64,000 bases of DNA from Flavobacterium kingsejongi. GTDB lineage: Bacteria > Bacteroidota > Bacteroidia > Flavobacteriales > Flavobacteriaceae. Shown here in pieces: positions 1 through 64,000 of this stretch; the stretch's first letter is position 1; each line of letters opens with the position of its first letter. Both the position numbers and the translations under genes were made by a program. The notes under the pieces were generated by a model. The model did not search any database. It was not told the origin of the DNA and worked only from the letters and a program-made list of their open reading frames with translations. Where the stretch lies: the NCBI RefSeq assembly GCF_003076475.1, contig NZ_CP020919.1, positions 3,410,001 to 3,474,000 on the forward strand, read 5' to 3'.

Positions 1-104
1 ATCAATTCCGGCTCCGAAGGTATTTTGGAACCCGGAGGGTATTTCCCGCTCCCAATATCTTCCTTGATCCGGCTAATTAATCGCTCGCTTAGTTTTGTGG
101 CCAT
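1..104 (-). CDS. GntR-family transcriptional regulator, N-terminal fragment
   Basis: The ATG (complement of 102-104) opens a frame that runs off the left edge of the window after 34 codons. The visible residues begin MATKLSERLISRIKEDI and continue with a PPGSKIPSEPEL stretch. That is the typical first helix and wing of a GntR/FadR-type winged-helix domain, where P-S-E-x-x-L precedes the recognition helix. Only the DNA-binding start is visible, so subfamily and ligand cannot be assigned. Two tandem palindromes lie 27-61 bp upstream of the start, as expected for an autoregulated repressor. It is divergent from the ABC exporter genes. Confidence 0.8.
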   Translation of the reverse strand, partial: MATKLSERLISRIKEDIGSGKYPPGSKIPSEPEL

Positions 105-130
105 GAGTATGATTGTTTAAAAAACAGCAC

Positions 131-165
131 AAACATACGATGTTTATTTTAAACATCAGATGTTT
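131..165. promoter_or_regulatory. Two tandem 15-bp palindromes, likely GntR operator
   Basis: Positions 131-145 read AAACATACGATGTTT and 151-165 read AAACATCAGATGTTT. Both are AAACAT-N3-ATGTTT dyads, and the second is symmetric over seven bases per arm. Their centres are exactly 20 bp apart, about two helical turns, so two dimers would bind the same DNA face. They sit directly upstream of the GntR start. Autoregulation is inferred; the symmetry and spacing are directly visible. Confidence 0.65.
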
Positions 166-327
166 TAACGTTTTTTAACCGTACTGATGCTCTTTCTGTA
201 TCACAACTGACGGAAAGGACAATGTTATAAAACCCTACATCTCTTCCACCTCTCTACTATTCGAACATCTACTTTGCAACACTGTAATTATATTCCTTTT
301 TTACCTCCGGTTCCTTTTTTGGATTCC

Positions 328-549
328 GTCCACGATCGTGGACAAGCTCCTGCACACCTGCAACAGATCGTCCACGGTATACAACAGGCTCCTGCACACT
401 TACGGCAGTCCGTCCACGATCGTGGACGAGCTCCTGCTCACTTACAGCGGTCTGTCCACGATCGTGGACGAGCTCCTGCACACGTACAGCGGCCGTCCAC
501 TATCGTGGACAGGCTCCTGCAGGTTTTCATAGCATTGTCAACCGTGGAC
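328..549. repeat. 42-bp tandem repeat array built on a 16-bp palindrome
   Basis: Units begin at 328, 370, 412, 454 and 495, a period of 42, 42, 42 and 41 bp. Each starts with the 16-bp palindrome GTCCACGATCGTGGAC (perfect at 328, 412 and 454; one change at 495; degenerate at 370), followed by a linker close to GAGCTCCTGCACACTTACAG. A half-site (ACCGTGGACGG) lies near 541-551. Although 42 is divisible by three, the last unit is 41 bp and both strands are open only by chance, so a protein repeat is unlikely. The array lies between the GntR operators and the ABC exporter. No function is assigned. Confidence 0.85.
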
Positions 550-680
550 GGAACTGTAAAATTGCAAATTAGTGCTGATACAGCTGATTTTGGTTGTAAA
601 AACAATTACCCATTATCCACAGGGTGGCCTGCCTCCGAAGCTTGGTAAAATAGTGCTGGTAAAAATTGGCAACCCTCCCA

Positions 681-710
681 TTTGTTGTCTTACTTCAGAT
701 TCTATTTTTA
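681..710 (+). promoter_or_regulatory. Possible Bacteroidota-type promoter for the ABC exporter
   Basis: TTTG at 681-684 is followed after 18 bp by TATTTTTA at 703-710, one base off the TAnnTTTG -7 consensus of Bacteroidota. If used, transcription starts near 715. That would favour the GTG at 753 over the TTG at 666 as the start of the exporter gene. This is a pattern match only. Confidence 0.35.
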
Positions 711-752
711 TTTTTTTCCTTACATTTACCACTTAATTCCGCACCATTTACC

Positions 753-2474
753 GTGAAATCGAATAAGAAACCCAACATACTCCATTTGCTGAAGCCCTAT
801 CGTGGTGTATTGGCATTGCTATTACTTTTTACGCTGTTGAGTAACGCCATCAACCTTTGGCTTCCAAAAATAATAGCACAAAGCATTGATGCATTCAGTG
901 CGGGAACATTCCAATTCCGCCCGATAATCATTGAATTCACGCTTGCCGTCTTCCTCATCCTGATCTTTGGATTCCTACAGGGGATCATACAGACATATGC
1001 TTCGGAAAAAGTGGCACGTGACCTAAGAAGCCGGCTTTCCAATACGATATCCAGGCAGAGTTATGCCTTTATAGAAACAGCAAACCCATCCAAATTGCTG
1101 ACGAATCTCACCGCCGATATCGATTCGATAAAAATGTTTGTCTCACAAGCTATTGTTGCTGTCGTTTCATCGCTGTTTATCATTATCGGTGCCAGCATTT
1201 TATTGTTTTCGATCAACTGGGAATTAGCCTTATGTGTCATTGCGATCATTCCCATCATCGGGATTACCTTTTATATGGTCTTGCGAAAAGTCCGGGCATT
1301 ATTTGTTGCCAGCCGTGCCGTGACCGACCGCCTCAATAAGGTCATTACCGAAAGTATTTTAGGAGCGGCACTCATTCGCGTGATCAATTCGCAGCAACCC
1401 GAATACCAGAAGTTTTTAGAATCCAATACCAAAGCCAAAGAATACGGGCTTTCTATATTAGGCCTTTTTGCAGGGCTTATTCCTGTTATTACGTTTACAG
1501 CCAATATGGCTGGGCTCGCCATATTAGCACTTGGAGGGCATTTCGTGATTACGGGAAGTATGAGCCTTGGTGATTTTGCGGCATTCAACAGTTACCTTGC
1601 CATGCTTATATTTCCAATCCTTGTCATTGGTTTTATGAGTAATATCATGGCACAGGCCAGTGCTTCCTATAGCCGTATTACCAACATATTAGAAACACCT
1701 GATGCTCCCGAAACCGGGACACTGACCAGTCCGTTAACCGGGGCAATCACACTGGATCGCGTAAACCTGTCCTACGGACAGACACCAGTACTAAAAGATA
1801 TTTCGTTTACCGTACAACCGGGTTCAAAAATTGCAGTTATCGGCCCTACAGCTGCCGGTAAAACACAATTGCTCTACCTGCTCACGGGATTGATCCAGCC
1901 GGAATCAGGAACCATTACATTCGACGGCCATAGCATTTCGGAATATAAGAGTGAGACTTTTCACAGCCAGACTGGATTTGTGTTTCAGGACAGCATTATT
2001 TTTAATATGAGTATCCGGGAAAATATTGCCTTCAGCGATACAGTGACCGATGCTTCATTGCAAAAAGCCATCGCTACTTCTGAATTAACAACTTTTATTG
2101 AGGAACTTCCCGAAAAGCTCAATACGATTGTTTCCGAACGCGGTTCCAGCCTCTCCGGCGGCCAAAAACAACGGATTATGCTTGCCCGTGCTTTATCACT
2201 CAACCCAAAAATCTTGCTCCTCGACGACTTTACAGCCCGTGTAGATCAAAATACAGAGGAAAAAATACTCGGGAATATCCGGGAGAATTATCCGGGGCTG
2301 ACCTTGTTGTCGGTTACCCAGAAAATAGCTGCCGTGGCACATTACGACCAGATCATATTAATGATGCAGGGCGAAATTATCGCTATCGGAAAGCATGAGG
2401 ACCTGCTTCGTACCAGTCCTGAATACATCCAATTATACCAATCCCAGCAAAGTACCAGCAATTATGAATTATGA
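753..2474 (+). CDS. ABC exporter half-transporter, degenerate-site subunit
   Basis: An inner-membrane half-transporter with a six-helix membrane domain (about residues 15-300) and a C-terminal nucleotide-binding domain. Walker A is GPTAAGKT, the signature is LSGGQKQR and the D-loop is FTARVD. The residue after Walker B is Asp (LLLDD) instead of the catalytic Glu, and the switch histidine is Gln (SVTQK). These are the two hallmark changes of the non-catalytic site in heterodimeric exporters such as TM287/288. The frame has no ATG near the N-terminus. GTG at 753 is preferred because it gives a polar start followed by KPYRGVL, usual for the family; TTG at 666 is the alternative. The end overlaps the next gene by 11 bp, so the two are probably translationally coupled. 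Substrate unknown. Confidence 0.85.
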   Translation: MKSNKKPNILHLLKPYRGVLALLLLFTLLSNAINLWLPKIIAQSIDAFSAGTFQFRPIIIEFTLAVFLILIFGFLQGIIQTYASEKVARDLRSRLSNTISRQSYAFIETANPSKLLTNLTADIDSIKMFVSQAIVAVVSSLFIIIGASILLFSINWELALCVIAIIPIIGITFYMVLRKVRALFVASRAVTDRLNKVITESILGAALIRVINSQQPEYQKFLESNTKAKEYGLSILGLFAGLIPVITFTANMAGLAILALGGHFVITGSMSLGDFAAFNSYLAMLIFPILVIGFMSNIMAQASASYSRITNILETPDAPETGTLTSPLTGAITLDRVNLSYGQTPVLKDISFTVQPGSKIAVIGPTAAGKTQLLYLLTGLIQPESGTITFDGHSISEYKSETFHSQTGFVFQDSIIFNMSIRENIAFSDTVTDASLQKAIATSELTTFIEELPEKLNTIVSERGSSLSGGQKQRIMLARALSLNPKILLLDDFTARVDQNTEEKILGNIRENYPGLTLLSVTQKIAAVAHYDQIILMMQGEIIAIGKHEDLLRTSPEYIQLYQSQQSTSNYEL

Positions 2475-4224
2475 ATTGAATAAACTGTCGGGCAAGGAAA
2501 AAAAATCCTCGACACTGGCAGGGGTAAAAAGCCTCTTACAGCTCATCGCACATGAGCGTAAAAATCTATTGCTGGCACTGGCCGCCATCTTGCTGAATTC
2601 GTCACTGAATCTATTGGGTCCCTACCTGATCGGGCATACTATCGATACCTATGTGCAACACAAAGAGTACCATGGGGTATTGGTCTATTCCGGTATACTG
2701 TTAGGCATGTACCTCATTGCATTATTCACGAGTTATTTCCAGACCAAGCTAATGGGCGGTGTAGGACAACGGATGTTATTCACGCTCCGCAATGCTATTT
2801 TTAATAAATTACAATCCCTGCCGGTCGCTTTTTTCAATGCCAATAAAGCCGGTGACCTGATTTCCAGGGTGAACAACGACACCGACAAACTAAACTCCTT
2901 TTTCTCCCAATCCTTAATGCAGTTTATTGGAAGTATTGTTCCCATGCTCGGTGCGGGAATCTTTTTGCTTTCTATCAACCTTAAACTGGGTGCCGCCACG
3001 CTGGCTCCGGGAGTCTTTATCCTACTCTTCACCCAACTGGTTTCACCCTGGGTAAAACGTAAAAATGCGGCCAACCTGAAAAGCACCGGGAGCCTGAGTA
3101 GTGAAATACAGGAAAGCCTGGCAAATTTTAAAGTGATTATCGCATTCAATCGCCGGGACTATTTCCGGAAACGTTTTGGTGAAGCCAACCAGCAGAATTA
3201 TAAAACCGCTATTGGTGCAGGATTGGCCAATAACTTATTCCTGCCCGTCGCCACTTTCTTTTCCGGCCTGGCGCAATTAATCGTGCTTTCTTATGGTATT
3301 TACCTGATTGCACACGGCGAATTTTCTATCGGATTACTGGTCAGCTATTTGGCTTATTCGGTGAATTTTTACAATCCGTTACGCCAACTCGCCTCGTTGT
3401 GGACCAGTTTCCAGGTCGCTATGGCGGGATGGGATCGGATTAGTGAGATCCTTTCGATGGAAACCAATCTGGAACAAATACCAACTGGTGCAACATCCCA
3501 AAATTCCAATGCCCTGGTGGAATTCCGCAATGTTCATTTCGGTTATACTGAAAAAGAAATCCTGCACAATATCTCCCTGGAACTTGAAAGAGGAAAAACC
3601 TACGCGTTTGTAGGGCCAACCGGAGGCGGAAAAACAACTACGGCTTCCCTGATTGCGCGTTTGTATGACCCCACCCAAGGCCAGGTGTTCTTAGACGGAA
3701 AAGATATCCGCACCTATACCCAGGAAGAGCGGGCTCAAAAAATTGGTTTTATCCTGCAGGAGCCTTTCCTTTTTACAGGAACAGTAAAAGACAATATCCT
3801 GTATGGCAACAGCAATTATGCCGCGTACACCAATGAGCAGTTGGAACAGGTAATCACAGCTGCCAACCTGGAAAGCCTCTTGAAAATCTTTGAAAAAGGA
3901 CTGGATACCACGGTTTCTTCCAACGGTGATAATATCAGCTTAGGGCAAAAACAGCTCATCGCTTTCATGCGTGCCGTTTTACGAAATCCGGAAGTCCTGA
4001 TCCTGGATGAAGCCACCGCCAATATCGATACTGTAACAGAACAGTTGCTGGAAAACATACTGGACAAGCTACCGGAACAAACGACGCGTATTATCATTGC
4101 CCACCGCCTCAATACCATTAAAAATGCCGATGTCATCTTCTTTGTAAACTCAGGAGAAGTCATTCGTGCCGGGTCTTTTGAGGATGCTATGGACAAGCTC
4201 CTGAAAGGAAAAAGATCCAGTTAA
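2464..4224 (+). CDS. ABC exporter half-transporter, catalytic-site subunit
   Basis: Partner of the preceding gene, 586 residues. A membrane domain spans about residues 30-330, followed by a nucleotide-binding domain with Walker A GPTGGGKT, Walker B VLILDEATANID and switch motif IIAHRL, all canonical. Its signature is ISLGQ rather than LSGGQ. The non-canonical signature faces the degenerate Walker site of the partner, so together they form one working and one degenerate ATP site. The ATG at 2464 lies inside the end of the upstream gene (ATGAATTATGA), which fixes the start and implies coupling. The family exports lipids, peptides or drugs; the substrate cannot be read from the sequence. Confidence 0.9.
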   Translation: MNYELNKLSGKEKKSSTLAGVKSLLQLIAHERKNLLLALAAILLNSSLNLLGPYLIGHTIDTYVQHKEYHGVLVYSGILLGMYLIALFTSYFQTKLMGGVGQRMLFTLRNAIFNKLQSLPVAFFNANKAGDLISRVNNDTDKLNSFFSQSLMQFIGSIVPMLGAGIFLLSINLKLGAATLAPGVFILLFTQLVSPWVKRKNAANLKSTGSLSSEIQESLANFKVIIAFNRRDYFRKRFGEANQQNYKTAIGAGLANNLFLPVATFFSGLAQLIVLSYGIYLIAHGEFSIGLLVSYLAYSVNFYNPLRQLASLWTSFQVAMAGWDRISEILSMETNLEQIPTGATSQNSNALVEFRNVHFGYTEKEILHNISLELERGKTYAFVGPTGGGKTTTASLIARLYDPTQGQVFLDGKDIRTYTQEERAQKIGFILQEPFLFTGTVKDNILYGNSNYAAYTNEQLEQVITAANLESLLKIFEKGLDTTVSSNGDNISLGQKQLIAFMRAVLRNPEVLILDEATANIDTVTEQLLENILDKLPEQTTRIIIAHRLNTIKNADVIFFVNSGEVIRAGSFEDAMDKLLKGKRSS

Positions 4225-4300
4225 AGCTATTGTCTGGATTTATTTTTTATCCGGGACTATATTTAGCATTTTGATATTACTATTTAAGCCTAAAATTAAA

Positions 4301-4308
4301 TACATTTG
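4301..4308 (+). promoter_or_regulatory. Candidate -7 element of the hybrid kinase gene
   Basis: TACATTTG matches TAnnTTTG and lies about 95 bp upstream of the kinase ATG. The nearest TTG (4271-4273) is 27 bp away, longer than usual, so the promoter is uncertain. Confidence 0.3.
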
Positions 4309-4403
4309 GCAGGAAAAAAAATAGCTTGTATCCCGGACTAATCATAGCACCATGCGTTGAATTCATTAGGGTGTACCGGGCTGCTTTCCTAATATGCTGA
4401 ATA

Positions 4404-6464
4404 ATGACAACCGAGACTTTCCCGATTCCTGAAAATGAAAATGACCGATTAAATGCCCTGCAACGGTACACTATATTAGATACCCTATCGGAAACGGAGT
4501 ATGATGCGATAACCCAGCTGGTCTCTTATATTTGCGAAGTCACCATTGCACACATCTCCTTCATTGACGACAAAAGGCAATGGTTCAAGTCCACCCTGGG
4601 CATTGAGGTCAACGAAGTTCCAAGAGACAGTACTTTTTGCCAGTATACGATCATGGGATCTGAAATGGTGGAAGTATCGGATACTTTGGAAAACGAACGC
4701 TTCAAACACCATCCTAACGTCACCGGAGGACTCAAAGTGCGGTTTTATGCCGGGATGCCCCTCACCACGCCTGACGGTTTTAATATCGGTACCATTTGCG
4801 CTATTGATACGGCTCCCAAAAATCTTACTGCAGCACAGAAAATGGCATTGGATACCTTATCCAAACATGTGATGACCCAACTGGAACTGAGAAGCAAGAA
4901 TGAGGAACTCATCCGGCAACGGAAAATAGCCGAAATGGCCGTGTATGCCAAAGACAGCTTTTTGGCCAATATGAGCCATGAAATCCGCACTCCTATGAAT
5001 GCTATTATGGGGTTTACCGACCTGCTGGTGCAAAGTAACCTGAATCCAGAGCAACGCGAGTACATTACCAATGTACAGACTGCTGGTGAAAACCTCTTAT
5101 TTATTATAAATGATATACTGGACCTCTCCAAAATAGAATCCGGAAAATTAATAATCGAATCCCAGCCTTTCAACCTGAAGAATACCTTAAAGGAAGTGTA
5201 TGACTTATTAAAAATCAAAGCCGTCGAGCGTGATCTCGAATTTGATTTGTTTTTGGATGCCGAATTACCCGACATTATGGTGGGTGATAAAGGCCGGATG
5301 AACCAGATCATCATGAATCTTGCCGGCAATGCGATCAAATTTACCGAAGAAGGCGAAGTAACTATTGCGGTAAAAATGTTGGCTGCAACCGATACCCATT
5401 ACAGCCTGCGCTTTTCAGTTAAGGACACAGGAATTGGTATTTCGGAAGACCAGTTAGCGACTATTTTTGAACGCTTTACGCAGGCGGAAGAAAGTACCAC
5501 CCGTAAATTTGGAGGCACTGGGCTTGGGCTGAATATTGTAAAACAACTGGTCGAATTGCAAAATGGGGAAATCCATGTAAAAAGCAAAATCGGGCGTGGC
5601 TCCGAATTCTATTTCACACTGGACTTCAAGAAAGCAACTGATTCTGATACGGATATGCAGGAAGAAAAGGTAATGGCCAGACAAATCAACCGCAGCGTTA
5701 GTATCCTTTTATGCGAAGATAACCTGCTGAACCAACACCTGGCAAAAAGCGTAATCCGGAATTTCGGATTTGATCTGGATATTGCCAATAACGGACAGGA
5801 AGGGATCGAACTGCTGGCTGCCAAAAAATATGACCTGATTTTAATGGACCTGCAAATGCCGGTGAAAGATGGCTATGAAACCACAGTGTATATTCGGAAG
5901 GAATTGCAATCCAATATTCCAATTGTAGCCATGACAGCACATTCCCTGGTGGGCGAACAGCAAAAATGTTTTGACATTGGGATGGATGGCTATGTGGCCA
6001 AGCCGTTCAAACAAGCCGATTTATGGCATACCATTACATCCGTACTGGAAAAAGAAAACACAGTTTCCCAATCCCCCGATTCATCGAATTCAAAAAGTAT
6101 CGATTTCTCTTACTTAAAGGAAATATCCGATGGTAACGAAGAGTTTATTACGGATATGATCGGATTATTTCTCAGTAAAATGCCCTCAGAAACTGATTTG
6201 CTCGAAAAGGCTATCGCCACAAACAATTATGCTATCATCAAGGCTTTAGCACACGATATGCGTTCGGCCCTTTCGGTATTCCAGCTGAATGATCTGTTGA
6301 TCCATTTGGATGCTATCGAAAAAGAAGCACAGGCACACCATTGTACAACAGTATCACAACAGGAGTTCCAGGCACTGAAAGAAAAAATGCTCACGGCTGC
6401 AAACGCCTTAGAACAATCCTTTACACCCAAAGAAACCGATTCAGCCCTCAGGGAATCCCTATAA
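4404..6464 (+). CDS. GAF hybrid sensor histidine kinase with receiver and HPt domains
   Basis: A 686-residue soluble phosphorelay protein with no membrane segment. Domains in order: GAF (about 20-165), HisKA with phosphoacceptor His192 in SHEIRTPMNAI, HATPase with DTGIGI and GGTGLGLNI glycine boxes (about 300-415), receiver with Asp482 in LILMDLQMP (about 430-550), and a C-terminal HPt domain with His617 in LAHDMRSALSVF. All four relay steps are therefore in one polypeptide, and the final output partner must be encoded elsewhere. The GAF begins DRLNALQRYTILDT, typical of stand-alone cytoplasmic GAF kinases. It stands alone, with about 180 bp of non-coding DNA upstream. The input signal is unknown. 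Confidence 0.93.
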   Translation: MTTETFPIPENENDRLNALQRYTILDTLSETEYDAITQLVSYICEVTIAHISFIDDKRQWFKSTLGIEVNEVPRDSTFCQYTIMGSEMVEVSDTLENERFKHHPNVTGGLKVRFYAGMPLTTPDGFNIGTICAIDTAPKNLTAAQKMALDTLSKHVMTQLELRSKNEELIRQRKIAEMAVYAKDSFLANMSHEIRTPMNAIMGFTDLLVQSNLNPEQREYITNVQTAGENLLFIINDILDLSKIESGKLIIESQPFNLKNTLKEVYDLLKIKAVERDLEFDLFLDAELPDIMVGDKGRMNQIIMNLAGNAIKFTEEGEVTIAVKMLAATDTHYSLRFSVKDTGIGISEDQLATIFERFTQAEESTTRKFGGTGLGLNIVKQLVELQNGEIHVKSKIGRGSEFYFTLDFKKATDSDTDMQEEKVMARQINRSVSILLCEDNLLNQHLAKSVIRNFGFDLDIANNGQEGIELLAAKKYDLILMDLQMPVKDGYETTVYIRKELQSNIPIVAMTAHSLVGEQQKCFDIGMDGYVAKPFKQADLWHTITSVLEKENTVSQSPDSSNSKSIDFSYLKEISDGNEEFITDMIGLFLSKMPSETDLLEKAIATNNYAIIKALAHDMRSALSVFQLNDLLIHLDAIEKEAQAHHCTTVSQQEFQALKEKMLTAANALEQSFTPKETDSALRESL

Positions 6465-6570
6465 AAAACAGTCATAACGTTCTGGTACCAATTTTCTGTC
6501 GCTGTATTGCATTTAAAATAGTAACTTCACTATTCCAATGTAATACGGCTCAGGCATTTAAAAAAGGACT

Positions 6571-7260
6571 ATGGAACCAGAGAAACACTACATCAATCGA
6601 AGTGGATGGCTAAGGGCTGCCGTTTTAGGCGCCAATGATGGCATTATGTCCACCAGCAGCCTGGCTATTGGCATCGCTGCGGCAAGTGAAACGCGGGATC
6701 CTGTAGTTTTGGCAGCATTAGCGGGCCTCGTTGCCGGTGCTTTATCGATGGGCGCGGGAGAATATGTTTCTGTAAGTTCGCAGGCCGATATCGAAACCTA
6801 TGACCTGAAAAGAGAACAAAAGGAATTAGACTACAGCCCGGATTCTGAATTACAGGAGCTGGCAAAAATTTACGAGAAAAGAGGCCTTACCCACGAACTG
6901 GCACAGGAGGTAGCCCGGCAGCTCACTGAAAAAGATGCGTTGGGAGCCCATGCCAAAGAAGAACTGGGAATCAACGTTCATTCACAAGCGAAGCCCTTTC
7001 AGGCGGCACTGGCCTCAGCAACAGCCTTTCTTACCGGTGGCATTTTACCCCTTTTAGTCGCTATTTTTGCACCTTTCGATCAGATGATACTGTCCCAATA
7101 TGGGTTTTCCATACTTTTTTTAGCCCTCTCGGGAGCATTAGCCGCAAAAGCCGGTGGCTCGGCAATTTGGAAATCGGTAATCCGGATTTGCTTCTGGGGT
7201 ACTTTTGCCATGCTTATGTCGGCACTCGTAGGGCATCTTTTTAGCGTTACACTCGCCTAA
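6571..7260 (+). CDS. VIT1/CCC1-family Fe/Mn transporter
   Basis: A 229-residue membrane protein. The N-terminal motif LRAAVLGANDGIMSTSSLAIG and the MGAGEYVSVSSQ loop are diagnostic of the VIT/CCC1 family, which moves Fe2+ or Mn2+ out of the cytoplasm. About five hydrophobic helices are visible, with a polar metal-binding-type segment (about residues 80-145, rich in Glu and Lys) between helices two and three. The family usually lowers cytoplasmic metal load. Its position just before an iron-sulfur aconitase is suggestive but may be chance. The start is the only ATG at the N-terminus. Confidence 0.9.
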   Translation: MEPEKHYINRSGWLRAAVLGANDGIMSTSSLAIGIAAASETRDPVVLAALAGLVAGALSMGAGEYVSVSSQADIETYDLKREQKELDYSPDSELQELAKIYEKRGLTHELAQEVARQLTEKDALGAHAKEELGINVHSQAKPFQAALASATAFLTGGILPLLVAIFAPFDQMILSQYGFSILFLALSGALAAKAGGSAIWKSVIRICFWGTFAMLMSALVGHLFSVTLA

Positions 7261-7326
7261 ATCCATTATACACGGTATCCATCCTGCAATTGAGAATGGT
7301 TTTAAATACCAAGCTTTAACGTCTTC

Positions 7327-7360
7327 TTGTTACTATCACTATTTTTATTCCTTACCTTTA
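7327..7360 (+). promoter_or_regulatory. Candidate promoter for the aconitase gene
   Basis: TTG at 7327-7329 is followed after 23 bp by TACCTTTA (7353-7360), one base from TAnnTTTG. It would give a leader of about 175 nt. Nothing else recognisable was seen in 7261-7539. Confidence 0.35.
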
Positions 7361-7539
7361 GTACTATAAATCATTGCTTTATGATCCATAGTATCCCTGT
7401 GCAACACGCCACAACATACACGTAATTTCTTACGAATGCTTTTGACACCCCTCTGCCTGCAGTGCACTTCGATTTAAATAGAGCACAAGAATATACTCCC
7501 TATCTGATTCTCAAACTTAAAAAATTAATACTTTTTATT

Positions 7540-10317
7540 ATGCCAAATGATATTTACCAGATTAAAAAGTTACTGAACACCAAAAATGGTACTTACACCT
7601 ACTACAGCCTTCCAGAATTAGAGAAACAGGGATTTGCGATTAGCAAAATGCCCTTTTCCATCCGGATTTTACTGGAAAACGTATTGCGGAATTTTGATGA
7701 TTTTGCCATCACCAAAGAAAATATGGAAACCCTGCTCAACTGGAAACCGGAAGCCTCCGATAAGGATATCCCTTTCAAACCGGCACGCGTACTGATGCAG
7801 GACTTTACCGGGGTTCCTGCAGTAGTGGATATTGCTTCACTACGTGCGGAGATAGCCCGGAAAGGCAAAAATCCCGATGAGATCAATCCGTTAATTCCGG
7901 TGGATTTGGTTATTGACCATTCGGTACAGGTGGATTATTTTGGAACAGAATATTCCTATGACCGGAATATGGATGAAGAATACAAGCGTAATAAAGAACG
8001 GTATCAGTTCTTAAAATGGGCCCAGCAGTCGTTTAGTAATTTTAGTGTAGTACCGCCGGGAATGGGAATTTGCCATCAGGTAAACCTTGAATACCTTTCT
8101 AAAGGAGTTATTGAACGCAATGGGGAAATATTCCCGGATACCTTAGTCGGAACCGATAGCCATACGCCGATGGTGAATGGAATCGGGGTTGTCGCCTGGG
8201 GTGTTGGTGGTATTGAGGCGGAAGCGGCTATTTTAGGCCAGCCGATCTATTTCATCATGCCAGAAGTAATCGGGCTGCGACTGACCGGGCAGCTTCCTGC
8301 AGGTTCCACAGCTACGGATATGGTATTGACGATTGCCGAATTACTGCGTAAATATGGCGTTGTAGGTAAGTTTGTTGAAGTATTCGGTTCCGGGCTTGAC
8401 CATCTTTCCGTACCTGACAGGGCTACCATTGGAAATATGTCCCCCGAATTTGGATGTACCATTACTTATTTCCCAATTGATGACAAAACACTGGAATACA
8501 TGCGCCTGAGCAACCGTTCCGAAGATCAGGTAAAACTGGTGGAGGATTATTGCAAAACCAATATGCTGTGGCGTACCGGAAATGAATCCATTAGCTATAC
8601 CGATATACTCGAACTGGATCTTAGCACTGTGGAACCTACAGTGGCTGGCCCAAAACGCCCACAGGACAAAATATTGCTCAAAGATTTCCAAGGCACCTTT
8701 ATCGATGTACTCCATAAAACATACGGTCGGAAATACATCAAACCGCAGGAGCAGCTGACCCGATGGTATGCTGAGGGTGGTGGCTCACAGCCCATACCTT
8801 CTGAAGCCCCGATGCAACCCGATACAAAAATCGAAAAGATCATCGAAAATGGGATGAAAATGGTTGCTGTAACCGTTGGCCAGGAACAATTCATGCTTTC
8901 TGATGGGGCTGTAGTAATTGCCGCTATTACTTCCTGTACCAACACCTCTAATCCTTATGTAATGATCGGAGCGGGTTTAGTGGCACGAAAAGCGCGCGAA
9001 CATGGCCTGAATGTAAAACCATGGGTCAAAACATCGCTCGCACCAGGATCCAAAGTAGTAACCGATTACCTGATCAAAGCCGATTTATTAGATGACCTGG
9101 AATCGATGAAATTCCATGTGGTTGGATATGGCTGTACGTCGTGTATTGGAAACTCCGGGCCTTTGCCTTCCCATATTGCCAAAGCGATTGATGACCATGA
9201 CCTGGTAATGGCTTCTGTATTGTCGGGAAACCGGAATTTTGAAGCCCGGATCCATCCGCAGATAAAAATGAATTTCCTAATGTCGCCTATGCTGGTCGTT
9301 GCCTATGCCATCGCCGGCCGTGTGGATGTTGACCTGCTCAATGACCCCATCAGTTACGATCCAAACCAGCAGCCGGTATACCTCAAAGACATCTGGCCAA
9401 GCAATGATGAGATTAATAAAGTGATGCAGGCCGTGCTTTCACCAAAACAGTTTGCGAAAAGCTACGGGACCATCTTTGAAGGTAATGAGACCTGGCAAAA
9501 ACTCGAAGTGCCACAGGAAAAAATATATGTGTGGGATGAAGATTCTACCTATATCAAAGAAGCTCCATTTTTCAAGGATCTGCCGGATGAAGCTTCGCCT
9601 TTACTTGATATCGAAAATGCCAATGTACTTTTAGCATTAGGCGATAGTATCACTACGGACCATATTTCACCTGCAGGTGCCTATAATGAGTCTTCTGCTG
9701 CCGGGAAATACCTGATAAGCCGTGGGGTAGAAAAAGCAGACTTCAACTCTTATGGTTCCCGCCGGGGCCATGATGAAGTAATGGTACGGGGTACTTTTGC
9801 CAATGTACGTATTAAAAACTCCCTTGCCGACAAAGAAGGGGGGTATACTAAATATATGCCTACAGGTGAGGAAATGAGCGTATACGATGCTGCAATGCAG
9901 TACAAAGAAGCCAAAATCCCACTGATTATCCTCGCTGGTAAAGAATACGGTAGCGGATCATCCAGAGACTGGGCTGCAAAAGGTACTTTTTTGTTGGGTG
10001 TAAAAGCGGTACTGGCCGAAAGTTATGAACGGATCCACCGAAGCAACCTCGTGGGGATGGGCGTAGTACCACTCCAATACAAAACAGGTGAAAGTGCAGA
10101 AAGCCTTGGCCTTACAGGCAGGGAACGCTTTAGCATTACCGGGATTGCAACAGATATCAAACCACTCAAGGAAGTGACTGTCACAGCCGAGAAAGAAAAT
10201 GGGCAAAAAATAACGTTTCAGGTCATCGCAAGACTGGATTCTAAAATAGAAATTGAATACTATCGCAATGGTGGTATTTTACAATATGTATTGCGCCAGT
10301 TCCTGAATAAAGCGTAA
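7540..10317 (+). CDS. acnA: Aconitate hydratase, AcnA/IRP1 type
   Basis: Converts citrate to isocitrate in the TCA cycle using a [4Fe-4S] cluster. The cluster cysteines are visible in TSCTNTSNPYV and YGCTSCIGNSGPL. Other family blocks include LVGTDSHTPMVNG, the swivel-domain GDSITTDHISPAG and the late AGKEYGSGSSRDWAAKG. At 925 residues it has the AcnA/IRP1 length and order rather than the AcnB order or the shorter mitochondrial type. The start is placed at the ATG of MPNDIYQIKKLL; an upstream in-frame ATG at 7462 would add a 26-residue tail not expected for the family. It is followed by a strong hairpin, so it is likely monocistronic. Confidence 0.96.
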   Translation: MPNDIYQIKKLLNTKNGTYTYYSLPELEKQGFAISKMPFSIRILLENVLRNFDDFAITKENMETLLNWKPEASDKDIPFKPARVLMQDFTGVPAVVDIASLRAEIARKGKNPDEINPLIPVDLVIDHSVQVDYFGTEYSYDRNMDEEYKRNKERYQFLKWAQQSFSNFSVVPPGMGICHQVNLEYLSKGVIERNGEIFPDTLVGTDSHTPMVNGIGVVAWGVGGIEAEAAILGQPIYFIMPEVIGLRLTGQLPAGSTATDMVLTIAELLRKYGVVGKFVEVFGSGLDHLSVPDRATIGNMSPEFGCTITYFPIDDKTLEYMRLSNRSEDQVKLVEDYCKTNMLWRTGNESISYTDILELDLSTVEPTVAGPKRPQDKILLKDFQGTFIDVLHKTYGRKYIKPQEQLTRWYAEGGGSQPIPSEAPMQPDTKIEKIIENGMKMVAVTVGQEQFMLSDGAVVIAAITSCTNTSNPYVMIGAGLVARKAREHGLNVKPWVKTSLAPGSKVVTDYLIKADLLDDLESMKFHVVGYGCTSCIGNSGPLPSHIAKAIDDHDLVMASVLSGNRNFEARIHPQIKMNFLMSPMLVVAYAIAGRVDVDLLNDPISYDPNQQPVYLKDIWPSNDEINKVMQAVLSPKQFAKSYGTIFEGNETWQKLEVPQEKIYVWDEDSTYIKEAPFFKDLPDEASPLLDIENANVLLALGDSITTDHISPAGAYNESSAAGKYLISRGVEKADFNSYGSRRGHDEVMVRGTFANVRIKNSLADKEGGYTKYMPTGEEMSVYDAAMQYKEAKIPLIILAGKEYGSGSSRDWAAKGTFLLGVKAVLAESYERIHRSNLVGMGVVPLQYKTGESAESLGLTGRERFSITGIATDIKPLKEVTVTAEKENGQKITFQVIARLDSKIEIEYYRNGGILQYVLRQFLNKA

Positions 10318-10339
10318 CACGCATTATTTGATTCTAAAA

Positions 10340-10374
10340 ATAAAGCCCGATAGCAAGTAACTATCGGGCTTTAT
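10340..10374 (+). terminator. Hairpin terminator after aconitase
   Basis: A 14-bp stem (core TAAAGCCCGATAG / CTATCGGGCTTTA) with the 7-nt loop CAAGTAA. It lies between aconitase and a convergent lipoprotein gene. The same stem recurs at 11371-11407. Confidence 0.85.
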
Positions 10375-10392
10375 GCTGTAAAGACATCTTAA

Positions 10393-10983
10393 CTATTCGT
10401 GTATTCCAAGAGCCTGTACTAATTCCTCGATTTCATTATTTTTTTCTTTAGGCTCAAAACTTCTATTATTCTTTAAACTATAGAATCGTTGCATAAAATT
10501 TGTAAAATAACCATCTTTTAGAATCCCTGATCGATAGGCATCATACAGATAGTGAAAGTTCTTTTCCCTATCCTCAATTGTGGCACTATGATGGATGATA
10601 AGCCAGGGAGTATAGATGGCCTTTTCACTAGAACTATTTGTTGGATGGCCATACTTTTCTAAATACAATTCTATCTTCTGAAGGTTCAGTAAATCCAACT
10701 GGATCGTATTGTTATTAAGTTGATTATATTCATGCGAATAATAGCCATATTTCATGATGTAGTAGCCGTCTTTATTCCGGATACCCTGATCGGCATCAAC
10801 AATCTCTTCCAGGAAACAGTCCCGCTTTTGTGGGGTATCGAGATTGCATATTTCTTGTTTGTCTTCCTCTGTCAGGACATTTATCCGTTCTTTTCTATGG
10901 CAAGCTCCAAAACCCAGTAGTACAATCAAAAGAAGGATTAATTTAAATTGATTTTTAACTTTAAATCTATCAGTATTATTCAT
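10393..10983 (-). CDS. Hypothetical lipoprotein
   Basis: Family not recognised. The 196-residue product starts with a basic stretch, then a hydrophobic segment (LILLLIVLLGFGAC) ending in a lipobox, so it should be exported and acylated on Cys28. The mature part is polar with two Cys within CNLDTPQKRDC, and Tyr-rich helical segments follow. The gene and its surroundings are noticeably AT-rich. It is divergent from a small XRE regulator, and the pair is bracketed by two copies of the same terminator stem, which suggests a small acquired segment. Confidence 0.75.
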   Translation of the reverse strand: MNNTDRFKVKNQFKLILLLIVLLGFGACHRKERINVLTEEDKQEICNLDTPQKRDCFLEEIVDADQGIRNKDGYYIMKYGYYSHEYNQLNNNTIQLDLLNLQKIELYLEKYGHPTNSSSEKAIYTPWLIIHHSATIEDREKNFHYLYDAYRSGILKDGYFTNFMQRFYSLKNNRSFEPKEKNNEIEELVQALGIHE

Positions 10984-11135
10984 GAAAATTCATTAAATTG
11001 TTGTCTATATAGCAATATTAAGTATTTAACAACAAATACCTTATTCCTATTAGAACTAAATAATTTTATTTTTTTCCTAACAAAAATCAAATTTATTTGT
11101 ATAATTGTATAGTTTATTTCTAAAACCATATCGCT

Positions 11136-11348
11136 ATGATTCGTCAGGTATATCAAAATATTCAGGAGAAACGCCTTGAAAAAAACTTTACTCAAGAATA
11201 CATGGCAGATCAATTATCCATCTCACAGACGCACTATAGTAAAATTGAAAGAGGCATAAAAAATATTACATTAGAGCGCTTTATTAAAATTGGAGAAATT
11301 TTAGAGGTGGACCCTAAAGACCTCTTTGACCCTCTCTCCTTTGATTGA
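11136..11348 (+). CDS. XRE/Cro-CI family HTH regulator
   Basis: A 70-residue protein that is almost entirely one HTH_3 domain. MADQLSISQTHYSKIERG is the classic helix-turn-helix with the SxIERG end, followed by PKDLFDPL. Single-domain regulators of this size usually repress their own promoter and a divergent neighbour. Here the neighbour is the lipoprotein gene 152 bp away. No antitoxin-style toxin partner is visible. The intergenic region is very AT-rich and contains no clear dyad that I could call an operator. Confidence 0.85.
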   Translation: MIRQVYQNIQEKRLEKNFTQEYMADQLSISQTHYSKIERGIKNITLERFIKIGEILEVDPKDLFDPLSFD

Positions 11349-11370
11349 TTAAAACTTAAAACTGCATAAA

Positions 11371-11407
11371 AATAAAGCCCGATAGTTACTCACTATCGGG
11401 CTTTATT
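11371..11407. terminator. Bidirectional hairpin terminator, copy of the one at 10340
   Basis: A 15-bp stem (AATAAAGCCCGATAG and its complement) with a 7-nt loop TTACTCA, between the XRE gene (+) and the lysine-rich protein gene (-). A-rich and T-rich flanks allow termination both ways. The stem matches the one after aconitase base for base over 14 bp. Confidence 0.88.
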
Positions 11408-11416
11408 ATAAAAAAA

Positions 11417-12016
11417 TTATTTTTTTACTTTTTTGGATTTCTTTTTAGACTTCGCTTTTTTCTTGGCTTTGGCTACCTTATTTGCTTTTGCCTTTTTCTT
11501 AGCTTTATCTTTTTTAGTTTTTTCTTTATCTTTCTTTTTCTTCGCTTTGGCTTTAGCCTTTTCTTTTTCTTTTTTCGCTAATACTTTTTTCTTGGCTTTG
11601 TTTTTCTCTTTTTTCGCTTTTTCTTTGTCTTTATCTTTTACTTTCATCTTTTTGATTTTTTTATCTTTTGTTTTGTGTCCTGATTCCAGTGATGCTTCCA
11701 GATTCTTTTCTTTTTCCGCTACTGTCGCTTCATGTGCTGGAACTTCTGCAATAGCTTCTTCTGCCTTTGGTACTTTTGTTACTGGCTTCCGAATACGACT
11801 TGCTGGCTTTGCTGTTGCTGGTTTTGGAGCCGTTGCCGGTTTTGGCGTTGCTGTAGTTTTTGAAGCTGCAGTCCTGGTTCTCGTCCTTGGTGCAGGCGGT
11901 GCTTTTTCAACCGGAGCTGGTGTAGCTGCTGCAGTTTGTTCCACATTTTCCTGTGTAACAACAGCTTCCGTCTCTGAAGCATTGTTTTCGGGTTTATTCT
12001 GATTTTCTCTTGCCAT
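11417..12016 (-). CDS. Histone H1-like lysine/alanine-rich DNA-binding protein
   Basis: A 199-residue low-complexity protein. Residues 1-45 are acidic to neutral (Glu, Gln, Thr, Ala). Residues 45-85 carry Pro-Ala-Lys-Thr repeats such as TATPKPATAPKPATAKP. From about residue 115 to the end it is more than half lysine with Lys-Ala-Lys-Glu repeats. This resembles the C-terminal tail of eukaryotic histone H1 and bacterial HU-tail or Hc1-like proteins, which bind DNA or RNA without a fold. No globular domain is present. Nucleoid or RNA binding is inferred from composition. A good promoter sits 53 bp upstream, and the gene ends at a shared bidirectional terminator. Confidence 0.8.
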   Translation of the reverse strand: MARENQNKPENNASETEAVVTQENVEQTAAATPAPVEKAPPAPRTRTRTAASKTTATPKPATAPKPATAKPASRIRKPVTKVPKAEEAIAEVPAHEATVAEKEKNLEASLESGHKTKDKKIKKMKVKDKDKEKAKKEKNKAKKKVLAKKEKEKAKAKAKKKKDKEKTKKDKAKKKAKANKVAKAKKKAKSKKKSKKVKK

Positions 12017-12068
12017 ACATTTCCTGATTGTTAATTAGATGTAAATTTAACGTTAGCAACGCTTTTAT

Positions 12069-12097
12069 CAAAAATAGGGAATTAATCAATACGCCAA
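12069..12097 (-). promoter_or_regulatory. Promoter of the histone-like gene
   Basis: On the minus strand, TTG (complement of 12095-12097), an 18-bp spacer and TATTTTTG (complement of 12069-12076) match the Bacteroidota promoter. It leaves a leader of roughly 45-50 nt before the ATG at 12016. The rest of the gap to 12331 holds only the element at 12244. Confidence 0.6.
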
Positions 12098-12243
12098 TGT
12101 TAAGCTTTTTTCACATTACTGTTGAGAATTTATTAATAACCTTACCCACTTAAACTTCAAAAAAACCACCACATTACTTCCGAATTAATAGTATCAAAGA
12201 AAAAAGCATTCCCAGTAGGGTCGTTATTCCTTTCGCAGATTTA

Positions 12244-12251
12244 TTATATTT
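12244..12251 (+). promoter_or_regulatory. Candidate -7 element of the MepB-like gene
   Basis: TATATTTG fits TAnnTTTG, about 80 bp before the ATG at 12332. No convincing -33 TTG was found. Confidence 0.35.
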
Positions 12252-12331
12252 GGCATGCTATCGTCCCTGTATTGCACTACCGAAGGCAAATTGAAAATTT
12301 AAACATAACATTCAACAGTAATTCCGCTATC

Positions 12332-12850
12332 ATGAATACTCCCGGTATACCAGCACTTCTTGCCGAAATCTATGAACGTATATTCCGCCCAATGGGTTTT
12401 GGAATGGAGGACCTGGAAAGCCATACAGAAAGCTTAGCATACGACGCCTGCTCCTTTACAGTACATAAGGTTCCGGTGGTCTTTCGAAAAGCTAAAATTA
12501 CGCCTACCAAAATCGGGCAGTTCGTTACCTTATGGAAAAGAAGCACCGCAGGCCCTATTGCACCATATGCTATTACTGATGCAGCAGCACTGTTTATCAT
12601 TGCCACAAAAACGGAACATCGCCTGGGCATATTCCTGTTTCCAAAAGCTGTGCTTGCCCGGCAGGGAGTTGTCACCACTGGTACCAAGGAAGGAAAACGT
12701 GCCCTGCGGGTATATCCACCGTGGGATAGTGTAACAAGCAAACAAGCTCAAAAAACACAACAATGGCAGCTGGATTATTTTGTAGAAATCCCAGCAGTCA
12801 ACACAATTGACCTCGAAAGAATACAGGAGTTATTCCAGGATTTAATGTAG
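12332..12850 (+). CDS. MepB family protein
   Basis: A 172-residue protein matching the MepB domain, named from the third gene of the Staphylococcus aureus mepRAB locus; its biochemical role is not established. Visible family features are the N-terminal YDACSFTV block, a central VTLWKRSTAGPIAPY segment and RVYPPWD near the end. No signal peptide or membrane segment is present. The start chosen is the ATG of MNTPGIPALL; an upstream ATG at 12272 would add 20 polar residues. No MepA-like efflux gene is adjacent, so the staphylococcal context is not conserved here. Confidence 0.8.
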   Translation: MNTPGIPALLAEIYERIFRPMGFGMEDLESHTESLAYDACSFTVHKVPVVFRKAKITPTKIGQFVTLWKRSTAGPIAPYAITDAAALFIIATKTEHRLGIFLFPKAVLARQGVVTTGTKEGKRALRVYPPWDSVTSKQAQKTQQWQLDYFVEIPAVNTIDLERIQELFQDLM

Positions 12851-12868
12851 GGATGAAGAAGTGCAGTC

Positions 12869-13810
12869 CTATTTTTGTTTGGGACTAAAAAACGGCATGG
12901 TATCGAATCGTTTTGTAAAGGCAAGCATTAGGGTACCCGAAGACAATTCTATCGCAGAATCTTTACCCAAAGAAGGATAAACGGAATTATTATGATAATT
13001 AAGTGCTAAAGCCCATTTCTCATGATTGTAGCCAAAGGCAAACCGAAAAAAAGATGTGGGATAAGCCTGCCACTTGCGTCCTTCATCGGTGCGTTCATGG
13101 GAAAAATTGGCACCTATCGTACCTGATCCCGATAAAAACCAATGTTGTCCTATGGCCCAGGTGTAGGCATAGCCACCGCTTATTCCAAACTGGAAATTAT
13201 CCAGTTCTACTTTTTCGGAACGCAGGACATTTTCTCCCGATTCGATTCGATTCATATACATCCCGCCACCAAGCGTAAAACTTCCGGCAGAATGCTTTTG
13301 CCTTTCATTCTGATTAAAGGCCGCTTTATGTGAGAATTTCTTCCCGTTAAAGACATATTGTCCATGGAGCCCATATTGCCGTGCTTTAAGATCAGGGTAT
13401 AAGGTAATTTGTTGGTTTTCACCTTCCACATAAAATCCTCTGTAGCGTTGGATAAATACATCAAAAATAAATTTCCGCCCGTAATGATGGAGTTGGAAGT
13501 CAAATGATTTTGTTTTCCCCATATCCTTATCCAATAAAAAATTAAGCCCATAGCCATAAGCAAAATTAAATGCGGTGTTGTTAATGGAAAATCCTGCACC
13601 GATTTTTGTCGGAGTATTGGGTCTGTAGCTTGTACTTTTCTCCCCTTCATCACTGGTCAATGTGAGATAATTGCGTTCTATGTATAACGTTGCCGAGAGC
13701 TTTTGATCATAAAAACCAATATAGGTACTGTCTACCTCCTGCGCTTTAGAAACTTGCCCTGTAAGGATGAAACATAAAAATACAATCGATAAATAAACGG
13801 AGCGGGTCAT
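12869..13810 (-). CDS. DUF4421 outer-membrane-associated protein
   Basis: A 313-residue exported protein with a signal peptide (MTRSVYLSIVFLCFILTG... ending near SKAQ). The remainder is made of alternating amphipathic strands rich in Tyr, Phe and Gly and ends in an aromatic strand (LMLAFTKRFD), the look of a beta-barrel. The length and GAGFSINNTAFNFAYGYGL-type strand pairs fit the DUF4421 family of Bacteroidota. The start is set at the Met before the signal sequence; an upstream ATG at 13864 adds 18 residues that would disrupt it. Function unknown. Confidence 0.8.
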   Translation of the reverse strand: MTRSVYLSIVFLCFILTGQVSKAQEVDSTYIGFYDQKLSATLYIERNYLTLTSDEGEKSTSYRPNTPTKIGAGFSINNTAFNFAYGYGLNFLLDKDMGKTKSFDFQLHHYGRKFIFDVFIQRYRGFYVEGENQQITLYPDLKARQYGLHGQYVFNGKKFSHKAAFNQNERQKHSAGSFTLGGGMYMNRIESGENVLRSEKVELDNFQFGISGGYAYTWAIGQHWFLSGSGTIGANFSHERTDEGRKWQAYPTSFFRFAFGYNHEKWALALNYHNNSVYPSLGKDSAIELSSGTLMLAFTKRFDTMPFFSPKQK

Positions 13811-13921
13811 AGCTTTAGTAAGGAAATTGAAAGATACTATTTTTACAACGATCAGTATCCTCAAAAATTGTAGGAATAGTGCAAAAAAACACTAATCAGA
13901 ACCCATTATTGGGATCCCGGT

Positions 13922-14509
13922 TTAATACGAATTAATGTGGTTGATGAGATCGCATAATTCCGATATCCCCACTACATAATCGGGAGTGGTATGGAGTAGC
14001 GCATTCTGTGGCATAAAGGGCATTTCTGCTGTTAAGGGATCTTGTATGATAATCGTACCGCCGGTTTTTTCGATTGCACGTAATCCTTCGGTACCATCAG
14101 CATTGGCACCAGACAGCAAAACGGCAGTAAGTCCTTTGCCGTACACCTCTGCAGCAGATTCGAAGGAGACATCGATGCTGGGGCGGCTGTAATTGATTTT
14201 TTCGGAAGCATCGAGAGAAAGCAGCTCTTCTCTTTCGAACAACAGATGGTATCCTGAAGGGGCGACATATATAGCTCCTTTTTCCAGGGGTGTTTTGTCC
14301 TCCACTTCATTCACCGGAAAACTGGTTTTGAGGGCGAAAAGCTCTTCCAGTGTAGTATCTTCTGCATTTTTACGATGCAATACAATAACAATTGTAAAAG
14401 TAGGAAAAGCCGTGAGTCGTGGCAGCAGTTCCATCAGGACTTTAAGACTTCCTGCCGAACCACCGATTATCAAAACTTTACATCCGGAAATTAGGCCATC
14501 TTTTTCCAT
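13922..14509 (-). CDS. cheB: CheB-type methylesterase domain protein without receiver
   Basis: A 195-residue protein equivalent to the catalytic half of CheB. The Ser of GGSAGS, the His of VLHRKN and the Asp of LLSGANADGTEGL form the expected triad. CheB hydrolyses methyl-glutamate on chemoreceptors, but here the receiver domain that normally activates it is missing. The start overlaps the end of cheR by 19 bp. It is the last gene of a six-gene signalling operon that contains no chemoreceptor, CheA or CheW, so the substrate may be a kinase in the operon. That role is an inference. Confidence 0.92.
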   Translation of the reverse strand: MEKDGLISGCKVLIIGGSAGSLKVLMELLPRLTAFPTFTIVIVLHRKNAEDTTLEELFALKTSFPVNEVEDKTPLEKGAIYVAPSGYHLLFEREELLSLDASEKINYSRPSIDVSFESAAEVYGKGLTAVLLSGANADGTEGLRAIEKTGGTIIIQDPLTAEMPFMPQNALLHTTPDYVVGISELCDLINHINSY

Positions 14510-15300
14510 ATCTTTTCTTTATTCAATTGCTTAAAACGATGTTGTATGGAAGAAAACTTTATCGTTTCCTTGGTTCCAAGCGCCAGATACCCCAGTTTGG
14601 CCAGGCTATCATCAAAAAGTTCTAAGGCGTGTTCCTGTAAATCCTTATCAAAATAGATCAGGACGTTCCGGCATAAAATCAGGTCAAATTCATTAAAAGA
14701 CCTGTCCGATACCAGATTATGCTGGGAGAATACCATTTTGCTCAACAAATCGTCGCCAAATTTTGCAAACCCATAATTGGCGGTGTAGTAGTGCGAGAAA
14801 TCTTTATCACCACCGGAATCTCTATAATTCTCTGCATACTGCTTCATCACACGTAAAGGAAAAACACCTTTCTTAGCAGTCTCCAGTACAACGGGATTGA
14901 GGTCTGTAGCATACAACAGGGATTTATGGAGCAAGTTGGCCTCTTTTAATAGGATGGCCATCGAAAATACCTCCTCGCCTGTTGAACATCCAGCATGCCA
15001 AAAGCGGATAAAAGGTTTGGTGGCCAATTGGGGTAATATTTCATTTCGCAATACCGAATAAAATTGCGGATCCCGGAACATTTCGGTCACGTTCACGGTA
15101 ATCTCCTCGACCATGCGTTTGAAATAATCAGCATCCGCCAATATTTGCATCCGGAATTCGGTAAAGTGGGTGAATCCATCCAACTGATACAAACGGTCCA
15201 CACGCCTTTTCAGAGAGGCCCTGGAATAACCACTAAAGTCGTATCCATAGGCATCAAATATATCGTTAATTAAGAGTTCCAGTGCTGCTGCTTCTATCAT
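14491..15300 (-). CDS. cheR: CheR-type methyltransferase
   Basis: A 269-residue protein with the CheR layout: an N-terminal helical domain (about 1-75, with SLKRRVDRLYQLDGF) and a SAM-binding domain with HAGCSTGEEVFSMAI, the ATDLNPVVLETAKKG acceptor-acid segment and LILCRNVLIYFD. It transfers methyl groups from SAM to glutamates of receptors. In Bacteroidota that lack flagella and receptors it may act on the coiled-coil region of hybrid kinases. Its start lies 7 bp after the preceding receiver gene, so the genes are clearly co-transcribed. Confidence 0.93.
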   Translation of the reverse strand: MIEAAALELLINDIFDAYGYDFSGYSRASLKRRVDRLYQLDGFTHFTEFRMQILADADYFKRMVEEITVNVTEMFRDPQFYSVLRNEILPQLATKPFIRFWHAGCSTGEEVFSMAILLKEANLLHKSLLYATDLNPVVLETAKKGVFPLRVMKQYAENYRDSGGDKDFSHYYTANYGFAKFGDDLLSKMVFSQHNLVSDRSFNEFDLILCRNVLIYFDKDLQEHALELFDDSLAKLGYLALGTKETIKFSSIQHRFKQLNKEKIWKKMA

Positions 15301-15307
15301 GCTGCTT

Positions 15308-15673
15308 TTATAATACGCTTAATACATCCAGTAATTTATCGACGTCTACCGGTTTTGAAACATAATCATCGGCACCGGCCTGCAGGCATTTTTCACGATC
15401 CCCTAACATCGCCTGGGCTGTCACCGCAATAACGGGCGTCTTTGCCCTGTGTGGGATGTTTTTTATAAGTGGAATGGCTTCATAACCATCCATTTCGGGC
15501 ATCATCATATCAATGAGCACGGCATCTACGATTGCATTGCTTTTCAGGAGTTGCAGCGCCTCTTCGGCACTCATGCACGAAAGGCATTCAAATGATTTCG
15601 CACGCAATGTTGCCGAAAGGGCAAAAATATTTCGCGTATCATCATCAATAATTAAAATTCTCTTCTTAGTCAT
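15308..15673 (-). CDS. Single-domain response regulator
   Basis: A 121-residue receiver domain and nothing else. IIDDD forms the acidic pocket, the phosphoacceptor is Asp in VLIDMMMPEMDGYE, and the Thr (VIAVTAQAM) and Lys (VSKPVD) switch residues are present. It closely resembles the third receiver of the adjacent hybrid kinase (both share DREKC-x-x-AGA/GAS-D-Y-x-x-KPVDVD), which points to a duplication within the operon. Without an output domain it probably works as a phosphate sink or shuttle, or by protein contact. Confidence 0.93.
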   Translation of the reverse strand: MTKKRILIIDDDTRNIFALSATLRAKSFECLSCMSAEEALQLLKSNAIVDAVLIDMMMPEMDGYEAIPLIKNIPHRAKTPVIAVTAQAMLGDREKCLQAGADDYVSKPVDVDKLLDVLSVL

Positions 15674-15696
15674 AGTAACACCTACAGTATATTGTA

Positions 15697-18600
15697 TTAA
15701 TTTTTATCGTACAGCCAGACTCTTAACAGCGACAACAACTGATCGACATCGACCGGTTTTGTAATGTAATCGGAGGCACCGGCATTAATACATTTCTCCC
15801 GGTCACCGGTCATCGCCTTCGCGGTTACCGCAATCACAGGCAATTCCTTTAATTTTTCATCTTTACGGATTCGGGCGGCTGTTTCATACCCGTCCATATT
15901 TGGCATCATCATATCGAGCAGCACAATATCAATTTCAGGATGGCGCTCCAAGGCCTGCAAAGCTTCTTTTCCATCAATAGCAGCAATGATATTCATCTTT
16001 AACGCCTCCAGTGCTTTGGTCAGCGAATAGATATTACGTACATCATCATCTACCACCAATACGGTTTTATTGTTGAGTATATTTTGCAGCAGGTTCCGAT
16101 TTTTATAACTGTCACTGTTTCCGCTGGTCTTTTTATTTTCTTCTACCAGGTGCAGGAATAAAGAAACTTCATCCAGCATCCGTTGGTAGGAATGTGCTGT
16201 TTTTACCACAATGGAATCAGCATATTTTTTGATTTTCAGTTCTTCCTGCATCGACAGGCTTTTTCCGGTAAATACAATAACCGGCAGGTTTTCTAGCCCC
16301 GGGCTTTTCTTAATATTCTCCAGGATTTCATACGCTTGCTTGTCCGGAATACCCATATCGAGGATTACACAGTCCACATGTGCATTTTGCAAGGCACTTA
16401 CCCCTTCGGCAACTTCACTCCTGATCTCTGAATTGATATCATAGGTTTCCAGGAAATAAGCGAGTGCTTTGGCATGTTTCGGATTGTCTTCGATAATCAG
16501 TACTTTCTGGGATTCCCGATTAATAATATGCTCTATCCTCTTGAAAATATCAGGCATCTGCTCAAAAGCAACTGGCTTATCAAGGAAGTTCACCGCACCT
16601 TTTAAGAGGCTTTCCTGTTTTAGCTTATGGGAAGACATAATGTGTACCGGAATCGGCTTGGTTTTAGGATTCGTCTTCAACTCTTCCATAACCTCCCAGC
16701 CGCTTTTTATTGGCAACTGAATATCCAATAATATCCCGGCGGGTTTATACATCAGGGCCAGGTTCAAGGCAAGGTCGCCGCGCACGGACACAATCCCTTT
16801 ATACCCGCGTTTCCGCGTAAAATCCAACAGCGATTTGGCAAAACTGATATCGTCTTCTACGATCAGGATTACCCGGTCTCCTTCCTGGATTGCCTCCCGG
16901 TCATCCGGTACATCTTCCGGAATGTGGGCACTGATGTATTTGTTTTTTGGTAGTACGGGAACAGCTTCATGTACTGTCGTAGCTTCCGCAATAATTTCCT
17001 GCCTTTCACTATACTGCAGGAGTGCCGTTCCAATTACCGGAATGCATAAGGTAAATTCACTTCCCTCATCCGGCGTACTTTTTAGTGTAATTTCACCTTT
17101 CAGCAATTTTGCCAGCTCCCGGCTGATCGAAAGCCCTAAACCGGTACCTCCATATTTACGTTTCGTAGACCCATCGGCCTGCTGGAAAGCTTCAAAAATA
17201 AGGGGCTGTTTGTTCAATGGAATTCCAATACCGGTATCTTTCACACTAAAGCAAATGATCTTATCATCGGTAGGATGGATTTTAATTTCAAGGGTAACGT
17301 TCCCCTGTGCCGTGAATTTTATAGCATTGGAGATTAAATTTTTAAGGATTTGCTCCAAACGCATTTTATCTGTCCGGATCACTACCGGTGCCTCATCTGC
17401 CAGGACTTTAAAAACTATATTCTTGTCTTTTGCCACCTGGTTGAACAGGTCGTAAAGACTTTCTGAAATTTCATTTGTCGCAACATCATCAAATTCCAGT
17501 TCCATTTTACCAGCTTCAATCTTAGAAAGATCGAGGATTTCATCAATCAGTCCCAACAAGCCATTTCCGGAGCTCCGAATCACCTTAGCGAATTCAATCT
17601 GCTCCTCATTCATATTCTTGTCGTTATTTTCCGAAAGCAGCCTGCTCAACAGTAAGATCGAATTAAGGGGCGTTCGCAATTCATGCGACATATTGGCCAA
17701 AAATTCCGATTTGTAACGGGTTGTAAGTTCCAGGTCTTCGGATTTCTTTTGTATTTCTGTATTTTTCTCTTCTAATAAAACGCTACGTTCTGCCAGTTCT
17801 TCGTTGGTTTGTTGCAATTCTTCCTGTTGTACCCTCAGTTCTTCTTCGGAAGCCTGTAATTTTTCGGTTTGGGTTTCCAGTTCCGCATTCATACTTTCCA
17901 ACTCAGTATGCTGCGTTCTTAATTCCTCCGATTGTGCCTGTGTCTCTTCCAGCAATTCCTGCAAACGCTGCCTATTTTGGGCTGCTACAATCGCAATACC
18001 AATTGTATTGGATACGGCATCAAAAAACTCAGTAATCAATGGCGAATATTTCGACAATGCAACCAGTTCTATAGCGCCAATAATTTTATTTTCAAATAAG
18101 GGCACGGCAATAACATGCCCGGGAGTAGCTTCACCCAGCGCATAGGATATCTGAATGCTGTTTGCCGGGATGGCTTCTAACTGTAATATTTTACCCGAAG
18201 CTACCGACTGCCCCATCAGGCCTTCACCCAATTGAATCGTCTTGCGCTTATCGTTTGGTACATAACTGTAACCTGCCGTGAAATGAAGGGTATCACGATC
18301 CAACAGGTACACTACTCCCGCACTGCTCTTTGTATAAAAGGCGACGTATTCAACAACATCTTTCGTCAGCTGTTCCAGGCTTTTCTCGCCAATCATGACC
18401 TCATTTAATGCTGCAATACCCGTTTGAAGCCATTCCTTATCGGATAATGATTTGAACGAAATATCCAACGCACTTGCCATATTGTTCAGCGAATCGCCAA
18501 CGCTTCCTAACGCATCACTCTGGCTGTTATTGACCCGGATATCATAGTTTCCCTGGGCAATTTGCCCCGCAATACCACTGATAACCGTAATTCTTTCTGC

Positions 18601-19266
18601 AGTTTCCCTGTCGCTTTTTTCCAGTTCCTTCTGCAATCGGGTGCGTTCGTTAAAATCTTTCAAGATGCGCCCTAAAAACACAATACTGATGAGCAAAGCC
18701 ACGATCGCAGCCACCACAATCAGTACCAGGCTGCTGGATCCATATTTTTCGGAAGCGGAAGTACGCTCTTTTAAAAGTGCCTGTTCATGGTTCTCCATCC
18801 GCTTGAAAATTATACGGATGCGATCCATCAGGTTTTTGCCAATATCCAGATCGTCGGCCAGGATTTCCTTTCCTGCCGCCTTTTCCTTTATTCTAAGGGC
18901 AAGGTATTTAAAAAACTGATCCTGTAGGGGTTTGAGTTCCTCCAATATTTTTTGCTGTGTAGGATTGTCTGAGGTCAGTGTTTTTACTTCCTGGAAATAT
19001 CGGTTGGAGCGCTCTTCGGAATTGGCATATAATTCCAGGAAATCTTTTCTCCCGGTAACCAGATAGCCCCGCATGTTGGTTTGCGCATCCACCATAACGG
19101 TGGCGTTTTCATTGATATTGTAGATTACCTTATGGGTGTGATCCACCCAGGCATTACTATCCAAAAGGCTATTGATGCTGATAATTGATGCTGTCGAACT
19201 GATAATAAGAATAATCAGTGACACGCTGAAACTGACTAATAAGTTTCTTTTAAAATTTCCTTCCAT
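15697..19266 (-). CDS. CHASE3-HAMP-GAF hybrid histidine kinase with three receivers
   Basis: A 1189-residue inner-membrane kinase. TM1 (about 8-30), a CHASE3-type periplasmic helical domain (about 35-175, with the TNMRGYLVTG motif), TM2 (about 180-200), HAMP (about 205-270), a GAF domain (about 290-435) and a long coiled coil of Glu/Gln heptads (about 440-515) come first. Then HisKA with His528 (SHELRTPLNSI), HATPase (DTGIGI, GGTGLGL), and three receivers with Asp in ILLDIQLP, VILDMGIP and VLLDMMMP. The Glu/Gln-rich coiled coil is the kind of segment CheR and CheB could modify. It is the main sensor of the operon; the periplasmic signal is unknown. Confidence 0.94.
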   Translation of the reverse strand: MEGNFKRNLLVSFSVSLIILIISSTASIISINSLLDSNAWVDHTHKVIYNINENATVMVDAQTNMRGYLVTGRKDFLELYANSEERSNRYFQEVKTLTSDNPTQQKILEELKPLQDQFFKYLALRIKEKAAGKEILADDLDIGKNLMDRIRIIFKRMENHEQALLKERTSASEKYGSSSLVLIVVAAIVALLISIVFLGRILKDFNERTRLQKELEKSDRETAERITVISGIAGQIAQGNYDIRVNNSQSDALGSVGDSLNNMASALDISFKSLSDKEWLQTGIAALNEVMIGEKSLEQLTKDVVEYVAFYTKSSAGVVYLLDRDTLHFTAGYSYVPNDKRKTIQLGEGLMGQSVASGKILQLEAIPANSIQISYALGEATPGHVIAVPLFENKIIGAIELVALSKYSPLITEFFDAVSNTIGIAIVAAQNRQRLQELLEETQAQSEELRTQHTELESMNAELETQTEKLQASEEELRVQQEELQQTNEELAERSVLLEEKNTEIQKKSEDLELTTRYKSEFLANMSHELRTPLNSILLLSRLLSENNDKNMNEEQIEFAKVIRSSGNGLLGLIDEILDLSKIEAGKMELEFDDVATNEISESLYDLFNQVAKDKNIVFKVLADEAPVVIRTDKMRLEQILKNLISNAIKFTAQGNVTLEIKIHPTDDKIICFSVKDTGIGIPLNKQPLIFEAFQQADGSTKRKYGGTGLGLSISRELAKLLKGEITLKSTPDEGSEFTLCIPVIGTALLQYSERQEIIAEATTVHEAVPVLPKNKYISAHIPEDVPDDREAIQEGDRVILIVEDDISFAKSLLDFTRKRGYKGIVSVRGDLALNLALMYKPAGILLDIQLPIKSGWEVMEELKTNPKTKPIPVHIMSSHKLKQESLLKGAVNFLDKPVAFEQMPDIFKRIEHIINRESQKVLIIEDNPKHAKALAYFLETYDINSEIRSEVAEGVSALQNAHVDCVILDMGIPDKQAYEILENIKKSPGLENLPVIVFTGKSLSMQEELKIKKYADSIVVKTAHSYQRMLDEVSLFLHLVEENKKTSGNSDSYKNRNLLQNILNNKTVLVVDDDVRNIYSLTKALEALKMNIIAAIDGKEALQALERHPEIDIVLLDMMMPNMDGYETAARIRKDEKLKELPVIAVTAKAMTGDREKCINAGASDYITKPVDVDQLLSLLRVWLYDKN

Positions 19267-19292
19267 ATGTATGCTATAAGCAAATTGCTATT

Positions 19293-20852
19293 TTACAAGG
19301 GTAATATGATGATAAAGCTGGAGCCACTGCCCACTTCGCTTTTCGCCGTAATTAAACCGTTGTGTTTTTCTATTATTTTTTTGGCGATGGCCAATCCTAT
19401 GCCGGTCCCTTCATAACTTCTGCGGTCATTCAGGCTCTGAAATATGATAAATATTTTATCGAGGTAGGCTTCATCAAATCCAATTCCATTATCTTTTACA
19501 ATAATCCTGCTGTAAGCTCCGGAGGCATCCATTGGGCTGTCCGGTTCTTTACTGGCGATACGCTCAGCAGTAATTTCGATTTTAGGAGCTACCTCAGCCC
19601 TGGAGAATTTGAGGGCATTCCCAACCAAATTTTGAATTACCTGCCGCAACTGGCTTGGAACACCATTGATTACCGGTAAATCCTCGATGGAAACTGTCGC
19701 ATTCTTACTCTCAATCAGGTAATCGAGATCGGACAATACTTCCTGTAAAACATCGTTCAAATCGGTTGGATAGGGTTTAACAATCGCTGATAAACGGGAA
19801 TAATCCAATAAATCGGTGATCAGTTTGGACATTCTTTCTGCAGAACTCAAGGTACGGTCTATATAATCAACAGCAGTAGCGTTATCCTGCAGATATTTCT
19901 CTTTGATTATTTTTATGAAGATTTCGATTTTACGAATGGGCTCTTTCAGGTCATGGGATACCACCCAGGAGAATTGCTGCAATTCATGATTCCGGAATTC
20001 CAGTTCTTCATTCTTGGCCATCAGTTCTCTTGTCCGTTCGGTGACTTTTATTTCGAGGCATTCATTAGCCTGTTTTTGCTCATGGATATCGGTAAAGGTA
20101 CCTACCCAGCGCGTAATGCTTTCATGGTGGATTACCGGTACGATTTTCATTATGAAATAGCGAAATTCATGGGATTTTAAATTGCGGATCCGTACTTCAC
20201 AACTGAATTGGGTACCCTCACTCAAATGGTATTGCCATTTCTGAAAGCCGCTGCAATCCTCCGGATGCACTTCCGGAAATCCAGTAGTATCCGCAGCATA
20301 TTGGTACCAGGGTTCGTTGGCATAGTCTATACTGCCGTTCCGGGATATGATAAACGCAATTTGGGGCAATGATTTTAATACCGACGTGAGTTCTTCCATC
20401 TGTGAAGAAAGCTTTTCCTGGGCTTCTTTCCTGATTTCCACCTCTTTCGACAGCATGTCCCGAATATCTTTGAGCTCTTTTTTTTGTTCGTAGAGCTTTA
20501 GAAAAGTTTTGACTTTTAATATCAGCAAATCCGAATCTACCGGCTTGGTGATATAATCCACACCCCCGGATTCATACCCTTTGGATATAAATTTCTTTTG
20601 TTTGTTTACCGCAGAGAGGAAAAGTACCGGAATATCTTTGGTCCGGTTGCTGCCAGCCAGGTTTTCGACGACTTCAAATCCATCCATCCCAGGCATTTGC
20701 ACATCCATGATGATCAGCGAATAGTCGCGTTTTAATATCTTTCGCAGCGCCTCTTCACCAGATTCAGCCGTATCGACTGGTAAACCATGCAGTTCCAGTA
20801 TTTTTTTCAGTGCAACAATATTTGCCCTTATATCATCAACAATTAAAATCAT
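19293..20852 (-). CDS. Receiver-PAS-histidine kinase
   Basis: A soluble 519-residue kinase with an N-terminal receiver (Asp in LIIMDVQMPGMDGFE), a PAS domain (about 150-275), a coiled coil, HisKA with SHDLKEPIRKIE, and a HATPase domain with DNGIGF and GTGIGLAI. A receiver ahead of a kinase lets phosphorylation by another kinase control its activity, similar to a bacteriophytochrome-type relay. The start ATGA overlaps the stop of the upstream receiver gene by 4 bp, and the gap to the next gene is 26 bp. Confidence 0.93.
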   Translation of the reverse strand: MILIVDDIRANIVALKKILELHGLPVDTAESGEEALRKILKRDYSLIIMDVQMPGMDGFEVVENLAGSNRTKDIPVLFLSAVNKQKKFISKGYESGGVDYITKPVDSDLLILKVKTFLKLYEQKKELKDIRDMLSKEVEIRKEAQEKLSSQMEELTSVLKSLPQIAFIISRNGSIDYANEPWYQYAADTTGFPEVHPEDCSGFQKWQYHLSEGTQFSCEVRIRNLKSHEFRYFIMKIVPVIHHESITRWVGTFTDIHEQKQANECLEIKVTERTRELMAKNEELEFRNHELQQFSWVVSHDLKEPIRKIEIFIKIIKEKYLQDNATAVDYIDRTLSSAERMSKLITDLLDYSRLSAIVKPYPTDLNDVLQEVLSDLDYLIESKNATVSIEDLPVINGVPSQLRQVIQNLVGNALKFSRAEVAPKIEITAERIASKEPDSPMDASGAYSRIIVKDNGIGFDEAYLDKIFIIFQSLNDRRSYEGTGIGLAIAKKIIEKHNGLITAKSEVGSGSSFIIILPL

Positions 20853-21280
20853 AGTGCGGGAGGAATTGTGTTAACTGCAGGAAGAATGCCCTGCCGTATC
20901 ACCCCGGCAATACGTGTACATAATGTTTTAAAATCATTCGGTTTTTCAATATAATCAACGGCACCATTTGCAAAACATTCTTTTTGGTATTCGACAGAAC
21001 AGGAAGTAGAATACATGATCACATGTATGTGCTTCAGTTTTGTGGATTTTTGAATTTCTTTGAGGCAGTCCAGTCCATTCATCCGGGGCATGTTGACATC
21101 CATAAAGATCAGTTCGGGAAGTACAGCACCTTCGGTATTAAGTTGCTCCAGGGCATGGATACCATCTGATGCGCTGGTATACTGAATAGAATTATCGGCG
21201 TCACTAAGCGCCTCTTGGAATAGTAGCTGATCGTCGGGGTCATCATCTACCAGTAGTATTGAGTTTATTTTTTGAATCAC
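20849..21280 (-). CDS. Single-domain response regulator, first gene of the operon
   Basis: A 143-residue receiver with LLVDDDPDDQLLFQEAL at the N-terminus (the Rcp1-like DDDxDD pattern), phosphoacceptor Asp in LIFMDVNMPRMNG and switch Lys in YIEKPNDF. Rcp1-type receivers usually pair with REC- or PAS-linked kinases such as the next gene. It is the promoter-proximal gene of the six-gene operon. The 196 bp between it and the divergent GH92 gene must hold both promoters, but no clear TAnnTTTG was found for this gene. Confidence 0.92.
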   Translation of the reverse strand: MIQKINSILLVDDDPDDQLLFQEALSDADNSIQYTSASDGIHALEQLNTEGAVLPELIFMDVNMPRMNGLDCLKEIQKSTKLKHIHVIMYSTSCSVEYQKECFANGAVDYIEKPNDFKTLCTRIAGVIRQGILPAVNTIPPAL

Positions 21281-21476
21281 AACCCAAAAGTATAAAAAAG
21301 AACTGACAATTTATTATACCATTATCGTATTTCACAAATTATTAGGGATCCTAAAACGGATCTATTTCACCTAATTCCCCTGCCGTAAATCAGCCCGTAT
21401 AGCAATTAGTACCCCAAAACACTGTCTTATAAAACCTTATTTTTTATGTATTTTAGAGGCCTGATTTGAAACAACC

Positions 21477-23777
21477 ATGAAAAAAGCTATCGCTATCCTA
21501 AGTGGAATCCTGTTATTTACCGCTGCTGGACATTCCCAAAAAGTTGTCCGAAAAAACTACGAATACATCAATCCCATTATTGGTACCCAACGGATGGGAC
21601 ATACCTATCCAGGAGCCACTGTGCCCTTTGGGTCAGTACAGCTAAGTCCGGAAACGGATACTATCGCTTATGAGCTGGACAAAAAATACAATGGGGAAGC
21701 GTATAAATATTGTGCGGGATACCAATATGATGATCCTACAATCACCGGATTCAGCCATACCCATTTTAGTGGAACAGGGCATTCCGATCTCGGGGATTTC
21801 CTGATTATGCCCACCACCGGCGCCTTACAACTCAATCCCGGTACTGCTGCCCATCCTGAAAAGGGCTACCGATCGCGGTATTCCCACACCAGTGAATCCG
21901 CACAGGCCAATTATTATAAAGTAAAACTGGAAGATTACAATATTGTCGCAGAGCTTACGACCAGTCCACGGGTAGGATTCCACCGCTACAGTTTTCCAAA
22001 AAGCACCGATGCCCATATTATCTTCGATCTTATGGCAGGAATTTACAATCATAAGGAAAAAAATGTATGGACTTTTGTCCGGGTGGAAAATGATACCCTC
22101 ATCACCGGATACCGCCAAACACAAGGCTGGGCACGCACCCGAACGGTCTATTTTGCGATGGCATTTTCCAAGCCAATCCAAAAATACGGTACCCGAAACT
22201 ACGATGAAAACAACATCTATAAAGGCTTTTGGAGAAAGTTTGACCAAACCCAAAACTTCCCTGAAGTAGCCGGGCGTAACCTCAAAATGTACTTTGACTT
22301 CGACACTGAGGAAAACGAACAGATCCAAATCAAGTTTGCCCTTTCACCTGTCAGTACCGAAGGCGCATTGGCGAATATGAGAGCCGAGATTCCACACTGG
22401 GATTTTGACCGCACGAAGAACGAAGGACAACAGCTTTGGGAAAAGGAACTGGATAAAATAAAAGTTATAACGCTGAATGAAGATGACAAAACCAATTTCT
22501 ACACCGCCATGTACCATGCTTTTATCAATCCTACAGTATACATGGATACTGATGGACGCTACAAAGGCCTGGATCAGAACATCCATACAGCAGTAGGCTT
22601 TACCAATTACACTACTTTTTCTTTGTGGGATACCTATCGTGCCCTGCATCCGTTATTCAATATTGTACAGCCGAAACGCAACAGCGATATGATCCAATCC
22701 ATGCTGGCTCATTACGACCAAAGCGTACACAAAGCTTTGCCCGTTTGGTCCCATTATGCCAATGAGAACTGGTGTATGATTGGCTACCATGCCGTATCGG
22801 TAATTGCGGACGCCATTATTAAAGGCAATGCTGATTTTGATACTGAAAAAGCACTACAGGCGTGTATCAGTTCCTCCAACCTCCGCTACTATGATGGAAT
22901 CGATTCCTATTTGAAATTTGGATATGTCCCTGAAGATAAAAACGGTTCTTCCGTTTCCAAAACTCTGGAATATGCATACGACGACTGGTGTATTGCACAA
23001 ATTGCCAAAAAGTTAGGGAAGGCCGATATTTATGCGAAATACATGAAGCGTTCCCGCAGTTATCAAAATGTATTTGATGCGAACACAGGCTTTATGCGTC
23101 CGCGCCTTAGTGATGGAAGCTTTAAAAGTCCGTTCGATCCATTGGATACGCATGCTTCCGGTTTTATCGAAGGCAATGCCTGGAATTACAGCCTGTATGT
23201 GCCGCATGATCCGGAAGCTTTGATACAGCTTAACGGTGGCAAGGAAAAGTTTGTTCGACATCTTGACTCCCTGTTTACCATGACGCTACCCGACAAATAT
23301 TTCGAACATACCGAAGACATCACACGTGATGGCATCATTGGAAATTATGTACACGGGAATGAGCCCTCCCATCATGTGGCTTATTTGTACAACTGGACGG
23401 ACCAGCCCTGGAAAACGCAGCGACGCATCCGGATGATTCTAAAAGCGATGTACAAACCTACTCCCGACGGACTGGGTGGTAATGATGATACCGGCCAAAT
23501 GAGTGCGTGGTATATTTTCAGCACTTTGGGTTTTTATCCGGTAGCCCCGGGTTCTGACCAATATGCCTTTGGAAGTCCCAGTGTTACCGGGGCTGAACTG
23601 CAACTTGAAAACGGCAAGACATTTACCATTACTACCAAAAACCAAAGTGCCAAAAATGTCTATGTCAAAAAAATAATACTAAATGGCACGCCCCTCAACA
23701 GGCATTATATCACCCAGAGTGAAATCATGAACGGCGGAACACTGCAATTTGAGATGAGCGGAAAGCCAAAACGGTAG
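21477..23777 (+). CDS. GH92 family alpha-mannosidase, secreted
   Basis: A 766-residue Ca2+-dependent exo-alpha-mannosidase (usually alpha-1,2). A signal peptide (MKKAIAILSGILLFTAAG, ending near GHSQ) is followed by the GH92 N-terminal block YINPIIGTQRMGHTYPGA, VPFGSVQLSPET, and GFSHTHFSGTG. The catalytic centre of the family is recognisable in GNEPSHH (acid) and GGNDDTGQMSAWY (base pair of Asp). It acts in the periplasm or on the cell surface on N-glycan or fungal mannan ends. No SusC/SusD pair is next to it, so it is not part of a full utilisation locus here. A strong hairpin follows. Confidence 0.95.
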   Translation: MKKAIAILSGILLFTAAGHSQKVVRKNYEYINPIIGTQRMGHTYPGATVPFGSVQLSPETDTIAYELDKKYNGEAYKYCAGYQYDDPTITGFSHTHFSGTGHSDLGDFLIMPTTGALQLNPGTAAHPEKGYRSRYSHTSESAQANYYKVKLEDYNIVAELTTSPRVGFHRYSFPKSTDAHIIFDLMAGIYNHKEKNVWTFVRVENDTLITGYRQTQGWARTRTVYFAMAFSKPIQKYGTRNYDENNIYKGFWRKFDQTQNFPEVAGRNLKMYFDFDTEENEQIQIKFALSPVSTEGALANMRAEIPHWDFDRTKNEGQQLWEKELDKIKVITLNEDDKTNFYTAMYHAFINPTVYMDTDGRYKGLDQNIHTAVGFTNYTTFSLWDTYRALHPLFNIVQPKRNSDMIQSMLAHYDQSVHKALPVWSHYANENWCMIGYHAVSVIADAIIKGNADFDTEKALQACISSSNLRYYDGIDSYLKFGYVPEDKNGSSVSKTLEYAYDDWCIAQIAKKLGKADIYAKYMKRSRSYQNVFDANTGFMRPRLSDGSFKSPFDPLDTHASGFIEGNAWNYSLYVPHDPEALIQLNGGKEKFVRHLDSLFTMTLPDKYFEHTEDITRDGIIGNYVHGNEPSHHVAYLYNWTDQPWKTQRRIRMILKAMYKPTPDGLGGNDDTGQMSAWYIFSTLGFYPVAPGSDQYAFGSPSVTGAELQLENGKTFTITTKNQSAKNVYVKKIILNGTPLNRHYITQSEIMNGGTLQFEMSGKPKR

Positions 23778-23787
23778 CAGTATAGAA

Positions 23788-23822
23788 TACCGAAGGCGGT
23801 TATCAACTAACCGCCTTCGGTA
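23788..23822 (+). terminator. Hairpin terminator after GH92 gene
   Basis: A 15-bp perfect stem (TACCGAAGGCGGTTA and its complement) with the 5-nt loop TCAAC, 11 bp after the stop codon. The following T-rich stretch is short. Confidence 0.85.
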
Positions 23823-23836
23823 CTTATTGTTTTAAA

Positions 23837-23902
23837 TCATTCGGAGTCTGTAACCAGCATGGCACAAAACAGCATCCTTATTAATTTCTTCATATTATTC
23901 AT
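23837..23902 (-). CDS. Possible 21-residue hydrophobic small protein
   Basis: Begins MNNMKKLIRMLFCAMLV and ends TDSE before TGA. The start looks like a signal peptide or tiny membrane peptide. It overlaps the degraded-looking frame described next and may instead be the start of a gene that has lost its remainder. No ribosome-binding site or promoter was seen. Confidence 0.2.
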   Translation of the reverse strand: MNNMKKLIRMLFCAMLVTDSE

Positions 23903-24011
23903 TGATTGTATATACTTTACCATTACACCTACAAGGAAAACTTAGAATTGTATCTTTTTTATGGATGTTAAATGTCAATTCCCCTTTTCGTTTGATGATG
24001 GTATCTCCTTC
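23895..24011 (-). pseudogene. Possible remnant of a small protein gene downstream of aspA
   Basis: Between an upstream TGA and a TAA there is a 38-residue open stretch with natural composition, including GDTIIKRKGELTFNIHKKD and SFPCRCNGKVYTINE. No ATG starts it. It reads like the C-terminus of a gene whose beginning has decayed. The alternative is chance. Confidence 0.2.
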
Positions 24012-24069
24012 TCATAAGTTCTTCAGATAATGGCAAAACCAGGACCAAATATAGCCAACTATACCAAAA

Positions 24070-25479
24070 TTAAGAGTTGATAAATTGAGGATTAATAAGA
24101 TTTTCAAGCGAATAAATCTGATCCCATTTTGCCTGTGTGATTAACTGTTTTTCAAGTACTACGATATCATGAATGGACTTCCCGGTAGCCAGGGCTTCTT
24201 TTGCTATACCTGAACAAGCCTCGTAACCCAATATCGGGTTGAGTTGGGTCACAATCCCTATACTTTGCATCACCTGTTCCCGCATGTGCTCCACATTGGC
24301 AGTAATACCGTCAATGCATTTTTCCCGCAGGGTATCACAAGCTTTCCCAAGGTATTCTAAAGATGTGAAGAGGGAAAATCCAATTACTGGTTCCATTACA
24401 TTAAGTTGCAATTGCCCTGCCTCGGCGGCCATAGTGACCGTAGTATCGGCACCAATCACATAAAAACAAGTCTGATTGACCACTTCGGGAATCACCGGAT
24501 TTACTTTTCCAGGCATTATCGAAGAACCGGGCTGTAATGCGGGCAAATTGATTTCACCAAAACCACAACGCGGACCACTACTCAGCAACCGTAAATCATT
24601 ACAGACTTTACTGAGTTTAATCGCACTTCTTTTTAAAGTACCGCTTAATTGTACAAAGGCACCCGGATCATAAGTGGCTTCAAATAGGTCAGCTGCAAGA
24701 TATACAGGAACACCACTGATTTCTGCCAGATGGCGGACACAAATTTCAGAATATCCCTGAGGTGCATTTACTTTTGTCCCAATCGCGGTTGCTCCCATGT
24801 TGACTTCGGTAATCAAATCTTCCGACTCACTGATACGGGTTGCATCTTCTGCTATGGTCGTTGCAAAAGCATTGAACTCCTGCCCCAGTGTCATTGGGAC
24901 AGCATCCTGTAACTGCGTCCGACCCATCTTTAATACGGTAGAAAATTCCTGGCCTTTGGCAAAAAAAGATTGCTGTAATTTATCGAGCTTATCGGCAAAA
25001 TGCTCCATTTTAAGGTAAAGTGCAATACGGAAAGCCGTTGGATAGGCATCATTAGTGCTTTGCGAAAGATTGACATCATTATTGGGATGCAGGTATTGGT
25101 ATTCGCCCTTTTTATGGCCCATGTGTTCCAGTCCGAGATTGGCAATTACCTCATTCGCATTCATATTCGTCGATGTTCCTGCACCACCCTGAATCAGGTC
25201 GCTGATAAACTGATCGGTAAACTCTCCGGCAATGAGACGGTCACAGGCATAAACTATGGCATCTCTCTTTTTTACATCCAGTACACCCAGTTCATAATTG
25301 GCCAGGGCAGCCGCTTTTTTCACATACCCGAATCCACGGATAAACAGCGGCTCACTCCCAATAGGAATTCCTGTGATATTGAAATTCTCTTTGGCCCGGA
25401 GCGTTTGTACTCCGTAATAAAACTCATTGGATATCTTTTTTTCTCCAAGAAAATCGTGTTCAATGCGAAAATCATCCAT
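24070..25479 (-). CDS. aspA: Aspartate ammonia-lyase
   Basis: Catalyses L-aspartate to fumarate plus ammonia in the cytoplasm. The 469-residue product begins FRIEHDFLGEKKI and carries the superfamily signature GSSIMPGKVNPVIPEV with the catalytic Ser. Substrate-binding blocks GGAGTSTNMNANEVIAN and NLSQSTNDAYPTAFR are also present. GRTQLQDAVPMTLGQEF is typical of aspartase and fumarase C; length and the asparaginase neighbour favour aspartase. It lies 35 bp after ansB on the same strand, making an Asn to Asp to fumarate operon. Confidence 0.94.
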   Translation of the reverse strand: MDDFRIEHDFLGEKKISNEFYYGVQTLRAKENFNITGIPIGSEPLFIRGFGYVKKAAALANYELGVLDVKKRDAIVYACDRLIAGEFTDQFISDLIQGGAGTSTNMNANEVIANLGLEHMGHKKGEYQYLHPNNDVNLSQSTNDAYPTAFRIALYLKMEHFADKLDKLQQSFFAKGQEFSTVLKMGRTQLQDAVPMTLGQEFNAFATTIAEDATRISESEDLITEVNMGATAIGTKVNAPQGYSEICVRHLAEISGVPVYLAADLFEATYDPGAFVQLSGTLKRSAIKLSKVCNDLRLLSSGPRCGFGEINLPALQPGSSIMPGKVNPVIPEVVNQTCFYVIGADTTVTMAAEAGQLQLNVMEPVIGFSLFTSLEYLGKACDTLREKCIDGITANVEHMREQVMQSIGIVTQLNPILGYEACSGIAKEALATGKSIHDIVVLEKQLITQAKWDQIYSLENLINPQFINS

Positions 25480-25514
25480 AATAGCAGGGGTGTTAAGTTT
25501 CGTAAAATCAAGGG

Positions 25515-26561
25515 TTAATAGCGGAAGAAATAGCTTTGCAGTTCTTTACGGTTTTTAGTTTTGGTCAGGCCAAGCATCAGTAGGATCCGGGCTTTTTGGG
25601 GATTCAGGTCATCAGAAACAATGGTTCCCAAAGCTTCATCATTTACTTCTCCATCCAATACGACACGACCTGAAAGGCATCGGCTCGCCCGGCATACAAT
25701 AATACCGGAGGCAGTCGCTTTTTTAATGGCTTCGGAAAAAGCTTTCGAAAAATTCCCATTTCCTACTCCGGCAATAATGATTCCGTCTACTTTTTTACGG
25801 GTAAGCATTTTTATATAGTCAACGGAGGCATCTGTATACATGTAAACAATTTCAACCTGGGGCAATTTGGTATTTTTTGTAATGGGAAAAGGAATCGAAG
25901 TTCCGGTATCCCGAATGGACTGTTTGTAATATTCCACATGCCCATCATAAACTTCCCCTAATGGCCCTGTTCCGGGAGCACTGAAAGCATTTACTTTTGT
26001 ACTGTTGGTTTTTGTCACTTCCCGTGCATCATAAACCGATTCATTAAAAGAAATCAATACGCCCCTTCCCCGGCTCTTCGGATTGGCTGCTACAATAATG
26101 GCATCATGCAGGTTTTTAGGCCCATCGGCACTAATTGCAGTCGAGGCCCGCATGGCTCCTGTGAGTACCACAGGAATCGTTCGGGGTACCACCAGATTGA
26201 GGAAATAAGCCGTTTCTTCCTGCGTGTCGGTACCATGTGTAATCACAATACCATCTGCTTCTTTGTTATTGATTATTTCAGTACAGCGCACTGCCAGTTT
26301 TTTCCAAATTTCAAGACTCATGTCCTGGCTCCCCACCGATGCAATCTTTTCTCCACTGATTGCTGCCACCTCTTTTACGGAAGGAATGCTCCCAATCAGG
26401 TCGGAAACGGGAAGCGTGCCTGCGGTATAGCCTGCCCGGTCCGAAGTAGTCCCTGTACCGGCAATAGTTCCGCCGGTTGCCAATATGATGATTTTCGGTT
26501 TTTGCTGTGCTGTGGCTGATAAAGAAAGGCATAACACTACAAATAGTATAATTTTTTTCAT
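25515..26561 (-). CDS. ansB: Type II (periplasmic) L-asparaginase
   Basis: Hydrolyses asparagine to aspartate and ammonia. A signal peptide (MKKIILFVVLCLSLSATAQ) sends the 348-residue protein to the periplasm. ATGGTIAGTG contains the nucleophile Thr, and the second active-site Thr is in VITHGTDTQEETAYFL, followed by VPVVLTGAMR-type segment VVLTGAMRASTAIS. It is the first gene of the two-gene operon with aspA. A weak promoter-like TAACTTTA lies just upstream on the minus strand. Confidence 0.95.
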   Translation of the reverse strand: MKKIILFVVLCLSLSATAQQKPKIIILATGGTIAGTGTTSDRAGYTAGTLPVSDLIGSIPSVKEVAAISGEKIASVGSQDMSLEIWKKLAVRCTEIINNKEADGIVITHGTDTQEETAYFLNLVVPRTIPVVLTGAMRASTAISADGPKNLHDAIIVAANPKSRGRGVLISFNESVYDAREVTKTNSTKVNAFSAPGTGPLGEVYDGHVEYYKQSIRDTGTSIPFPITKNTKLPQVEIVYMYTDASVDYIKMLTRKKVDGIIIAGVGNGNFSKAFSEAIKKATASGIIVCRASRCLSGRVVLDGEVNDEALGTIVSDDLNPQKARILLMLGLTKTKNRKELQSYFFRY

Positions 26562-26975
26562 AGGTGATTTTTTAATGTGGGCTAAAGTTAAAAATTAATA
26601 GCATTCCAAATCAATATGCTGTGGATCACCGCCACTTTTTTTAAATTATAAGCCAATTCCCTTCTTTATACACACATTCCGGTATTAAAAAAATCAAAAG
26701 CTATATTTTACTAAAATGTGCCTACTGATAGTAAAGGTAAAACTTTAGAATTGGATTTTTCAGGTATATGTACCATAATGATATAGTTGTAAAATAGTCT
26801 TAAATATCTAATAAACAACACTAAAGCTTTCGTTTATTTTGATTAAATTGCAGTGCATTAGCATTTTACATAGTAATTGTCACTATCCGTTGGCCAATCC
26901 TACACTGCTTAACGGAACCCGTTCTTATTTTATTTCTGATGGATCTATAGCAACATTTTAATTCCCCCAAATTAT
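26562..26975. other. Intergenic region between ansB and an AraC gene
   Basis: About 410 bp, AT-rich, between divergent genes. On the ansB side TAACTTTA with an upstream TTG 21 bp away is a plausible weak promoter. No small gene, repeat or structured RNA was recognised. Confidence 0.4.
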
Positions 26976-27539
26976 ATGGTACAAAATTCATTTCGCAAGC
27001 CAAAAGCAGTAATGCTGTCCCATTTTACGAGTATTATTATTTCTTCCAAAAGTTATAAACGGGGAATTATGCTATTTTTCCATACCTGTAAAAAACAGGT
27101 CGTACGACAATTTTACCTTAGAAACCAAAAGGCGTTTATGGCAGTAGAAAATAGCTACCAGCCTGCTGTCCTTTTTAGTGAAGAAAAACGGGAAGAATAC
27201 CTGCTCGTTTTGGAAACCTTCATGCTGCAAAAACGGCCATACCTTACTACATGCTATACAATACAGGAAATGACTGAAGATACGGGAATCCCCATATTCC
27301 ATCTTTCCCACCTGATCAACAGCCAATTCAATATGAATTTCCAGAATTTTATCAATCTGAAAAGAGTGGAATACATCAAGCTGCGTTTTCAGGAAGAAGA
27401 ATGGAAACAACTATCCCTGGAAGGTATTGCCTTAAAAGCAGGATTCACATCCCGCACTACTTTTTTCAGGGCTTTCATCCGCAACACAGGGATGGCACCC
27501 TCCTCCTATATCTGCATGACCCATTCACAAAGTAATTAA
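26976..27539 (+). CDS. AraC-family transcriptional regulator
   Basis: A 187-residue protein whose last 100 residues form an AraC double helix-turn-helix. LSLEGIALKAGFTSRTTFFRAF is the second motif and PSSY follows it, while IPIFHLSHLINSQFNMNF is the first. The N-terminal 60 residues show no recognisable sensor domain and may be shorter if translation starts at the later ATG of MAVENSYQP (about 27138). Its lone position does not reveal a target; the lipoprotein gene downstream is one candidate. Confidence 0.8.
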   Translation: MVQNSFRKPKAVMLSHFTSIIISSKSYKRGIMLFFHTCKKQVVRQFYLRNQKAFMAVENSYQPAVLFSEEKREEYLLVLETFMLQKRPYLTTCYTIQEMTEDTGIPIFHLSHLINSQFNMNFQNFINLKRVEYIKLRFQEEEWKQLSLEGIALKAGFTSRTTFFRAFIRNTGMAPSSYICMTHSQSN

Positions 27540-27752
27540 AAGTAAAAAGTGGAAGCTGAAATAGCGAAATTAAGCTTATCCTCACAAACAACTTTTAAGC
27601 ACCATTAAATTGCGGGGAACCAAAGTCGCACCGTTAGTACATAAAGGATTATAATTTCAGGACTTCAGCATTTACAGTCATTTATAGTCTCCATTGCGAA
27701 GTTCCTGAAATAATTCAGTATCTTACCTCCTGATTCACTCAAACCAAGTAGC

Positions 27753-28199
27753 ATGCAAAAAGGATTATTCATTTTAGTATTCATCGTCATCAGCTGTTCT
27801 AAAAAAGAAAAAACAACCACCGGAAATGATGGGGAATGGACTACCTATACAACCACGGATTCAATTCCGGAACTACTGCGCCAAAAAGTAATGGCCTATT
27901 ACCACGGCGATCTGGATATGGCTAATCCTGGTGCACCTTATAATGCCACAGATATGAGAACAGACTCACTCCCTACCCGTCCGTTGATGCTGCTTGCTAA
28001 AAAAGGAGATGAATGGAGAATGTCTTATGTCCAGGGCGGTTATGGAAAATACTATGTGTATGTCCAGGCCACAATTCAAAAAAAGGCCATTAGTGACTTT
28101 AAAGTTGCAGAATCAAGAACGCTATTGGATAATAATGATACTATAGACAAGCGGATAAAAAACCACCAGTTGGAATTTAAGAACAGTCCAGCAAAATAA
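27753..28199 (+). CDS. Hypothetical lipoprotein
   Basis: 148 residues with a short signal peptide and lipobox (LFILVFIVISCSKKEK), so Cys15 should be the acylated residue. The mature domain has MRTDSLPTRPLMLLAKKGDEW and YVQGGYGKYYVYVQA, suggesting a small beta-rich fold. Family not recognised. An imperfect inverted repeat (ATTTCAGGACTTC and GAAGTTCCTGAAAT, 27654-27711) lies just upstream. Confidence 0.7.
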   Translation: MQKGLFILVFIVISCSKKEKTTTGNDGEWTTYTTTDSIPELLRQKVMAYYHGDLDMANPGAPYNATDMRTDSLPTRPLMLLAKKGDEWRMSYVQGGYGKYYVYVQATIQKKAISDFKVAESRTLLDNNDTIDKRIKNHQLEFKNSPAK

Positions 28200-28226
28200 T
28201 TCAGTTATTGCAAAATATTTATAGTA

Positions 28227-29111
28227 TTAATAGTCCCAGGCCATTTTGGCAATAGCAGCGATTAGCCCCTCGCGCTCTTCCCGACTGACATAAGTATCTG
28301 CTACAAAAACACTGATTGCCAAATGATTTCCATTGGGTAATGTAATAATACCGACATCATTGGTAGCACGTGTCAGGCCATCATTGGTACCCGAAGTTCC
28401 AGGTTTGTGTGCTACTATTGCATTTTTGGGCAGTGCTCCTTTCAGTCGTTTTGCTCCCGGAATCGATTCTTCCATCCATTTTAACAATAACAACCTGCTT
28501 GGCGTAGAAAGCACCTTCTTACTGTAAAACAGGTATAGCAATTGTGTCATAGCATCTGGCGTTGACCAATTTTGATATTGGATCCAGTCATCGGAAACCT
28601 GAACCATTTCTGTTGTTGCAATGTTGATCCCTGTAATTCCCAGACTATTCAGGTAGTGCTGCACTTTAGCCGTACCACCCATTATCCGTAATAACACGTC
28701 ACAAGCTGTACCATCGCTATCAACAATATTAAGCCGCAACAATTCTGAAAGTGTCAGTACAGCACCCTGAGGGTATTTCTCCCGGATCGGGCTCACTCCC
28801 CTCGGTATGATCTCCGAAGGCTCCACTTTTATTTTCTGGTGGAGCTGTAACCTCCCCTGGTCTACCTCATTCAGTATGGCCATAGCAATAGGGAATTTAT
28901 AAACACTCTGCATCGGGAAGCGGTCACCACCATGAAATGAAACCAAAATCTCCTCGGTTTCCAATACTAATGCGGTTACTCCAATTTTAGCTTTAAATGG
29001 TGCGCTAAGCACTATAATCTGTTCCTCCAGTTTCGTCTTCTGTCCCAAAACCGGAAAAACGGTAAGTAAGGCTGCTATAATAAAAATAATGCGGCTGTTG
29101 TATGCGCTCAT
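28227..29111 (-). CDS. Class A beta-lactamase, VEB/PER-like, altered motifs
   Basis: A 294-residue exported protein (signal peptide to about VLGQ) that follows VEB/PER (subclass A2) enzymes along its length: SVYKF holds the nucleophile Ser70 and Lys73, TTEM the Glu166 equivalent, and QYQNWSTPDAM, GAKRLKGALPKN and RATNDVGIITLPNG match the subclass. Two motifs differ from the usual: SDN is SDG (VDSDGTACD) and KTG is KPG (AHKPGTSGT). Such enzymes hydrolyse penicillins and cephalosporins in the periplasm; whether this one is active or has shifted specificity is open. Chromosomal, with no mobile element nearby. Confidence 0.9.
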   Translation of the reverse strand: MSAYNSRIIFIIAALLTVFPVLGQKTKLEEQIIVLSAPFKAKIGVTALVLETEEILVSFHGGDRFPMQSVYKFPIAMAILNEVDQGRLQLHQKIKVEPSEIIPRGVSPIREKYPQGAVLTLSELLRLNIVDSDGTACDVLLRIMGGTAKVQHYLNSLGITGINIATTEMVQVSDDWIQYQNWSTPDAMTQLLYLFYSKKVLSTPSRLLLLKWMEESIPGAKRLKGALPKNAIVAHKPGTSGTNDGLTRATNDVGIITLPNGNHLAISVFVADTYVSREEREGLIAAIAKMAWDY

Positions 29112-29146
29112 TCGATACCTTATTTTAAAATATAATTCGGATAAAA

Positions 29147-30121
29147 TTAATCTGGGAGTAGTAGTATTTTACTGGAGCTCTTCCCACTTTCCAGGTATTC
29201 ATGTGCTTTCTGCCCTTCAGAGAGGGCAAATGTTACGGGTGGTGTCAGCAGAAGCTGCCCGGTTCTGATCCAGTCAAAGAGTTGTGATGCGCGATTTATT
29301 CGCTCATCCTGGGTGGTCAGATAACTCCAGAGATCTCCACCAGTCAGGGTTTTACTGGTATCCATCAGCATTCTTGGGTCTACGGGTTGTGGATCACCAC
29401 CACTCATTCCGTAAAATACCACATGCCCACAATCCCGGGTCACCTCAAAGCTATCCATTAATGTACTCCCAACGCTATCATAGGCTACAGCAACACCTTT
29501 GCCATTCGTGATTTTCATTATTTCAGCCTTCCAATCGCCCTGTAAAGCGACTGCATAATCTGCCCCATTATGGAGGATGGTACCGAATTTGGTCTTGTCC
29601 CGGCTTAACCCAATGACAATTGCACCTTTATTTTTGCACATTTGGATGAGTAACTGGCCTACACCTCCGGAAGCGGCATGAATCAGTACTATTTCCCCTT
29701 TTTGTACGTCATGGCTGTCTTCCGAAAGATAGTGCGCTGTAAGCCCTTGTAACAAAACAGCCGCCGCAGTAGCAAAATCAATAGCTTCGGGCAAAGGAAT
29801 CAGGTGGGCTTCCGGCACAGCCACATAGGCTGCATTGGCAAACGGTACATCAGCAAAAGCAACACGGTCACCCACCTTATAGGCAGATGTATTCGATACC
29901 GAAACTATTCCTGCTCCTTCATAGCCTGCAATATAGGGTGGTGTACCTTTCAGATGATAGTTCCCTTTCCGCCGGTAAATATCGGCATAATTAAGTCCTA
30001 TGGCTTTCATTTCCACCAGGACTTCCCCTTCGTTGAGTACCGGAATAGGTACCGCCTTATACTCCAATACCGACGCATCCCCAAATTGGGAAAAAGTCAG
30101 TGCTTTCATAGTAGTATCCAT
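29147..30121 (-). CDS. NADPH:quinone oxidoreductase, zinc-free MDR family
   Basis: A 324-residue medium-chain dehydrogenase/reductase. An N-terminal GroES-like domain with NYADIYRRKGNY and GYEGAGIV is followed by a Rossmann domain with HAASGGVGQLLIQ, the NADPH-binding motif of quinone reductases. The catalytic zinc ligands of alcohol dehydrogenases are absent. The MDR quinone reductases detoxify quinones or reduce enones. The start is at MDTTMKALTF, and the second Met (residue 5) is an equally possible start. Confidence 0.9.
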   Translation of the reverse strand: MDTTMKALTFSQFGDASVLEYKAVPIPVLNEGEVLVEMKAIGLNYADIYRRKGNYHLKGTPPYIAGYEGAGIVSVSNTSAYKVGDRVAFADVPFANAAYVAVPEAHLIPLPEAIDFATAAAVLLQGLTAHYLSEDSHDVQKGEIVLIHAASGGVGQLLIQMCKNKGAIVIGLSRDKTKFGTILHNGADYAVALQGDWKAEIMKITNGKGVAVAYDSVGSTLMDSFEVTRDCGHVVFYGMSGGDPQPVDPRMLMDTSKTLTGGDLWSYLTTQDERINRASQLFDWIRTGQLLLTPPVTFALSEGQKAHEYLESGKSSSKILLLPD

Positions 30122-30301
30122 ACGTTTATGTTTGATTTTGAAGAGTAGGCTCTTGCTACTGAATGTTCATTTATCGTTTGATAAATATAGCGATAATACT
30201 TTTCTGCCCGCTTTCTCTTTTATAAGAAAGTTCACTTTTTATACCCCGTTCATTTCTTCAATTTGTTTAATTTTGTGCCCTATTCCATATCAAAGAAAAT
30301 A

Positions 30302-30832
30302 ATGACAACCAATCATCAGCCTTACACTATTTATTTTGAAAAATATACGCCGGAGGACTTTGTCCTTTACAATAGCCTGGTGAATAGCGAACAGGTAATG
30401 GCTATGATTACAGAGCGGGCACTTACAGAAGAAGAAGCGCGGGTACAATTTGTCGAATTGCTACACAACAACACCTTACATCCTGACTTTGGACGTTTTA
30501 AAGTATTTGAAACCGAAACGAAAACCTATATTGGACTGGCTAAAATTGAAATACAATCCGGCATACTGACCGAAGCTGAATTGGGCTATATGGTAGTTCC
30601 GGAATATTGGGGTAAAGGTTTTGGAAAACAAATCGCAGCACTGCTTTTGGATATAGGCCTGAAACAGGAAACACTGGAAAAAGTAACTGCTATCATCGAT
30701 CCTTCGAATGTGGCATCGCGAAAAATATTAATCCATCAGGGGTTCATCTCCGAAAAGATAGATATAATAGACGACCTGCCTACAGAAATACTTAGCAAAA
30801 GGCTAAAGCTGCTGGTGTCGGAAAAATTATAA
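30302..30832 (+). CDS. GNAT family N-acetyltransferase
   Basis: A 176-residue acetyl-CoA-dependent acetyltransferase. ELGYMVVPEYWGKGFGKQIA contains the beta-4 strand and Q/RxxGxG/A acetyl-CoA loop (GKGFGK), and IDPSNVASRKILIHQGF is the usual RimJ/RimL-like C-terminal block. The start is at MTTNHQPYTIYF; an in-frame ATG at 30263 would add 13 residues. TAATTTTG at 30268-30275 is a possible -7 element. Its stop codon overlaps the stop of the convergent next gene. Acceptor unknown. Confidence 0.88.
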   Translation: MTTNHQPYTIYFEKYTPEDFVLYNSLVNSEQVMAMITERALTEEEARVQFVELLHNNTLHPDFGRFKVFETETKTYIGLAKIEIQSGILTEAELGYMVVPEYWGKGFGKQIAALLLDIGLKQETLEKVTAIIDPSNVASRKILIHQGFISEKIDIIDDLPTEILSKRLKLLVSEKL

Positions 30833-31201
30833 TTTTGTAGTAGTCCCGGCGATGACCAGCCACTTTCCATTCATAAAAGTCCAGGTCCGGGTATAAATAA
30901 AATCACCCTTAAAATCAATTCCCATATATTTCCCGCTAATGGTATTCGTGATATTGGTAATGGCAACATTATTAAAAATCCGTATCATTTTGTCTGTCAC
31001 TACTAACGATTCGATGTGGAATTTTTCAGGATGCATCAGATCCATACTTTCGAGGCTGGTAAAAATTCGGCCAGCTTCATTTTTATAAACTACATTCGCA
31101 TGGGTCAATCTTCGTATCTCGTCATAATCTTTAGTCAAAAAAGCTTTTGCAGCCCGATCTTCCAAATCCACTATAATTTCCTCATGTGATTTTATTCGCA
31201 T
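30827..31201 (-). CDS. NTF2-like / DUF4440-type protein
   Basis: A 124-residue single-domain protein of the SnoaL/NTF2-like fold: an N-terminal helix pair (LEDRAAKAFLTKDYDEIRRL) followed by alternating strands ending YTRTWTFMNGKWLVIAGTTT, which matches the end of DUF4440-type domains. Members are enzymes or ligand-binding proteins of diverse role, so no reaction is assigned. It converges on the GNAT gene, sharing the hexamer TTATAA for both stop codons. Confidence 0.78.
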   Translation of the reverse strand: MRIKSHEEIIVDLEDRAAKAFLTKDYDEIRRLTHANVVYKNEAGRIFTSLESMDLMHPEKFHIESLVVTDKMIRIFNNVAITNITNTISGKYMGIDFKGDFIYTRTWTFMNGKWLVIAGTTTKL

Positions 31202-31560
31202 ATCGTATGTTTATTTTGCCTTGGCCAGCAAATATTCGCACAAAAGTACTATAATCGAACTAAAAGCCGGAACAATAACCCTATTTTTTTGATAGTGTTC
31301 ACATTTAACTATCCCGACTGGAAGCATCTGTATTTTGATACTATGTCACAATTTAAAAAAAAACAAAATTATTTTTCCGCATTGGATCCCTCACAAACAA
31401 CAATTATCATCAAACAATATCTTAATTTTATATTTATATATTACATTTACAATATATTCTTTCAAATGAAAGATTATTTTAAAAGTAGCGTGACAAAAAT
31501 ATACTACCGTTTTTTGATACACTACTCCGATTCCATTTTGTACCTTAAAAACTATAACAC
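31202..31560. other. AT-rich intergenic region
   Basis: About 360 bp between divergent genes, with runs such as TTTATATTTATATATTAC. An open stretch of 91 codons on the plus strand has the composition of non-coding DNA and is not called. No promoter of good quality or structured element was seen. Confidence 0.4.
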
Positions 31561-32094
31561 ATGAGAATCCTGAAAAAAATCCTGTTGGTCATTATTGCAA
31601 TTGTCCTACTGTTGTTGGTTGTAGCACTTTTTATCCCCAGGACGTATACCGTTACGGTTACCGAAACCATCCATGAGCCTTCTGATATTGTCTTCAATTA
31701 TGTCAAGCTGATTAAAAATCAGGAAAACTACAGCGTTTGGGTAATGCAAGATCCCAATATCAAAATGGAATATATAGGCACTGATGGTACTGAAGGTTTT
31801 ATTGCGCGATGGAACAGCCAGGAAGATGGTGTGGGTGAAGGCGAACAGCAGATTACGAAAGTGACTGCCGATCGTATTGAGGTCGATTTACGTTTCAAAC
31901 GCCCTTTTGAATCCAGCCAGAAAGCAGCCACTTTTGTACAGCCACTTCCAGGGAACAGAACACTCATCACCACTGAATTTTACGGAAGCGATGCCTATCC
32001 GATGAATCTTTTATCCCTGCTTATTGGTAGAAAAATGATCCGTGATGCCCAAACAAAAAACCTGGAGAACCTCAAAAAAATCTTAGAGAAGTAA
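31561..32094 (+). CDS. SRPBCC-family (START-like) membrane-anchored protein
   Basis: 177 residues. One N-terminal membrane helix (LLVIIAIVLLLLVVALFI, residues about 7-25) anchors a polyketide-cyclase/START-like domain seen in VTETIHEPSDIVFNYVKLI, YSVWVMQDP and the C-terminal long helix ending LENLKKILEK. The family binds small hydrophobic ligands. No catalytic residue set is recognisable. Only a GC-poor promoter region precedes it, and a perfect 26-bp palindrome follows. Confidence 0.82.
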   Translation: MRILKKILLVIIAIVLLLLVVALFIPRTYTVTVTETIHEPSDIVFNYVKLIKNQENYSVWVMQDPNIKMEYIGTDGTEGFIARWNSQEDGVGEGEQQITKVTADRIEVDLRFKRPFESSQKAATFVQPLPGNRTLITTEFYGSDAYPMNLLSLLIGRKMIRDAQTKNLENLKKILEK

Positions 32095-32110
32095 CATGAT
32101 GCCGACTCCC

Positions 32111-32136
32111 TCCCATAGCTTTGCAAAGCTATGGGA
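32111..32136. repeat. Perfect 26-bp palindrome between convergent genes
   Basis: TCCCATAGCTTTG directly followed by its complement CAAAGCTATGGGA. It would form a 11-bp stem with a minimal loop. It is followed by an A-run on the plus strand rather than a T-run, so it does not look like a standard terminator for either gene. Confidence 0.7.
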
Positions 32137-32149
32137 AAAAATAAGGTTC

Positions 32150-33598
32150 CTATTTTTTATTCCTAAGCTTACTGTGTTTTCGGCCATAAAACCAATAGAA
32201 AACAATTCCAATACCCATCCAGATCATCAGCCGGATCCAGCTTTCCAACGGGAGGCCAATCATAAGGAAAACACAGACCAATATCCCCAGTGCCGGAATA
32301 ACAGGTACTCCCGGAACCCGAAACGGACGGTGAATCTCCGGGTTTGTATACCGCAAAAGTATAACACCCAGGGAAACCAATGAAAAGGCAAACAAGGTTC
32401 CAATACTGACCATGTGCCCCAAATCGGAAATTGGGACAAAACCCGCCAGTAATCCTACAAAAACCAAGAAAAACAAATTACTTTTCCACGGTGTTTTGAA
32501 CCGGGAGTGGATATCACTAAAAAATGCAGGCAGTAGTCCGTCTTTGGACATACTATAGAATACCCGTGACTGTCCCATCAGCATAACTAATATCACCGAA
32601 GTATAGCCTGCTAGTATAGCAATAATAAGGGCACTGTTTAGAAAACTATATCCGGTAACGGCAAAAGCGGTAGCCGCCGGGCTGGCATCTCCTACAAATT
32701 CGGTATACGGTACCAATCCTGTCATTACATACGCAAAAACCACATACAATAACGTGGCAACCACCAACGATCCGATAATACCGATGGGCATATCCTTTTG
32801 TGGATTCTTGGCCTCCTGAGCCGCTGTAGAAACGGCATCAAAACCAATAAAACCGAAAAACACCACGGCAGCGCCCCGCACAATTCCCGACCATCCAAAA
32901 TGCCCAAACGTTCCTGTATTTTCAGGGATAAACGGGCTATAATTTGATGGATTGATAAAAGCAAAACCCAAGGCGATAAACAGCACAATAACACTGATTT
33001 TTATAATTACCAAAAGATTGTTGAAAGCAGAGGATTCCCGCGTCCCTTTGGCCAATACCAACGATAAAAGCACCACTATACACACGGCCGGGAGGTTAAT
33101 GATCCCCCCGCCTTCCAACAGGCTTCCATCGGCAAGCTTTACGGTATCAAAAGGGGAAGCCGTCAGTTGTGGTGGCAGTGACAAATGGAATTGTGCCAAA
33201 AGCTTATTGGCATAACTGGACCAACTGACCGCAACCGTAGCCGATGCCAAAGCATATTCCAATACCAGGTCCCAGCCAATAATCCAGGCCATCCATTCTC
33301 CAAGTGTGGCATAGGTATAGGTGTATGCTGAGCCCGCAACCGGGATCATAGAAGCATATTCGGCATAACTCAGCGCACAAAATGCACAGGCTATTCCGGC
33401 AAGGATAAAAGAAAGAATGACAGCCGGCCCTGCATTTTCTGAAGCGACAATCCCGGTTAAGGAAAATATTCCGGCACCTACGATAGCACCAATTCCCAGC
33501 GCGACCAGGTTAAAAGGTCCCAGGGAGCGGCGAAGCCCATTTTTTGTATCAGTTTCTTGTTCTGAAATCAGTTGTGCTATTGGTTTTTTAAAACGCAT
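32150..33598 (-). CDS. APC-superfamily amino acid permease
   Basis: A 482-residue inner-membrane transporter with about 12-14 hydrophobic helices. GIGAIVGAGIFSLTG is the APC helix-1 signature and FFGFIGFDAVSTAAQEAKNPQKDMP the conserved TM6-loop block of the cationic amino acid transporter subgroup. It takes up amino acids with H+ or Na+; the specific substrate is unknown. It begins 22 bp after the EamA gene on the same strand, so both should be controlled by the attenuators upstream of that gene. Confidence 0.93.
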   Translation of the reverse strand: MRFKKPIAQLISEQETDTKNGLRRSLGPFNLVALGIGAIVGAGIFSLTGIVASENAGPAVILSFILAGIACAFCALSYAEYASMIPVAGSAYTYTYATLGEWMAWIIGWDLVLEYALASATVAVSWSSYANKLLAQFHLSLPPQLTASPFDTVKLADGSLLEGGGIINLPAVCIVVLLSLVLAKGTRESSAFNNLLVIIKISVIVLFIALGFAFINPSNYSPFIPENTGTFGHFGWSGIVRGAAVVFFGFIGFDAVSTAAQEAKNPQKDMPIGIIGSLVVATLLYVVFAYVMTGLVPYTEFVGDASPAATAFAVTGYSFLNSALIIAILAGYTSVILVMLMGQSRVFYSMSKDGLLPAFFSDIHSRFKTPWKSNLFFLVFVGLLAGFVPISDLGHMVSIGTLFAFSLVSLGVILLRYTNPEIHRPFRVPGVPVIPALGILVCVFLMIGLPLESWIRLMIWMGIGIVFYWFYGRKHSKLRNKK

Positions 33599-33620
33599 TG
33601 GAATCTAATTTTTATGGTAA

Positions 33621-34625
33621 TTATAAATGAGTGATGTGTTTGTACGGGTGTGTCAGCCGGTTGAGGGTACGCTCCAGTTTACGAAAATGAACCCGCTTGC
33701 GTTTGGAGACTTTATAGTGGGCCATATTCGTAAATAGCACCCCTATCAGGATAATAAACAATCCTGTAAACTGATTTTTAGAAATACCTTCATTGGCCAT
33801 AAACCAGCCAAAAAGTACTGCAACCACAGGATTGACATAGGTATGTGTACTCACCAGCGCCGGAGGCTTGATGGATAACAGCCAGATAAAGGAAAGATAG
33901 GCCACTACTGATCCGAAAATGATGAGGTAAACCAATGCCAGCCAGGCAGCTGCAGGAATTAGATTCCATTGGATTACCTGCCATTCTCCACGAAAGGACG
34001 CAATAATAAGGCTCGCAAGACCCCCGATTGTCAGCTGCTGCGCGACATTCATAAACAGCGACTGGGAGGAAGGCCTTTTTTTGGAATAGAGCGATCCTAA
34101 AACCCATAAGATGGAACTCACTACCAGCAGGCTGAAAGCGATTACCCGTATGTTGCTGTCGCCACTGGCTTCCACTGTCCCAAGACTATCTTTTAGGAAC
34201 AGTACCAATCCGGCAAATCCAATGAGTAGGCCTCCACCAATAAAAGGATTGGAAAAATAGGCCTTCCAGTTTTTCTTATCGAGTACAATAAACCAAAATG
34301 GCTCACTGGCCATCACAATGGCAGCTTCTGTAGAAGTTACATATTGCTCCCCCCAGGCAACAAGCCCGACACCAGCGGCTAAAATAAGGATACCAGGTAT
34401 CGCATTTTTTTTCCAGTTGGCGATTGAGTTGGGACGCTCTCCTTTGCGATAGAGCCAGAGCAATATCAACACACCAGCTACCAAAAACCGGAAGCCCGAT
34501 AACAAGAAAGGCGGAAAACCTTTCAGCCCATAGGAAATGGCGAGGAATGTGGTTCCCCAAATGATATAAATACCGGTGAAAGCCAGTAGCACCCGTAATT
34601 TATGGTTGGTTGTGATTGAAGCCAT
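33621..34625 (-). CDS. EamA/DMT-superfamily exporter
   Basis: A 334-residue membrane protein with ten hydrophobic segments in two homologous EamA halves. IYIIWGTTFLAISYGLKGFP opens the first half, and AWLALVYLIIFGSVVAYLSF with STHTYVNPVVAVLFGW are typical of the second. Relatives such as YedA and RhtA export amino acids or other metabolites. It is the first structural gene after two consecutive leader-peptide/terminator units, and it is followed closely by an APC permease, so an amino-acid-related role is likely but inferred. The C-terminal tail is basic (SKRKRVHFRKLERTLNR). Confidence 0.9.
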   Translation of the reverse strand: MASITTNHKLRVLLAFTGIYIIWGTTFLAISYGLKGFPPFLLSGFRFLVAGVLILLWLYRKGERPNSIANWKKNAIPGILILAAGVGLVAWGEQYVTSTEAAIVMASEPFWFIVLDKKNWKAYFSNPFIGGGLLIGFAGLVLFLKDSLGTVEASGDSNIRVIAFSLLVVSSILWVLGSLYSKKRPSSQSLFMNVAQQLTIGGLASLIIASFRGEWQVIQWNLIPAAAWLALVYLIIFGSVVAYLSFIWLLSIKPPALVSTHTYVNPVVAVLFGWFMANEGISKNQFTGLFIILIGVLFTNMAHYKVSKRKRVHFRKLERTLNRLTHPYKHITHL

Positions 34626-34666
34626 AAGGATAAAGTATTAAATGATTAGATTGGGTTTGATGTCAT

Positions 34667-34702
34667 AAAAAAAGCCCCTCCAGATGTATAATGAAGGGGC
34701 TT
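34667..34702 (-). terminator. Intrinsic terminator B of the attenuator region
   Basis: On the minus strand an 8-bp GC-rich stem (AAGCCCCT/AGGGGCTT, arms at 34695-34702 and 34672-34679) is followed at once by seven Us (34667-34673). It begins 22 nt after the stop of leader B and ends 42 nt before the EamA ATG, where it can only attenuate that gene. Confidence 0.85.
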
Positions 34703-34723
34703 GGTAGATAGTGAAAAATACAA

Positions 34724-34804
34724 CTATAAAAAGCTCCTGCAACACGAAGGCATAACCATAGGGCAGCAATTCATTTTCGTTAGGGGAAGCATAATAGTAA
34801 TCAT
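34724..34804 (-). CDS. Leader peptide B, Cys/Met-rich, 26 residues
   Basis: Reads MITIMLPLTKMNCCPMVMP then SCCRSFL and TAG. It contains four Cys in two adjacent pairs and five Met in 26 codons. It starts about 30 nt after terminator A and stops 22 nt before terminator B. The same spacing is seen for leader A, the pattern of transcription attenuation where a ribosome on the leader decides hairpin formation. TACAATTG just before the ATG is one base off a -7 element, so a second start is possible. Confidence 0.6.
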   Translation of the reverse strand: MITIMLPLTKMNCCPMVMPSCCRSFL

Positions 34805-34827
34805 ATCAATTGTAAATTATAGGGAAT

Positions 34828-34862
34828 AAAAAAAGCCTTTCATAGTGGTATGAAAGGCTTTT
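34828..34862 (-). terminator. Intrinsic terminator A of the attenuator region
   Basis: A 14-bp stem (arms at 34849-34862 and 34831-34844, AAAAGCCTTTCATA and its complement) with a 4-nt loop, followed on the minus strand by seven Us (34828-34834). It begins 20 nt after the stop of leader A. Confidence 0.85.
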
Positions 34863-34881
34863 ATATAAGGGTGTATATACT

Positions 34882-34974
34882 TTATTTTCTGTAGGCCATA
34901 TCATACAATAGATTCGTCGTGCAACACATCATGTTACAGAAAAATGGAATCATATTTTGGCTTTGTTTTGTCAT
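34882..34974 (-). CDS. Leader peptide A, Cys/Met-rich, 30 residues
   Basis: Reads MTKQSQNMIPFFCNMMCC then TTNLLYDMAYRK and TAA, with three Cys and five Met clustered in the middle. A second in-frame ATG at 34953 would give 23 residues. The first ATG lies 7 nt after the -7 element of a good promoter, so the message is almost leaderless. A terminator starts 20 nt after the stop. The Cys-Cys and Met cluster recurs in leader B although the peptides are otherwise different, which argues that the codons rather than the peptide matter. Confidence 0.6.
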   Translation of the reverse strand: MTKQSQNMIPFFCNMMCCTTNLLYDMAYRK

Positions 34975-34981
34975 TTCGCTG

Positions 34982-35016
34982 CAAATGTAGGATTATGTTT
35001 TGGAATAATTCTCAAA
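34982..35016 (-). promoter_or_regulatory. Promoter of the leader-EamA-permease operon
   Basis: On the minus strand TTTG (complement of 35013-35016), a 23-bp spacer and TACATTTG (complement of 34982-34989) match the Bacteroidota consensus fully. Predicted transcription start is around 34975-34978, immediately before leader A. Confidence 0.65.
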
Positions 35017-35049
35017 AAAATATTTTTTTTAACACTGCAATAATAACCG

Positions 35050-36465
35050 TTATACAATAATCGTTTTGGGCTCAAGGTATTCTTCCAGCCCAAAAACACC
35101 ATATTCCCTACCCAGTCCGGACTGTTTGAATCCTCCAAAGGGCGCCATTGGATCATGGTTCAGGCAGTTTACCAATACCCTTCCGGCAACAAGCTGTCCT
35201 GCGACGCGATGTGCGCGTTCTGAATTTTCAGAACTCACATAAGCTTGTAATCCGTAATCGGTATCATTGGCGATCGTTATAGCTTCTGCTTCGGTCTTAT
35301 ACGTAATGATACAAAGTACCGGACCAAAAATTTCCTCTCGTGCAATACGCATGGTATTGGTCACATTTACAAAAGCTGTGGGTTTTACAAAATTCCCTGC
35401 TTCGAGTCCTTCAGGATGCCCGGTACCTCCAATCAGTACTTCGGCACCTTCATCAATTCCCAGCTGTATGTATTCCTGCACCCGCTCGTATTGCCGAACA
35501 GTGGCTAAGGGGCCTACACTGACGCCTTCCCGTGAAGGGGGCCCCGTTTGTACTGCTGCTATCGCTTTTTTAACCAATTCCTTTACCGTTTCCAATTGTG
35601 CTTCGGGAACCAACAGGCGGCTTCCAGCAATGCACGCCTGCCCACTATTTATAAAACAGGCCGCTACTGCCATGGGTATTGCCTTGGTAAGATCGGCATC
35701 GTCCAGGAGGATATTGGGTGATTTTCCGCCCAATTCCAGCGTAACCCGTTTTAGGGTATCTACAGCACCACGGGCAATGGCTTTTCCTACTGCAGTCGAT
35801 CCGGTAAACGAAATTTTAGCAATATCAGGATGCCGGGTAAGTTCTGCTCCAACAACGTCTCCCCTACCATTTATAATCGAAAATACCCCTGCTGGCAATC
35901 CCGCTTCATGCAGGCATTCGATGACAATTTGGGTCTGCAGGGCGCTCAGTTCACTAGGTTTGATTACTGCCGTACAGCCCGCAGCAATAGCGGTAGCAAG
36001 TTTGTTGCAGATAAATGCAGCATTGGCATTCCAGGGCGTAATAATTCCTACTACACCTAAAGGTTCCATGATGACCTGTGAAGTGCCAACGGTACGTGAA
36101 AAATCAAAATCTTCCAGTACTTTTTTATAATTCAGAAAACTTTCCGCTGCCATAAGGTTAGATCCATATGCCCTGTCACGCGGTGCCCCATATTCGAGCA
36201 TGGTGGCTTCTGTCAGGTCGCCTACCCTTTTCAGTACTGCGTCATGCAGGCGTTGCAGGTAGTCCATCCGTTCTGGAACCGTGGTTTTGGAAAATGTTGT
36301 AAAAGCGGCTTTCGCAGCTGCAATAGCTTCCCGGGTATCGGTAACATCCCCCAGGATTACCTGCCCGATAAGCGTTTGGTCACTGGGATTGATCAGGTCA
36401 AATTTTTCCTGTCCGTGGGGCTTTTGAAAAGCACCATTGCTGTAAATATGGTCAATACGTTTCAT
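35050..36465 (-). CDS. NAD(P)-dependent aldehyde dehydrogenase
   Basis: Oxidises an aldehyde to the acid. The 471-residue enzyme has the family cofactor block ITPWNANAAFICNKLATA, the general-base Glu in LELGGKSPNI and the nucleophile Cys in NSGQACIAGSR. MAPFGGFKQSGLGREYG closes the C-terminal end. The substrate is not evident; the family member most similar in length is the broad-range ALDH class. It lies 91 bp downstream of oxyR on the same strand and could be read from it as part of an oxidative or aldehyde stress response. Confidence 0.94.
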   Translation of the reverse strand: MKRIDHIYSNGAFQKPHGQEKFDLINPSDQTLIGQVILGDVTDTREAIAAAKAAFTTFSKTTVPERMDYLQRLHDAVLKRVGDLTEATMLEYGAPRDRAYGSNLMAAESFLNYKKVLEDFDFSRTVGTSQVIMEPLGVVGIITPWNANAAFICNKLATAIAAGCTAVIKPSELSALQTQIVIECLHEAGLPAGVFSIINGRGDVVGAELTRHPDIAKISFTGSTAVGKAIARGAVDTLKRVTLELGGKSPNILLDDADLTKAIPMAVAACFINSGQACIAGSRLLVPEAQLETVKELVKKAIAAVQTGPPSREGVSVGPLATVRQYERVQEYIQLGIDEGAEVLIGGTGHPEGLEAGNFVKPTAFVNVTNTMRIAREEIFGPVLCIITYKTEAEAITIANDTDYGLQAYVSSENSERAHRVAGQLVAGRVLVNCLNHDPMAPFGGFKQSGLGREYGVFGLEEYLEPKTIIV

Positions 36466-36556
36466 ACGATTATTATTTGATTCAAAGTTCGGTCGTTATT
36501 TCTTTACCGACTTTGTTATAAAGCTCAATTAATTGTGTTAAAACGATCATTGTCTA

Positions 36557-37525
36557 CTAAAAACCTTTCGTGGACTTTACAAAATAGGGTGAATCATTCC
36601 ATTGGATTTTACGGTAGCTGAATTCTTTTTTCAGGGATTCGGGCAGGCAGCTCCACAGGGATTCACTCATTTTTTCCAGCAGCAGCTTACGCGAAAAACT
36701 TGCGGCGACTACCAAGCTAATTTCACGAACTGGTTTTGGGTCTGCAAAGGATTTATACAATTTATGATCCACTTCATGCGCGATTGAAAGTTCGGGTACT
36801 ATTGCAAATCCGAGATCAGCACGTACCATATTTTTAAGGGTTTCTATGGAACTGATTTCATACGTAAACTGCCCTTTTATTTTCCGGCCATCTTCTATGG
36901 CACAAATGTCCAGCAATTGGGCATTGTAGCAATACTCATTTTGCAACAGCAGTAATTCCTGTCGGTCTTCCGGAAGCAATGCATAAAATTCCTGTCCTGC
37001 CATTGGGTGTGAGGGATACAGGTAGGCTACAAAGGGTTCATTGAATACCGGGTATTCCCGAAGTCCGGTGCGTCCTGTAGGAGTTGCCATCAGCGCCACA
37101 TCGAGGACGCCTGTTTCCAAATCCTGCATCAGTTGCAGGGTGTGCGATTCTTTGATAGTAAAATGCATCTCCGGCAACGTGGCTTTTACCGCCGAAATAA
37201 ACAAAGGAATCAGGTAAGGCGATAACGTACTGATTACCCCCAAACGGACTTCTCCCTGTAATGTATCTTTAGAATGAATAATAAAATCCCGGATCTCATC
37301 GGCTTCCCGCAGTATCTTCTTTGCTTTTTCAATAATTTCCATACCCAGTGCCGTAGGCTTTAAAGGGACTTTACTCCGATCAAAGAGCTGGATTCCAATT
37401 TCCTCTTCCAGGTTTTTCAGCTGTATGGTCAAGCCCGGCTGAGAAACATTGCATACATCTGCGGCTCTTGCAAAGTGACGGTATTCCTCCAATGCAATAA
37501 TGTATTTCAGTTGCTGTAAGGTCAT
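36557..37525 (-). CDS. oxyR: OxyR-type LysR regulator
   Basis: A 322-residue LysR regulator with an N-terminal winged helix (ALEEYRHFARAADVCNVSQP) and an effector domain. Two cysteines fall at residues 199 and 208 (EYCYNAQLLDIC), the same numbers and spacing as the peroxide-sensing Cys199-Cys208 pair of Escherichia coli OxyR. Peroxide should form the disulfide and activate target promoters. It is divergent from an osmC peroxidase gene 179 bp away, a plausible target. Residues after 300 (KEFSYRKIQWND) are a short family-specific tail. Confidence 0.92.
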   Translation of the reverse strand: MTLQQLKYIIALEEYRHFARAADVCNVSQPGLTIQLKNLEEEIGIQLFDRSKVPLKPTALGMEIIEKAKKILREADEIRDFIIHSKDTLQGEVRLGVISTLSPYLIPLFISAVKATLPEMHFTIKESHTLQLMQDLETGVLDVALMATPTGRTGLREYPVFNEPFVAYLYPSHPMAGQEFYALLPEDRQELLLLQNEYCYNAQLLDICAIEDGRKIKGQFTYEISSIETLKNMVRADLGFAIVPELSIAHEVDHKLYKSFADPKPVREISLVVAASFSRKLLLEKMSESLWSCLPESLKKEFSYRKIQWNDSPYFVKSTKGF

Positions 37526-37563
37526 GGTTATATTTTTAATTTATAAAGGTAAAAAATTATTAA

Positions 37564-37595
37564 TTTGATTTATATCTATTGCTGCTCTAAATTTG
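37564..37595 (+). promoter_or_regulatory. Promoter of the osmC gene
   Basis: TTTG at 37564-37567, a 20-bp spacer and TAAATTTG at 37588-37595 fit the Bacteroidota consensus. Transcription would start near 37600, leaving a leader of about 100 nt that includes the dyad GATAATCTGTTTATC (37626-37640). An OxyR site is not obvious. Confidence 0.6.
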
Positions 37596-37704
37596 TCCTG
37601 TCGGTTGATAAGGCATTTACAAAAAGATAATCTGTTTATCCTACTGACAATCATCCTCGTATAAAAAAAAGTATTATTTTTAAGAACCACTAAAATTTAT
37701 AATT

Positions 37705-38121
37705 ATGAAATTTACAAGAAAGGCTAACGCCAACTGGAAAGGAACGGGAATGGAAGGAACGGGAACTATTACTACCCAAAGCACCACATTGGATAAAGCC
37801 CAATTATCCTTTAAAACCCGTTTTGCAGAAGGTGTAGGAACCAATCCTGAAGAACTGATTGCAGCAGCACATTCCGGCTGTTTTACAATGCAACTGAGTT
37901 TCCTGCTGACGGAAGCAGGATTCCCTCCCGCTGACCTGAATACGGAAGCCCGCGTTACTTTTGAAGATGGAGCCATTACCTTAATCCACCTGGAATTAAG
38001 TGGTGACGTACCCGGAATTACTGATGAAGCATTTCAGTCCGCAGCACAAAAAGCCAAAGAAATTTGCCCAATCTCTAAATTGCTGAATACCACCATTACT
38101 GTAACAGCAACCTTAGTGTAA
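37705..38121 (+). CDS. OsmC/Ohr-family peroxidase
   Basis: 138 residues of the OsmC fold, a thiol-dependent peroxidase that reduces organic hydroperoxides. The two catalytic cysteines are in AHSGCFTMQLSF and KEICPISKLL. The block GVGTNPEELIAAAHSGC is diagnostic. It faces oxyR across a shared intergenic region and is followed by a strong bidirectional terminator, so it is a single-gene transcript. A paralogue of the same length is at 58157-58573. Confidence 0.93.
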   Translation: MKFTRKANANWKGTGMEGTGTITTQSTTLDKAQLSFKTRFAEGVGTNPEELIAAAHSGCFTMQLSFLLTEAGFPPADLNTEARVTFEDGAITLIHLELSGDVPGITDEAFQSAAQKAKEICPISKLLNTTITVTATLV

Positions 38122-38133
38122 TTCTTTTCTCTC

Positions 38134-38171
38134 AAAAGACAAAAGCAGCCTTATGGCTGCTTTTGTCTTTT
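38134..38171. terminator. Bidirectional terminator between osmC and corA
   Basis: A 17-bp perfect stem (AAAAGACAAAAGCAGCC and its complement) with the loop TTAT, flanked by A and T runs, between convergent genes. Confidence 0.93.
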
Positions 38172-38195
38172 CTATCAACTTGTCTATTGCACCTC

Positions 38196-39098
38196 TTATA
38201 ACCAGTGTTTTCGCCGGAACCAGAAAAAGATCACTACGGTTACGATGCCCATAGCGAGTAAGGATAAAGGATACCCCCAACGCTGTTCCAGTTCGGGCAT
38301 AAACTTAAAATTCATACCGTAGATCCCGGCAATAAAAGTAAGCGGCATAAAGAAAACGGAAAAAATGGTCAGGATTTTCATTACATCATTCGTTTTACGG
38401 GCAGAAAGCGATAAATAAATGTTCAGTAAGTTATTGGCATCATCCTGTACCTGGTCGTACAAAGTCATTAATTTCAAATGAAGATCGCGAACATCTTGTA
38501 ATGCAGGCCGGTCGTCTTTTTCTGCTTTGATCGATTTTACCACTTCATTCGTCAATAGCAATAATTTTTTACATAATCCGGCTTTACGTTTCAGGTAATA
38601 AATTCCTTCAATCATACCTGCAGGCACATTCTTCTTAAGGAATACTTTGGATTCATAATAGTCGATCTGTTCTGATAATTTGAATGCCGGGGCTTCATAA
38701 GAATGCAGCATTTCACGAATCAGTTTTATGGCCATTGCCGTAGTCGTTTTCAATTTGTCCTCTACAATACAGCCTTCATGAATCTCCTTCATAACCGGTT
38801 GGGCAGAACGATGGATCGTAATAATAAAATGGTCATTAAAAAAAACGGCTACTTTGGTACTCAGGTCGCGTACCGTTTGTTCATGCTTTTTAGAATGCTC
38901 CAATATCCTGACAATAAAGAAATGCGTATTGTTGTGCTCTTCATATTTTGGCAGGTGATCGGGATCGAGGCTATCAATAAGCGTATAAGGATTGAGCTCA
39001 TATTCTTTACTTACCGTCTCGAGTTCTTCGCGTGTAGGACTGGTAAGGTCAATCCAGGTTATGTCTGAATTTTTGAATTGGTGTTTTGCTACAGCCAT
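38196..39098 (-). CDS. corA: CorA magnesium/cobalt channel
   Basis: A 300-residue CorA-type divalent cation channel. A large cytoplasmic domain with a long stalk helix is followed by two C-terminal membrane helices. The first ends in the pore signature YGMNF, and the protein ends FFWFRRKHWL on the cytoplasmic side. It carries Mg2+ (or Co2+) inward as a pentamer. The start is the ATG of MAVAKHQFKNS. The 470 bp upstream are shared with the divergent TonB receptor gene. Confidence 0.94.
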   Translation of the reverse strand: MAVAKHQFKNSDITWIDLTSPTREELETVSKEYELNPYTLIDSLDPDHLPKYEEHNNTHFFIVRILEHSKKHEQTVRDLSTKVAVFFNDHFIITIHRSAQPVMKEIHEGCIVEDKLKTTTAMAIKLIREMLHSYEAPAFKLSEQIDYYESKVFLKKNVPAGMIEGIYYLKRKAGLCKKLLLLTNEVVKSIKAEKDDRPALQDVRDLHLKLMTLYDQVQDDANNLLNIYLSLSARKTNDVMKILTIFSVFFMPLTFIAGIYGMNFKFMPELEQRWGYPLSLLAMGIVTVVIFFWFRRKHWL

Positions 39099-39350
39099 GT
39101 AAGGTGGTTTATTGGTGTGTTAAATTTAGTACTTTATTAAAGTCAAAAGTGTGAAGGAATCGTGAAAAATAGCAACAACAGCTAATTCTAATAAAATCCG
39201 GATACAATAGTTAAGATTAACCCCTCCTATCGTTACAAAAATCGCCTGCCTGACAAGCATCTATTTAAAAGTAAATAAACTCTAAAATGACATGCAGGTT
39301 ATTATTTAGGCCTAAAATTGATATGGAATGTAACTTTTAACCCGATCCTA

Positions 39351-39377
39351 CGACTGATACAGTCGGCCCTATTTTTG
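39351..39377 (+). promoter_or_regulatory. Dyad plus possible -7 element upstream of the TonB receptor
   Basis: CGACTGATACAGTCG (39351-39365) is a 6-bp inverted repeat with a 3-bp centre, five bases before TATTTTTG (39370-39377). The arrangement suggests a regulated promoter with a leader of about 190 nt. No -33 TTG was found. Nothing else was recognised in 39099-39350. Confidence 0.35.
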
Positions 39378-39497
39378 GTTTTCTATAGGAATGGACTACG
39401 AGACCGTTGATTTCCGTGAGCTACCAGCATTCCCACTGATCTTTATCACTTCAGTACATAACATTATTTTGTAAGAAAAAATAGCACAACATTTATA

Positions 39498-39523
39498 ACA
39501 AAACGAAAAAATAATCGTTTTGT
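39498..39523. promoter_or_regulatory. 9-bp inverted repeat ahead of the TonB receptor
   Basis: ACAAAACGA, 8 bp, TCGTTTTGT: a perfect 9-bp inverted repeat 47 bp upstream of the ATG. It could be an operator or an mRNA hairpin near the translation start. Confidence 0.45.
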
Positions 39524-39569
39524 AAACATATTATTCGTCCTTAATCATCTTATTTAAACAATAATCCTA

Positions 39570-41945
39570 ATGAATATAAGAGTACTTTTTGTTTTCCTCC
39601 TTTTATTTACTACAGTTACGAAAGTATTTTCACAAGAGAAATACACACTAAGCGGCACTATTTCTGATGGTGCCAGTAATGAGACCCTGATTGGGGTCAA
39701 CATTTATGTCCCAGCCTTAAAAATTGGAACTACTACTAACGAATATGGATTCTATTCCCTGACTTTACCTGCGGGAACACATACGGTCGAAATCAGTTAT
39801 ATGGGATTTAGAACCCAGGAGCAACAAGTAAACCTGACCAAAAATACCAAACTGACCATTGCGATGAACGGTGATGGTGAAGAACTGGAAGAAGTTGTGG
39901 TAAGTACCGACCGGGTACGATCCAACATCCGAAAACCGGAGATGAGTGTCAGCAAGCTCTCTATGGAAACCATTAAGAAAATGCCGGTGGTCATGGGCGA
40001 AGTCGATGTATTAAAATCGATATTGCTCTTACCTGGTGTGACCAATGCCGGTGAAGGTGCTTCAGGCTTTAACGTGCGCGGGGGTGGTGCCGACCAAAAC
40101 CTCATCTTACTGGATGAAGCCACTATTTACAATTCCTCCCACGTTTTCGGTTTCTTCTCGGTGTTTAACCCGGATGCGATTAAAGACCTTAAATTATATA
40201 AAGGTGGCATTCCTTCCCGTTATGGTGGCCGTGCTTCTTCTGTCCTGGAAATCTACCAGAAAGACGGAAACTCCAAAGAGTATCATGTAAATGGGGGAAT
40301 TGGGCTCATTTCAAGCCGTATATTGGCCGAAGGGCCTATCGTAAAAGATAAAGGATCGTTCCTGATCGGCGGAAGGGCTTCCTATGCCCACCTCTTTCTA
40401 AAACTGGCCGATAATGATAATTCTGCTTATTTTTATGACCTGAATGCCAAGCTGAACTACAAGCTGAACGATAACAACAGCCTTTTCCTGTCCGGTTATT
40501 TCGGAAGGGATGTCTTCGATCTCGCCGGCAGCTTTACCAATATCTATGGTAACTCTACGCTAAACCTGCGTTGGAACCACCTGTTTTCCGACAAACTGTT
40601 TTCTAACCTTTCCGTTATTTATAGTGATTATTACTATGGGCTCGACATTGACCTCATTGGCTTCAAATATGAATCCGGCATCAAAAATTATAATATCAAA
40701 TACGATTTCAGGCATTATGTATCGGATAAACTGAAACTGAACTACGGGGTAAATGGCATCTATTATGATTTTAATCCGGGAATTATCAAACCTACCAGTG
40801 AAGGTTCCGGGGTGAATTATAAAAAGCTGGAGCAGAAATATGCTTTTGAACCTTCCCTTTACCTGGAGGCAGAGCAACAGCTCTCCGATAAAATATCGGT
40901 CATGTATGGTTTGCGCTACAGTATGTTTTACCGTTTGGGTTCCGGCAATGTAAATAGCTATGCTAATGATCAGGCGGTCACTTTTAACCCGTTGTTCCAG
41001 ATTTATGAAAAAGGGGTGCCTATTGGTACTAAACATTACGACAGCAATGAAGTAATTCAGTCCTATGACAATTTTGAACCCCGGTTAGCAATATCGTATG
41101 CCCTGAATGATGACCAGTCGGTAAAAGCCAGCTACAACCGTATGACGCAATACCTTCAACTGGTTTCCAATACCTCTTCCCCTACACCTTTGGATATCTG
41201 GACGCCAAGTGATAGCTTCCTGAAACCACAAATTGCAGATCAGGTAGCCGTAGGGTATTTCCGAAATTTTAAAAATGACGAATACTCCTTTGAGTTTGAA
41301 ACCTATTACAAACATATTAAAAACCGACTGGACTATATTGATGGTGCCGACCTGATTGCCAATGAGGCGATAGAGCAGGTAGTCCTGAACGGGCAGATGC
41401 GTACCTATGGGGCTGAATTCCTGTTGCGAAGGAATACCGGCAGGCTGACTGGATGGATTTCCTATACACTCTCGCGCTCTGAACAGCAAACGCCGGGCAG
41501 GACACCTGCAGAAACCGGTATCAATAATGGAAATTGGTACAAGTCAGCCTATGATAAAACCCATAACCTTGCCGTGACAAGTGCTTATGCACTGAATAAA
41601 AAATGGTCTTTTGGAGCAAGTTTCGCCTTACAATCCGGACAACCGGTTACCTACCCTAACGGACAATATGAATACCAGGGCATTACAATCCCAAGTTATG
41701 GGCAACGGAATACCGATCGCCTTCCGGTTTACCACCACCTTGATATTTCAGCAACCTATGTACCGAAACCCGATCGGAAAAAGGGCTGGCAGAGCGAGTG
41801 GGTATTTAGTATTTATAACCTCTATAACCGTAGCAATGCGGCATCGGTAAGTTTCAGGCAAAACGAAACTTCCGGTATCAATGAAGCGGTACGCCTGTCG
41901 ATCTTTGGCCTTGTACCCGGAGTAAGTTATAACTTCAAATTCTAA
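39570..41945 (+). CDS. TonB-dependent outer-membrane receptor with carboxypeptidase-like N-domain
   Basis: 791 residues. Signal peptide (to about VFSQ), then a CarboxypepD_reg-like beta-sandwich (about 23-110, with ETLIGVNIYVPALKIGT and TNEYGFYSL), a plug domain (about 120-230, GVTNAGEGASGFNVRGGGADQN) and a 22-strand barrel ending in the aromatic strand VSYNFKF. It imports a ligand by TonB energy. No SusD partner is present; the next gene is a DUF4249 lipoprotein, a pairing known in Flavobacteriaceae. Substrate unknown. It starts 38 bp before the end-to-start gap of its partner, so they form one operon. Confidence 0.92.
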   Translation: MNIRVLFVFLLLFTTVTKVFSQEKYTLSGTISDGASNETLIGVNIYVPALKIGTTTNEYGFYSLTLPAGTHTVEISYMGFRTQEQQVNLTKNTKLTIAMNGDGEELEEVVVSTDRVRSNIRKPEMSVSKLSMETIKKMPVVMGEVDVLKSILLLPGVTNAGEGASGFNVRGGGADQNLILLDEATIYNSSHVFGFFSVFNPDAIKDLKLYKGGIPSRYGGRASSVLEIYQKDGNSKEYHVNGGIGLISSRILAEGPIVKDKGSFLIGGRASYAHLFLKLADNDNSAYFYDLNAKLNYKLNDNNSLFLSGYFGRDVFDLAGSFTNIYGNSTLNLRWNHLFSDKLFSNLSVIYSDYYYGLDIDLIGFKYESGIKNYNIKYDFRHYVSDKLKLNYGVNGIYYDFNPGIIKPTSEGSGVNYKKLEQKYAFEPSLYLEAEQQLSDKISVMYGLRYSMFYRLGSGNVNSYANDQAVTFNPLFQIYEKGVPIGTKHYDSNEVIQSYDNFEPRLAISYALNDDQSVKASYNRMTQYLQLVSNTSSPTPLDIWTPSDSFLKPQIADQVAVGYFRNFKNDEYSFEFETYYKHIKNRLDYIDGADLIANEAIEQVVLNGQMRTYGAEFLLRRNTGRLTGWISYTLSRSEQQTPGRTPAETGINNGNWYKSAYDKTHNLAVTSAYALNKKWSFGASFALQSGQPVTYPNGQYEYQGITIPSYGQRNTDRLPVYHHLDISATYVPKPDRKKGWQSEWVFSIYNLYNRSNAASVSFRQNETSGINEAVRLSIFGLVPGVSYNFKF

Positions 41946-41982
41946 GCTGCACCACAGTATTTATAAACACAAATTACCGATT

Positions 41983-42804
41983 ATGAAAAAGATATTCCAT
42001 TATACCACACTACTGCTTGTCCTGATACTAACTGCCTCCTGTGAAGATGTCATTGATGTGGATGTTACCACGGCTGCCCCAAAATTGGTGATTGACGCGT
42101 CGATCAACTGGCAAAAAGGCACAATAGGCAATGAGCAAAAAATCAAACTAACCATGACGACGGGCTATTTTGAAAATACAATCCCTGTAGTATCCGGCGC
42201 TACGGTATACATCACTGATGCCAATAATGTGGAATACCAATTTGTGGAAGAATTTCCGGGTACCGGGCTCTATTTTTGCCATAACTTTCAGCCGGTACTG
42301 CTTACCGATTATGTCCTTACAGTAATTCATGATGGCGAAACCTATACGGCTACAGAGACCTTACAAGCTGTTCCACCGATTGACCAAATCGTGCAACGTA
42401 ATGATGGTGGATTGACCGGAGATGAAATTGAGATCAAGACGCTCTATACGGATAATGGTGCTACCGACGATTATTATATGATCCGCTATAAGCCGAGCTT
42501 TTCTGCTATTGCGTATCTCGATGTGCAGAGTGATGAATTCTTCCAGGGCAATCAAATGAGCGATATCTTCTTTCATGAAGACCTCGATCACGGCCAGCAT
42601 GTCGAAATAACCCTATCCGGAATTTCCAGAACCTATTACAATTACATGACCATATTAAACAATATTGTCGGTGGTGGAGGCCCTTTTCAAACTCCTCCGG
42701 CAACATTAAGGGGAAATATTATCAATACCACCCATTTTGATAATTATGCCCTGGGATTCTTTAGTATGTCCGAAACCGATTACCGGGATTATCTGGTAGA
42801 ATAA
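41983..42804 (+). CDS. DUF4249 lipoprotein, partner of the TonB receptor
   Basis: A 273-residue exported lipoprotein. The signal peptide ends in a lipobox (VLILTASCEDVIDVD), so Cys20 is acylated. The mature part is beta-rich with Ig-like blocks (VVSGATVYITDANNVEYQF, DYVLTVIHDGETYTATETL), the layout of DUF4249. It begins 37 bp after the TonB receptor stop and is followed by a terminator. By analogy with SusD-like partners it could sit on the cell surface and help present the ligand; this is inference. Confidence 0.85.
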   Translation: MKKIFHYTTLLLVLILTASCEDVIDVDVTTAAPKLVIDASINWQKGTIGNEQKIKLTMTTGYFENTIPVVSGATVYITDANNVEYQFVEEFPGTGLYFCHNFQPVLLTDYVLTVIHDGETYTATETLQAVPPIDQIVQRNDGGLTGDEIEIKTLYTDNGATDDYYMIRYKPSFSAIAYLDVQSDEFFQGNQMSDIFFHEDLDHGQHVEITLSGISRTYYNYMTILNNIVGGGGPFQTPPATLRGNIINTTHFDNYALGFFSMSETDYRDYLVE

Positions 42805-42834
42805 AACATGTAGCATAGCACACAGTAACAAAGG

Positions 42835-42863
42835 ACCGGTATATCATGTATACCGGTTTTTTT
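42835..42863 (+). terminator. Intrinsic terminator after the DUF4249 gene
   Basis: A 9-bp stem (ACCGGTATA and its complement), loop TCATG, followed by a long T tract. Confidence 0.9.
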
Positions 42864-42880
42864 AGGACCACAGGTGGAGG

Positions 42881-43162
42881 TTATTCTGCAGTACTGTATT
42901 TCATATAAATCCGATCGGGATAACACCAAAGCCAATGTTCTCCAACTTCTGCAGAAGCAATTACAGGATGTCCCGTTGTCTCACAATGCCGGTTCATATG
43001 CTGTTCCGGGGAATCACTACAGCATAGTGTTACACCACAGGACTGACAGGTACGTAAATGCACCCAGCTGCCATCTGTTTTAATACATTCCTCGCAAACA
43101 TCGCTACCCTTTTGGACACTATCGATGCGATCAAGATGGATACAGTATACTTTCTTTTCCAT
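42881..43162 (-). CDS. UBP-type zinc-finger protein
   Basis: A 93-residue protein that is a single zf-UBP domain: paired Cys/His ligands appear in CEEC, LRTCQSCGVTLCCSD, HMNRHCETTGHPV and a C-terminal WLWCYPD. In eukaryotes this fold binds the free C-terminus of ubiquitin. Bacterial stand-alone versions exist and their ligand is unknown. The start is at MEKKVYCIHLD. No partner gene is nearby. Confidence 0.9.
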   Translation of the reverse strand: MEKKVYCIHLDRIDSVQKGSDVCEECIKTDGSWVHLRTCQSCGVTLCCSDSPEQHMNRHCETTGHPVIASAEVGEHWLWCYPDRIYMKYSTAE

Positions 43163-43363
43163 AACTAAAGTATTTCAGTATAAATTTAATAAATTAATGT
43201 TGTCCTGCCCAGTTTTTCAGCAGTTGCTATGGAATGCAATCTAAAAGTATATCATACTTCTAAAGCTACTGATGTACACTATTTTGAAATAATCCTTCTC
43301 TCCAATACAACACCTGTAACAATCGGGGATTTAATGGGTATTCAATGCCTTTTTAGGGTATCC

Positions 43364-43517
43364 CGATACGTCCTAAGTGTGGTCGCGATACGTCCCAAGT
43401 GTGGTCGGTATACGTCACCTGGCGTGTCGCGATACGTCTCAAGTGTGGTCAATATACGTCCCAAGTGTGGTCGCGACACGTTACCTGACGTGTCATGATA
43501 CGTTGCCTGACGTGTCG
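43364..43517. repeat. 22-bp tandem repeat array with dyad symmetry
   Basis: Seven units of exactly 22 bp (TACG or CACG cores at 43367, 43389, 43411, 43433, 43455, 43477 and 43499). Two unit types occur: one close to CGATACGTCCCAAGTGTGGT, the other with GACACGTTACCTGACGTGTC (a 7-bp inverted repeat around 6 bp). A 22-bp period cannot encode a protein repeat and equals about two helical turns. It stands about 250 bp before the HxlR gene. The rest of 43163-43766 holds only the HxlR promoter element. Confidence 0.88.
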
Positions 43518-43754
43518 TAATATTGACTAAAAACCAAAAAAACGAAACGGAAGCGAACTAAAAGACCTTCCGCTGGCAGACTATATACGTACTCGTGACA
43601 AACACTATCGAAATACCGACGAAAAGCAAATACTACACCGGTATACCCATTTCAACAGGCACTATTTTGTTTTACAATGCTCTTATCAATCCCACAATCG
43701 GTAATTCCGTATACGGATTAATTTATCCCTATAGCGGAATCGTTATGAATTGCT

Positions 43755-43762
43755 TAATTTTG
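43755..43762 (+). promoter_or_regulatory. Candidate -7 element of the HxlR gene
   Basis: TAATTTTG matches TAnnTTTG and lies only 4 bp before the ATG, so the message would start at or next to the AUG. Confidence 0.4.
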
Positions 43763-43766
43763 CCTT

Positions 43767-44144
43767 ATGTATGAACGGAAAATCCCTTTAAAGCCGGAAT
43801 GTGGCCTGGACCTGATCCGGGAAGTTGTATATGGCAAATGGAAAATACACCTCCTGTATTATATCGCCCAGGGCATACAACGTCCTGGAGCCTTACAGCG
43901 ACAGATTCCCGATGCTACCCGCCGGGTATTGAACGTACAACTCAACCAGCTCGAAGCCCATGAACTGGTTACTAAAATTATTTATCCCGAATTACCTCCT
44001 AAGGTAGAATATCAGTTAACGGAACTGGGGAAAACCCTGATTCCCGTGATCAACGCCATGGGGGAATGGGGCGATACCCATAAAGAACAACTCCGTAAAG
44101 CAGTAGAACGAAATTTACTGATCCCTGAAAAAATAGTATCATGA
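43767..44144 (+). CDS. HxlR-family transcriptional regulator
   Basis: A 125-residue winged-helix regulator. ECGLDLIREVVYGKWKIHLLY and TRRVLNVQLNQLEAHELV match the HxlR family, which often senses redox or electrophile stress. One Cys (residue 12) sits before the winged helix, as in many HxlR sensors. Its stop overlaps the start of the DNA repair gene by ATGA, so the two are co-translated. That context suggests it controls its own operon in response to DNA-damaging alkylants, which is an inference. Confidence 0.9.
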   Translation: MYERKIPLKPECGLDLIREVVYGKWKIHLLYYIAQGIQRPGALQRQIPDATRRVLNVQLNQLEAHELVTKIIYPELPPKVEYQLTELGKTLIPVINAMGEWGDTHKEQLRKAVERNLLIPEKIVS

Positions 44145-45241
44145 GCGCCTTAAAAGATCTTTACTCCCTCCCTTTTTATGACCGGTTTGCTTCGGTATTG
44201 GAAAAAACGCTTCCGGATTTTAACCGCGAGCATTTTATAGCACAAATTTTTGATGAAACATTTGCTCAAAAAGAACTGAAAGCCCGGATGCACCATACCA
44301 CGCTGGTACTGCACCAGTTTTTACCCGCCGATTTTGGGGCCGCAGCCGGTGTATTGATTCACATTATCCGGCAATTGCAAAAAGAACAATTTGGAGAAGA
44401 CGGACTGGTGTTTATATTTTTTCCGGATTATATCGAAACCTTCGGACTGGACGATTACGATCATGCCATCCAGGCTTTGGAAGAGACTACACAATTTGTA
44501 AGCTGTGAATTTGCCGTAAGGCCATTTATTTTAAAATATGGCGCACGTATGCTCTCCCAAATGAGTTCCTGGTCCCTACATCCCAATTATAAGGTACGCC
44601 GTCTTGCCAGCGAAGGCAGCCGTCCAAGACTACCGTGGGCCATGGGATTACCGGCTCTCAAAAAAGACCCGGCACCTATCCTTCCCCTGTTGGATAATCT
44701 TAAAAATGATCCTTCCGAGTGGGTACGCCGCAGTGTCGCGAATAGCCTTAATGATATTGCCAAAGACCATCCACAGGTAGTACTTGATATCGCCCGGAAA
44801 TGGAAAGGCATCAGTAAAGAAACCGATGCGATTATCAAACACGGGAGCCGTACCCTATTAAAACAGGGGCACGCCGAAATATTAAGCCATTATGGACTGG
44901 ATAATGAAGGATTGGACTGGGGAAATTTTACGGTTATTACGCCCACAGTTAAAATAACGGAAGCATTACAATTCCGTTTCGCAATTGCAAATACTGGAGC
45001 CATAGCCAAAACAGTACGTCTTGAATATGCCCTATATTACAATAAAGCGAATGGACAGCTGTCCAAAAAAGTATTTAAAATCAGTGAGCGCATATTCCAG
45101 CCGGGCCAAAGCGAAACGATAACACGCAACCAATCCTTCCGGATCATTACCACCCGAAAGTTCTATATCGGTGCCCATAAAGTATCACTTATCATCAATG
45201 GGAGTGAAAAGGAATTGCTGGAGTTTGAATTGGTGGGTTAA
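44141..45241 (+). CDS. AlkD-like DNA alkylation repair protein with C-terminal beta domain
   Basis: 366 residues. The N-terminal two thirds (about 1-245) are HEAT-like helical repeats of the AlkD/AlkC glycosylase type, with PNYKVRRLASEGSRPRLPW and DPSEWVRRSVANSLNDIAKD, which remove alkylated bases without flipping. The last 100 residues form an Ig-like beta domain (KITEALQFRFAIANTG to HKVSLIINGSEKELLEFEL) absent from classic AlkD but known in AlkC-like proteins. It is translationally coupled to HxlR. The substrate range cannot be judged from sequence. Confidence 0.88.
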   Translation: MSALKDLYSLPFYDRFASVLEKTLPDFNREHFIAQIFDETFAQKELKARMHHTTLVLHQFLPADFGAAAGVLIHIIRQLQKEQFGEDGLVFIFFPDYIETFGLDDYDHAIQALEETTQFVSCEFAVRPFILKYGARMLSQMSSWSLHPNYKVRRLASEGSRPRLPWAMGLPALKKDPAPILPLLDNLKNDPSEWVRRSVANSLNDIAKDHPQVVLDIARKWKGISKETDAIIKHGSRTLLKQGHAEILSHYGLDNEGLDWGNFTVITPTVKITEALQFRFAIANTGAIAKTVRLEYALYYNKANGQLSKKVFKISERIFQPGQSETITRNQSFRIITTRKFYIGAHKVSLIINGSEKELLEFELVG

Positions 45242-45318
45242 CATAATACCCAATCGCTAAAATCAATGAGATAGCATTACTTCTTCTCCGGTACTTTCAT
45301 CCTATGATTCAAATGGGA

Positions 45319-45702
45319 TTAATAAAACGTACCATCAACATAGAACCATTGAGTACCATCAAACCGGAAAGTCGATCGCTCATGATGTACCTGTGCCTGT
45401 AATTGGGAATCCAGAAAATAGGCCTTGAATTCTACGCTATTTTGGGCTGCACTGATAATTTCGAGCCGCAGCCAGTTGTTGGATTTAGACCATTCCAGAA
45501 TATCCGATTTAGAATGGTACTTTCTCCGGGAGCTATCTGTTGTGGCCACGAGGTAATCCGCAGCCTGAACCACATAGGCCGAATAGCGGGAGCGCATCAG
45601 TGCTTCCGCAGTAGGCGCCTTCTGCCTCCCATTGATATAAGGGCTGCAACATTCTTTGAATGAACGTCCGGAACCTCAATAACATGTTGGATCAGTCTCC
45701 AT
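45319..45702 (-). pseudogene. YchJ-like SEC-C protein interrupted by in-frame TGA
   Basis: From the ATG at 45702 the frame reads METDPTCY, then TGA (complement of 45676-45678), then GSGRSFKECCSPYINGRQ and KAPTAEALMRSRYSAYV. The stop replaces the second Cys of the CxCGSG-x-CC zinc motif (TGC expected, TGA present). The rest of the 127-codon frame is intact, with the conserved MRSRYSAYV block and a normal C-terminus. Translation could restart at the ATG at 45597, giving a 92-residue protein without the zinc motif. A nonsense mutation, a sequencing error or recoding are the options. It is the third gene of a small operon. Confidence 0.7.
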
Positions 45703-45710
45703 ACCTCTGA

Positions 45711-45938
45711 TTATGCTTCGGGAGTATGGATCTTTTGATACAATTGGTTCAGCAATACCTGGTAATGGCTGATTTCCACCAAATCGGCATCATCATCAGC
45801 ATGATCCATGATACTGTCCAGGTCTTCCCCTGCGTCTTCCAGTTTGATTGTCGCTTCCGCATATTCTTTTTTAGCAATCAGGTCGATAATTTCCTGTACC
45901 GTATTCTTTAATTTAATAAGGGCATTGGCATTTTCCAT
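45711..45938 (-). CDS. Small acidic helical protein
   Basis: 75 residues, predicted all-helical (ALIKLKNTVQEIIDLIAKKEY, AEATIKLEDAGEDLDSIM), with a cluster of Asp (DHADDDADLVE). Family not recognised. It sits 2 bp after the preceding small gene and 8 bp before the YchJ-like gene, so all three are co-transcribed. Confidence 0.7.
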   Translation of the reverse strand: MENANALIKLKNTVQEIIDLIAKKEYAEATIKLEDAGEDLDSIMDHADDDADLVEISHYQVLLNQLYQKIHTPEA

Positions 45939-45940
45939 AG

Positions 45941-46093
45941 TTATTCTTTTATTTCGGAGTCTAGTGTATTAAATTTTGCCTGGATCTGTTTTAACTTCTC
46001 TTTGCGCAGTTGTTCTGCCTCTTTTTCCCGGCTTTTCTTCTGGTCCACTTTTTTCTTGTGGGCCAGCCGATTGGTTTCATTACGTCGTCCCAT
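45941..46093 (-). CDS. 50-residue Lys/Glu-rich protein
   Basis: Begins MGRRNETNRLAHKKKVDQKK and continues as charged coiled-coil sequence. The start is set at the Met after a good promoter; an upstream ATG at 46165 would precede that promoter. Small charged proteins of this kind are common in Flavobacteriaceae but their role is unknown. First gene of a three-gene operon. Confidence 0.65.
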   Translation of the reverse strand: MGRRNETNRLAHKKKVDQKKSREKEAEQLRKEKLKQIQAKFNTLDSEIKE

Positions 46094-46118
46094 GCTGTTT
46101 TCATTTTGGTGACCGCTG

Positions 46119-46152
46119 CAAATATAGTAAATGTAAAATGAGACTATGGCAA
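46119..46152 (-). promoter_or_regulatory. Promoter of the 50-residue protein operon
   Basis: On the minus strand TTG (complement of 46150-46152), a 23-bp spacer and TATATTTG (complement of 46119-46126). It leaves a leader of about 20 nt. Confidence 0.6.
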
Positions 46153-46210
46153 GTAGGGATTGCAAAAATTACGTACTTTAGAGGTATTGTTTCACCTCCT
46201 TATCCATTTT

Positions 46211-46594
46211 ATGCCTGTACCCAAAAAAATATTAAACCGGAAAGATGAGATTACAGCAGATTTTCTGGCAATAATGGAAAAGCACATCCACGACCTGATG
46301 GAAGGACGCGATCGTTCCCGTTTTGGAGCCAGTACTTTTGCGGCCCGTTTATTCATCCACCCCCGGCATCTTACCAATACTATAAAACTGACCACCGGAA
46401 AATCACCCTGCGAATTTATGGAAGAACGCATTCTATTGGAAGCGCAGCAATTACTGGAAGAAACACCGCTTCCTATTGCCGACATTGCGCTAAAGTTCGG
46501 TTATGAAGAGCCCGCCAATTTTACCAAATTCTTTAAAGGCATGGCCGGGAACACCCCCTTGCAATACCGTAAAAAAAGCCAGGTCATGCTATAA
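46211..46594 (+). CDS. AraC-family regulator (HTH domain only)
   Basis: 127 residues made of an AraC DNA-binding domain with a short lead-in: LFIHPRHLTNTIKLTTGKSP is the first and LPIADIALKFGYEEPANFTKFF the second helix-turn-helix. No sensor domain is present. The start is at MPVPKKILNR; an ATG at 46160 would add 17 hydrophobic residues. It ends 84 bp before a short-chain dehydrogenase gene read the same way, which it probably controls. Confidence 0.88.
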   Translation: MPVPKKILNRKDEITADFLAIMEKHIHDLMEGRDRSRFGASTFAARLFIHPRHLTNTIKLTTGKSPCEFMEERILLEAQQLLEETPLPIADIALKFGYEEPANFTKFFKGMAGNTPLQYRKKSQVML

Positions 46595-46616
46595 AATACT
46601 GAAGAGTACACCATTT

Positions 46617-46643
46617 TTGAGGCAATTGCTCCCATTACCTTTG
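46617..46643 (+). promoter_or_regulatory. Promoter of the SDR gene
   Basis: TTG at 46617-46619, a 16-bp spacer and TACCTTTG at 46636-46643. It lies between the AraC gene and the SDR ATG at 46679, giving a leader of about 30 nt. Confidence 0.5.
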
Positions 46644-46678
46644 TCCTGTTCATAATGATAATCTAAAAAACAGTAAAT

Positions 46679-47440
46679 ATGAAACCTACTAAAATTGCAT
46701 TAGTTACTGGCGGAAGCCGCGGATTAGGAAAAAACATGGCGCTTAGCCTCGCCCAAAAAGGACTGGATGTACTCCTTACCTACCACAGTAAAAAAGAAGA
46801 GGCACTGGAGGTGGTAGCAGAAATCCGCAAAATCGGGCAGAAAGCTACAGCATTACAACTGGACACTGCCAATAGTAAAAGTTTTGATGGTTTTATTACC
46901 GAAGTCAAAGCTGCTCTGCAATCCGATTTTGGTGCTGATAAAATCGATTACCTGGTCAATAATGCCGGAATTGGTATTCACGCCTCTTTTGCAGAAACAA
47001 CCGAAGAACAGTTTGACACCCTGGTAAATATCCAATACAAAGGAGTATTTTTCCTGACACAGAAAGCATTACCCATATTGGCCGACGGCGGTGGGATCGT
47101 TAACCTTTCCACAGGACTGGCACGTTTCAGCCTTCCGGGATATGCCGCATATGCCGGGATGAAAGGTGCTGTAGAAACCCTGACAAAATATTTAGCAAAA
47201 GAACTTGGACCCAGAGGGATTCGGGTGAATAGCGTAGCGCCTGGTGCCATCGAAACCGATTTTGGCGGTGGCGTAGTACGGGATAATGCTGAAGTTAATG
47301 CCTTTATTGCTTCCCAAACTGCGTTAGGCCGTGTGGGCCGTCCGGATGATATCGGAGGCGTTGTTGCTTTCTTATGCAGTGATGATGCCAAATGGGTCAA
47401 TGCACAGCGTATTGAGGCTTCCGGGGGAATGTTTTTATAA
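46679..47440 (+). CDS. Short-chain dehydrogenase/reductase (SDR)
   Basis: 253 residues with the full classical SDR set: cofactor loop TGGSRGLGKN, NNAGIG, active-site Ser/Tyr/Lys (STG...YAAYAGMKGA) and the PGAIETDF tail. HSKKEEALEV follows the second strand and suggests NADPH. The AraC regulator immediately upstream and similar pairs in other bacteria suggest induction by a small carbonyl or antibiotic-like compound, but the substrate is unknown. A strong terminator follows. Confidence 0.93.
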   Translation: MKPTKIALVTGGSRGLGKNMALSLAQKGLDVLLTYHSKKEEALEVVAEIRKIGQKATALQLDTANSKSFDGFITEVKAALQSDFGADKIDYLVNNAGIGIHASFAETTEEQFDTLVNIQYKGVFFLTQKALPILADGGGIVNLSTGLARFSLPGYAAYAGMKGAVETLTKYLAKELGPRGIRVNSVAPGAIETDFGGGVVRDNAEVNAFIASQTALGRVGRPDDIGGVVAFLCSDDAKWVNAQRIEASGGMFL

Positions 47441-47460
47441 ATCGTCTTTATAGAATCTGT

Positions 47461-47506
47461 AAAACCAGAAAGCCGCCTGATGTACTTCAGGCGGCTTTCT
47501 GGTTTT
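47461..47506. terminator. Bidirectional terminator between SDR and cysteine desulfurase genes
   Basis: A 20-bp perfect stem (AAAACCAGAAAGCCGCCTGA and its complement) with a 6-nt loop, between convergent genes. Confidence 0.95.
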
Positions 47507-47520
47507 TAATATGGTACTCG

Positions 47521-48651
47521 CTATGCAATACTTTGTAAGGCCGTAATCAGCAAATCGATGTCTTCACGTGTATTGTAATGGCTGAATGAGATCCGCAATG
47601 ATGGTTTTTTAAGATCCTCTTCGCTTAAAATTTCTTTGAGCACATGTGACGGACGAATGCTTCCTGACTGACAGGCGCTTCCGCGGGATACAGCAATACC
47701 TTTCATATCCAGGTGGAATAAAATCATGGCCGTTTTCTCTGCTGAAAAGGGAAACAATATATTGATAATATTATAAAAAGAATCCGCATGTTCACCGTTA
47801 ATTGTGCTTCCTGGAAAATGCAGCCCTACTTGTGCTTTCAGGTACTCTTTTAAATCCCCAATAGCTTCTTTTTCTATGGCTAATGCCGAATAGGACAACT
47901 CCAATGCTTTTGCCATTCCGGCAATATTGTGCAGTGCTTCCGTTCCCGGCCGCAATCCTTTTTCCTGTTCCCCTCCAAATAACATCGGCTGTATGTTCGC
48001 TTTTTTATTAATGTACACAAAACCGATCCCTTTTGGCCCATGGAATTTATGAGCACTCGCTACGATAAAATCAACCGGCAGGTTATGAAGGTCAAAAGGG
48101 AATTTCCCAACAGACTGTACGGTATCAGAATGAAAATAGGCATTGTACTGGTGGCAGATACGCCCGGTAAGTGCCAGGTCGAGTACCGTTCCGGTTTCAT
48201 TATTCACATGCATTAAGCTCACCAGCGTCGGGATATTGTCGCTCAGTAAAGCCGTCAGGTGGGTCAGGTTGATTTCACCATTCGGTTTCAGGTCGACATA
48301 AGCCACTTTTACCTTTCCTTCGCGCTCCAATACTTCCAGTGGATGCAGCACTGCATGGTGCTCAATGCGACTGGAGATAATACGGGTCACCTTGAGATCT
48401 TTTACAGCACTATTCAGGATCCAGTTGTTGGCTTCGGTGCCCCCGGAAGTAAATATAATTTCCTGGGAAGCCGCCCCCACTAATTTAGCAATGGTCTTTC
48501 GGGAAGTCTCCAGTATCACTTTAGCCGTTCTTCCAAAACTATGTGTGGAAGAAGGATTACCATAATCTTCCTCTAAAACCCGGGTCATTGTACCAATTAC
48601 CTCCGGCCGTAAGGCTGTGGTTGAGGCATTGTCTAAATATACTTTTTTCAT
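47521..48651 (-). CDS. Cysteine desulfurase, NifS/IscS-like
   Basis: A PLP enzyme of 376 residues that takes sulfur from cysteine for Fe-S cluster or tRNA thiolation use. YLDNASTTALRPEV starts the N-terminus, ASAHKFHGPKG holds the PLP lysine, and the persulfide Cys is in GSACQSGSIRPSHV. The group I loop shape suggests IscS/NifS rather than SufS. The start is at MKKVYLDNAS; an upstream frame of 53 residues to 48810 has no family match. No isc or suf genes are adjacent, so it is an isolated copy. Confidence 0.92.
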   Translation of the reverse strand: MKKVYLDNASTTALRPEVIGTMTRVLEEDYGNPSSTHSFGRTAKVILETSRKTIAKLVGAASQEIIFTSGGTEANNWILNSAVKDLKVTRIISSRIEHHAVLHPLEVLEREGKVKVAYVDLKPNGEINLTHLTALLSDNIPTLVSLMHVNNETGTVLDLALTGRICHQYNAYFHSDTVQSVGKFPFDLHNLPVDFIVASAHKFHGPKGIGFVYINKKANIQPMLFGGEQEKGLRPGTEALHNIAGMAKALELSYSALAIEKEAIGDLKEYLKAQVGLHFPGSTINGEHADSFYNIINILFPFSAEKTAMILFHLDMKGIAVSRGSACQSGSIRPSHVLKEILSEEDLKKPSLRISFSHYNTREDIDLLITALQSIA

Positions 48652-48718
48652 CGCAGCAAAATTACTAAAAAGTTTGCTGCTTCCGCCTTTTGGATCCAGG
48701 GAATTCCATCCCACAAAA

Positions 48719-48740
48719 AAACCGGACAGTTGTCCGGTTT
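48719..48740 (-). terminator. Terminator of the sugar transporter operon
   Basis: AAACCGGACA and its complement TGTCCGGTTT form a short GC-rich hairpin, followed on the minus strand by a T-run (48713-48720). It lies between the sugar transporter and the cysteine desulfurase gene. Confidence 0.7.
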
Positions 48741-48796
48741 TATAAAATATTATAATAATTCGTCTGGAGCAGTTTCCTACCTTCCACATCTTACAT

Positions 48797-50458
48797 TTAG
48801 TGTCCTGCACCTACTTCTATTTCATGATCGATTCCCTGTTCTTTCAATATTCGGATTACTTTCCAACCATAAAAGGCCAGGTAAGCAAAACACAATACCG
48901 GAATAAAGTAGGATTCATGAATTCCGATGATATCAGATATTTTCCCCTGAAGCGGTGGTATAATTCCGCCACCCAGGATCATCATAACCATCAGGGCAGA
49001 ACCTTGTGAGGTATATTTTCCGATACCGGCAATGCCTAAAGAGAAAATGGCAGGCCACATAATACTACAGAATAATCCGCCACTCATAAAAGCATAAATT
49101 GCAGTAGTTCCTGTAGTAGCCAAACCGATTAGCATAGAAATCATCCCTAAAATACCGAAGATCATCAATGTTTTTGCCGGACGGTCCTGGCCCAGGAAGA
49201 AACCACCAATTTGTATCAGGATAAGTCCTGCATACGCATACAATGGCGTAATATCCTGCCCTGAAATAGCATTTGCTGCCAACACCACACCAAATGCGAT
49301 ATAAGGCACTATAATCAGTAATATTTTTCGTAATGAATTCGAAGGGTTAAATACCGTTATAGCACCCGCCCATCGACCGATCATCATACTTCCCCAATAC
49401 ATGGAAATAAAAGGTGCGATAGCCGATCCGGTGATATTTCCAAAAGCATCAGTCCCCAATAATTCCCCCAGGTTACTCTGGATCGTTACTTCTACCCCAA
49501 CATAGGTAAAGATACCCAGCATCCCCAATACCAGTTGTGGATACCGCATCGCTCCCCATCCTTCCGGGCTCTTACGTGCGGCAGTATTGGCAAACAATAA
49601 GCCCAGGACAATGATTAATAACGTTGATATGGTAAGGCCAAGCCCTAAATAATCTTTTTCCTTGTTTTCGATAAAACGGGTCACAAACTCCGGATCTTCA
49701 TAACGGGAGAAGATATAAGCAAAGATGACAATCAGTGCTGCAGTAATGATCAGTAAGGTATTAAGTGCTTTTTTAGCGGGCTCAAACGTAGCTGGCAATT
49801 TACCGGCAGGAAGCTTTTTAGAGAAAAAGAATAATCCCGCTGCAATAAGGAACAACGCCCCTACAAAAACATACAGGATCTCCATTTTGTCTAACGAATC
49901 TGCTTTTTGTGCAAATTCTTCAATATTTACACCTGTCGCCACTCCAAATAGTGCAATTGAAACTACAATCGGCCCGATGGTGGTTCCAAAAGAGTTGATC
50001 CCTCCAGCAAGGTTCAGTCGGTTTGATGCTGTATGTGCCGGGCCTAAAGACGCTGCAAAAGGCTGTGCTGAGGTTTGCTGTAATGAAAACCCAAGGGCTA
50101 CAATAAATAAAGCCCCCAGGATCATATAATAATTCCCCTGGCTTACGGCAAAAATCATTGCTGCTGCACCTACAGCACTAATCAGCAAGCCGTTGATGAT
50201 TCCCTGTTTAAATCCCCAGGCATTCAGGATGTCTTTCTTGATAAAGCTGCTGAATGCAAATAATAGTAAAGCGCCCAGATAGTAAGCCCCATAAAAGGCA
50301 AAATCGATCAGCTGGCTCTGGAATTGATCCAGTCCAAATTTCGCTTTACAAAAAGGGATGAACACCCCATTCGAAGCTCCGATGAATCCCCAGAAGAAAA
50401 ACACCGTAATCAGCGTATAAAGCGCAGGATAATTGGTTTTGGTTTCGTTGTTATACAT
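48797..50458 (-). CDS. FucP-type sugar:H+ symporter (MFS)
   Basis: 553 residues with 12 or more hydrophobic helices. The FHS-family N-terminus is clear: [31 protein letters not shown] and [14 protein letters not shown], as in L-fucose, glucose and galactose permeases. It is roughly 110 residues longer than FucP, with extra hydrophobic segments around 215-260 and 300-350. It is 32 bp downstream of a GH97 glycosidase, so it probably imports the monosaccharide that enzyme releases, likely glucose. Confidence 0.9.
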
Positions 50459-50490
50459 AATTGGTTTTAAAATAATTAGGAAAGTTAAGG

Positions 50491-52578
50491 TTATAAGGGA
50501 AAGAAACTTACCGCAGCTCCACCACCAGCGGCCAGTTTCAGGTTCAGTTTGCTTTTTGAAGTTACTGTCAGTTTACGAATTTTGTATGATATCGGATTTT
50601 TCTCCCAATCAGCTGCAGGGCCATCTTCATATACGATCGCCTGGTATTTTTTCCCAGGAGTCAGGAAGTCTAATTTTAGGGTCGTTTCGCGTGCCTGCTC
50701 ATCGGTAATAGCCCCCAGGAACCATTGCTCTTTTCCTTTTGCTTTTCGTGCAATAGTGATGTAATCTCCCGGTTCTGCTTCCAGTACTTTTGTATCATCC
50801 CAGTCTAATGCCACATCTTTGATAAATTGAAAAGCATCTGCATAACGTTCATAGTTCTCCGGAAGATCTGCCGCCATTTGCAACGGACTGTAAATCGTAA
50901 CATACAATGCCAGTTGTTTTGCCAGTGTTGTATGTACCTGTTCTGTTTTCTTCGGATCATAATAACTCATTTTGATCTCAAAGATCCCAGGAGTATAATC
51001 CATAGGGCCGCCCAAAAGCCTGGTAAAGGGCAGTATTGTTTCATGTGCTGGTGGATTTCCCACGCTCCAGCCATTAAATTCATTTCCACGGGCAGCCTCG
51101 GCTGCGATATAATTCGGCCACGTACGCGAAACACCTGTTGGGCGTACCGATTCATGTGAATTCACCATGATTTTATACTCGGCAGCACGTTGTGGTACAT
51201 AATTGAAGTGATTTACCATCGTTTGCCCGTCATGCCATTCCCCTCTCGGGATGATTTTACCTACATATCCTGTTTTTACAGCATCGTAACCATTGTCTTT
51301 CATAAAGGTAAAAGCCCGGTCCAGGCGACGCTCATAATTTGCGACCGAACCTGCTGTTTCATGGTGCATGATCAGTTTTACATTTTTAGATTTTGCATAG
51401 GATTCTAAAGCTTTAACATCAAAATCAGGATAGGCTGTTGTAAAATCAAATACTTCTTCTTTCCAGTTTCCGGTCCATTCTTCCCAGCCGGTATTCCAGC
51501 CTTCAATCAAGACCCCATCAAAACCGTTTTTAGCAGCAAAATCAATATAGTGTTTGGTATTGGCAGTTGTCGCAGAATGTTTGCCATTGGGGATCAGTTT
51601 ATTTACATCAGTTTCATATTTATCGGCATAATTCCAGGTGCCGCGATTCACGTGCATTTCCCACCAGATCCCTACATATTTCATCGGTCTGATCCAGGAG
51701 GTATCTTCTAATTTTGAAGGCTCATTCAGGTTCAGTATCATTTTAGAAGCCACAATATCACGGGCATCATTGCTCACCATGATGGTACGCCAGGGTGATA
51801 CAAATCCGGTTTGCAGGTAGGCTTTGTCCCCAATAGCATTCGGTGCCAGATTGGCCTTGAAGCTGTTGTTTTTCACATCAGTATCCAGGTGCAGCACCGG
51901 GTAGTTAATGGCAGCCGCTTCAAATATATTAATGTAAATCCCCTCTTTCGACTTCATCATCAAAGGCGTCTGAACCCTGTATTTTTCAAGCCTTCCCGGT
52001 GCTCCGATACCGTTATCCGTATCTACTTTGGCAACATCAATCCCGGAAATAGGAGTTTCGAGGTATACATATTCATTACTGTCATAATCCCCCGGAATCC
52101 AAAACGTCTTATGATCTCCGGTCAGGTTGAAGGCCGTAAGTTCATTTTTAACAACGAAGAAATTCAGGTTGTCCTGTTTTGGAAATTCATAACGGAAAGC
52201 AATTCCCTCGTCAAAAGCCCTAAAAACAATATTCAGTAGCTTGTTATCCGATTTATGCCGCAGGAAAACTTTTAATTCATTGTATTCGTTTTTGATCGAA
52301 GCGACTTCTCCGAGTACCGGTTTCCAGTTTTCAGAAAACGAACGGGTAGCGGTAGACACCACTTCAAAATTATCCTGTAAAGCGGGAAGGTCTTTCAATT
52401 CAAATCCTAAGGCACTTTTGGTAATAATCGCCTTATCCTTATACGAAACGGCATAAACCGGTTGCCCGGAAGCAGTGAGGCGAAAAGTAGCCTGTACGGA
52501 TTTGGAAGGGGATACCAACACTTGAGAATGGATAATCTGGGTAGCTGTGAGGACTAAAAAAAATAAAATCTTTTTCAT
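50491..52578 (-). CDS. GH97 family alpha-glucosidase (SusB-like), exported
   Basis: 695 residues with a signal peptide (to about IIHS). An N-terminal beta-sandwich is followed by a TIM barrel and a C-terminal beta domain. [46 protein letters not shown] and [10 protein letters not shown] match inverting SusB-type GH97 enzymes; the retaining alpha-galactosidase type has an Asp at the VKTGYVG position. It should release glucose from alpha-glucans in the periplasm, with Ca2+. It is the first gene of an operon with the FucP-like transporter. Confidence 0.94.
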
Positions 52579-52767
52579 TTCTGGAAATTAGGATATATAA
52601 AGAATCGGCATAGAAATTATGCAGAATATAAATTACGTACCTATAAATTAAGAATAATAAATTTCCTCACCTTTATTATGCTTTTTTTAAGAACATCCAA
52701 ATATAATAATTCAAGTGGATTTATCCGTGTTTTTTTTTATTTGGGAATTAAAATTGATAAAAAAAGT

Positions 52768-52775
52768 TATTTTTG
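52768..52775 (+). promoter_or_regulatory. -7 element of the two-half lipoprotein gene
   Basis: TATTTTTG, 17 bp before the ATG; a TTG at 52741-52743 is 24 bp upstream of it, near the long end of the usual spacer. Confidence 0.45.
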
Positions 52776-52792
52776 TTTCAAATTAAATTGTG

Positions 52793-53794
52793 ATGAAAAA
52801 ATTTTTAGGCCTTTTTGTATTCTTAGTATTGTTGAATGGCTGTGATGATGGTGACCTTACTGTGAGTTCATTTAGCTTTTCCGGTACTGATACGGTACAA
52901 AGTTGTCCCCTGGATGCTACAGTGGCCGATCCGAAACAACTGCTTTATAAAATCAGTGGCAATGAAGCCATTATACTGAATATCCCTTCCAGCTTTTATA
53001 GAAACCAAAAAACGGAAGATGGTGTACCAAGAACCCGTGTATTACAGGCAGGGGAATTAATTTACAGGGTATATGCGAGTACTCCTGCAGGATTCTGTTC
53101 CTCTGCTACTGCAGCACCGGCCATCAACGAAGAATGGAGCGGAACGGCAACGGCATACATTACCTCTAAACCGGTACTCACAGATGATACCTCGACACCA
53201 GCAGTTGGAGATTCTATAATTACAAAATACGATCACCAGATTATTTTACAAAATATCACCTTTACCAAAGGGGAACAACAACAGGTAATCAGCACAATGG
53301 ACTTTGGTTCGTTCTCTACTCCTTATAATGTACGTTTTAATTTCAGCCCCAATAATGTTGATCCGGCCGTGATTACAAAATGCCCATCCAAGGAATTGCT
53401 TTTTGTTTCCAAAACGACACTGGCAATTATCCTGCTACCGGAATCCAGTGCGGCCCTATTCCCAAATACTGTAGGAACCAGGACACAACCAATTAACGCG
53501 ACCAACCGTGTTGCCTACCGTATCTTTAACGCCAGCCCGGGTACCAGTTATTTCTGTGCCAATATCCCACCCGTGAGCCCTACCGTAAAGGATGAATGGT
53601 ATGCCCAGAATAATATAGCGGGTAATACCAATGGAATCATACAGGTGGTCACTACCGCATTTATGAATAACAATCAGATTGCAGGATACAGCCACACAGT
53701 GACCTTAAAGAATGTTACTTTTGAAAATGCACTAACCAATTTCCCAATACCACAGGCCGATTATATCCTGGGGGTCTACAATGTGAACTTGTAA
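52793..53794 (+). CDS. Lipoprotein with internal duplication
   Basis: 333 residues, signal peptide plus lipobox (FLVLLNGCDD, Cys17). Residues about 30-175 and 190-330 share a similar order: a Cys-Pro start (SCPLDATVADPKQLL and KCPSKELLFVS), a RVYAS/RIFNAS segment followed by GFC or YFC, an EEW or DEW motif, then a strand near YDHQIILQNITF or YSHTVTLKNVTF. It therefore consists of two related beta domains, each with two Cys that could pair. Family not recognised. It is a single-gene transcript ending at a bidirectional terminator. Confidence 0.8.
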   Translation: MKKFLGLFVFLVLLNGCDDGDLTVSSFSFSGTDTVQSCPLDATVADPKQLLYKISGNEAIILNIPSSFYRNQKTEDGVPRTRVLQAGELIYRVYASTPAGFCSSATAAPAINEEWSGTATAYITSKPVLTDDTSTPAVGDSIITKYDHQIILQNITFTKGEQQQVISTMDFGSFSTPYNVRFNFSPNNVDPAVITKCPSKELLFVSKTTLAIILLPESSAALFPNTVGTRTQPINATNRVAYRIFNASPGTSYFCANIPPVSPTVKDEWYAQNNIAGNTNGIIQVVTTAFMNNNQIAGYSHTVTLKNVTFENALTNFPIPQADYILGVYNVNL

Positions 53795-53812
53795 AAGCTT
53801 CAGATCAAAAAC

Positions 53813-53848
53813 AAAAAAACTCAGTACTTGATTGTACTGAGTTTTTTT
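53813..53848. terminator. Bidirectional terminator
   Basis: A 15-bp stem (AAAAAAACTCAGTAC and its complement) with loop TTGATT; A and T runs flank it on both sides. It separates the lipoprotein gene from the convergent Smr gene. Confidence 0.93.
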
Positions 53849-53880
53849 ATGCTTTATACGGACAGAACGATTACAATTCT

Positions 53881-54432
53881 CTATTTCACATTTTGCTTTA
53901 TGATTACCTCTGTGGCACCAATACCATATTTTTGGTAATTGGCATCCTGAAAGATAATATTATCATACCGCCCGAAAAGGAAATCCAGTTCTGCTTTTAA
54001 TATCCCTTCGCCCACACCATGGATAAAAACAATCTTAGGCATTCGATTTTTGATCGCAAATTCAATCTGCCGTTGCGCCGTTTCCGTTTGCAACGTTAGG
54101 ATATCATAATTCGACATTCCGCGTTTGTTTGGAACCAGCTTTTCGATATGAAGGTCTACTTCCAGTACAAATTCATCGCGGGTAGATTTTTTCTCTTTGA
54201 CAAAACTTCTTTTTTTAGGCTCTTCTTTTTCTTTACGGATCTCATGAATATTCTGCCTTCCTATACTATTCGCAAAATCAGCAGTGTTCCCCATGTGAAT
54301 GAGTTCTTTGGGCTTAAAGTCCAATTCAAAACCATCATCCGTTTCTATAGTGATCACCTCTATGGTTACTTTAACGACAACACCATTTATAGCATCATCC
54401 AAAACGGTTACTTTATCACCTTTAGTAAACAT
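53881..54432 (-). CDS. Smr-domain protein
   Basis: 183 residues. The N-terminal SH3-like part (KGDKVTVLDDAINGVVVK) is followed by a charged linker and a C-terminal Smr domain with the LDLH-type motif (FVLEVDLHIEKL) and the IVFIHGVGEGILKAEL block. Smr domains nick DNA or RNA or bind nucleic acid; here there is no MutS part. The start is the second Met of MMFTKGDK. The gene overlaps the end of the preceding membrane protein gene by about 11 bp. Confidence 0.87.
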   Translation of the reverse strand: MFTKGDKVTVLDDAINGVVVKVTIEVITIETDDGFELDFKPKELIHMGNTADFANSIGRQNIHEIRKEKEEPKKRSFVKEKKSTRDEFVLEVDLHIEKLVPNKRGMSNYDILTLQTETAQRQIEFAIKNRMPKIVFIHGVGEGILKAELDFLFGRYDNIIFQDANYQKYGIGATEVIIKQNVK

Positions 54433-54607
54433 CATCCTGGTCATTTTCAATATTCTTACTTGGGGTTGCGGCACTCAGGCGCATCATACCATACATAAAA
54501 ACCACCAAAGCGCCTATTTGTATCCAGATATTCGCATGTTCTTTGCTCTGTTCATAAATTGCTGCACCGCCGGCAATTACCATCATCGGGATAAATATTT
54601 TTTTCAT
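54422..54607 (-). CDS. Small two-helix membrane protein
   Basis: 61 residues with two hydrophobic segments (MKKIFIPMMVIAGGAAIY and NIWIQIGALVVFMYGMM) and an acidic tail (ENDQDDVY). Its 3' end overlaps the Smr gene start, so they are coupled. Function unknown. Confidence 0.75.
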   Translation of the reverse strand: MKKIFIPMMVIAGGAAIYEQSKEHANIWIQIGALVVFMYGMMRLSAATPSKNIENDQDDVY

Positions 54608-54719
54608 TTTGATTTTAAGATCTAATTGTTTTCAAATTTAAGAAACTTTAAAACAATATACTTTATAGAAATAATAATTTCTTTTTTTGTATAATTGTAC
54701 TGCAAAAATTTAAGAAAAG

Positions 54720-55004
54720 ATGGCATTAGAATACTATATGATACCCTGCATGAACAAAAAACTCTTCGGAGTGGATTGTATGGGTTGTGGTATACAACGC
54801 TCCTTCCTATTAATTATCAGGGGCGATTTCTCGGCTGCTTTCCACATGTATCCCCCCATTTATACCCTTCTTCTATTTTTTGGTGTCCTCGGCCTCAGTT
54901 TTATAGATAAAAGCCGGAGTTACCATAACCTCATCATTGGATCTGCTGTACTTAATGGCATTGCAATGGTGATGGCTTACACGTATAAAATGTTCTTTAT
55001 ATAA
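54720..55004 (+). CDS. DUF2752 membrane protein
   Basis: 94 residues. VDCMGCGIQRSF is the conserved Cys motif of DUF2752 (C-x-x-C-G-x-x-R), followed by an amphipathic segment and two hydrophobic helices (PPIYTLLLFFGVLGLSF, LIIGSAVLNGIAMVMAY). The gene lies 31 bp before a CCC-motif protein, and this pair occurs together in many Flavobacteriaceae. The role is unknown. Confidence 0.87.
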   Translation: MALEYYMIPCMNKKLFGVDCMGCGIQRSFLLIIRGDFSAAFHMYPPIYTLLLFFGVLGLSFIDKSRSYHNLIIGSAVLNGIAMVMAYTYKMFFI

Positions 55005-55035
55005 CCAAAACTAAACCTTAACTAAAAAACAAACC

Positions 55036-55380
55036 ATGGAAAAATTTATTATGGACAAACAAAAATTACCCAACAGTACTGCGGTATTAATTTTAGGAAT
55101 ACTATCAATCCCTACCTGCTGCTGCTATGGAGTCTTAGGATTGGCACTGGGTATAATTGCCCTTGTACTTGCCAAAAAAGACACGAAGCTATACATGGAA
55201 AACCCGGAACAATATGATGGTTTCAAAAATATCAGCACTGGAAAGATATTAGCAATTATCGGTATTGTACTTAGTGCTATTTACCTGATAGTGACTATTT
55301 ACTTCTATGTAGCAATCGGTCAGGAAGGCATGATGGAAATGCAACAGAACTGGATTGAAAAAATGCAGCAAAACCAATAA
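55036..55380 (+). CDS. CCC-motif membrane protein (DUF4190-like)
   Basis: 114 residues with an N-terminal motif PTCCCYGVLGLALGIIAL containing three adjacent Cys, then a second membrane helix (ILAIIGIVLSAIYLIVTIYF). The Met-rich tail (GMMEMQQNWIEKMQQNQ) is amphipathic. The start could also be the second Met, MDKQKLP, at residue 6. It is co-transcribed with the DUF2752 gene and ends at a terminator. Confidence 0.87.
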   Translation: MEKFIMDKQKLPNSTAVLILGILSIPTCCCYGVLGLALGIIALVLAKKDTKLYMENPEQYDGFKNISTGKILAIIGIVLSAIYLIVTIYFYVAIGQEGMMEMQQNWIEKMQQNQ

Positions 55381-55398
55381 TCCTGATATACAGTTATA

Positions 55399-55426
55399 AA
55401 AAAATCCGCCTTAGGGCGGATTTTTT
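55399..55426. terminator. Bidirectional terminator between CCC-motif protein and rocD
   Basis: A 12-bp stem (AAAAAATCCGCC and its complement), loop TTAG, with T-rich 3' flank. Confidence 0.9.
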
Positions 55427-55434
55427 ATTGTCTT

Positions 55435-56682
55435 CTATTCAAATGTTTTCAAAGTCGTAATGATGATACGGACACAATCCAAAAGTTGCTCCTCTGTCAT
55501 CACCAATGGCGGTGCAAAACGGATAATATTACCATGTGTTGGTTTCGCCAACAGCCCATTATCACGCAATGCCAGACAGATATTCCAGGCGGTATCGCTT
55601 TCCTCTGTATCGTTGATCAAAACGGCATTCAGCAAACCTTTACCGCGAACTAAAGTAGCAATGCGACTGTTGCTTTCTTTAATATAATCATTTAGTTTTT
55701 CACGGAACAGGATTCCGAGCTTTTCAGCATTTTCTGCCAAATGCTCTTCCTCTACTACTGCCAATGCTGCAATAGCCACTGCTGCTGCAACCGGATTCCC
55801 ACCAAAAGTAGAACCATGCTGCCCCGGTAATATCACATTCATTATCGCATCGTTCGCCAAAACAGCAGATACTGGATAAGCCCCCCCGGATAATGCTTTT
55901 CCTAAAATAAGGATATCAGGCTGTACCTCTTCATGATGTACCGCTAATAATTTCCCTGTTCTTGCAATCCCTGTTTGTACTTCATCAGCAATGAAAAGCA
56001 CATTATGGGCTTCACAAAGCGCTTTGGCTTTTTTCAGGTATCCTTCCGATGGGACATAAACTCCAGCTTCACCCTGAATAGGCTCAACCAGGAATCCTGC
56101 ACAATTTTTATTTTCTTTTAGTACCTTTTCCAATGCTTCAAGGTCATCATAAGCAATCGGAATAAATCCTGCTGTAAATGGCCCGAAATTTTTCTTGGCA
56201 TTCTCGTCATTTGAAAAGGAGATTATAGTAGTAGTCCTGCCGTGGAAATTATTTTCACAAACGATGATCTGTGCTGCTTTTTCGGCAATACCCTTTTTTT
56301 CATACGCCCATTTACGACAGATTTTAATGGCTGTCTCAACTGCTTCAGCACCAGTATTCATTGGAAGCACTTTATCGAATCCAAATAATTTGGTCACGAC
56401 TTCCTCGTATTTACCCAGTTTATCGTTATAAAACGCCCTGGACGTTAAAGTAAGTTGCTGCGCCTGTTCCATCATAGCTCCTATAATCTTAGGATGGCAA
56501 TGCCCTTGGTTTACAGCAGAATAAGCGGAAAGAAAATCATAATATTTTTTCCCATCTACATCCCACACATATACCCCTTCACCTTTGCTTAAAACCACCG
56601 GTAGCGGATGATAATTGTGCGCTCCGTATTTGTTTTCCAAAGCAATGGCTTCTTCTGAACCGATTTTTTCTAAAACTGACAT
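55435..56682 (-). CDS. rocD: Ornithine--oxo-acid aminotransferase
   Basis: 415 residues of a class III PLP aminotransferase that converts ornithine and 2-oxoglutarate to glutamate semialdehyde. The N-terminus [22 protein letters not shown] and [17 protein letters not shown] are typical of Roc[13 protein letters not shown] carries the PLP Asp and [15 protein letters not shown] the PLP lysine. It takes part in arginine and proline metabolism. It appears to be monocistronic; the 108 bp upstream separate it from the convergently unrelated DUF1697 gene. Confidence 0.95.
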
Positions 56683-56790
56683 TCTGATATTTTTTTTATT
56701 CGATAACTGAGAATTCCTTCTTGTGGAGAGAAATCATCCAATAAGGCTGCAAATTACTAAATTTCAGGGACTCTTTTTAGGAATTTGATA

Positions 56791-57351
56791 CTATTCTGCT
56801 TCCAATAGCCTTTTTGATAACATTTCTGATAATGTAACTGTCATCTTCCAATTCCGCATCGTACTATCACATTGCAGTTTGTTTTCGATCCGTTTATTGG
56901 TCAATTTTGATACGCCGGCACTGGTAAGATACCGGATGTACACTGTTTTCCCATCAATCGAAAACAGATCAGGAGCTATAGCTGCAGATTGTAATACCGC
57001 AGTGGCTGCCGCTAAGGGAGTATCGGATAAAAAAGCAACATAGAGTTGTTTTAACTCCACATCAGTGGCTGTCAAAAAAGGATTATTGGCTATAATTGAT
57101 AGGAGTGCATCCTGGTCTAACAGTAGAACCGGGACAGAAAAATGATAGTGGTCTGCTATGACTTTCGACAATCGGAGCGCTAATTCGTTTTCCAAAGTTT
57201 CGGGAGCATCAAAAATAATATTACCACTTTGAATGTAGGTAGCCACGTTTTGAAATCCATTGGCTTCCAGCACAACTTTCAGGTCGGCCATTTTAATCAT
57301 TTTTTGCCCGCTTACATTGATACCGCGCAGCAAGGCGATGTATGATTTCAT
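56791..57351 (-). CDS. DUF1697 protein
   Basis: 186 residues. YIALLRGINVSGQKMIKMADL and FQNVATYIQSGNIIFDA are the DUF1697 signatures, and the C-terminus (KLTNKRIENKLQCDSTMRNWK) is typical. The family fold is ferredoxin-like and the function is unknown. Its ATG directly abuts the stop of the DUF1003 gene (no base between), indicating one transcript. Confidence 0.92.
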   Translation of the reverse strand: MKSYIALLRGINVSGQKMIKMADLKVVLEANGFQNVATYIQSGNIIFDAPETLENELALRLSKVIADHYHFSVPVLLLDQDALLSIIANNPFLTATDVELKQLYVAFLSDTPLAAATAVLQSAAIAPDLFSIDGKTVYIRYLTSAGVSKLTNKRIENKLQCDSTMRNWKMTVTLSEMLSKRLLEAE

Positions 57352-58062
57352 TTAATGCGTTTTAGTCTTGACACTGGTCAATATATCATTCATCATCTCG
57401 ATCTGAACGCGTTGTATCTCGATCAGTTCCTGTTGCTGGTGCAAAATCAGGTGATCCAGCTTTTCATGCAGCATCCGGATTTCCAGCTCTGATTTTAAAT
57501 TGATCATATAATCTTTTTTAGCACGGTCACGGTCTTTTTCTTCCTGACGGTTCTGGCTCATCATAATAACCGGAGCCTGTAAAGCTGCGAGACAGGATAG
57601 TATTAGATTCAGTAAGATAAAAGGATAAGGATCAAAGCCTTTGTCTGCCAGGGCGATAATATTAGCACAAATCCAAAATAATATGAATACGGAAAAGGAA
57701 ATGATAAATGTCCAGCTTCCGCCAAATGTAGCCACCTTATCGGCAATACGCTGCCCAAAGGTAAAATCACCCGGCTCATCTTCTACCTTGCTAACCAGAG
57801 ACTCATCGGAATGTAAGGAATCCAGGACGGTAGATTCCAGGCTTGTCAATTCACTCACCTCTTTCGAAAGATAATCGGAAATGTATTTTTCCCGATACAA
57901 ATTCATCTCTGTCATTGAAATACTCATCGTATTATTAAAATCCGGAAAATCTTTCTGTATCAGTGTTAGGATAGGATTACGGATTACGGCAGCTGATATT
58001 TTCTGGGATTCAGGATATTCTTTACCCGTAATATCACTGATGAATGTCTTTTTGTTCTTCAT
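57352..58062 (-). CDS. DUF1003 membrane protein
   Basis: 236 residues. Two adjacent membrane helices (WTFIISFSVFILFWICANII and YPFILLNLILSCLAAL) followed by APVIMMSQNRQEEKDR define DUF1003. An N-terminal cytoplasmic region of about 110 residues and a C-terminal coiled coil (EIRMLHEKLDHLILHQQQ) flank it. The start is at MKNKKTFISDITGK; an ATG at 58143 would add 27 residues of hydrophobic, AT-rich sequence. Function unknown. Confidence 0.88.
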   Translation of the reverse strand: MKNKKTFISDITGKEYPESQKISAAVIRNPILTLIQKDFPDFNNTMSISMTEMNLYREKYISDYLSKEVSELTSLESTVLDSLHSDESLVSKVEDEPGDFTFGQRIADKVATFGGSWTFIISFSVFILFWICANIIALADKGFDPYPFILLNLILSCLAALQAPVIMMSQNRQEEKDRDRAKKDYMINLKSELEIRMLHEKLDHLILHQQQELIEIQRVQIEMMNDILTSVKTKTH

Positions 58063-58156
58063 AGCAAAGTGTAATTGAAAGCTAATATACACAATATAAA
58101 AAAACCTCAAATCAAAAAGTATTGAAATGAGGCTTTTATACACGATGTAATTATTT

Positions 58157-58573
58157 TTAGGCCAACACTAGAGTAGCATTGGAAGTAATTTTAGTATTAA
58201 GCAATCGCGATATCGGGCAGGTTTGCTCAGCCTTTGTAACCAATGCCTGGAACCTGTCTGTAGTAATTGCATTTACTTTTGCTACGATCGAAAGATAAGA
58301 CCCTACTACACTTCCATCCTGAAAATCGATGTCACATTTGGTCTCTATAGAATCTACGGTACAGCCTTCTTCTACCAGATAGGCGGTTAACTGCATGGTA
58401 AAACATCCAGCATGTGCAGCCCCGATAAGTTCTTCCGGATTGGTACCATGACCATGTTCAAATCGGGTCTTGTACGAATATTGTGTGTTGTTTAATACGT
58501 TACTTTCTGTACTGATTTTTCCATGGCCTTCTTTCAATGAACCATTCCAGACTGCTGTTGCACTACGTTTCAT
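58157..58573 (-). CDS. OsmC/Ohr-family peroxidase, second copy
   Basis: A 138-residue paralogue of the protein at 37705-38121, with the same motif GHGTNPEELIGAAHAGC and second Cys in EQTCPISRLL. It is clearly the same family but diverged (for example TVDSIETKCDIDFQDGSV). It reduces organic hydroperoxides with bound thiols. No OxyR gene is next to it, so its regulation may differ from that of the first copy. A weak hairpin (around 58102-58136) lies downstream. Confidence 0.92.
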   Translation of the reverse strand: MKRSATAVWNGSLKEGHGKISTESNVLNNTQYSYKTRFEHGHGTNPEELIGAAHAGCFTMQLTAYLVEEGCTVDSIETKCDIDFQDGSVVGSYLSIVAKVNAITTDRFQALVTKAEQTCPISRLLNTKITSNATLVLA

Positions 58574-58662
58574 AAGTTTTAATTTTTTGGTTTAATTCTT
58601 TGAAATTACGCATTAAAGCCCGGAAATGCGGCTTCATTTTATAAAGTTTAACACCACAAAAA

Positions 58663-59694
58663 TTAAAAGAGGATCGTAAATACAGCTCCTTTGTCTTTGC
58701 CCTCACTATCACCAATCAGCTTTGCCTGGTATTTCTCAATGATTTTGCGGCAAAGGTACAATCCAATACCTGTAGAGGCTTCATTTCGTGTTCCGGAACG
58801 CCCGGCAACAGTGAATTTCCTAAAAATAGCTTCTTTCTCTGCCAGGACAAATCCTGTTCCATAATCCCGCACAGAAATAGTATCCTTACTGACTATAAGA
58901 TCAATCACACCTGAGACGTAGGAGAATTTAATAGCATTATCCACCAGGTTGACTAAAACCCGCAACAGCAAGTCCTCATTTATTTTAAAGTGTACCACAT
59001 CGGTGGGCATTGTAATGGTAAACTTTAATTTTTTGTTTTTTATTTTCGTTTTTACCTGTTGCTGCAAACGGTCCAAAACAGCGCGGATATCGGCATCATG
59101 ATCCGCCATCGGTGCTTCTGCCAATTCTTCTTCCTGCCGCAATAAAGTGATAAACGTTTGCAGAAATTTTTTCTGCTGTTGGGTTGATTCCAAAATAAGC
59201 TGGGAATATTCTACTATAGCCTCAGCAGGCTCTTCCTCCAGTATCAACTGGGCCAGATAACCGGGATTATCTGCATAGTTTTTCATATCATGGGACAAGA
59301 GATAAATCAGGTCCTGCTTGTCTTTTAAATTAGTTTCGTTAGCCTCAATAGCCAGCTGGAAGTTTTTCATCAAAAATCCTGCTTCGTCACTATAGTGCAA
59401 TGGCAAATTTGGAATCATGCGGCTTTGCTGATAACCATGTAATGCTTTTGAAACCAGTTCGATCGGATACATCAATCCTTTTAGGAAATAAAGTGTGATG
59501 GCTGTTGCCAGTAGCGTTAATAGTAACGTAAAAACAATTATAGTACTCGCAGACAGGGTATTCCCATGGAAGATTACAAAAAGAATAATGCCTATTAAGG
59601 GAATGTGGGTACCTAAAAAAGAAATAAAAAGGAATTTAAAAGCATAGCTTTTCTTGAGGAAGCCAATTTTGGATAAAAGATGGTACAACTGCAT
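58663..59694 (-). CDS. Orphan sensor histidine kinase
   Basis: 343 residues. Two membrane helices near the N-terminus (about 20-40 and 48-70) with a very short periplasmic loop, then a HAMP-like linker. The H-box reads LSHDMKNYADNP, with the phospho-His kept but no Pro at +4 to +6 in the usual place. The HATPase domain has NLVDNAIKFS, DYGTGF and ASTGIGLYL. No response regulator is adjacent. With almost no external domain it may sense membrane state or an internal signal. Confidence 0.88.
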   Translation of the reverse strand: MQLYHLLSKIGFLKKSYAFKFLFISFLGTHIPLIGIILFVIFHGNTLSASTIIVFTLLLTLLATAITLYFLKGLMYPIELVSKALHGYQQSRMIPNLPLHYSDEAGFLMKNFQLAIEANETNLKDKQDLIYLLSHDMKNYADNPGYLAQLILEEEPAEAIVEYSQLILESTQQQKKFLQTFITLLRQEEELAEAPMADHDADIRAVLDRLQQQVKTKIKNKKLKFTITMPTDVVHFKINEDLLLRVLVNLVDNAIKFSYVSGVIDLIVSKDTISVRDYGTGFVLAEKEAIFRKFTVAGRSGTRNEASTGIGLYLCRKIIEKYQAKLIGDSEGKDKGAVFTILF

Positions 59695-59850
59695 AAAGGG
59701 AATATTTAAAAAATTAAAGGTTAGGAATTCGCAATTTGTAATTATTTAGATCGTTAATCCAAATTTAGTGTATAAACTGCACCATTAATTTCTTCCTATA
59801 AAGTTTGTGAAAATATTTTATAAATTAGAGCATAACTCTGAACAAAAACT

Positions 59851-59858
59851 TATTTTTG
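59851..59858 (+). promoter_or_regulatory. Candidate -7 element of rlmD
   Basis: TATTTTTG lies 4 bp before the ATG, implying a leaderless message. No -33 TTG at the usual distance. Confidence 0.35.
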
Positions 59859-59862
59859 CGCT

Positions 59863-61275
59863 ATGGCACGAAAAAATACAGATAAAATCGTTTTTGATTT
59901 TGTAAAAGTCCTTGATGCGGGTGCAAAAGGCGTTTCAGTAGCAAAGGCTCCTGATGGGAAAGTAATATTTATACCTAATGTAGTTCCGGGTGATGTAGTG
60001 GATGTACAAACTTTTAAGAAGCGTAAAGCTTATTATGAAGGAAAAGCCGTTCGTTTCCACGAATATTCCGAGCATCGCATCGATCCTGTTTGCGAACATT
60101 TTGGCGTATGTGGTGGCTGCAAATGGCAAAACATGAACTACCCTCAGCAATTATTCTACAAACAGAATGAAGTAAAAAACCATTTGCAACGCATTGGTAA
60201 AGTAGCGCTTCCTGAATTTGATCCGATATTAGGATCGGAAAAACAGTTTTTCTATCGCAATAAAATGGAATTTTCATTCTCGAATGCCCGATGGCTGACA
60301 GAACAGGAAATCCAGAGCGATGATGCTTTAGACAACCGAAATGCATTGGGCTTTCATATCCCTAAAATGTGGGATAAAATATTGGATATCAACAAATGTT
60401 ACTTACAGGAAGATCCCTCTAATGACATTCGTAATGAGATCCGCAGATTTGCCAATGAAAATAACCTGACCTTTTTCAATCCGAGAAACCACGAAGGGCT
60501 GTTGCGAACTGTAATGATTCGTACTGCTTCGACTGGGGAAATAATGATAGTAGTCCAGTTTTTTGAAGACAATGCCACCGAAAGGGAATTGTTACTCGAT
60601 TTCCTGGCAGGCCGTTTTCCGGAAATTACTTCGCTACAATATGTAGTCAACAGCAAAGCAAATGATACCTTATACGACCAGAATATCATCCTTTACAAAG
60701 GAAGAGATTATATCCTGGAAGAAATGGAAGGGTTGAAATTCAGTATCAATGCCAAATCTTTTTACCAAACAAACTCAGAGCAGGCTTACGAACTTTATAA
60801 AATAACCCGTGATTTCGCCGGACTTACCGGAAACGAAGTGGTGTATGATCTGTATACAGGAACCGGTACTATTGCACAGTTTGTATCCAAAAAGGCTAAA
60901 AAAGTAATTGGTGTTGAAGCCGTTCCTGAAGCGATTGCCGATGCAAAAGTGAATGCCGAACGCAATAGCATTACTAATTGTGAGTTTTATGTAGGAGACA
61001 TGAAAGTTGTTTTTAATGATGCTTTCATCGCAAAACACGGACATCCGGATGTGATCATTACCGATCCGCCGAGAGATGGGATGCACAAAGACGTCATTGA
61101 GCAAATCCTGAAAATCAGCCCGGAAAAGATCGTTTATGTAAGCTGTAATTCAGCGACACAAGCCCGTGACCTGGCCCTGATGGATGAGCATTACAAAGTA
61201 TCCCGTGTACGCCCGGTAGATATGTTCCCGCAAACACATCATGTGGAAAACGTAGTCCTGTTGGAAAAACGCTAA
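59863..61275 (+). CDS. rlmD: 23S rRNA (uracil-5-)-methyltransferase RlmD
   Basis: 470 residues of the TrmA/RlmCD family, which methylates U1939 of 23S rRNA in the reference enzyme. A TRAM domain (about 10-70) is followed by the [4Fe-4S] cysteines CEHFGVCGGC (the fourth is further on), and a SAM domain with YDLYTGTGTIAQFV, DPPRDGM and the catalytic Cys in YVSCNSATQ. The base position is assigned by analogy. It is followed within 33 bp by two small exported-protein genes, a conserved flavobacterial order. Confidence 0.92.
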   Translation: MARKNTDKIVFDFVKVLDAGAKGVSVAKAPDGKVIFIPNVVPGDVVDVQTFKKRKAYYEGKAVRFHEYSEHRIDPVCEHFGVCGGCKWQNMNYPQQLFYKQNEVKNHLQRIGKVALPEFDPILGSEKQFFYRNKMEFSFSNARWLTEQEIQSDDALDNRNALGFHIPKMWDKILDINKCYLQEDPSNDIRNEIRRFANENNLTFFNPRNHEGLLRTVMIRTASTGEIMIVVQFFEDNATERELLLDFLAGRFPEITSLQYVVNSKANDTLYDQNIILYKGRDYILEEMEGLKFSINAKSFYQTNSEQAYELYKITRDFAGLTGNEVVYDLYTGTGTIAQFVSKKAKKVIGVEAVPEAIADAKVNAERNSITNCEFYVGDMKVVFNDAFIAKHGHPDVIITDPPRDGMHKDVIEQILKISPEKIVYVSCNSATQARDLALMDEHYKVSRVRPVDMFPQTHHVENVVLLEKR

Positions 61276-61308
61276 TTGTTACCCTGTAATTTTATACCTG
61301 TAAAGCTG

Positions 61309-61827
61309 ATGAAAAAAATAGTTATAGCACTGTTGCTTATTGCAATCCCAATAATCTATTGGAGTTGTGAGAAGGATGATATCTGTACCGAAGATACCAC
61401 CCCAAAAATGGTGGTCACTTTTTATGATAATGATAATCCATCGGTGCCAAAACGATTTGTCAAGCTTCAGGTGGTTTTGGATGGCAATGCCTACAACAAT
61501 CCGAATAAGCTCGTTTTTACCAATCTGGATTCGATCGGTATTCCACTGCGACCCAATTCGGAATCAACCAAATACCATCTTTTCCTCACCTATGTGGTAT
61601 TAAACGACACCATCATCACCAATGATATCGTCGAGTTTAAATACAGTAAGGAGGACCTGTTTGTATCAAGAGCCTGTGGGTATAAATCTAATTTCAGGCT
61701 CAGCCCGGATCCGATTGTCCCAACCGATTCTATTGGCACACCTCTAAACCCATGGATCAAAAACATTACCGTAATCAATCGGGAAATCATCAATGAAACT
61801 GCAGCCCATGTTAAGATACTTTATTAG
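61309..61827 (+). CDS. DUF6452 lipoprotein
   Basis: 172 residues, signal peptide and lipobox (LLIAIPIIYWSCEKDDIC), acylated at Cys20. A short mature domain has two more Cys (CTEDTT and RACGYKSNF). The start is the ATG of MKKIVIALLLI; an ATG at 61276 adds 11 residues that would spoil the signal peptide. It follows rlmD by 33 bp and overlaps the next gene by 35 bp, a tight arrangement that recurs in relatives. Function unknown. Confidence 0.82.
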   Translation: MKKIVIALLLIAIPIIYWSCEKDDICTEDTTPKMVVTFYDNDNPSVPKRFVKLQVVLDGNAYNNPNKLVFTNLDSIGIPLRPNSESTKYHLFLTYVVLNDTIITNDIVEFKYSKEDLFVSRACGYKSNFRLSPDPIVPTDSIGTPLNPWIKNITVINREIINETAAHVKILY

Positions 61828-62599
61828 CGGCCTGCTGATCGTGGGGTTTTCATCCCTTCAGGCACAAAGCAAGAAAACAACAACAGCTGCTGATACGATT
61901 CCGGTTCCTCTCGAACGCTATGGTCTACGTATAGGTGCCGATTTGCAAAAATTGTCCCGTTCCCTTTATGACAAAGATTATAAAGGTTTTGAAATCGTTG
62001 GGGATTACCGCCTGACCAAAAAGATGTACGCTGCCGCAGAAATCGGGACGGAGAATAAAAACACAGTCGACGAACAATTGGATTTCACGACCAAAGGACA
62101 ATACATCCGCATTGGTATCGACCTGAATACCTACGAGAACTGGCTGGATATGGAAAACATGATCTTTACCGGTTTTCGATATGGCTATTCCAATTTCAGT
62201 CAAAACCTGAACAGCTATTCTATTTATTACAATACAGCTCATACCAATCCGGATAACATCGCACAACCGACACAGCCTAATTTACTGGACAATACGACTG
62301 TTTATCCCAACAAGGAATTCAGTGGTCTTTCTGCCCACTGGGTCGAGTTTGTCGCCGGAGTAAAGGCGAAGGTCTACAATAACATCTATATTGGCTTTAG
62401 CGCCCGGTTAAACTATCTCATTACCGACAAGAAACCGGAGAATTTTGAAAACCTCTATATCCCTGGATTTAATAAAACCTATGACGGAAGTTTTGGTGTT
62501 GGTTTCAATTATACCGTTTCGTATATGATTCCTTTATATAAGAAAGCCAAAAGCAAACCAATCATCATTCCGGATCCGAAAGCACCGAAAGCAAAATAA
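61793..62599 (+). CDS. DUF6048 outer-membrane protein
   Basis: 268 residues with a signal peptide (to about SLQAQ) and a barrel-like body of alternating strands (FTGFRYGYSNFSQNLN, WVEFVAGVKAKVYNNIYIGF, GSFGVGFNYTVSYM). The C-terminus is a Lys-Pro-rich tail (PDPKAPKAK). Coupled to the DUF6452 gene by a 35-bp overlap; likely an outer-membrane barrel, with unknown function. Confidence 0.82.
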   Translation: MKLQPMLRYFISGLLIVGFSSLQAQSKKTTTAADTIPVPLERYGLRIGADLQKLSRSLYDKDYKGFEIVGDYRLTKKMYAAAEIGTENKNTVDEQLDFTTKGQYIRIGIDLNTYENWLDMENMIFTGFRYGYSNFSQNLNSYSIYYNTAHTNPDNIAQPTQPNLLDNTTVYPNKEFSGLSAHWVEFVAGVKAKVYNNIYIGFSARLNYLITDKKPENFENLYIPGFNKTYDGSFGVGFNYTVSYMIPLYKKAKSKPIIIPDPKAPKAK

Positions 62600-62604
62600 A
62601 AAAC

Positions 62605-62635
62605 AACCCTCCTGATCCTTCAAACCAGGAGGGTT
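62605..62635 (+). terminator. Terminator after the DUF6048 gene
   Basis: A 10-bp stem (AACCCTCCTG and its complement) with a loop of 11 nt, followed by a short T-rich stretch. Confidence 0.8.
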
Positions 62636-62701
62636 ATTTATTTATAAGTACATCTATTTTCTAAGAATCAGGAACAAGTGGACTATATTGTGATCTAATA
62701 A

Positions 62702-62730
62702 AAAAGGCTGCCTTTGGAAGACAGCCTTTT
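62702..62730 (-). terminator. Terminator after the small membrane protein gene
   Basis: Stem AAAAGGCTG / CAGCCTTTT, 8 bp beyond the minus-strand gene's stop; on that strand it is followed by a run of Ts. Confidence 0.8.
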
Positions 62731-62737
62731 CGGTTTA

Positions 62738-62968
62738 TTATAATTTCCGTACCCCTTTCAGGAAAATCCATTTCATGAAAATGGCTTCCCCATCGCGGGT
62801 CTGTAGTGCTTTAAATTGTGGTGATAATATAGTACTCACCACAAAAGCGGTAAGCGGGATCCAAATACCATTAAGGTGTGTGTATACCGCAATGATATAA
62901 CGTGCTGCGATAAACAGCACCGCAAAACTCAATAGCTGGTAAATAAAGGCTTTTGTTTTTAAACTCAT
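62738..62968 (-). CDS. Small two-helix membrane protein
   Basis: 76 residues: hydrophobic helices LLSFAVLFIAARYIIAVY and IWIPLTAFVVSTILS, then a basic tail (FLKGVRKL). Family not recognised. It begins 11 bp after the methyltransferase stop on the same strand. Confidence 0.78.
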   Translation of the reverse strand: MSLKTKAFIYQLLSFAVLFIAARYIIAVYTHLNGIWIPLTAFVVSTILSPQFKALQTRDGEAIFMKWIFLKGVRKL

Positions 62969-62979
62969 CTGCGCTGGTA

Positions 62980-64000
62980 TTATTCGTTGGTCGTATCGGT
63001 TGCTTCTTCTCCCCTGTCCTGGAATTTGGTTCTCTTGCTACCTTCATACATTTCATACTTCACCAATCGGGCTTCGAGGCTACCGTTAAATAGTTTTATT
63101 TTTCGGGAAGGCTTCAGTCCTACAAATTTCAAAGCATCCAGGTTCGCTGTAATAAACCAGGCGTTTGTTCCCGGATAGTTCTTTTTCAGCGTATCGCCTA
63201 TGTTACCATAAAACTGTTCCATCTGTATATCCAGACGCTCGCCATACGGAGGATTGAATACCATGTGTAACGGCCCTTTAGTTTCTTTTTCCGTAGTAAA
63301 AAAATCACGCTGCTCAATTTTTATATATTCATCAAGATTGGCATTTCGGATATTATCTTTTGCTTTGGCCACTGCCGAAGGTGCTTTATCATATCCCTGA
63401 ATGGTATAATGAAACTCACGCACTCTTTTCATCAGGGAGTCGATAATCTGGTCAAAAAGGTCATTATCCCAGTCGTTCCATTTCTCAAAAGCAAATTCCT
63501 TACGGTTCAGGTTTGCCGGGATATTACAGGCGATCATCGCAGCTTCCGCCAACAATGTACCGGATCCACACATCGGATCCAGGAAATCACCCTGTCCTTC
63601 CCAACCGGAAAGCAAAATCATACCGGCTGCCAGCACTTCGTTGATTGGTGCAATATTGGTCGCCGTCCTGTAGCCACGCTGATGCAGGGAGTTTCCAGAA
63701 GTATCTAATGCGACAGAAACCTGGTCTTTGTCAATATGGATGTTAATCCTAAGATCCGGGAAGTCTTTGTCCACACTCGGGCGTTGCCCGGTACGGTTTC
63801 GAAACTGGTCTACAATAGCATCTTTACTTTTCTGGGATACAAACTGGGTATGTTTGAAATAATCCGAATGCACCGTTGTATCAATTACAAAAGTCTGGTT
63901 GGCATTCAGGTATTTCGACCAGTCAATCCCGGAAATCCCTTTGTACAATCCCTGCTCATTATTGGCACGGAAGTAATAAATCGGTTTTAGGATTTTCAAT
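62980..64000 (-). CDS. THUMP-type 23S rRNA guanine methyltransferase (RlmL-like), N-terminus outside window
   Basis: 340 residues of the C-terminal part are visible and the frame is open to the right edge. The visible part includes the end of the THUMP-linked region (DKDFPDLRINIHIDKDQV) and the RlmL-type SAM domain with FLDPMCGSGTLLAEAAMIA, NIPANLNRKEFAFEKW and the catalytic motif FNPPYGERL. RlmL makes m2G2445 in 23S rRNA; Bacteroidota members are short and lack the RlmK half, as here, since the protein ends after KYEMYEGSKRTKF. The basic-acidic tail (RGEEATDTTNE) is lineage-specific. Confidence 0.9.
   Translation of the reverse strand, partial: LKILKPIYYFRANNEQGLYKGISGIDWSKYLNANQTFVIDTTVHSDYFKHTQFVSQKSKDAIVDQFRNRTGQRPSVDKDFPDLRINIHIDKDQVSVALDTSGNSLHQRGYRTATNIAPINEVLAAGMILLSGWEGQGDFLDPMCGSGTLLAEAAMIACNIPANLNRKEFAFEKWNDWDNDLFDQIIDSLMKRVREFHYTIQGYDKAPSAVAKAKDNIRNANLDEYIKIEQRDFFTTEKETKGPLHMVFNPPYGERLDIQMEQFYGNIGDTLKKNYPGTNAWFITANLDALKFVGLKPSRKIKLFNGSLEARLVKYEMYEGSKRTKFQDRGEEATDTTNE

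Follow-up and report, generated by a model that had tools for sequence, protein, structure and literature searches.

What is the role of two short reading frames rich in cysteine and methionine codons, each followed by a hairpin, that precede a pair of transporter genes? The question is raised by a 64-kb stretch of DNA (the window, by which the whole stretch that was analysed is meant) from a source genome of 4.22 Mb on a single contig. An earlier note on this DNA had interpreted the arrangement as tandem leader-peptide attenuation, and this interpretation is supported by conserved frames, coding-type substitutions, control codons and gene context. We consider it probable, at about 0.86, that an uptake operon for methionine or another sulfur amino acid is controlled by two ribosome-mediated attenuators in series, which would sense how far tRNA-Cys and/or tRNA-Met are charged.

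Layout of the leader region

The described elements are all present in the window (Table 1). Their order, from the promoter-like box through leader A, terminator A, leader B and terminator B to the EamA and APC genes, is as had been noted; the strand, which had been left unstated, is the minus strand for every one of them. The distance from stop codon to hairpin is 20 nt for leader A and 21 nt for leader B. For the APC permease, the top NCBIfam model is BcaP (588.1 bits, under the cut-off of 690). No NCBIfam cut-off is reached by the EamA protein, for which the closest named models describe exporters. Genes for an aldehyde dehydrogenase and an OxyR-like LysR regulator, also on the minus strand, occupy 35050-37525 immediately upstream.

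Table 1. Leader elements and transporter genes, with their positions in the window
Feature	Position	Strand	Basis or remark
Promoter-like TTTG (35016-35013), N23, TACATTTG (34989-34982)	34982..35016	minus	Bacteroidota-type by consensus
Leader A, 30 codons, MTKQSQNMIPFFCNMMCCTTNLLYDMAYRK	34882..34974	minus	Possibly nearly leaderless
Control codons of leader A, Met-Met-Cys-Cys	34921..34932	minus	Conservation of the first Cys in Flavobacterium-type A units
Antiterminator strand A, GUAUGA-uau-GGC, within codons L-Y-D-M-A	34895..34906	minus	Pairs with 34858-34848
Intrinsic terminator A, 14 pairs and U-run	34831..34862	minus	5' arm 34858-34848 common to the antiterminator
Leader B, 26 codons, MITIMLPLTKMNCCPMVMPSCCRSFL	34724..34804	minus	ORF reading
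Proposed control codons of leader B, M-N-C-C-P-M-V-M	34751..34774	minus	Deduced
Antiterminator strand B, core AGG-AGCUU (34738-34731)	34731..34745	minus	Folds; spans most of the terminal Cys-Cys codons
Intrinsic terminator B, then U-run	about 34672..34702	minus	Fold
EamA/DMT-family transporter, 334 aa	33621..34625	minus	PF00892, 118.8 bits (cut-off 28.2)
APC-family amino acid permease, 482 aa	32150..33598	minus	PF13520, 187.1 bits

Occurrence and coding character of the leaders

EamA orthologues have a patchy distribution. With this genome included, they occur in four of 150 genomes of the genus (E <= 1e-60), two of the four matches being only 41-42% identical, and in 16 of 296 genomes of the order and 10 of 395 of the phylum (E <= 1e-70). 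An alignment-based EamA search of named genomes yielded 92 relatives; the analysis was continued with the best 80 (L034-L113). Counted below are the upstream regions of 82 loci, namely 79 of these best 80 together with L003, L021 and the window. L112 was left out because its contig begins at the gene (the upstream region is missing for L020 as well), and L006-L020 were read and left out of the counts because several of them are the same genomes as counted loci.

A Cys/Met-rich leader ORF followed by a hairpin is visible in 80 of the 82 EamA upstream regions; L106 and L107 have none. An automatic finder detected leader and hairpin in 79 of them, L104 being missed though the unit is visible there. 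Run on 410 dinucleotide shuffles, the same finder gave no match; on 1519 other windows from these loci it gave nine, of which one is the EamA leader of L035, two are leaders of met operons and six look like chance. As counted by the finder, 66 regions have a single unit and 13 a tandem one, and a second unit seen by eye makes L109 the fourteenth tandem region. Nine of the ten Flavobacterium-type loci are tandem and L034 is single; in this count L036 and the near-identical L035, a MAG of the Flavobacteriaceae, stand as separate loci. Other tandem loci are L075, L101, L105 and L110. The more distant EamA homologues at L004, L005 and L022-L025 have no such leader, which shows, together with the closer homologues at L106 and L107, that these leaders are not universal among EamA homologues.

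Two loci deserve separate mention. In Taibaiella chishuiensis (L075), inspection by eye apparently shows three Cys-rich leaders in series before EamA-APC, in the stretch from about 510 to 130 nt upstream of EamA; the hairpin of the third is weaker. A genome recorded as that of Glaciecola amylolytica, a member of the Gammaproteobacteria (L088, CP034120.1), carries EamA-metN with a Cys/Met leader and a Bacteroidota-like promoter; either this is a case of transfer or the genome is mislabelled.

The short frames are kept in relatives, and their Cys/Met codons are constant while other positions vary, a comparison that the earlier note had proposed. Substitutions look coding rather than neutral: for the 38 distinct leaders of 32 codons in the Chryseobacterium class, a length shared by 43 of its 60 loci, pN/pS is 0.56 in frame versus 1.19 and 0.94 in the other two frames. 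Met18, Cys23 and Met24 are kept in all 38 of these leaders and Met19 in 37, and the order C-M-P-x-H is completed by Pro25 in 37 and His27 in 35. Codon 31, which lies inside the antiterminator, specifies Cys in 28 and Arg in 10. We read this pattern as conservation of the codon at the control position and of RNA pairing at the 3' end. Among 19 distinct EamA leaders of the Flavobacterium type, 27% of the codons specify Cys or Met, compared with 10% and 4% in the other frames, and there are 7.2 such codons per leader versus 1.2 in shuffles; this enrichment is inflated because these leaders were preselected for at least three Cys/Met, and the pN/pS comparison is less biased. The first Cys control codon of leader A is TGT or TGC in all nine Flavobacterium-type A units. 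Beyond the Cys/Met cluster there is little resemblance among the peptides, whether clades or leaders A and B are compared. A leader ORF with clustered control codons, which is one defining feature of an attenuator, thus appears to be present.

The promoter has to be judged with more caution. A sigma-70 scan of the window found nine promoters where 8.2 were expected, without excess; the model used does not cover Bacteroidota promoters, and a promoter match alone is not evidence. Among the 13 tandem EamA loci given by the finder, a TAnnTTTG (-7) box ends 7-10 nt before the ATG of leader A in 11, the exceptions being L101, where the distance is 22 nt, and L105, which has no box. At single-leader loci with a C-M-P/S/H motif, mostly from Chryseobacterium, the box lies at 20-28 nt in 60 of 62 cases. 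If transcription starts several bases after this box, as is the case in Bacteroidota, the first leader would have almost no 5' UTR. Leader A may therefore be nearly leaderless.

An inverted repeat resembling TCTAC-N7-GTAGA is found near the promoter at 10 of 25 loci checked (L021, L049, L088, L089, L096, L103, L105, L106, L107 and L113), and at none of the nine Flavobacterium-type loci among them. It is likely an operator for a transcription factor, and possibly a sulfur-related one. A division into single units with this operator and tandem units without it was considered and dropped, as L105 has both.

Predicted terminators and antiterminators and the position of the ribosome

Between the leaders and the structural genes, intrinsic terminators are predicted, as expected for attenuators. 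The hairpin stretches fold with -16.9 kcal/mol (A) and -17.3 kcal/mol (B), and for each of them none of 200 shuffles was as stable. The U-runs that follow lie near 34824-34831 and 34664-34671, respectively. The hairpin scan, which was limited to loops of 3-8 nt, lists terminator A only, because the 9-nt loop of terminator B exceeds this limit.

As to the antiterminator, it had been suggested that CCCCU of leader B pairs with the AGGGG 3' arm of its terminator. The folds favour pairing with the 5' arm instead: AGG-AGCUU of leader B pairs with AAGCCCCU, and the CCCCU/AGGGG candidate is thereby not supported. Leader A has an analogous antiterminator, absent from the earlier note, in which GUAUGA-uau-GGC pairs with GCC-uu-UCAUAC of the 5' arm of terminator A. 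When the RNA is folded without the 3' arm of the terminator, the antiterminator is both the MFE and the centroid structure, with -8.8 kcal/mol for A and -10.4 kcal/mol for B; folds as stable as these arise in 16 and 7 of 200 shuffles, respectively. The duplexes of the window have p = 0.045 (A) and 0.139 (B), with 200 shuffles each. In several relatives the per-unit duplex p is not significant, and there is no signal in L003 B, L039 and L097.

A swap test was performed on 39 units drawn from the EamA and met leaders, with energies adjusted by row and column. Cognate combinations of leader and terminator were 3.07 kcal/mol better than the row/column expectation, and none of 20,000 permutations was as good as the cognate pairing. 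The own partner was favoured in 34 of the 39 units (the five others are L003 B, L039 A and B, and L097 A and B), and only 4 of the 39 terminators ranked their own leader first among all partners, with related leaders competing. The adjusted swap energies of the window are -2.8 for unit A and only -1.0 for unit B.

The nine Flavobacterium-type A units allow a closer inspection, with MAFFT alignments of the leader regions read by eye and pairs counted from an ungapped, anchored extraction in which L099 receives two mismatches, avoidable by shifting a bulge. In these units, 83 of 90 antiterminator cells are paired. Shuffling the partners among loci gives a mean of 75.3 cells, and 19 of 5000 exchanges reach 83; sliding the partner by one or two positions leaves 21-34 of 72-81 cells paired. 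Changes on both sides are seen at only 2 of the 10 antiterminator pairs, in related species that are not independent. The three outer positions of the 5' arm (8-10) pair with the leader in eight of nine loci each and, in the ungapped frame, with the 3' arm of the terminator in 7, 2 and 5 of nine. On these counts, conservation of the outer 5' arm fits the antiterminator better than the terminator. Over the family, then, the leaders are predicted to form an antiterminator that excludes the terminator; for unit B on its own the prediction is weak.

The spacing of these elements seems to suit a ribosome. In 69 of 92 units, 10-20 nt lie between the last Cys/Met codon and the start of the antiterminator; among the other 23, the gap is shorter in 19 and four have no such codon before the strand. 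The strand also starts no more than 30 nt from the stop codon in 81 of the 92. The ribosome covers 12-15 nt downstream of its P site, according to the available part of one article (PMC3641672). A gap of 10-20 nt is about this coverage: a stalled ribosome would leave the strand free, while a ribosome at the stop codon would cover it and the terminator could fold. In leader B, 12 nt separate the end of the last Met codon from the antiterminator core at 34738. The terminal Cys-Cys codons of this leader fall within the strand, so that control should be exerted by the preceding codons M-N-C-C-P-M-V-M. The placement of the control codons is thus consistent with attenuation.

On this basis, the following course of events can be proposed. 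Transcription would start a few bases before leader A, so that a ribosome would load at once. With enough Cys and Met, this ribosome would reach the stop codon and cover the antiterminator strand, terminator A would fold and transcription would stop. Under shortage, the Met/Cys codons would bring it to a stall; the antiterminator strand, 10-20 nt further on, would stay free and pair with the 5' arm of terminator A, so that RNA polymerase would continue. Leader B would repeat this decision with an unrelated sequence. As only transcripts that pass both gates would reach EamA-APC, read-through would multiply and basal leakage would fall. The product of the operon would serve the uptake of methionine or another sulfur amino acid. 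The exporter models that are nearest to EamA fit expression under starvation less well.

Signal, alternative explanations and known systems

A gene for a MetN homologue is found downstream of EamA, in the same orientation, at 66 of the 80 named loci. All three subunits were searched for at one locus, L041, where MetI and MetQ exceed the NCBIfam cut-offs and MetN falls somewhat short. The other 14 loci lack metN; EamA-APC as in the window is found at eight loci (Flavobacterium-type and Taibaiella), and L034, L037 and L099 have neither metN nor APC. At L036 the adjoining divergent gene is metY (634.9 bits, cut-off 495.1), and the metY-type operons of L036 and L099 have two Cys/Met leaders each, with their own terminators. 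Elsewhere in the genome of the window (L114:4750-5210, within G000:C1:1809000-1820000), the tandem leaders MKITICNMCRTMWNLSAGDSFA and MTAGTTICMNMICRIMMCCYRCCHCQMK, again with terminators, precede a metH-type operon consisting of OsmC, homoserine dehydrogenase-like and metH-like genes; a metK-like gene that carries a SAM-II riboswitch diverges from this operon. At L114, metH, metK, homoserine dehydrogenase and OsmC were named by reading protein starts, and so was metY at L099. With the same kind of tandem leaders on metH- and metY-type operons, the former view that the double unit is tied to this transporter pair alone is not supported.

The signal can be narrowed to sulfur amino acids because of the metN genes in 66 of 80 loci and the tandem leaders on met biosynthesis operons. 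Both leaders of the window carry Cys and Met codons, which argues for one shared signal. Shortage of sulfur amino acids is likely the most economical signal, be it Cys, Met or both, and the control amino acid would then match the regulated genes, as judged from gene context. A SAM, cobalamin or other known riboswitch or a T-box in the leader region was also considered and rejected, as Rfam at gathering score has no match in the whole 64-kb window. Rfam has no matches at L030, L036, L099, L041 and L101 either; the SAM-II match at L028 is on the other strand, towards the divergent metK-like gene.

Sequence patterns were used to look for further units in the genome of the window. The pattern ATGATGTGYTGY occurs at eight places, three of them in leaders, versus none for the reversed pattern, and ATGTGYTGY occurs at 145 places versus 77 reversed. 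At 97 of these 145 places (95 loci) no further MCC-containing leader unit was found among leaders of up to 60 aa; three of the remaining places were already in the leader set, and the other 45 include leader A itself. Around G000:C1:2572526 on the minus strand (L030/L115), a possible 72-codon leader with MMCCCGVLKNCC and a terminator can be read before a gene for a putative SusC/TonB-type receptor, which is perhaps a third target of the same control.

A wider reading is somewhat better than an even guess. In Bacteroidota, a methionine regulon would be run by serial ribosome-mediated attenuators of one to three Cys/Met units, the first almost leaderless, so that a ribosome would load at the very start of transcription; they would act on uptake genes and on the biosynthetic operon, beside or instead of SAM-II riboswitches, and give a multiplicative, sharpened response to a single signal, the charging state of sulfur amino acids.

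Other explanations of the same elements have to be weighed. With the RNA switch unchanged, the leaders could encode arrest peptides, the nascent Cys/Met chain (in Chryseobacterium also His) binding a metal, an oxidant or a drug and thereby stalling the ribosome. Cys, Met and His are metal ligands, the C-M-P-x-H order is conserved in the 38 distinct 32-codon leaders, and, two genes upstream, this genome encodes the OxyR-like LysR protein (205.6 bits; cut-off 329). What makes such peptides improbable is that they would have to vary widely outside the Cys/Met cluster, across clades and between A and B, while the Cys/Met codons persist, the gap to the antiterminator is kept in the 69 of 92 units mentioned, and the recurrent neighbours are methionine genes. 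Nor do these neighbours suit the idea that the leaders sense a general slowing of translation or a ribosome-targeting antibiotic, with EamA as an efflux pump. EamA proteins do include exporters, the best NCBIfam match of this one is the YedA exporter model (185.1 bits versus a cut-off of 270), and leader-plus-terminator control of drug resistance is known. General slowing, however, needs no Cys/Met codons, and precisely these are the conserved part; metN follows EamA in most loci, and met biosynthesis operons have the same kind of tandem leaders. We regard this second idea as very unlikely.

Finally, the hairpins might be ordinary terminators and the short frames chance or a by-product, without any regulation. 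AT-rich DNA does produce short ORFs and hairpins by chance, the leader half-kilobase is overlapped by 16 ORFs of 20 aa or more, and the promoter scan did not exceed its shuffles. This explanation deserves hardly any credence: it appears largely contradicted by the finder controls, in which leader and hairpin were detected in 79 of 82 regions and in none of the 410 shuffles, by the swap test and by the coding-type substitution pattern. Of all these readings, tandem leader-peptide attenuation has the best support.

Ribosome-mediated attenuation is an old mechanism, with the trp operon of E. coli as the classical example. As far as can be judged from sequence, the system in the window has the features that define an attenuator. 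In common with trp-type attenuators, it has a leader ORF with control codons, a terminator, an antiterminator that shares the 5' arm of the terminator, and control codons just upstream of the antiterminator strand. Unlike the classical attenuators, it combines Met and Cys codons, has two or three units in series, belongs to Bacteroidota and possibly has a nearly leaderless first ORF.

In the literature searched, which was mostly open-access, no description was found of Cys/Met leaders in Bacteroidota or of tandem leader attenuators for the same signal. A survey of attenuation across bacteria by Lopatovskaya et al. 2010 is said to exist and may overlap with this. In F. psychrophilum, amino-acid operons show strong clues of leader-peptide attenuation, a general remark only in the available part of the article (PMC9723704), and sORFs reminiscent of leader peptides are mentioned for B. 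thetaiotaomicron in the accessible text of another (PMC7366714). The available parts of two further articles contain nothing on sulfur leaders of Bacteroidota (PMC2965389, PMC4833913). Orthologous genes with one, two or three apparent copies of one decision would form a natural series, by which it could be tested how serial attenuators set gain, leakage and noise. The system would also point to a sulfur amino-acid role of an EamA-type transporter frequent in Chryseobacterium, besides being a candidate case of an attenuator that starts on a nearly leaderless message.

The comparisons that follow refer to the accessible portions of the articles cited. In Salmonella mgtCBR, two short ORFs (mgtM and mgtP) likewise act as attenuators in one leader RNA; mgtM senses ATP and mgtP proline, with additive effects, whereas here the same kinds of codons occur in both leaders, and the mgtCBR stem-loops are, according to the authors, unlike intrinsic terminators, of which each unit here has one (PMC3641672). 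The uORFC-8-2 upstream of cysS in Rhodobacterales resembles the present leaders in its tandem Cys codons, leader ORF, terminator and proposed ribosome-mediated attenuation, but it is a single unit, on cysS, in alphaproteobacteria, with no Met control codons mentioned in the text available (PMC8632094). The poly-Cys leaders of actinobacterial cys operons are also short ORFs with Cys runs before sulfur genes; they differ in having no conserved terminators, and Rho-dependent termination has been suggested for them (PMC1262725). The tandem riboswitches of Bacillus clausii metE bind ligands (SAM and coenzyme B12) and involve no leader peptide, but there too two serial intrinsic terminators stand before a methionine gene (PMC3641672).
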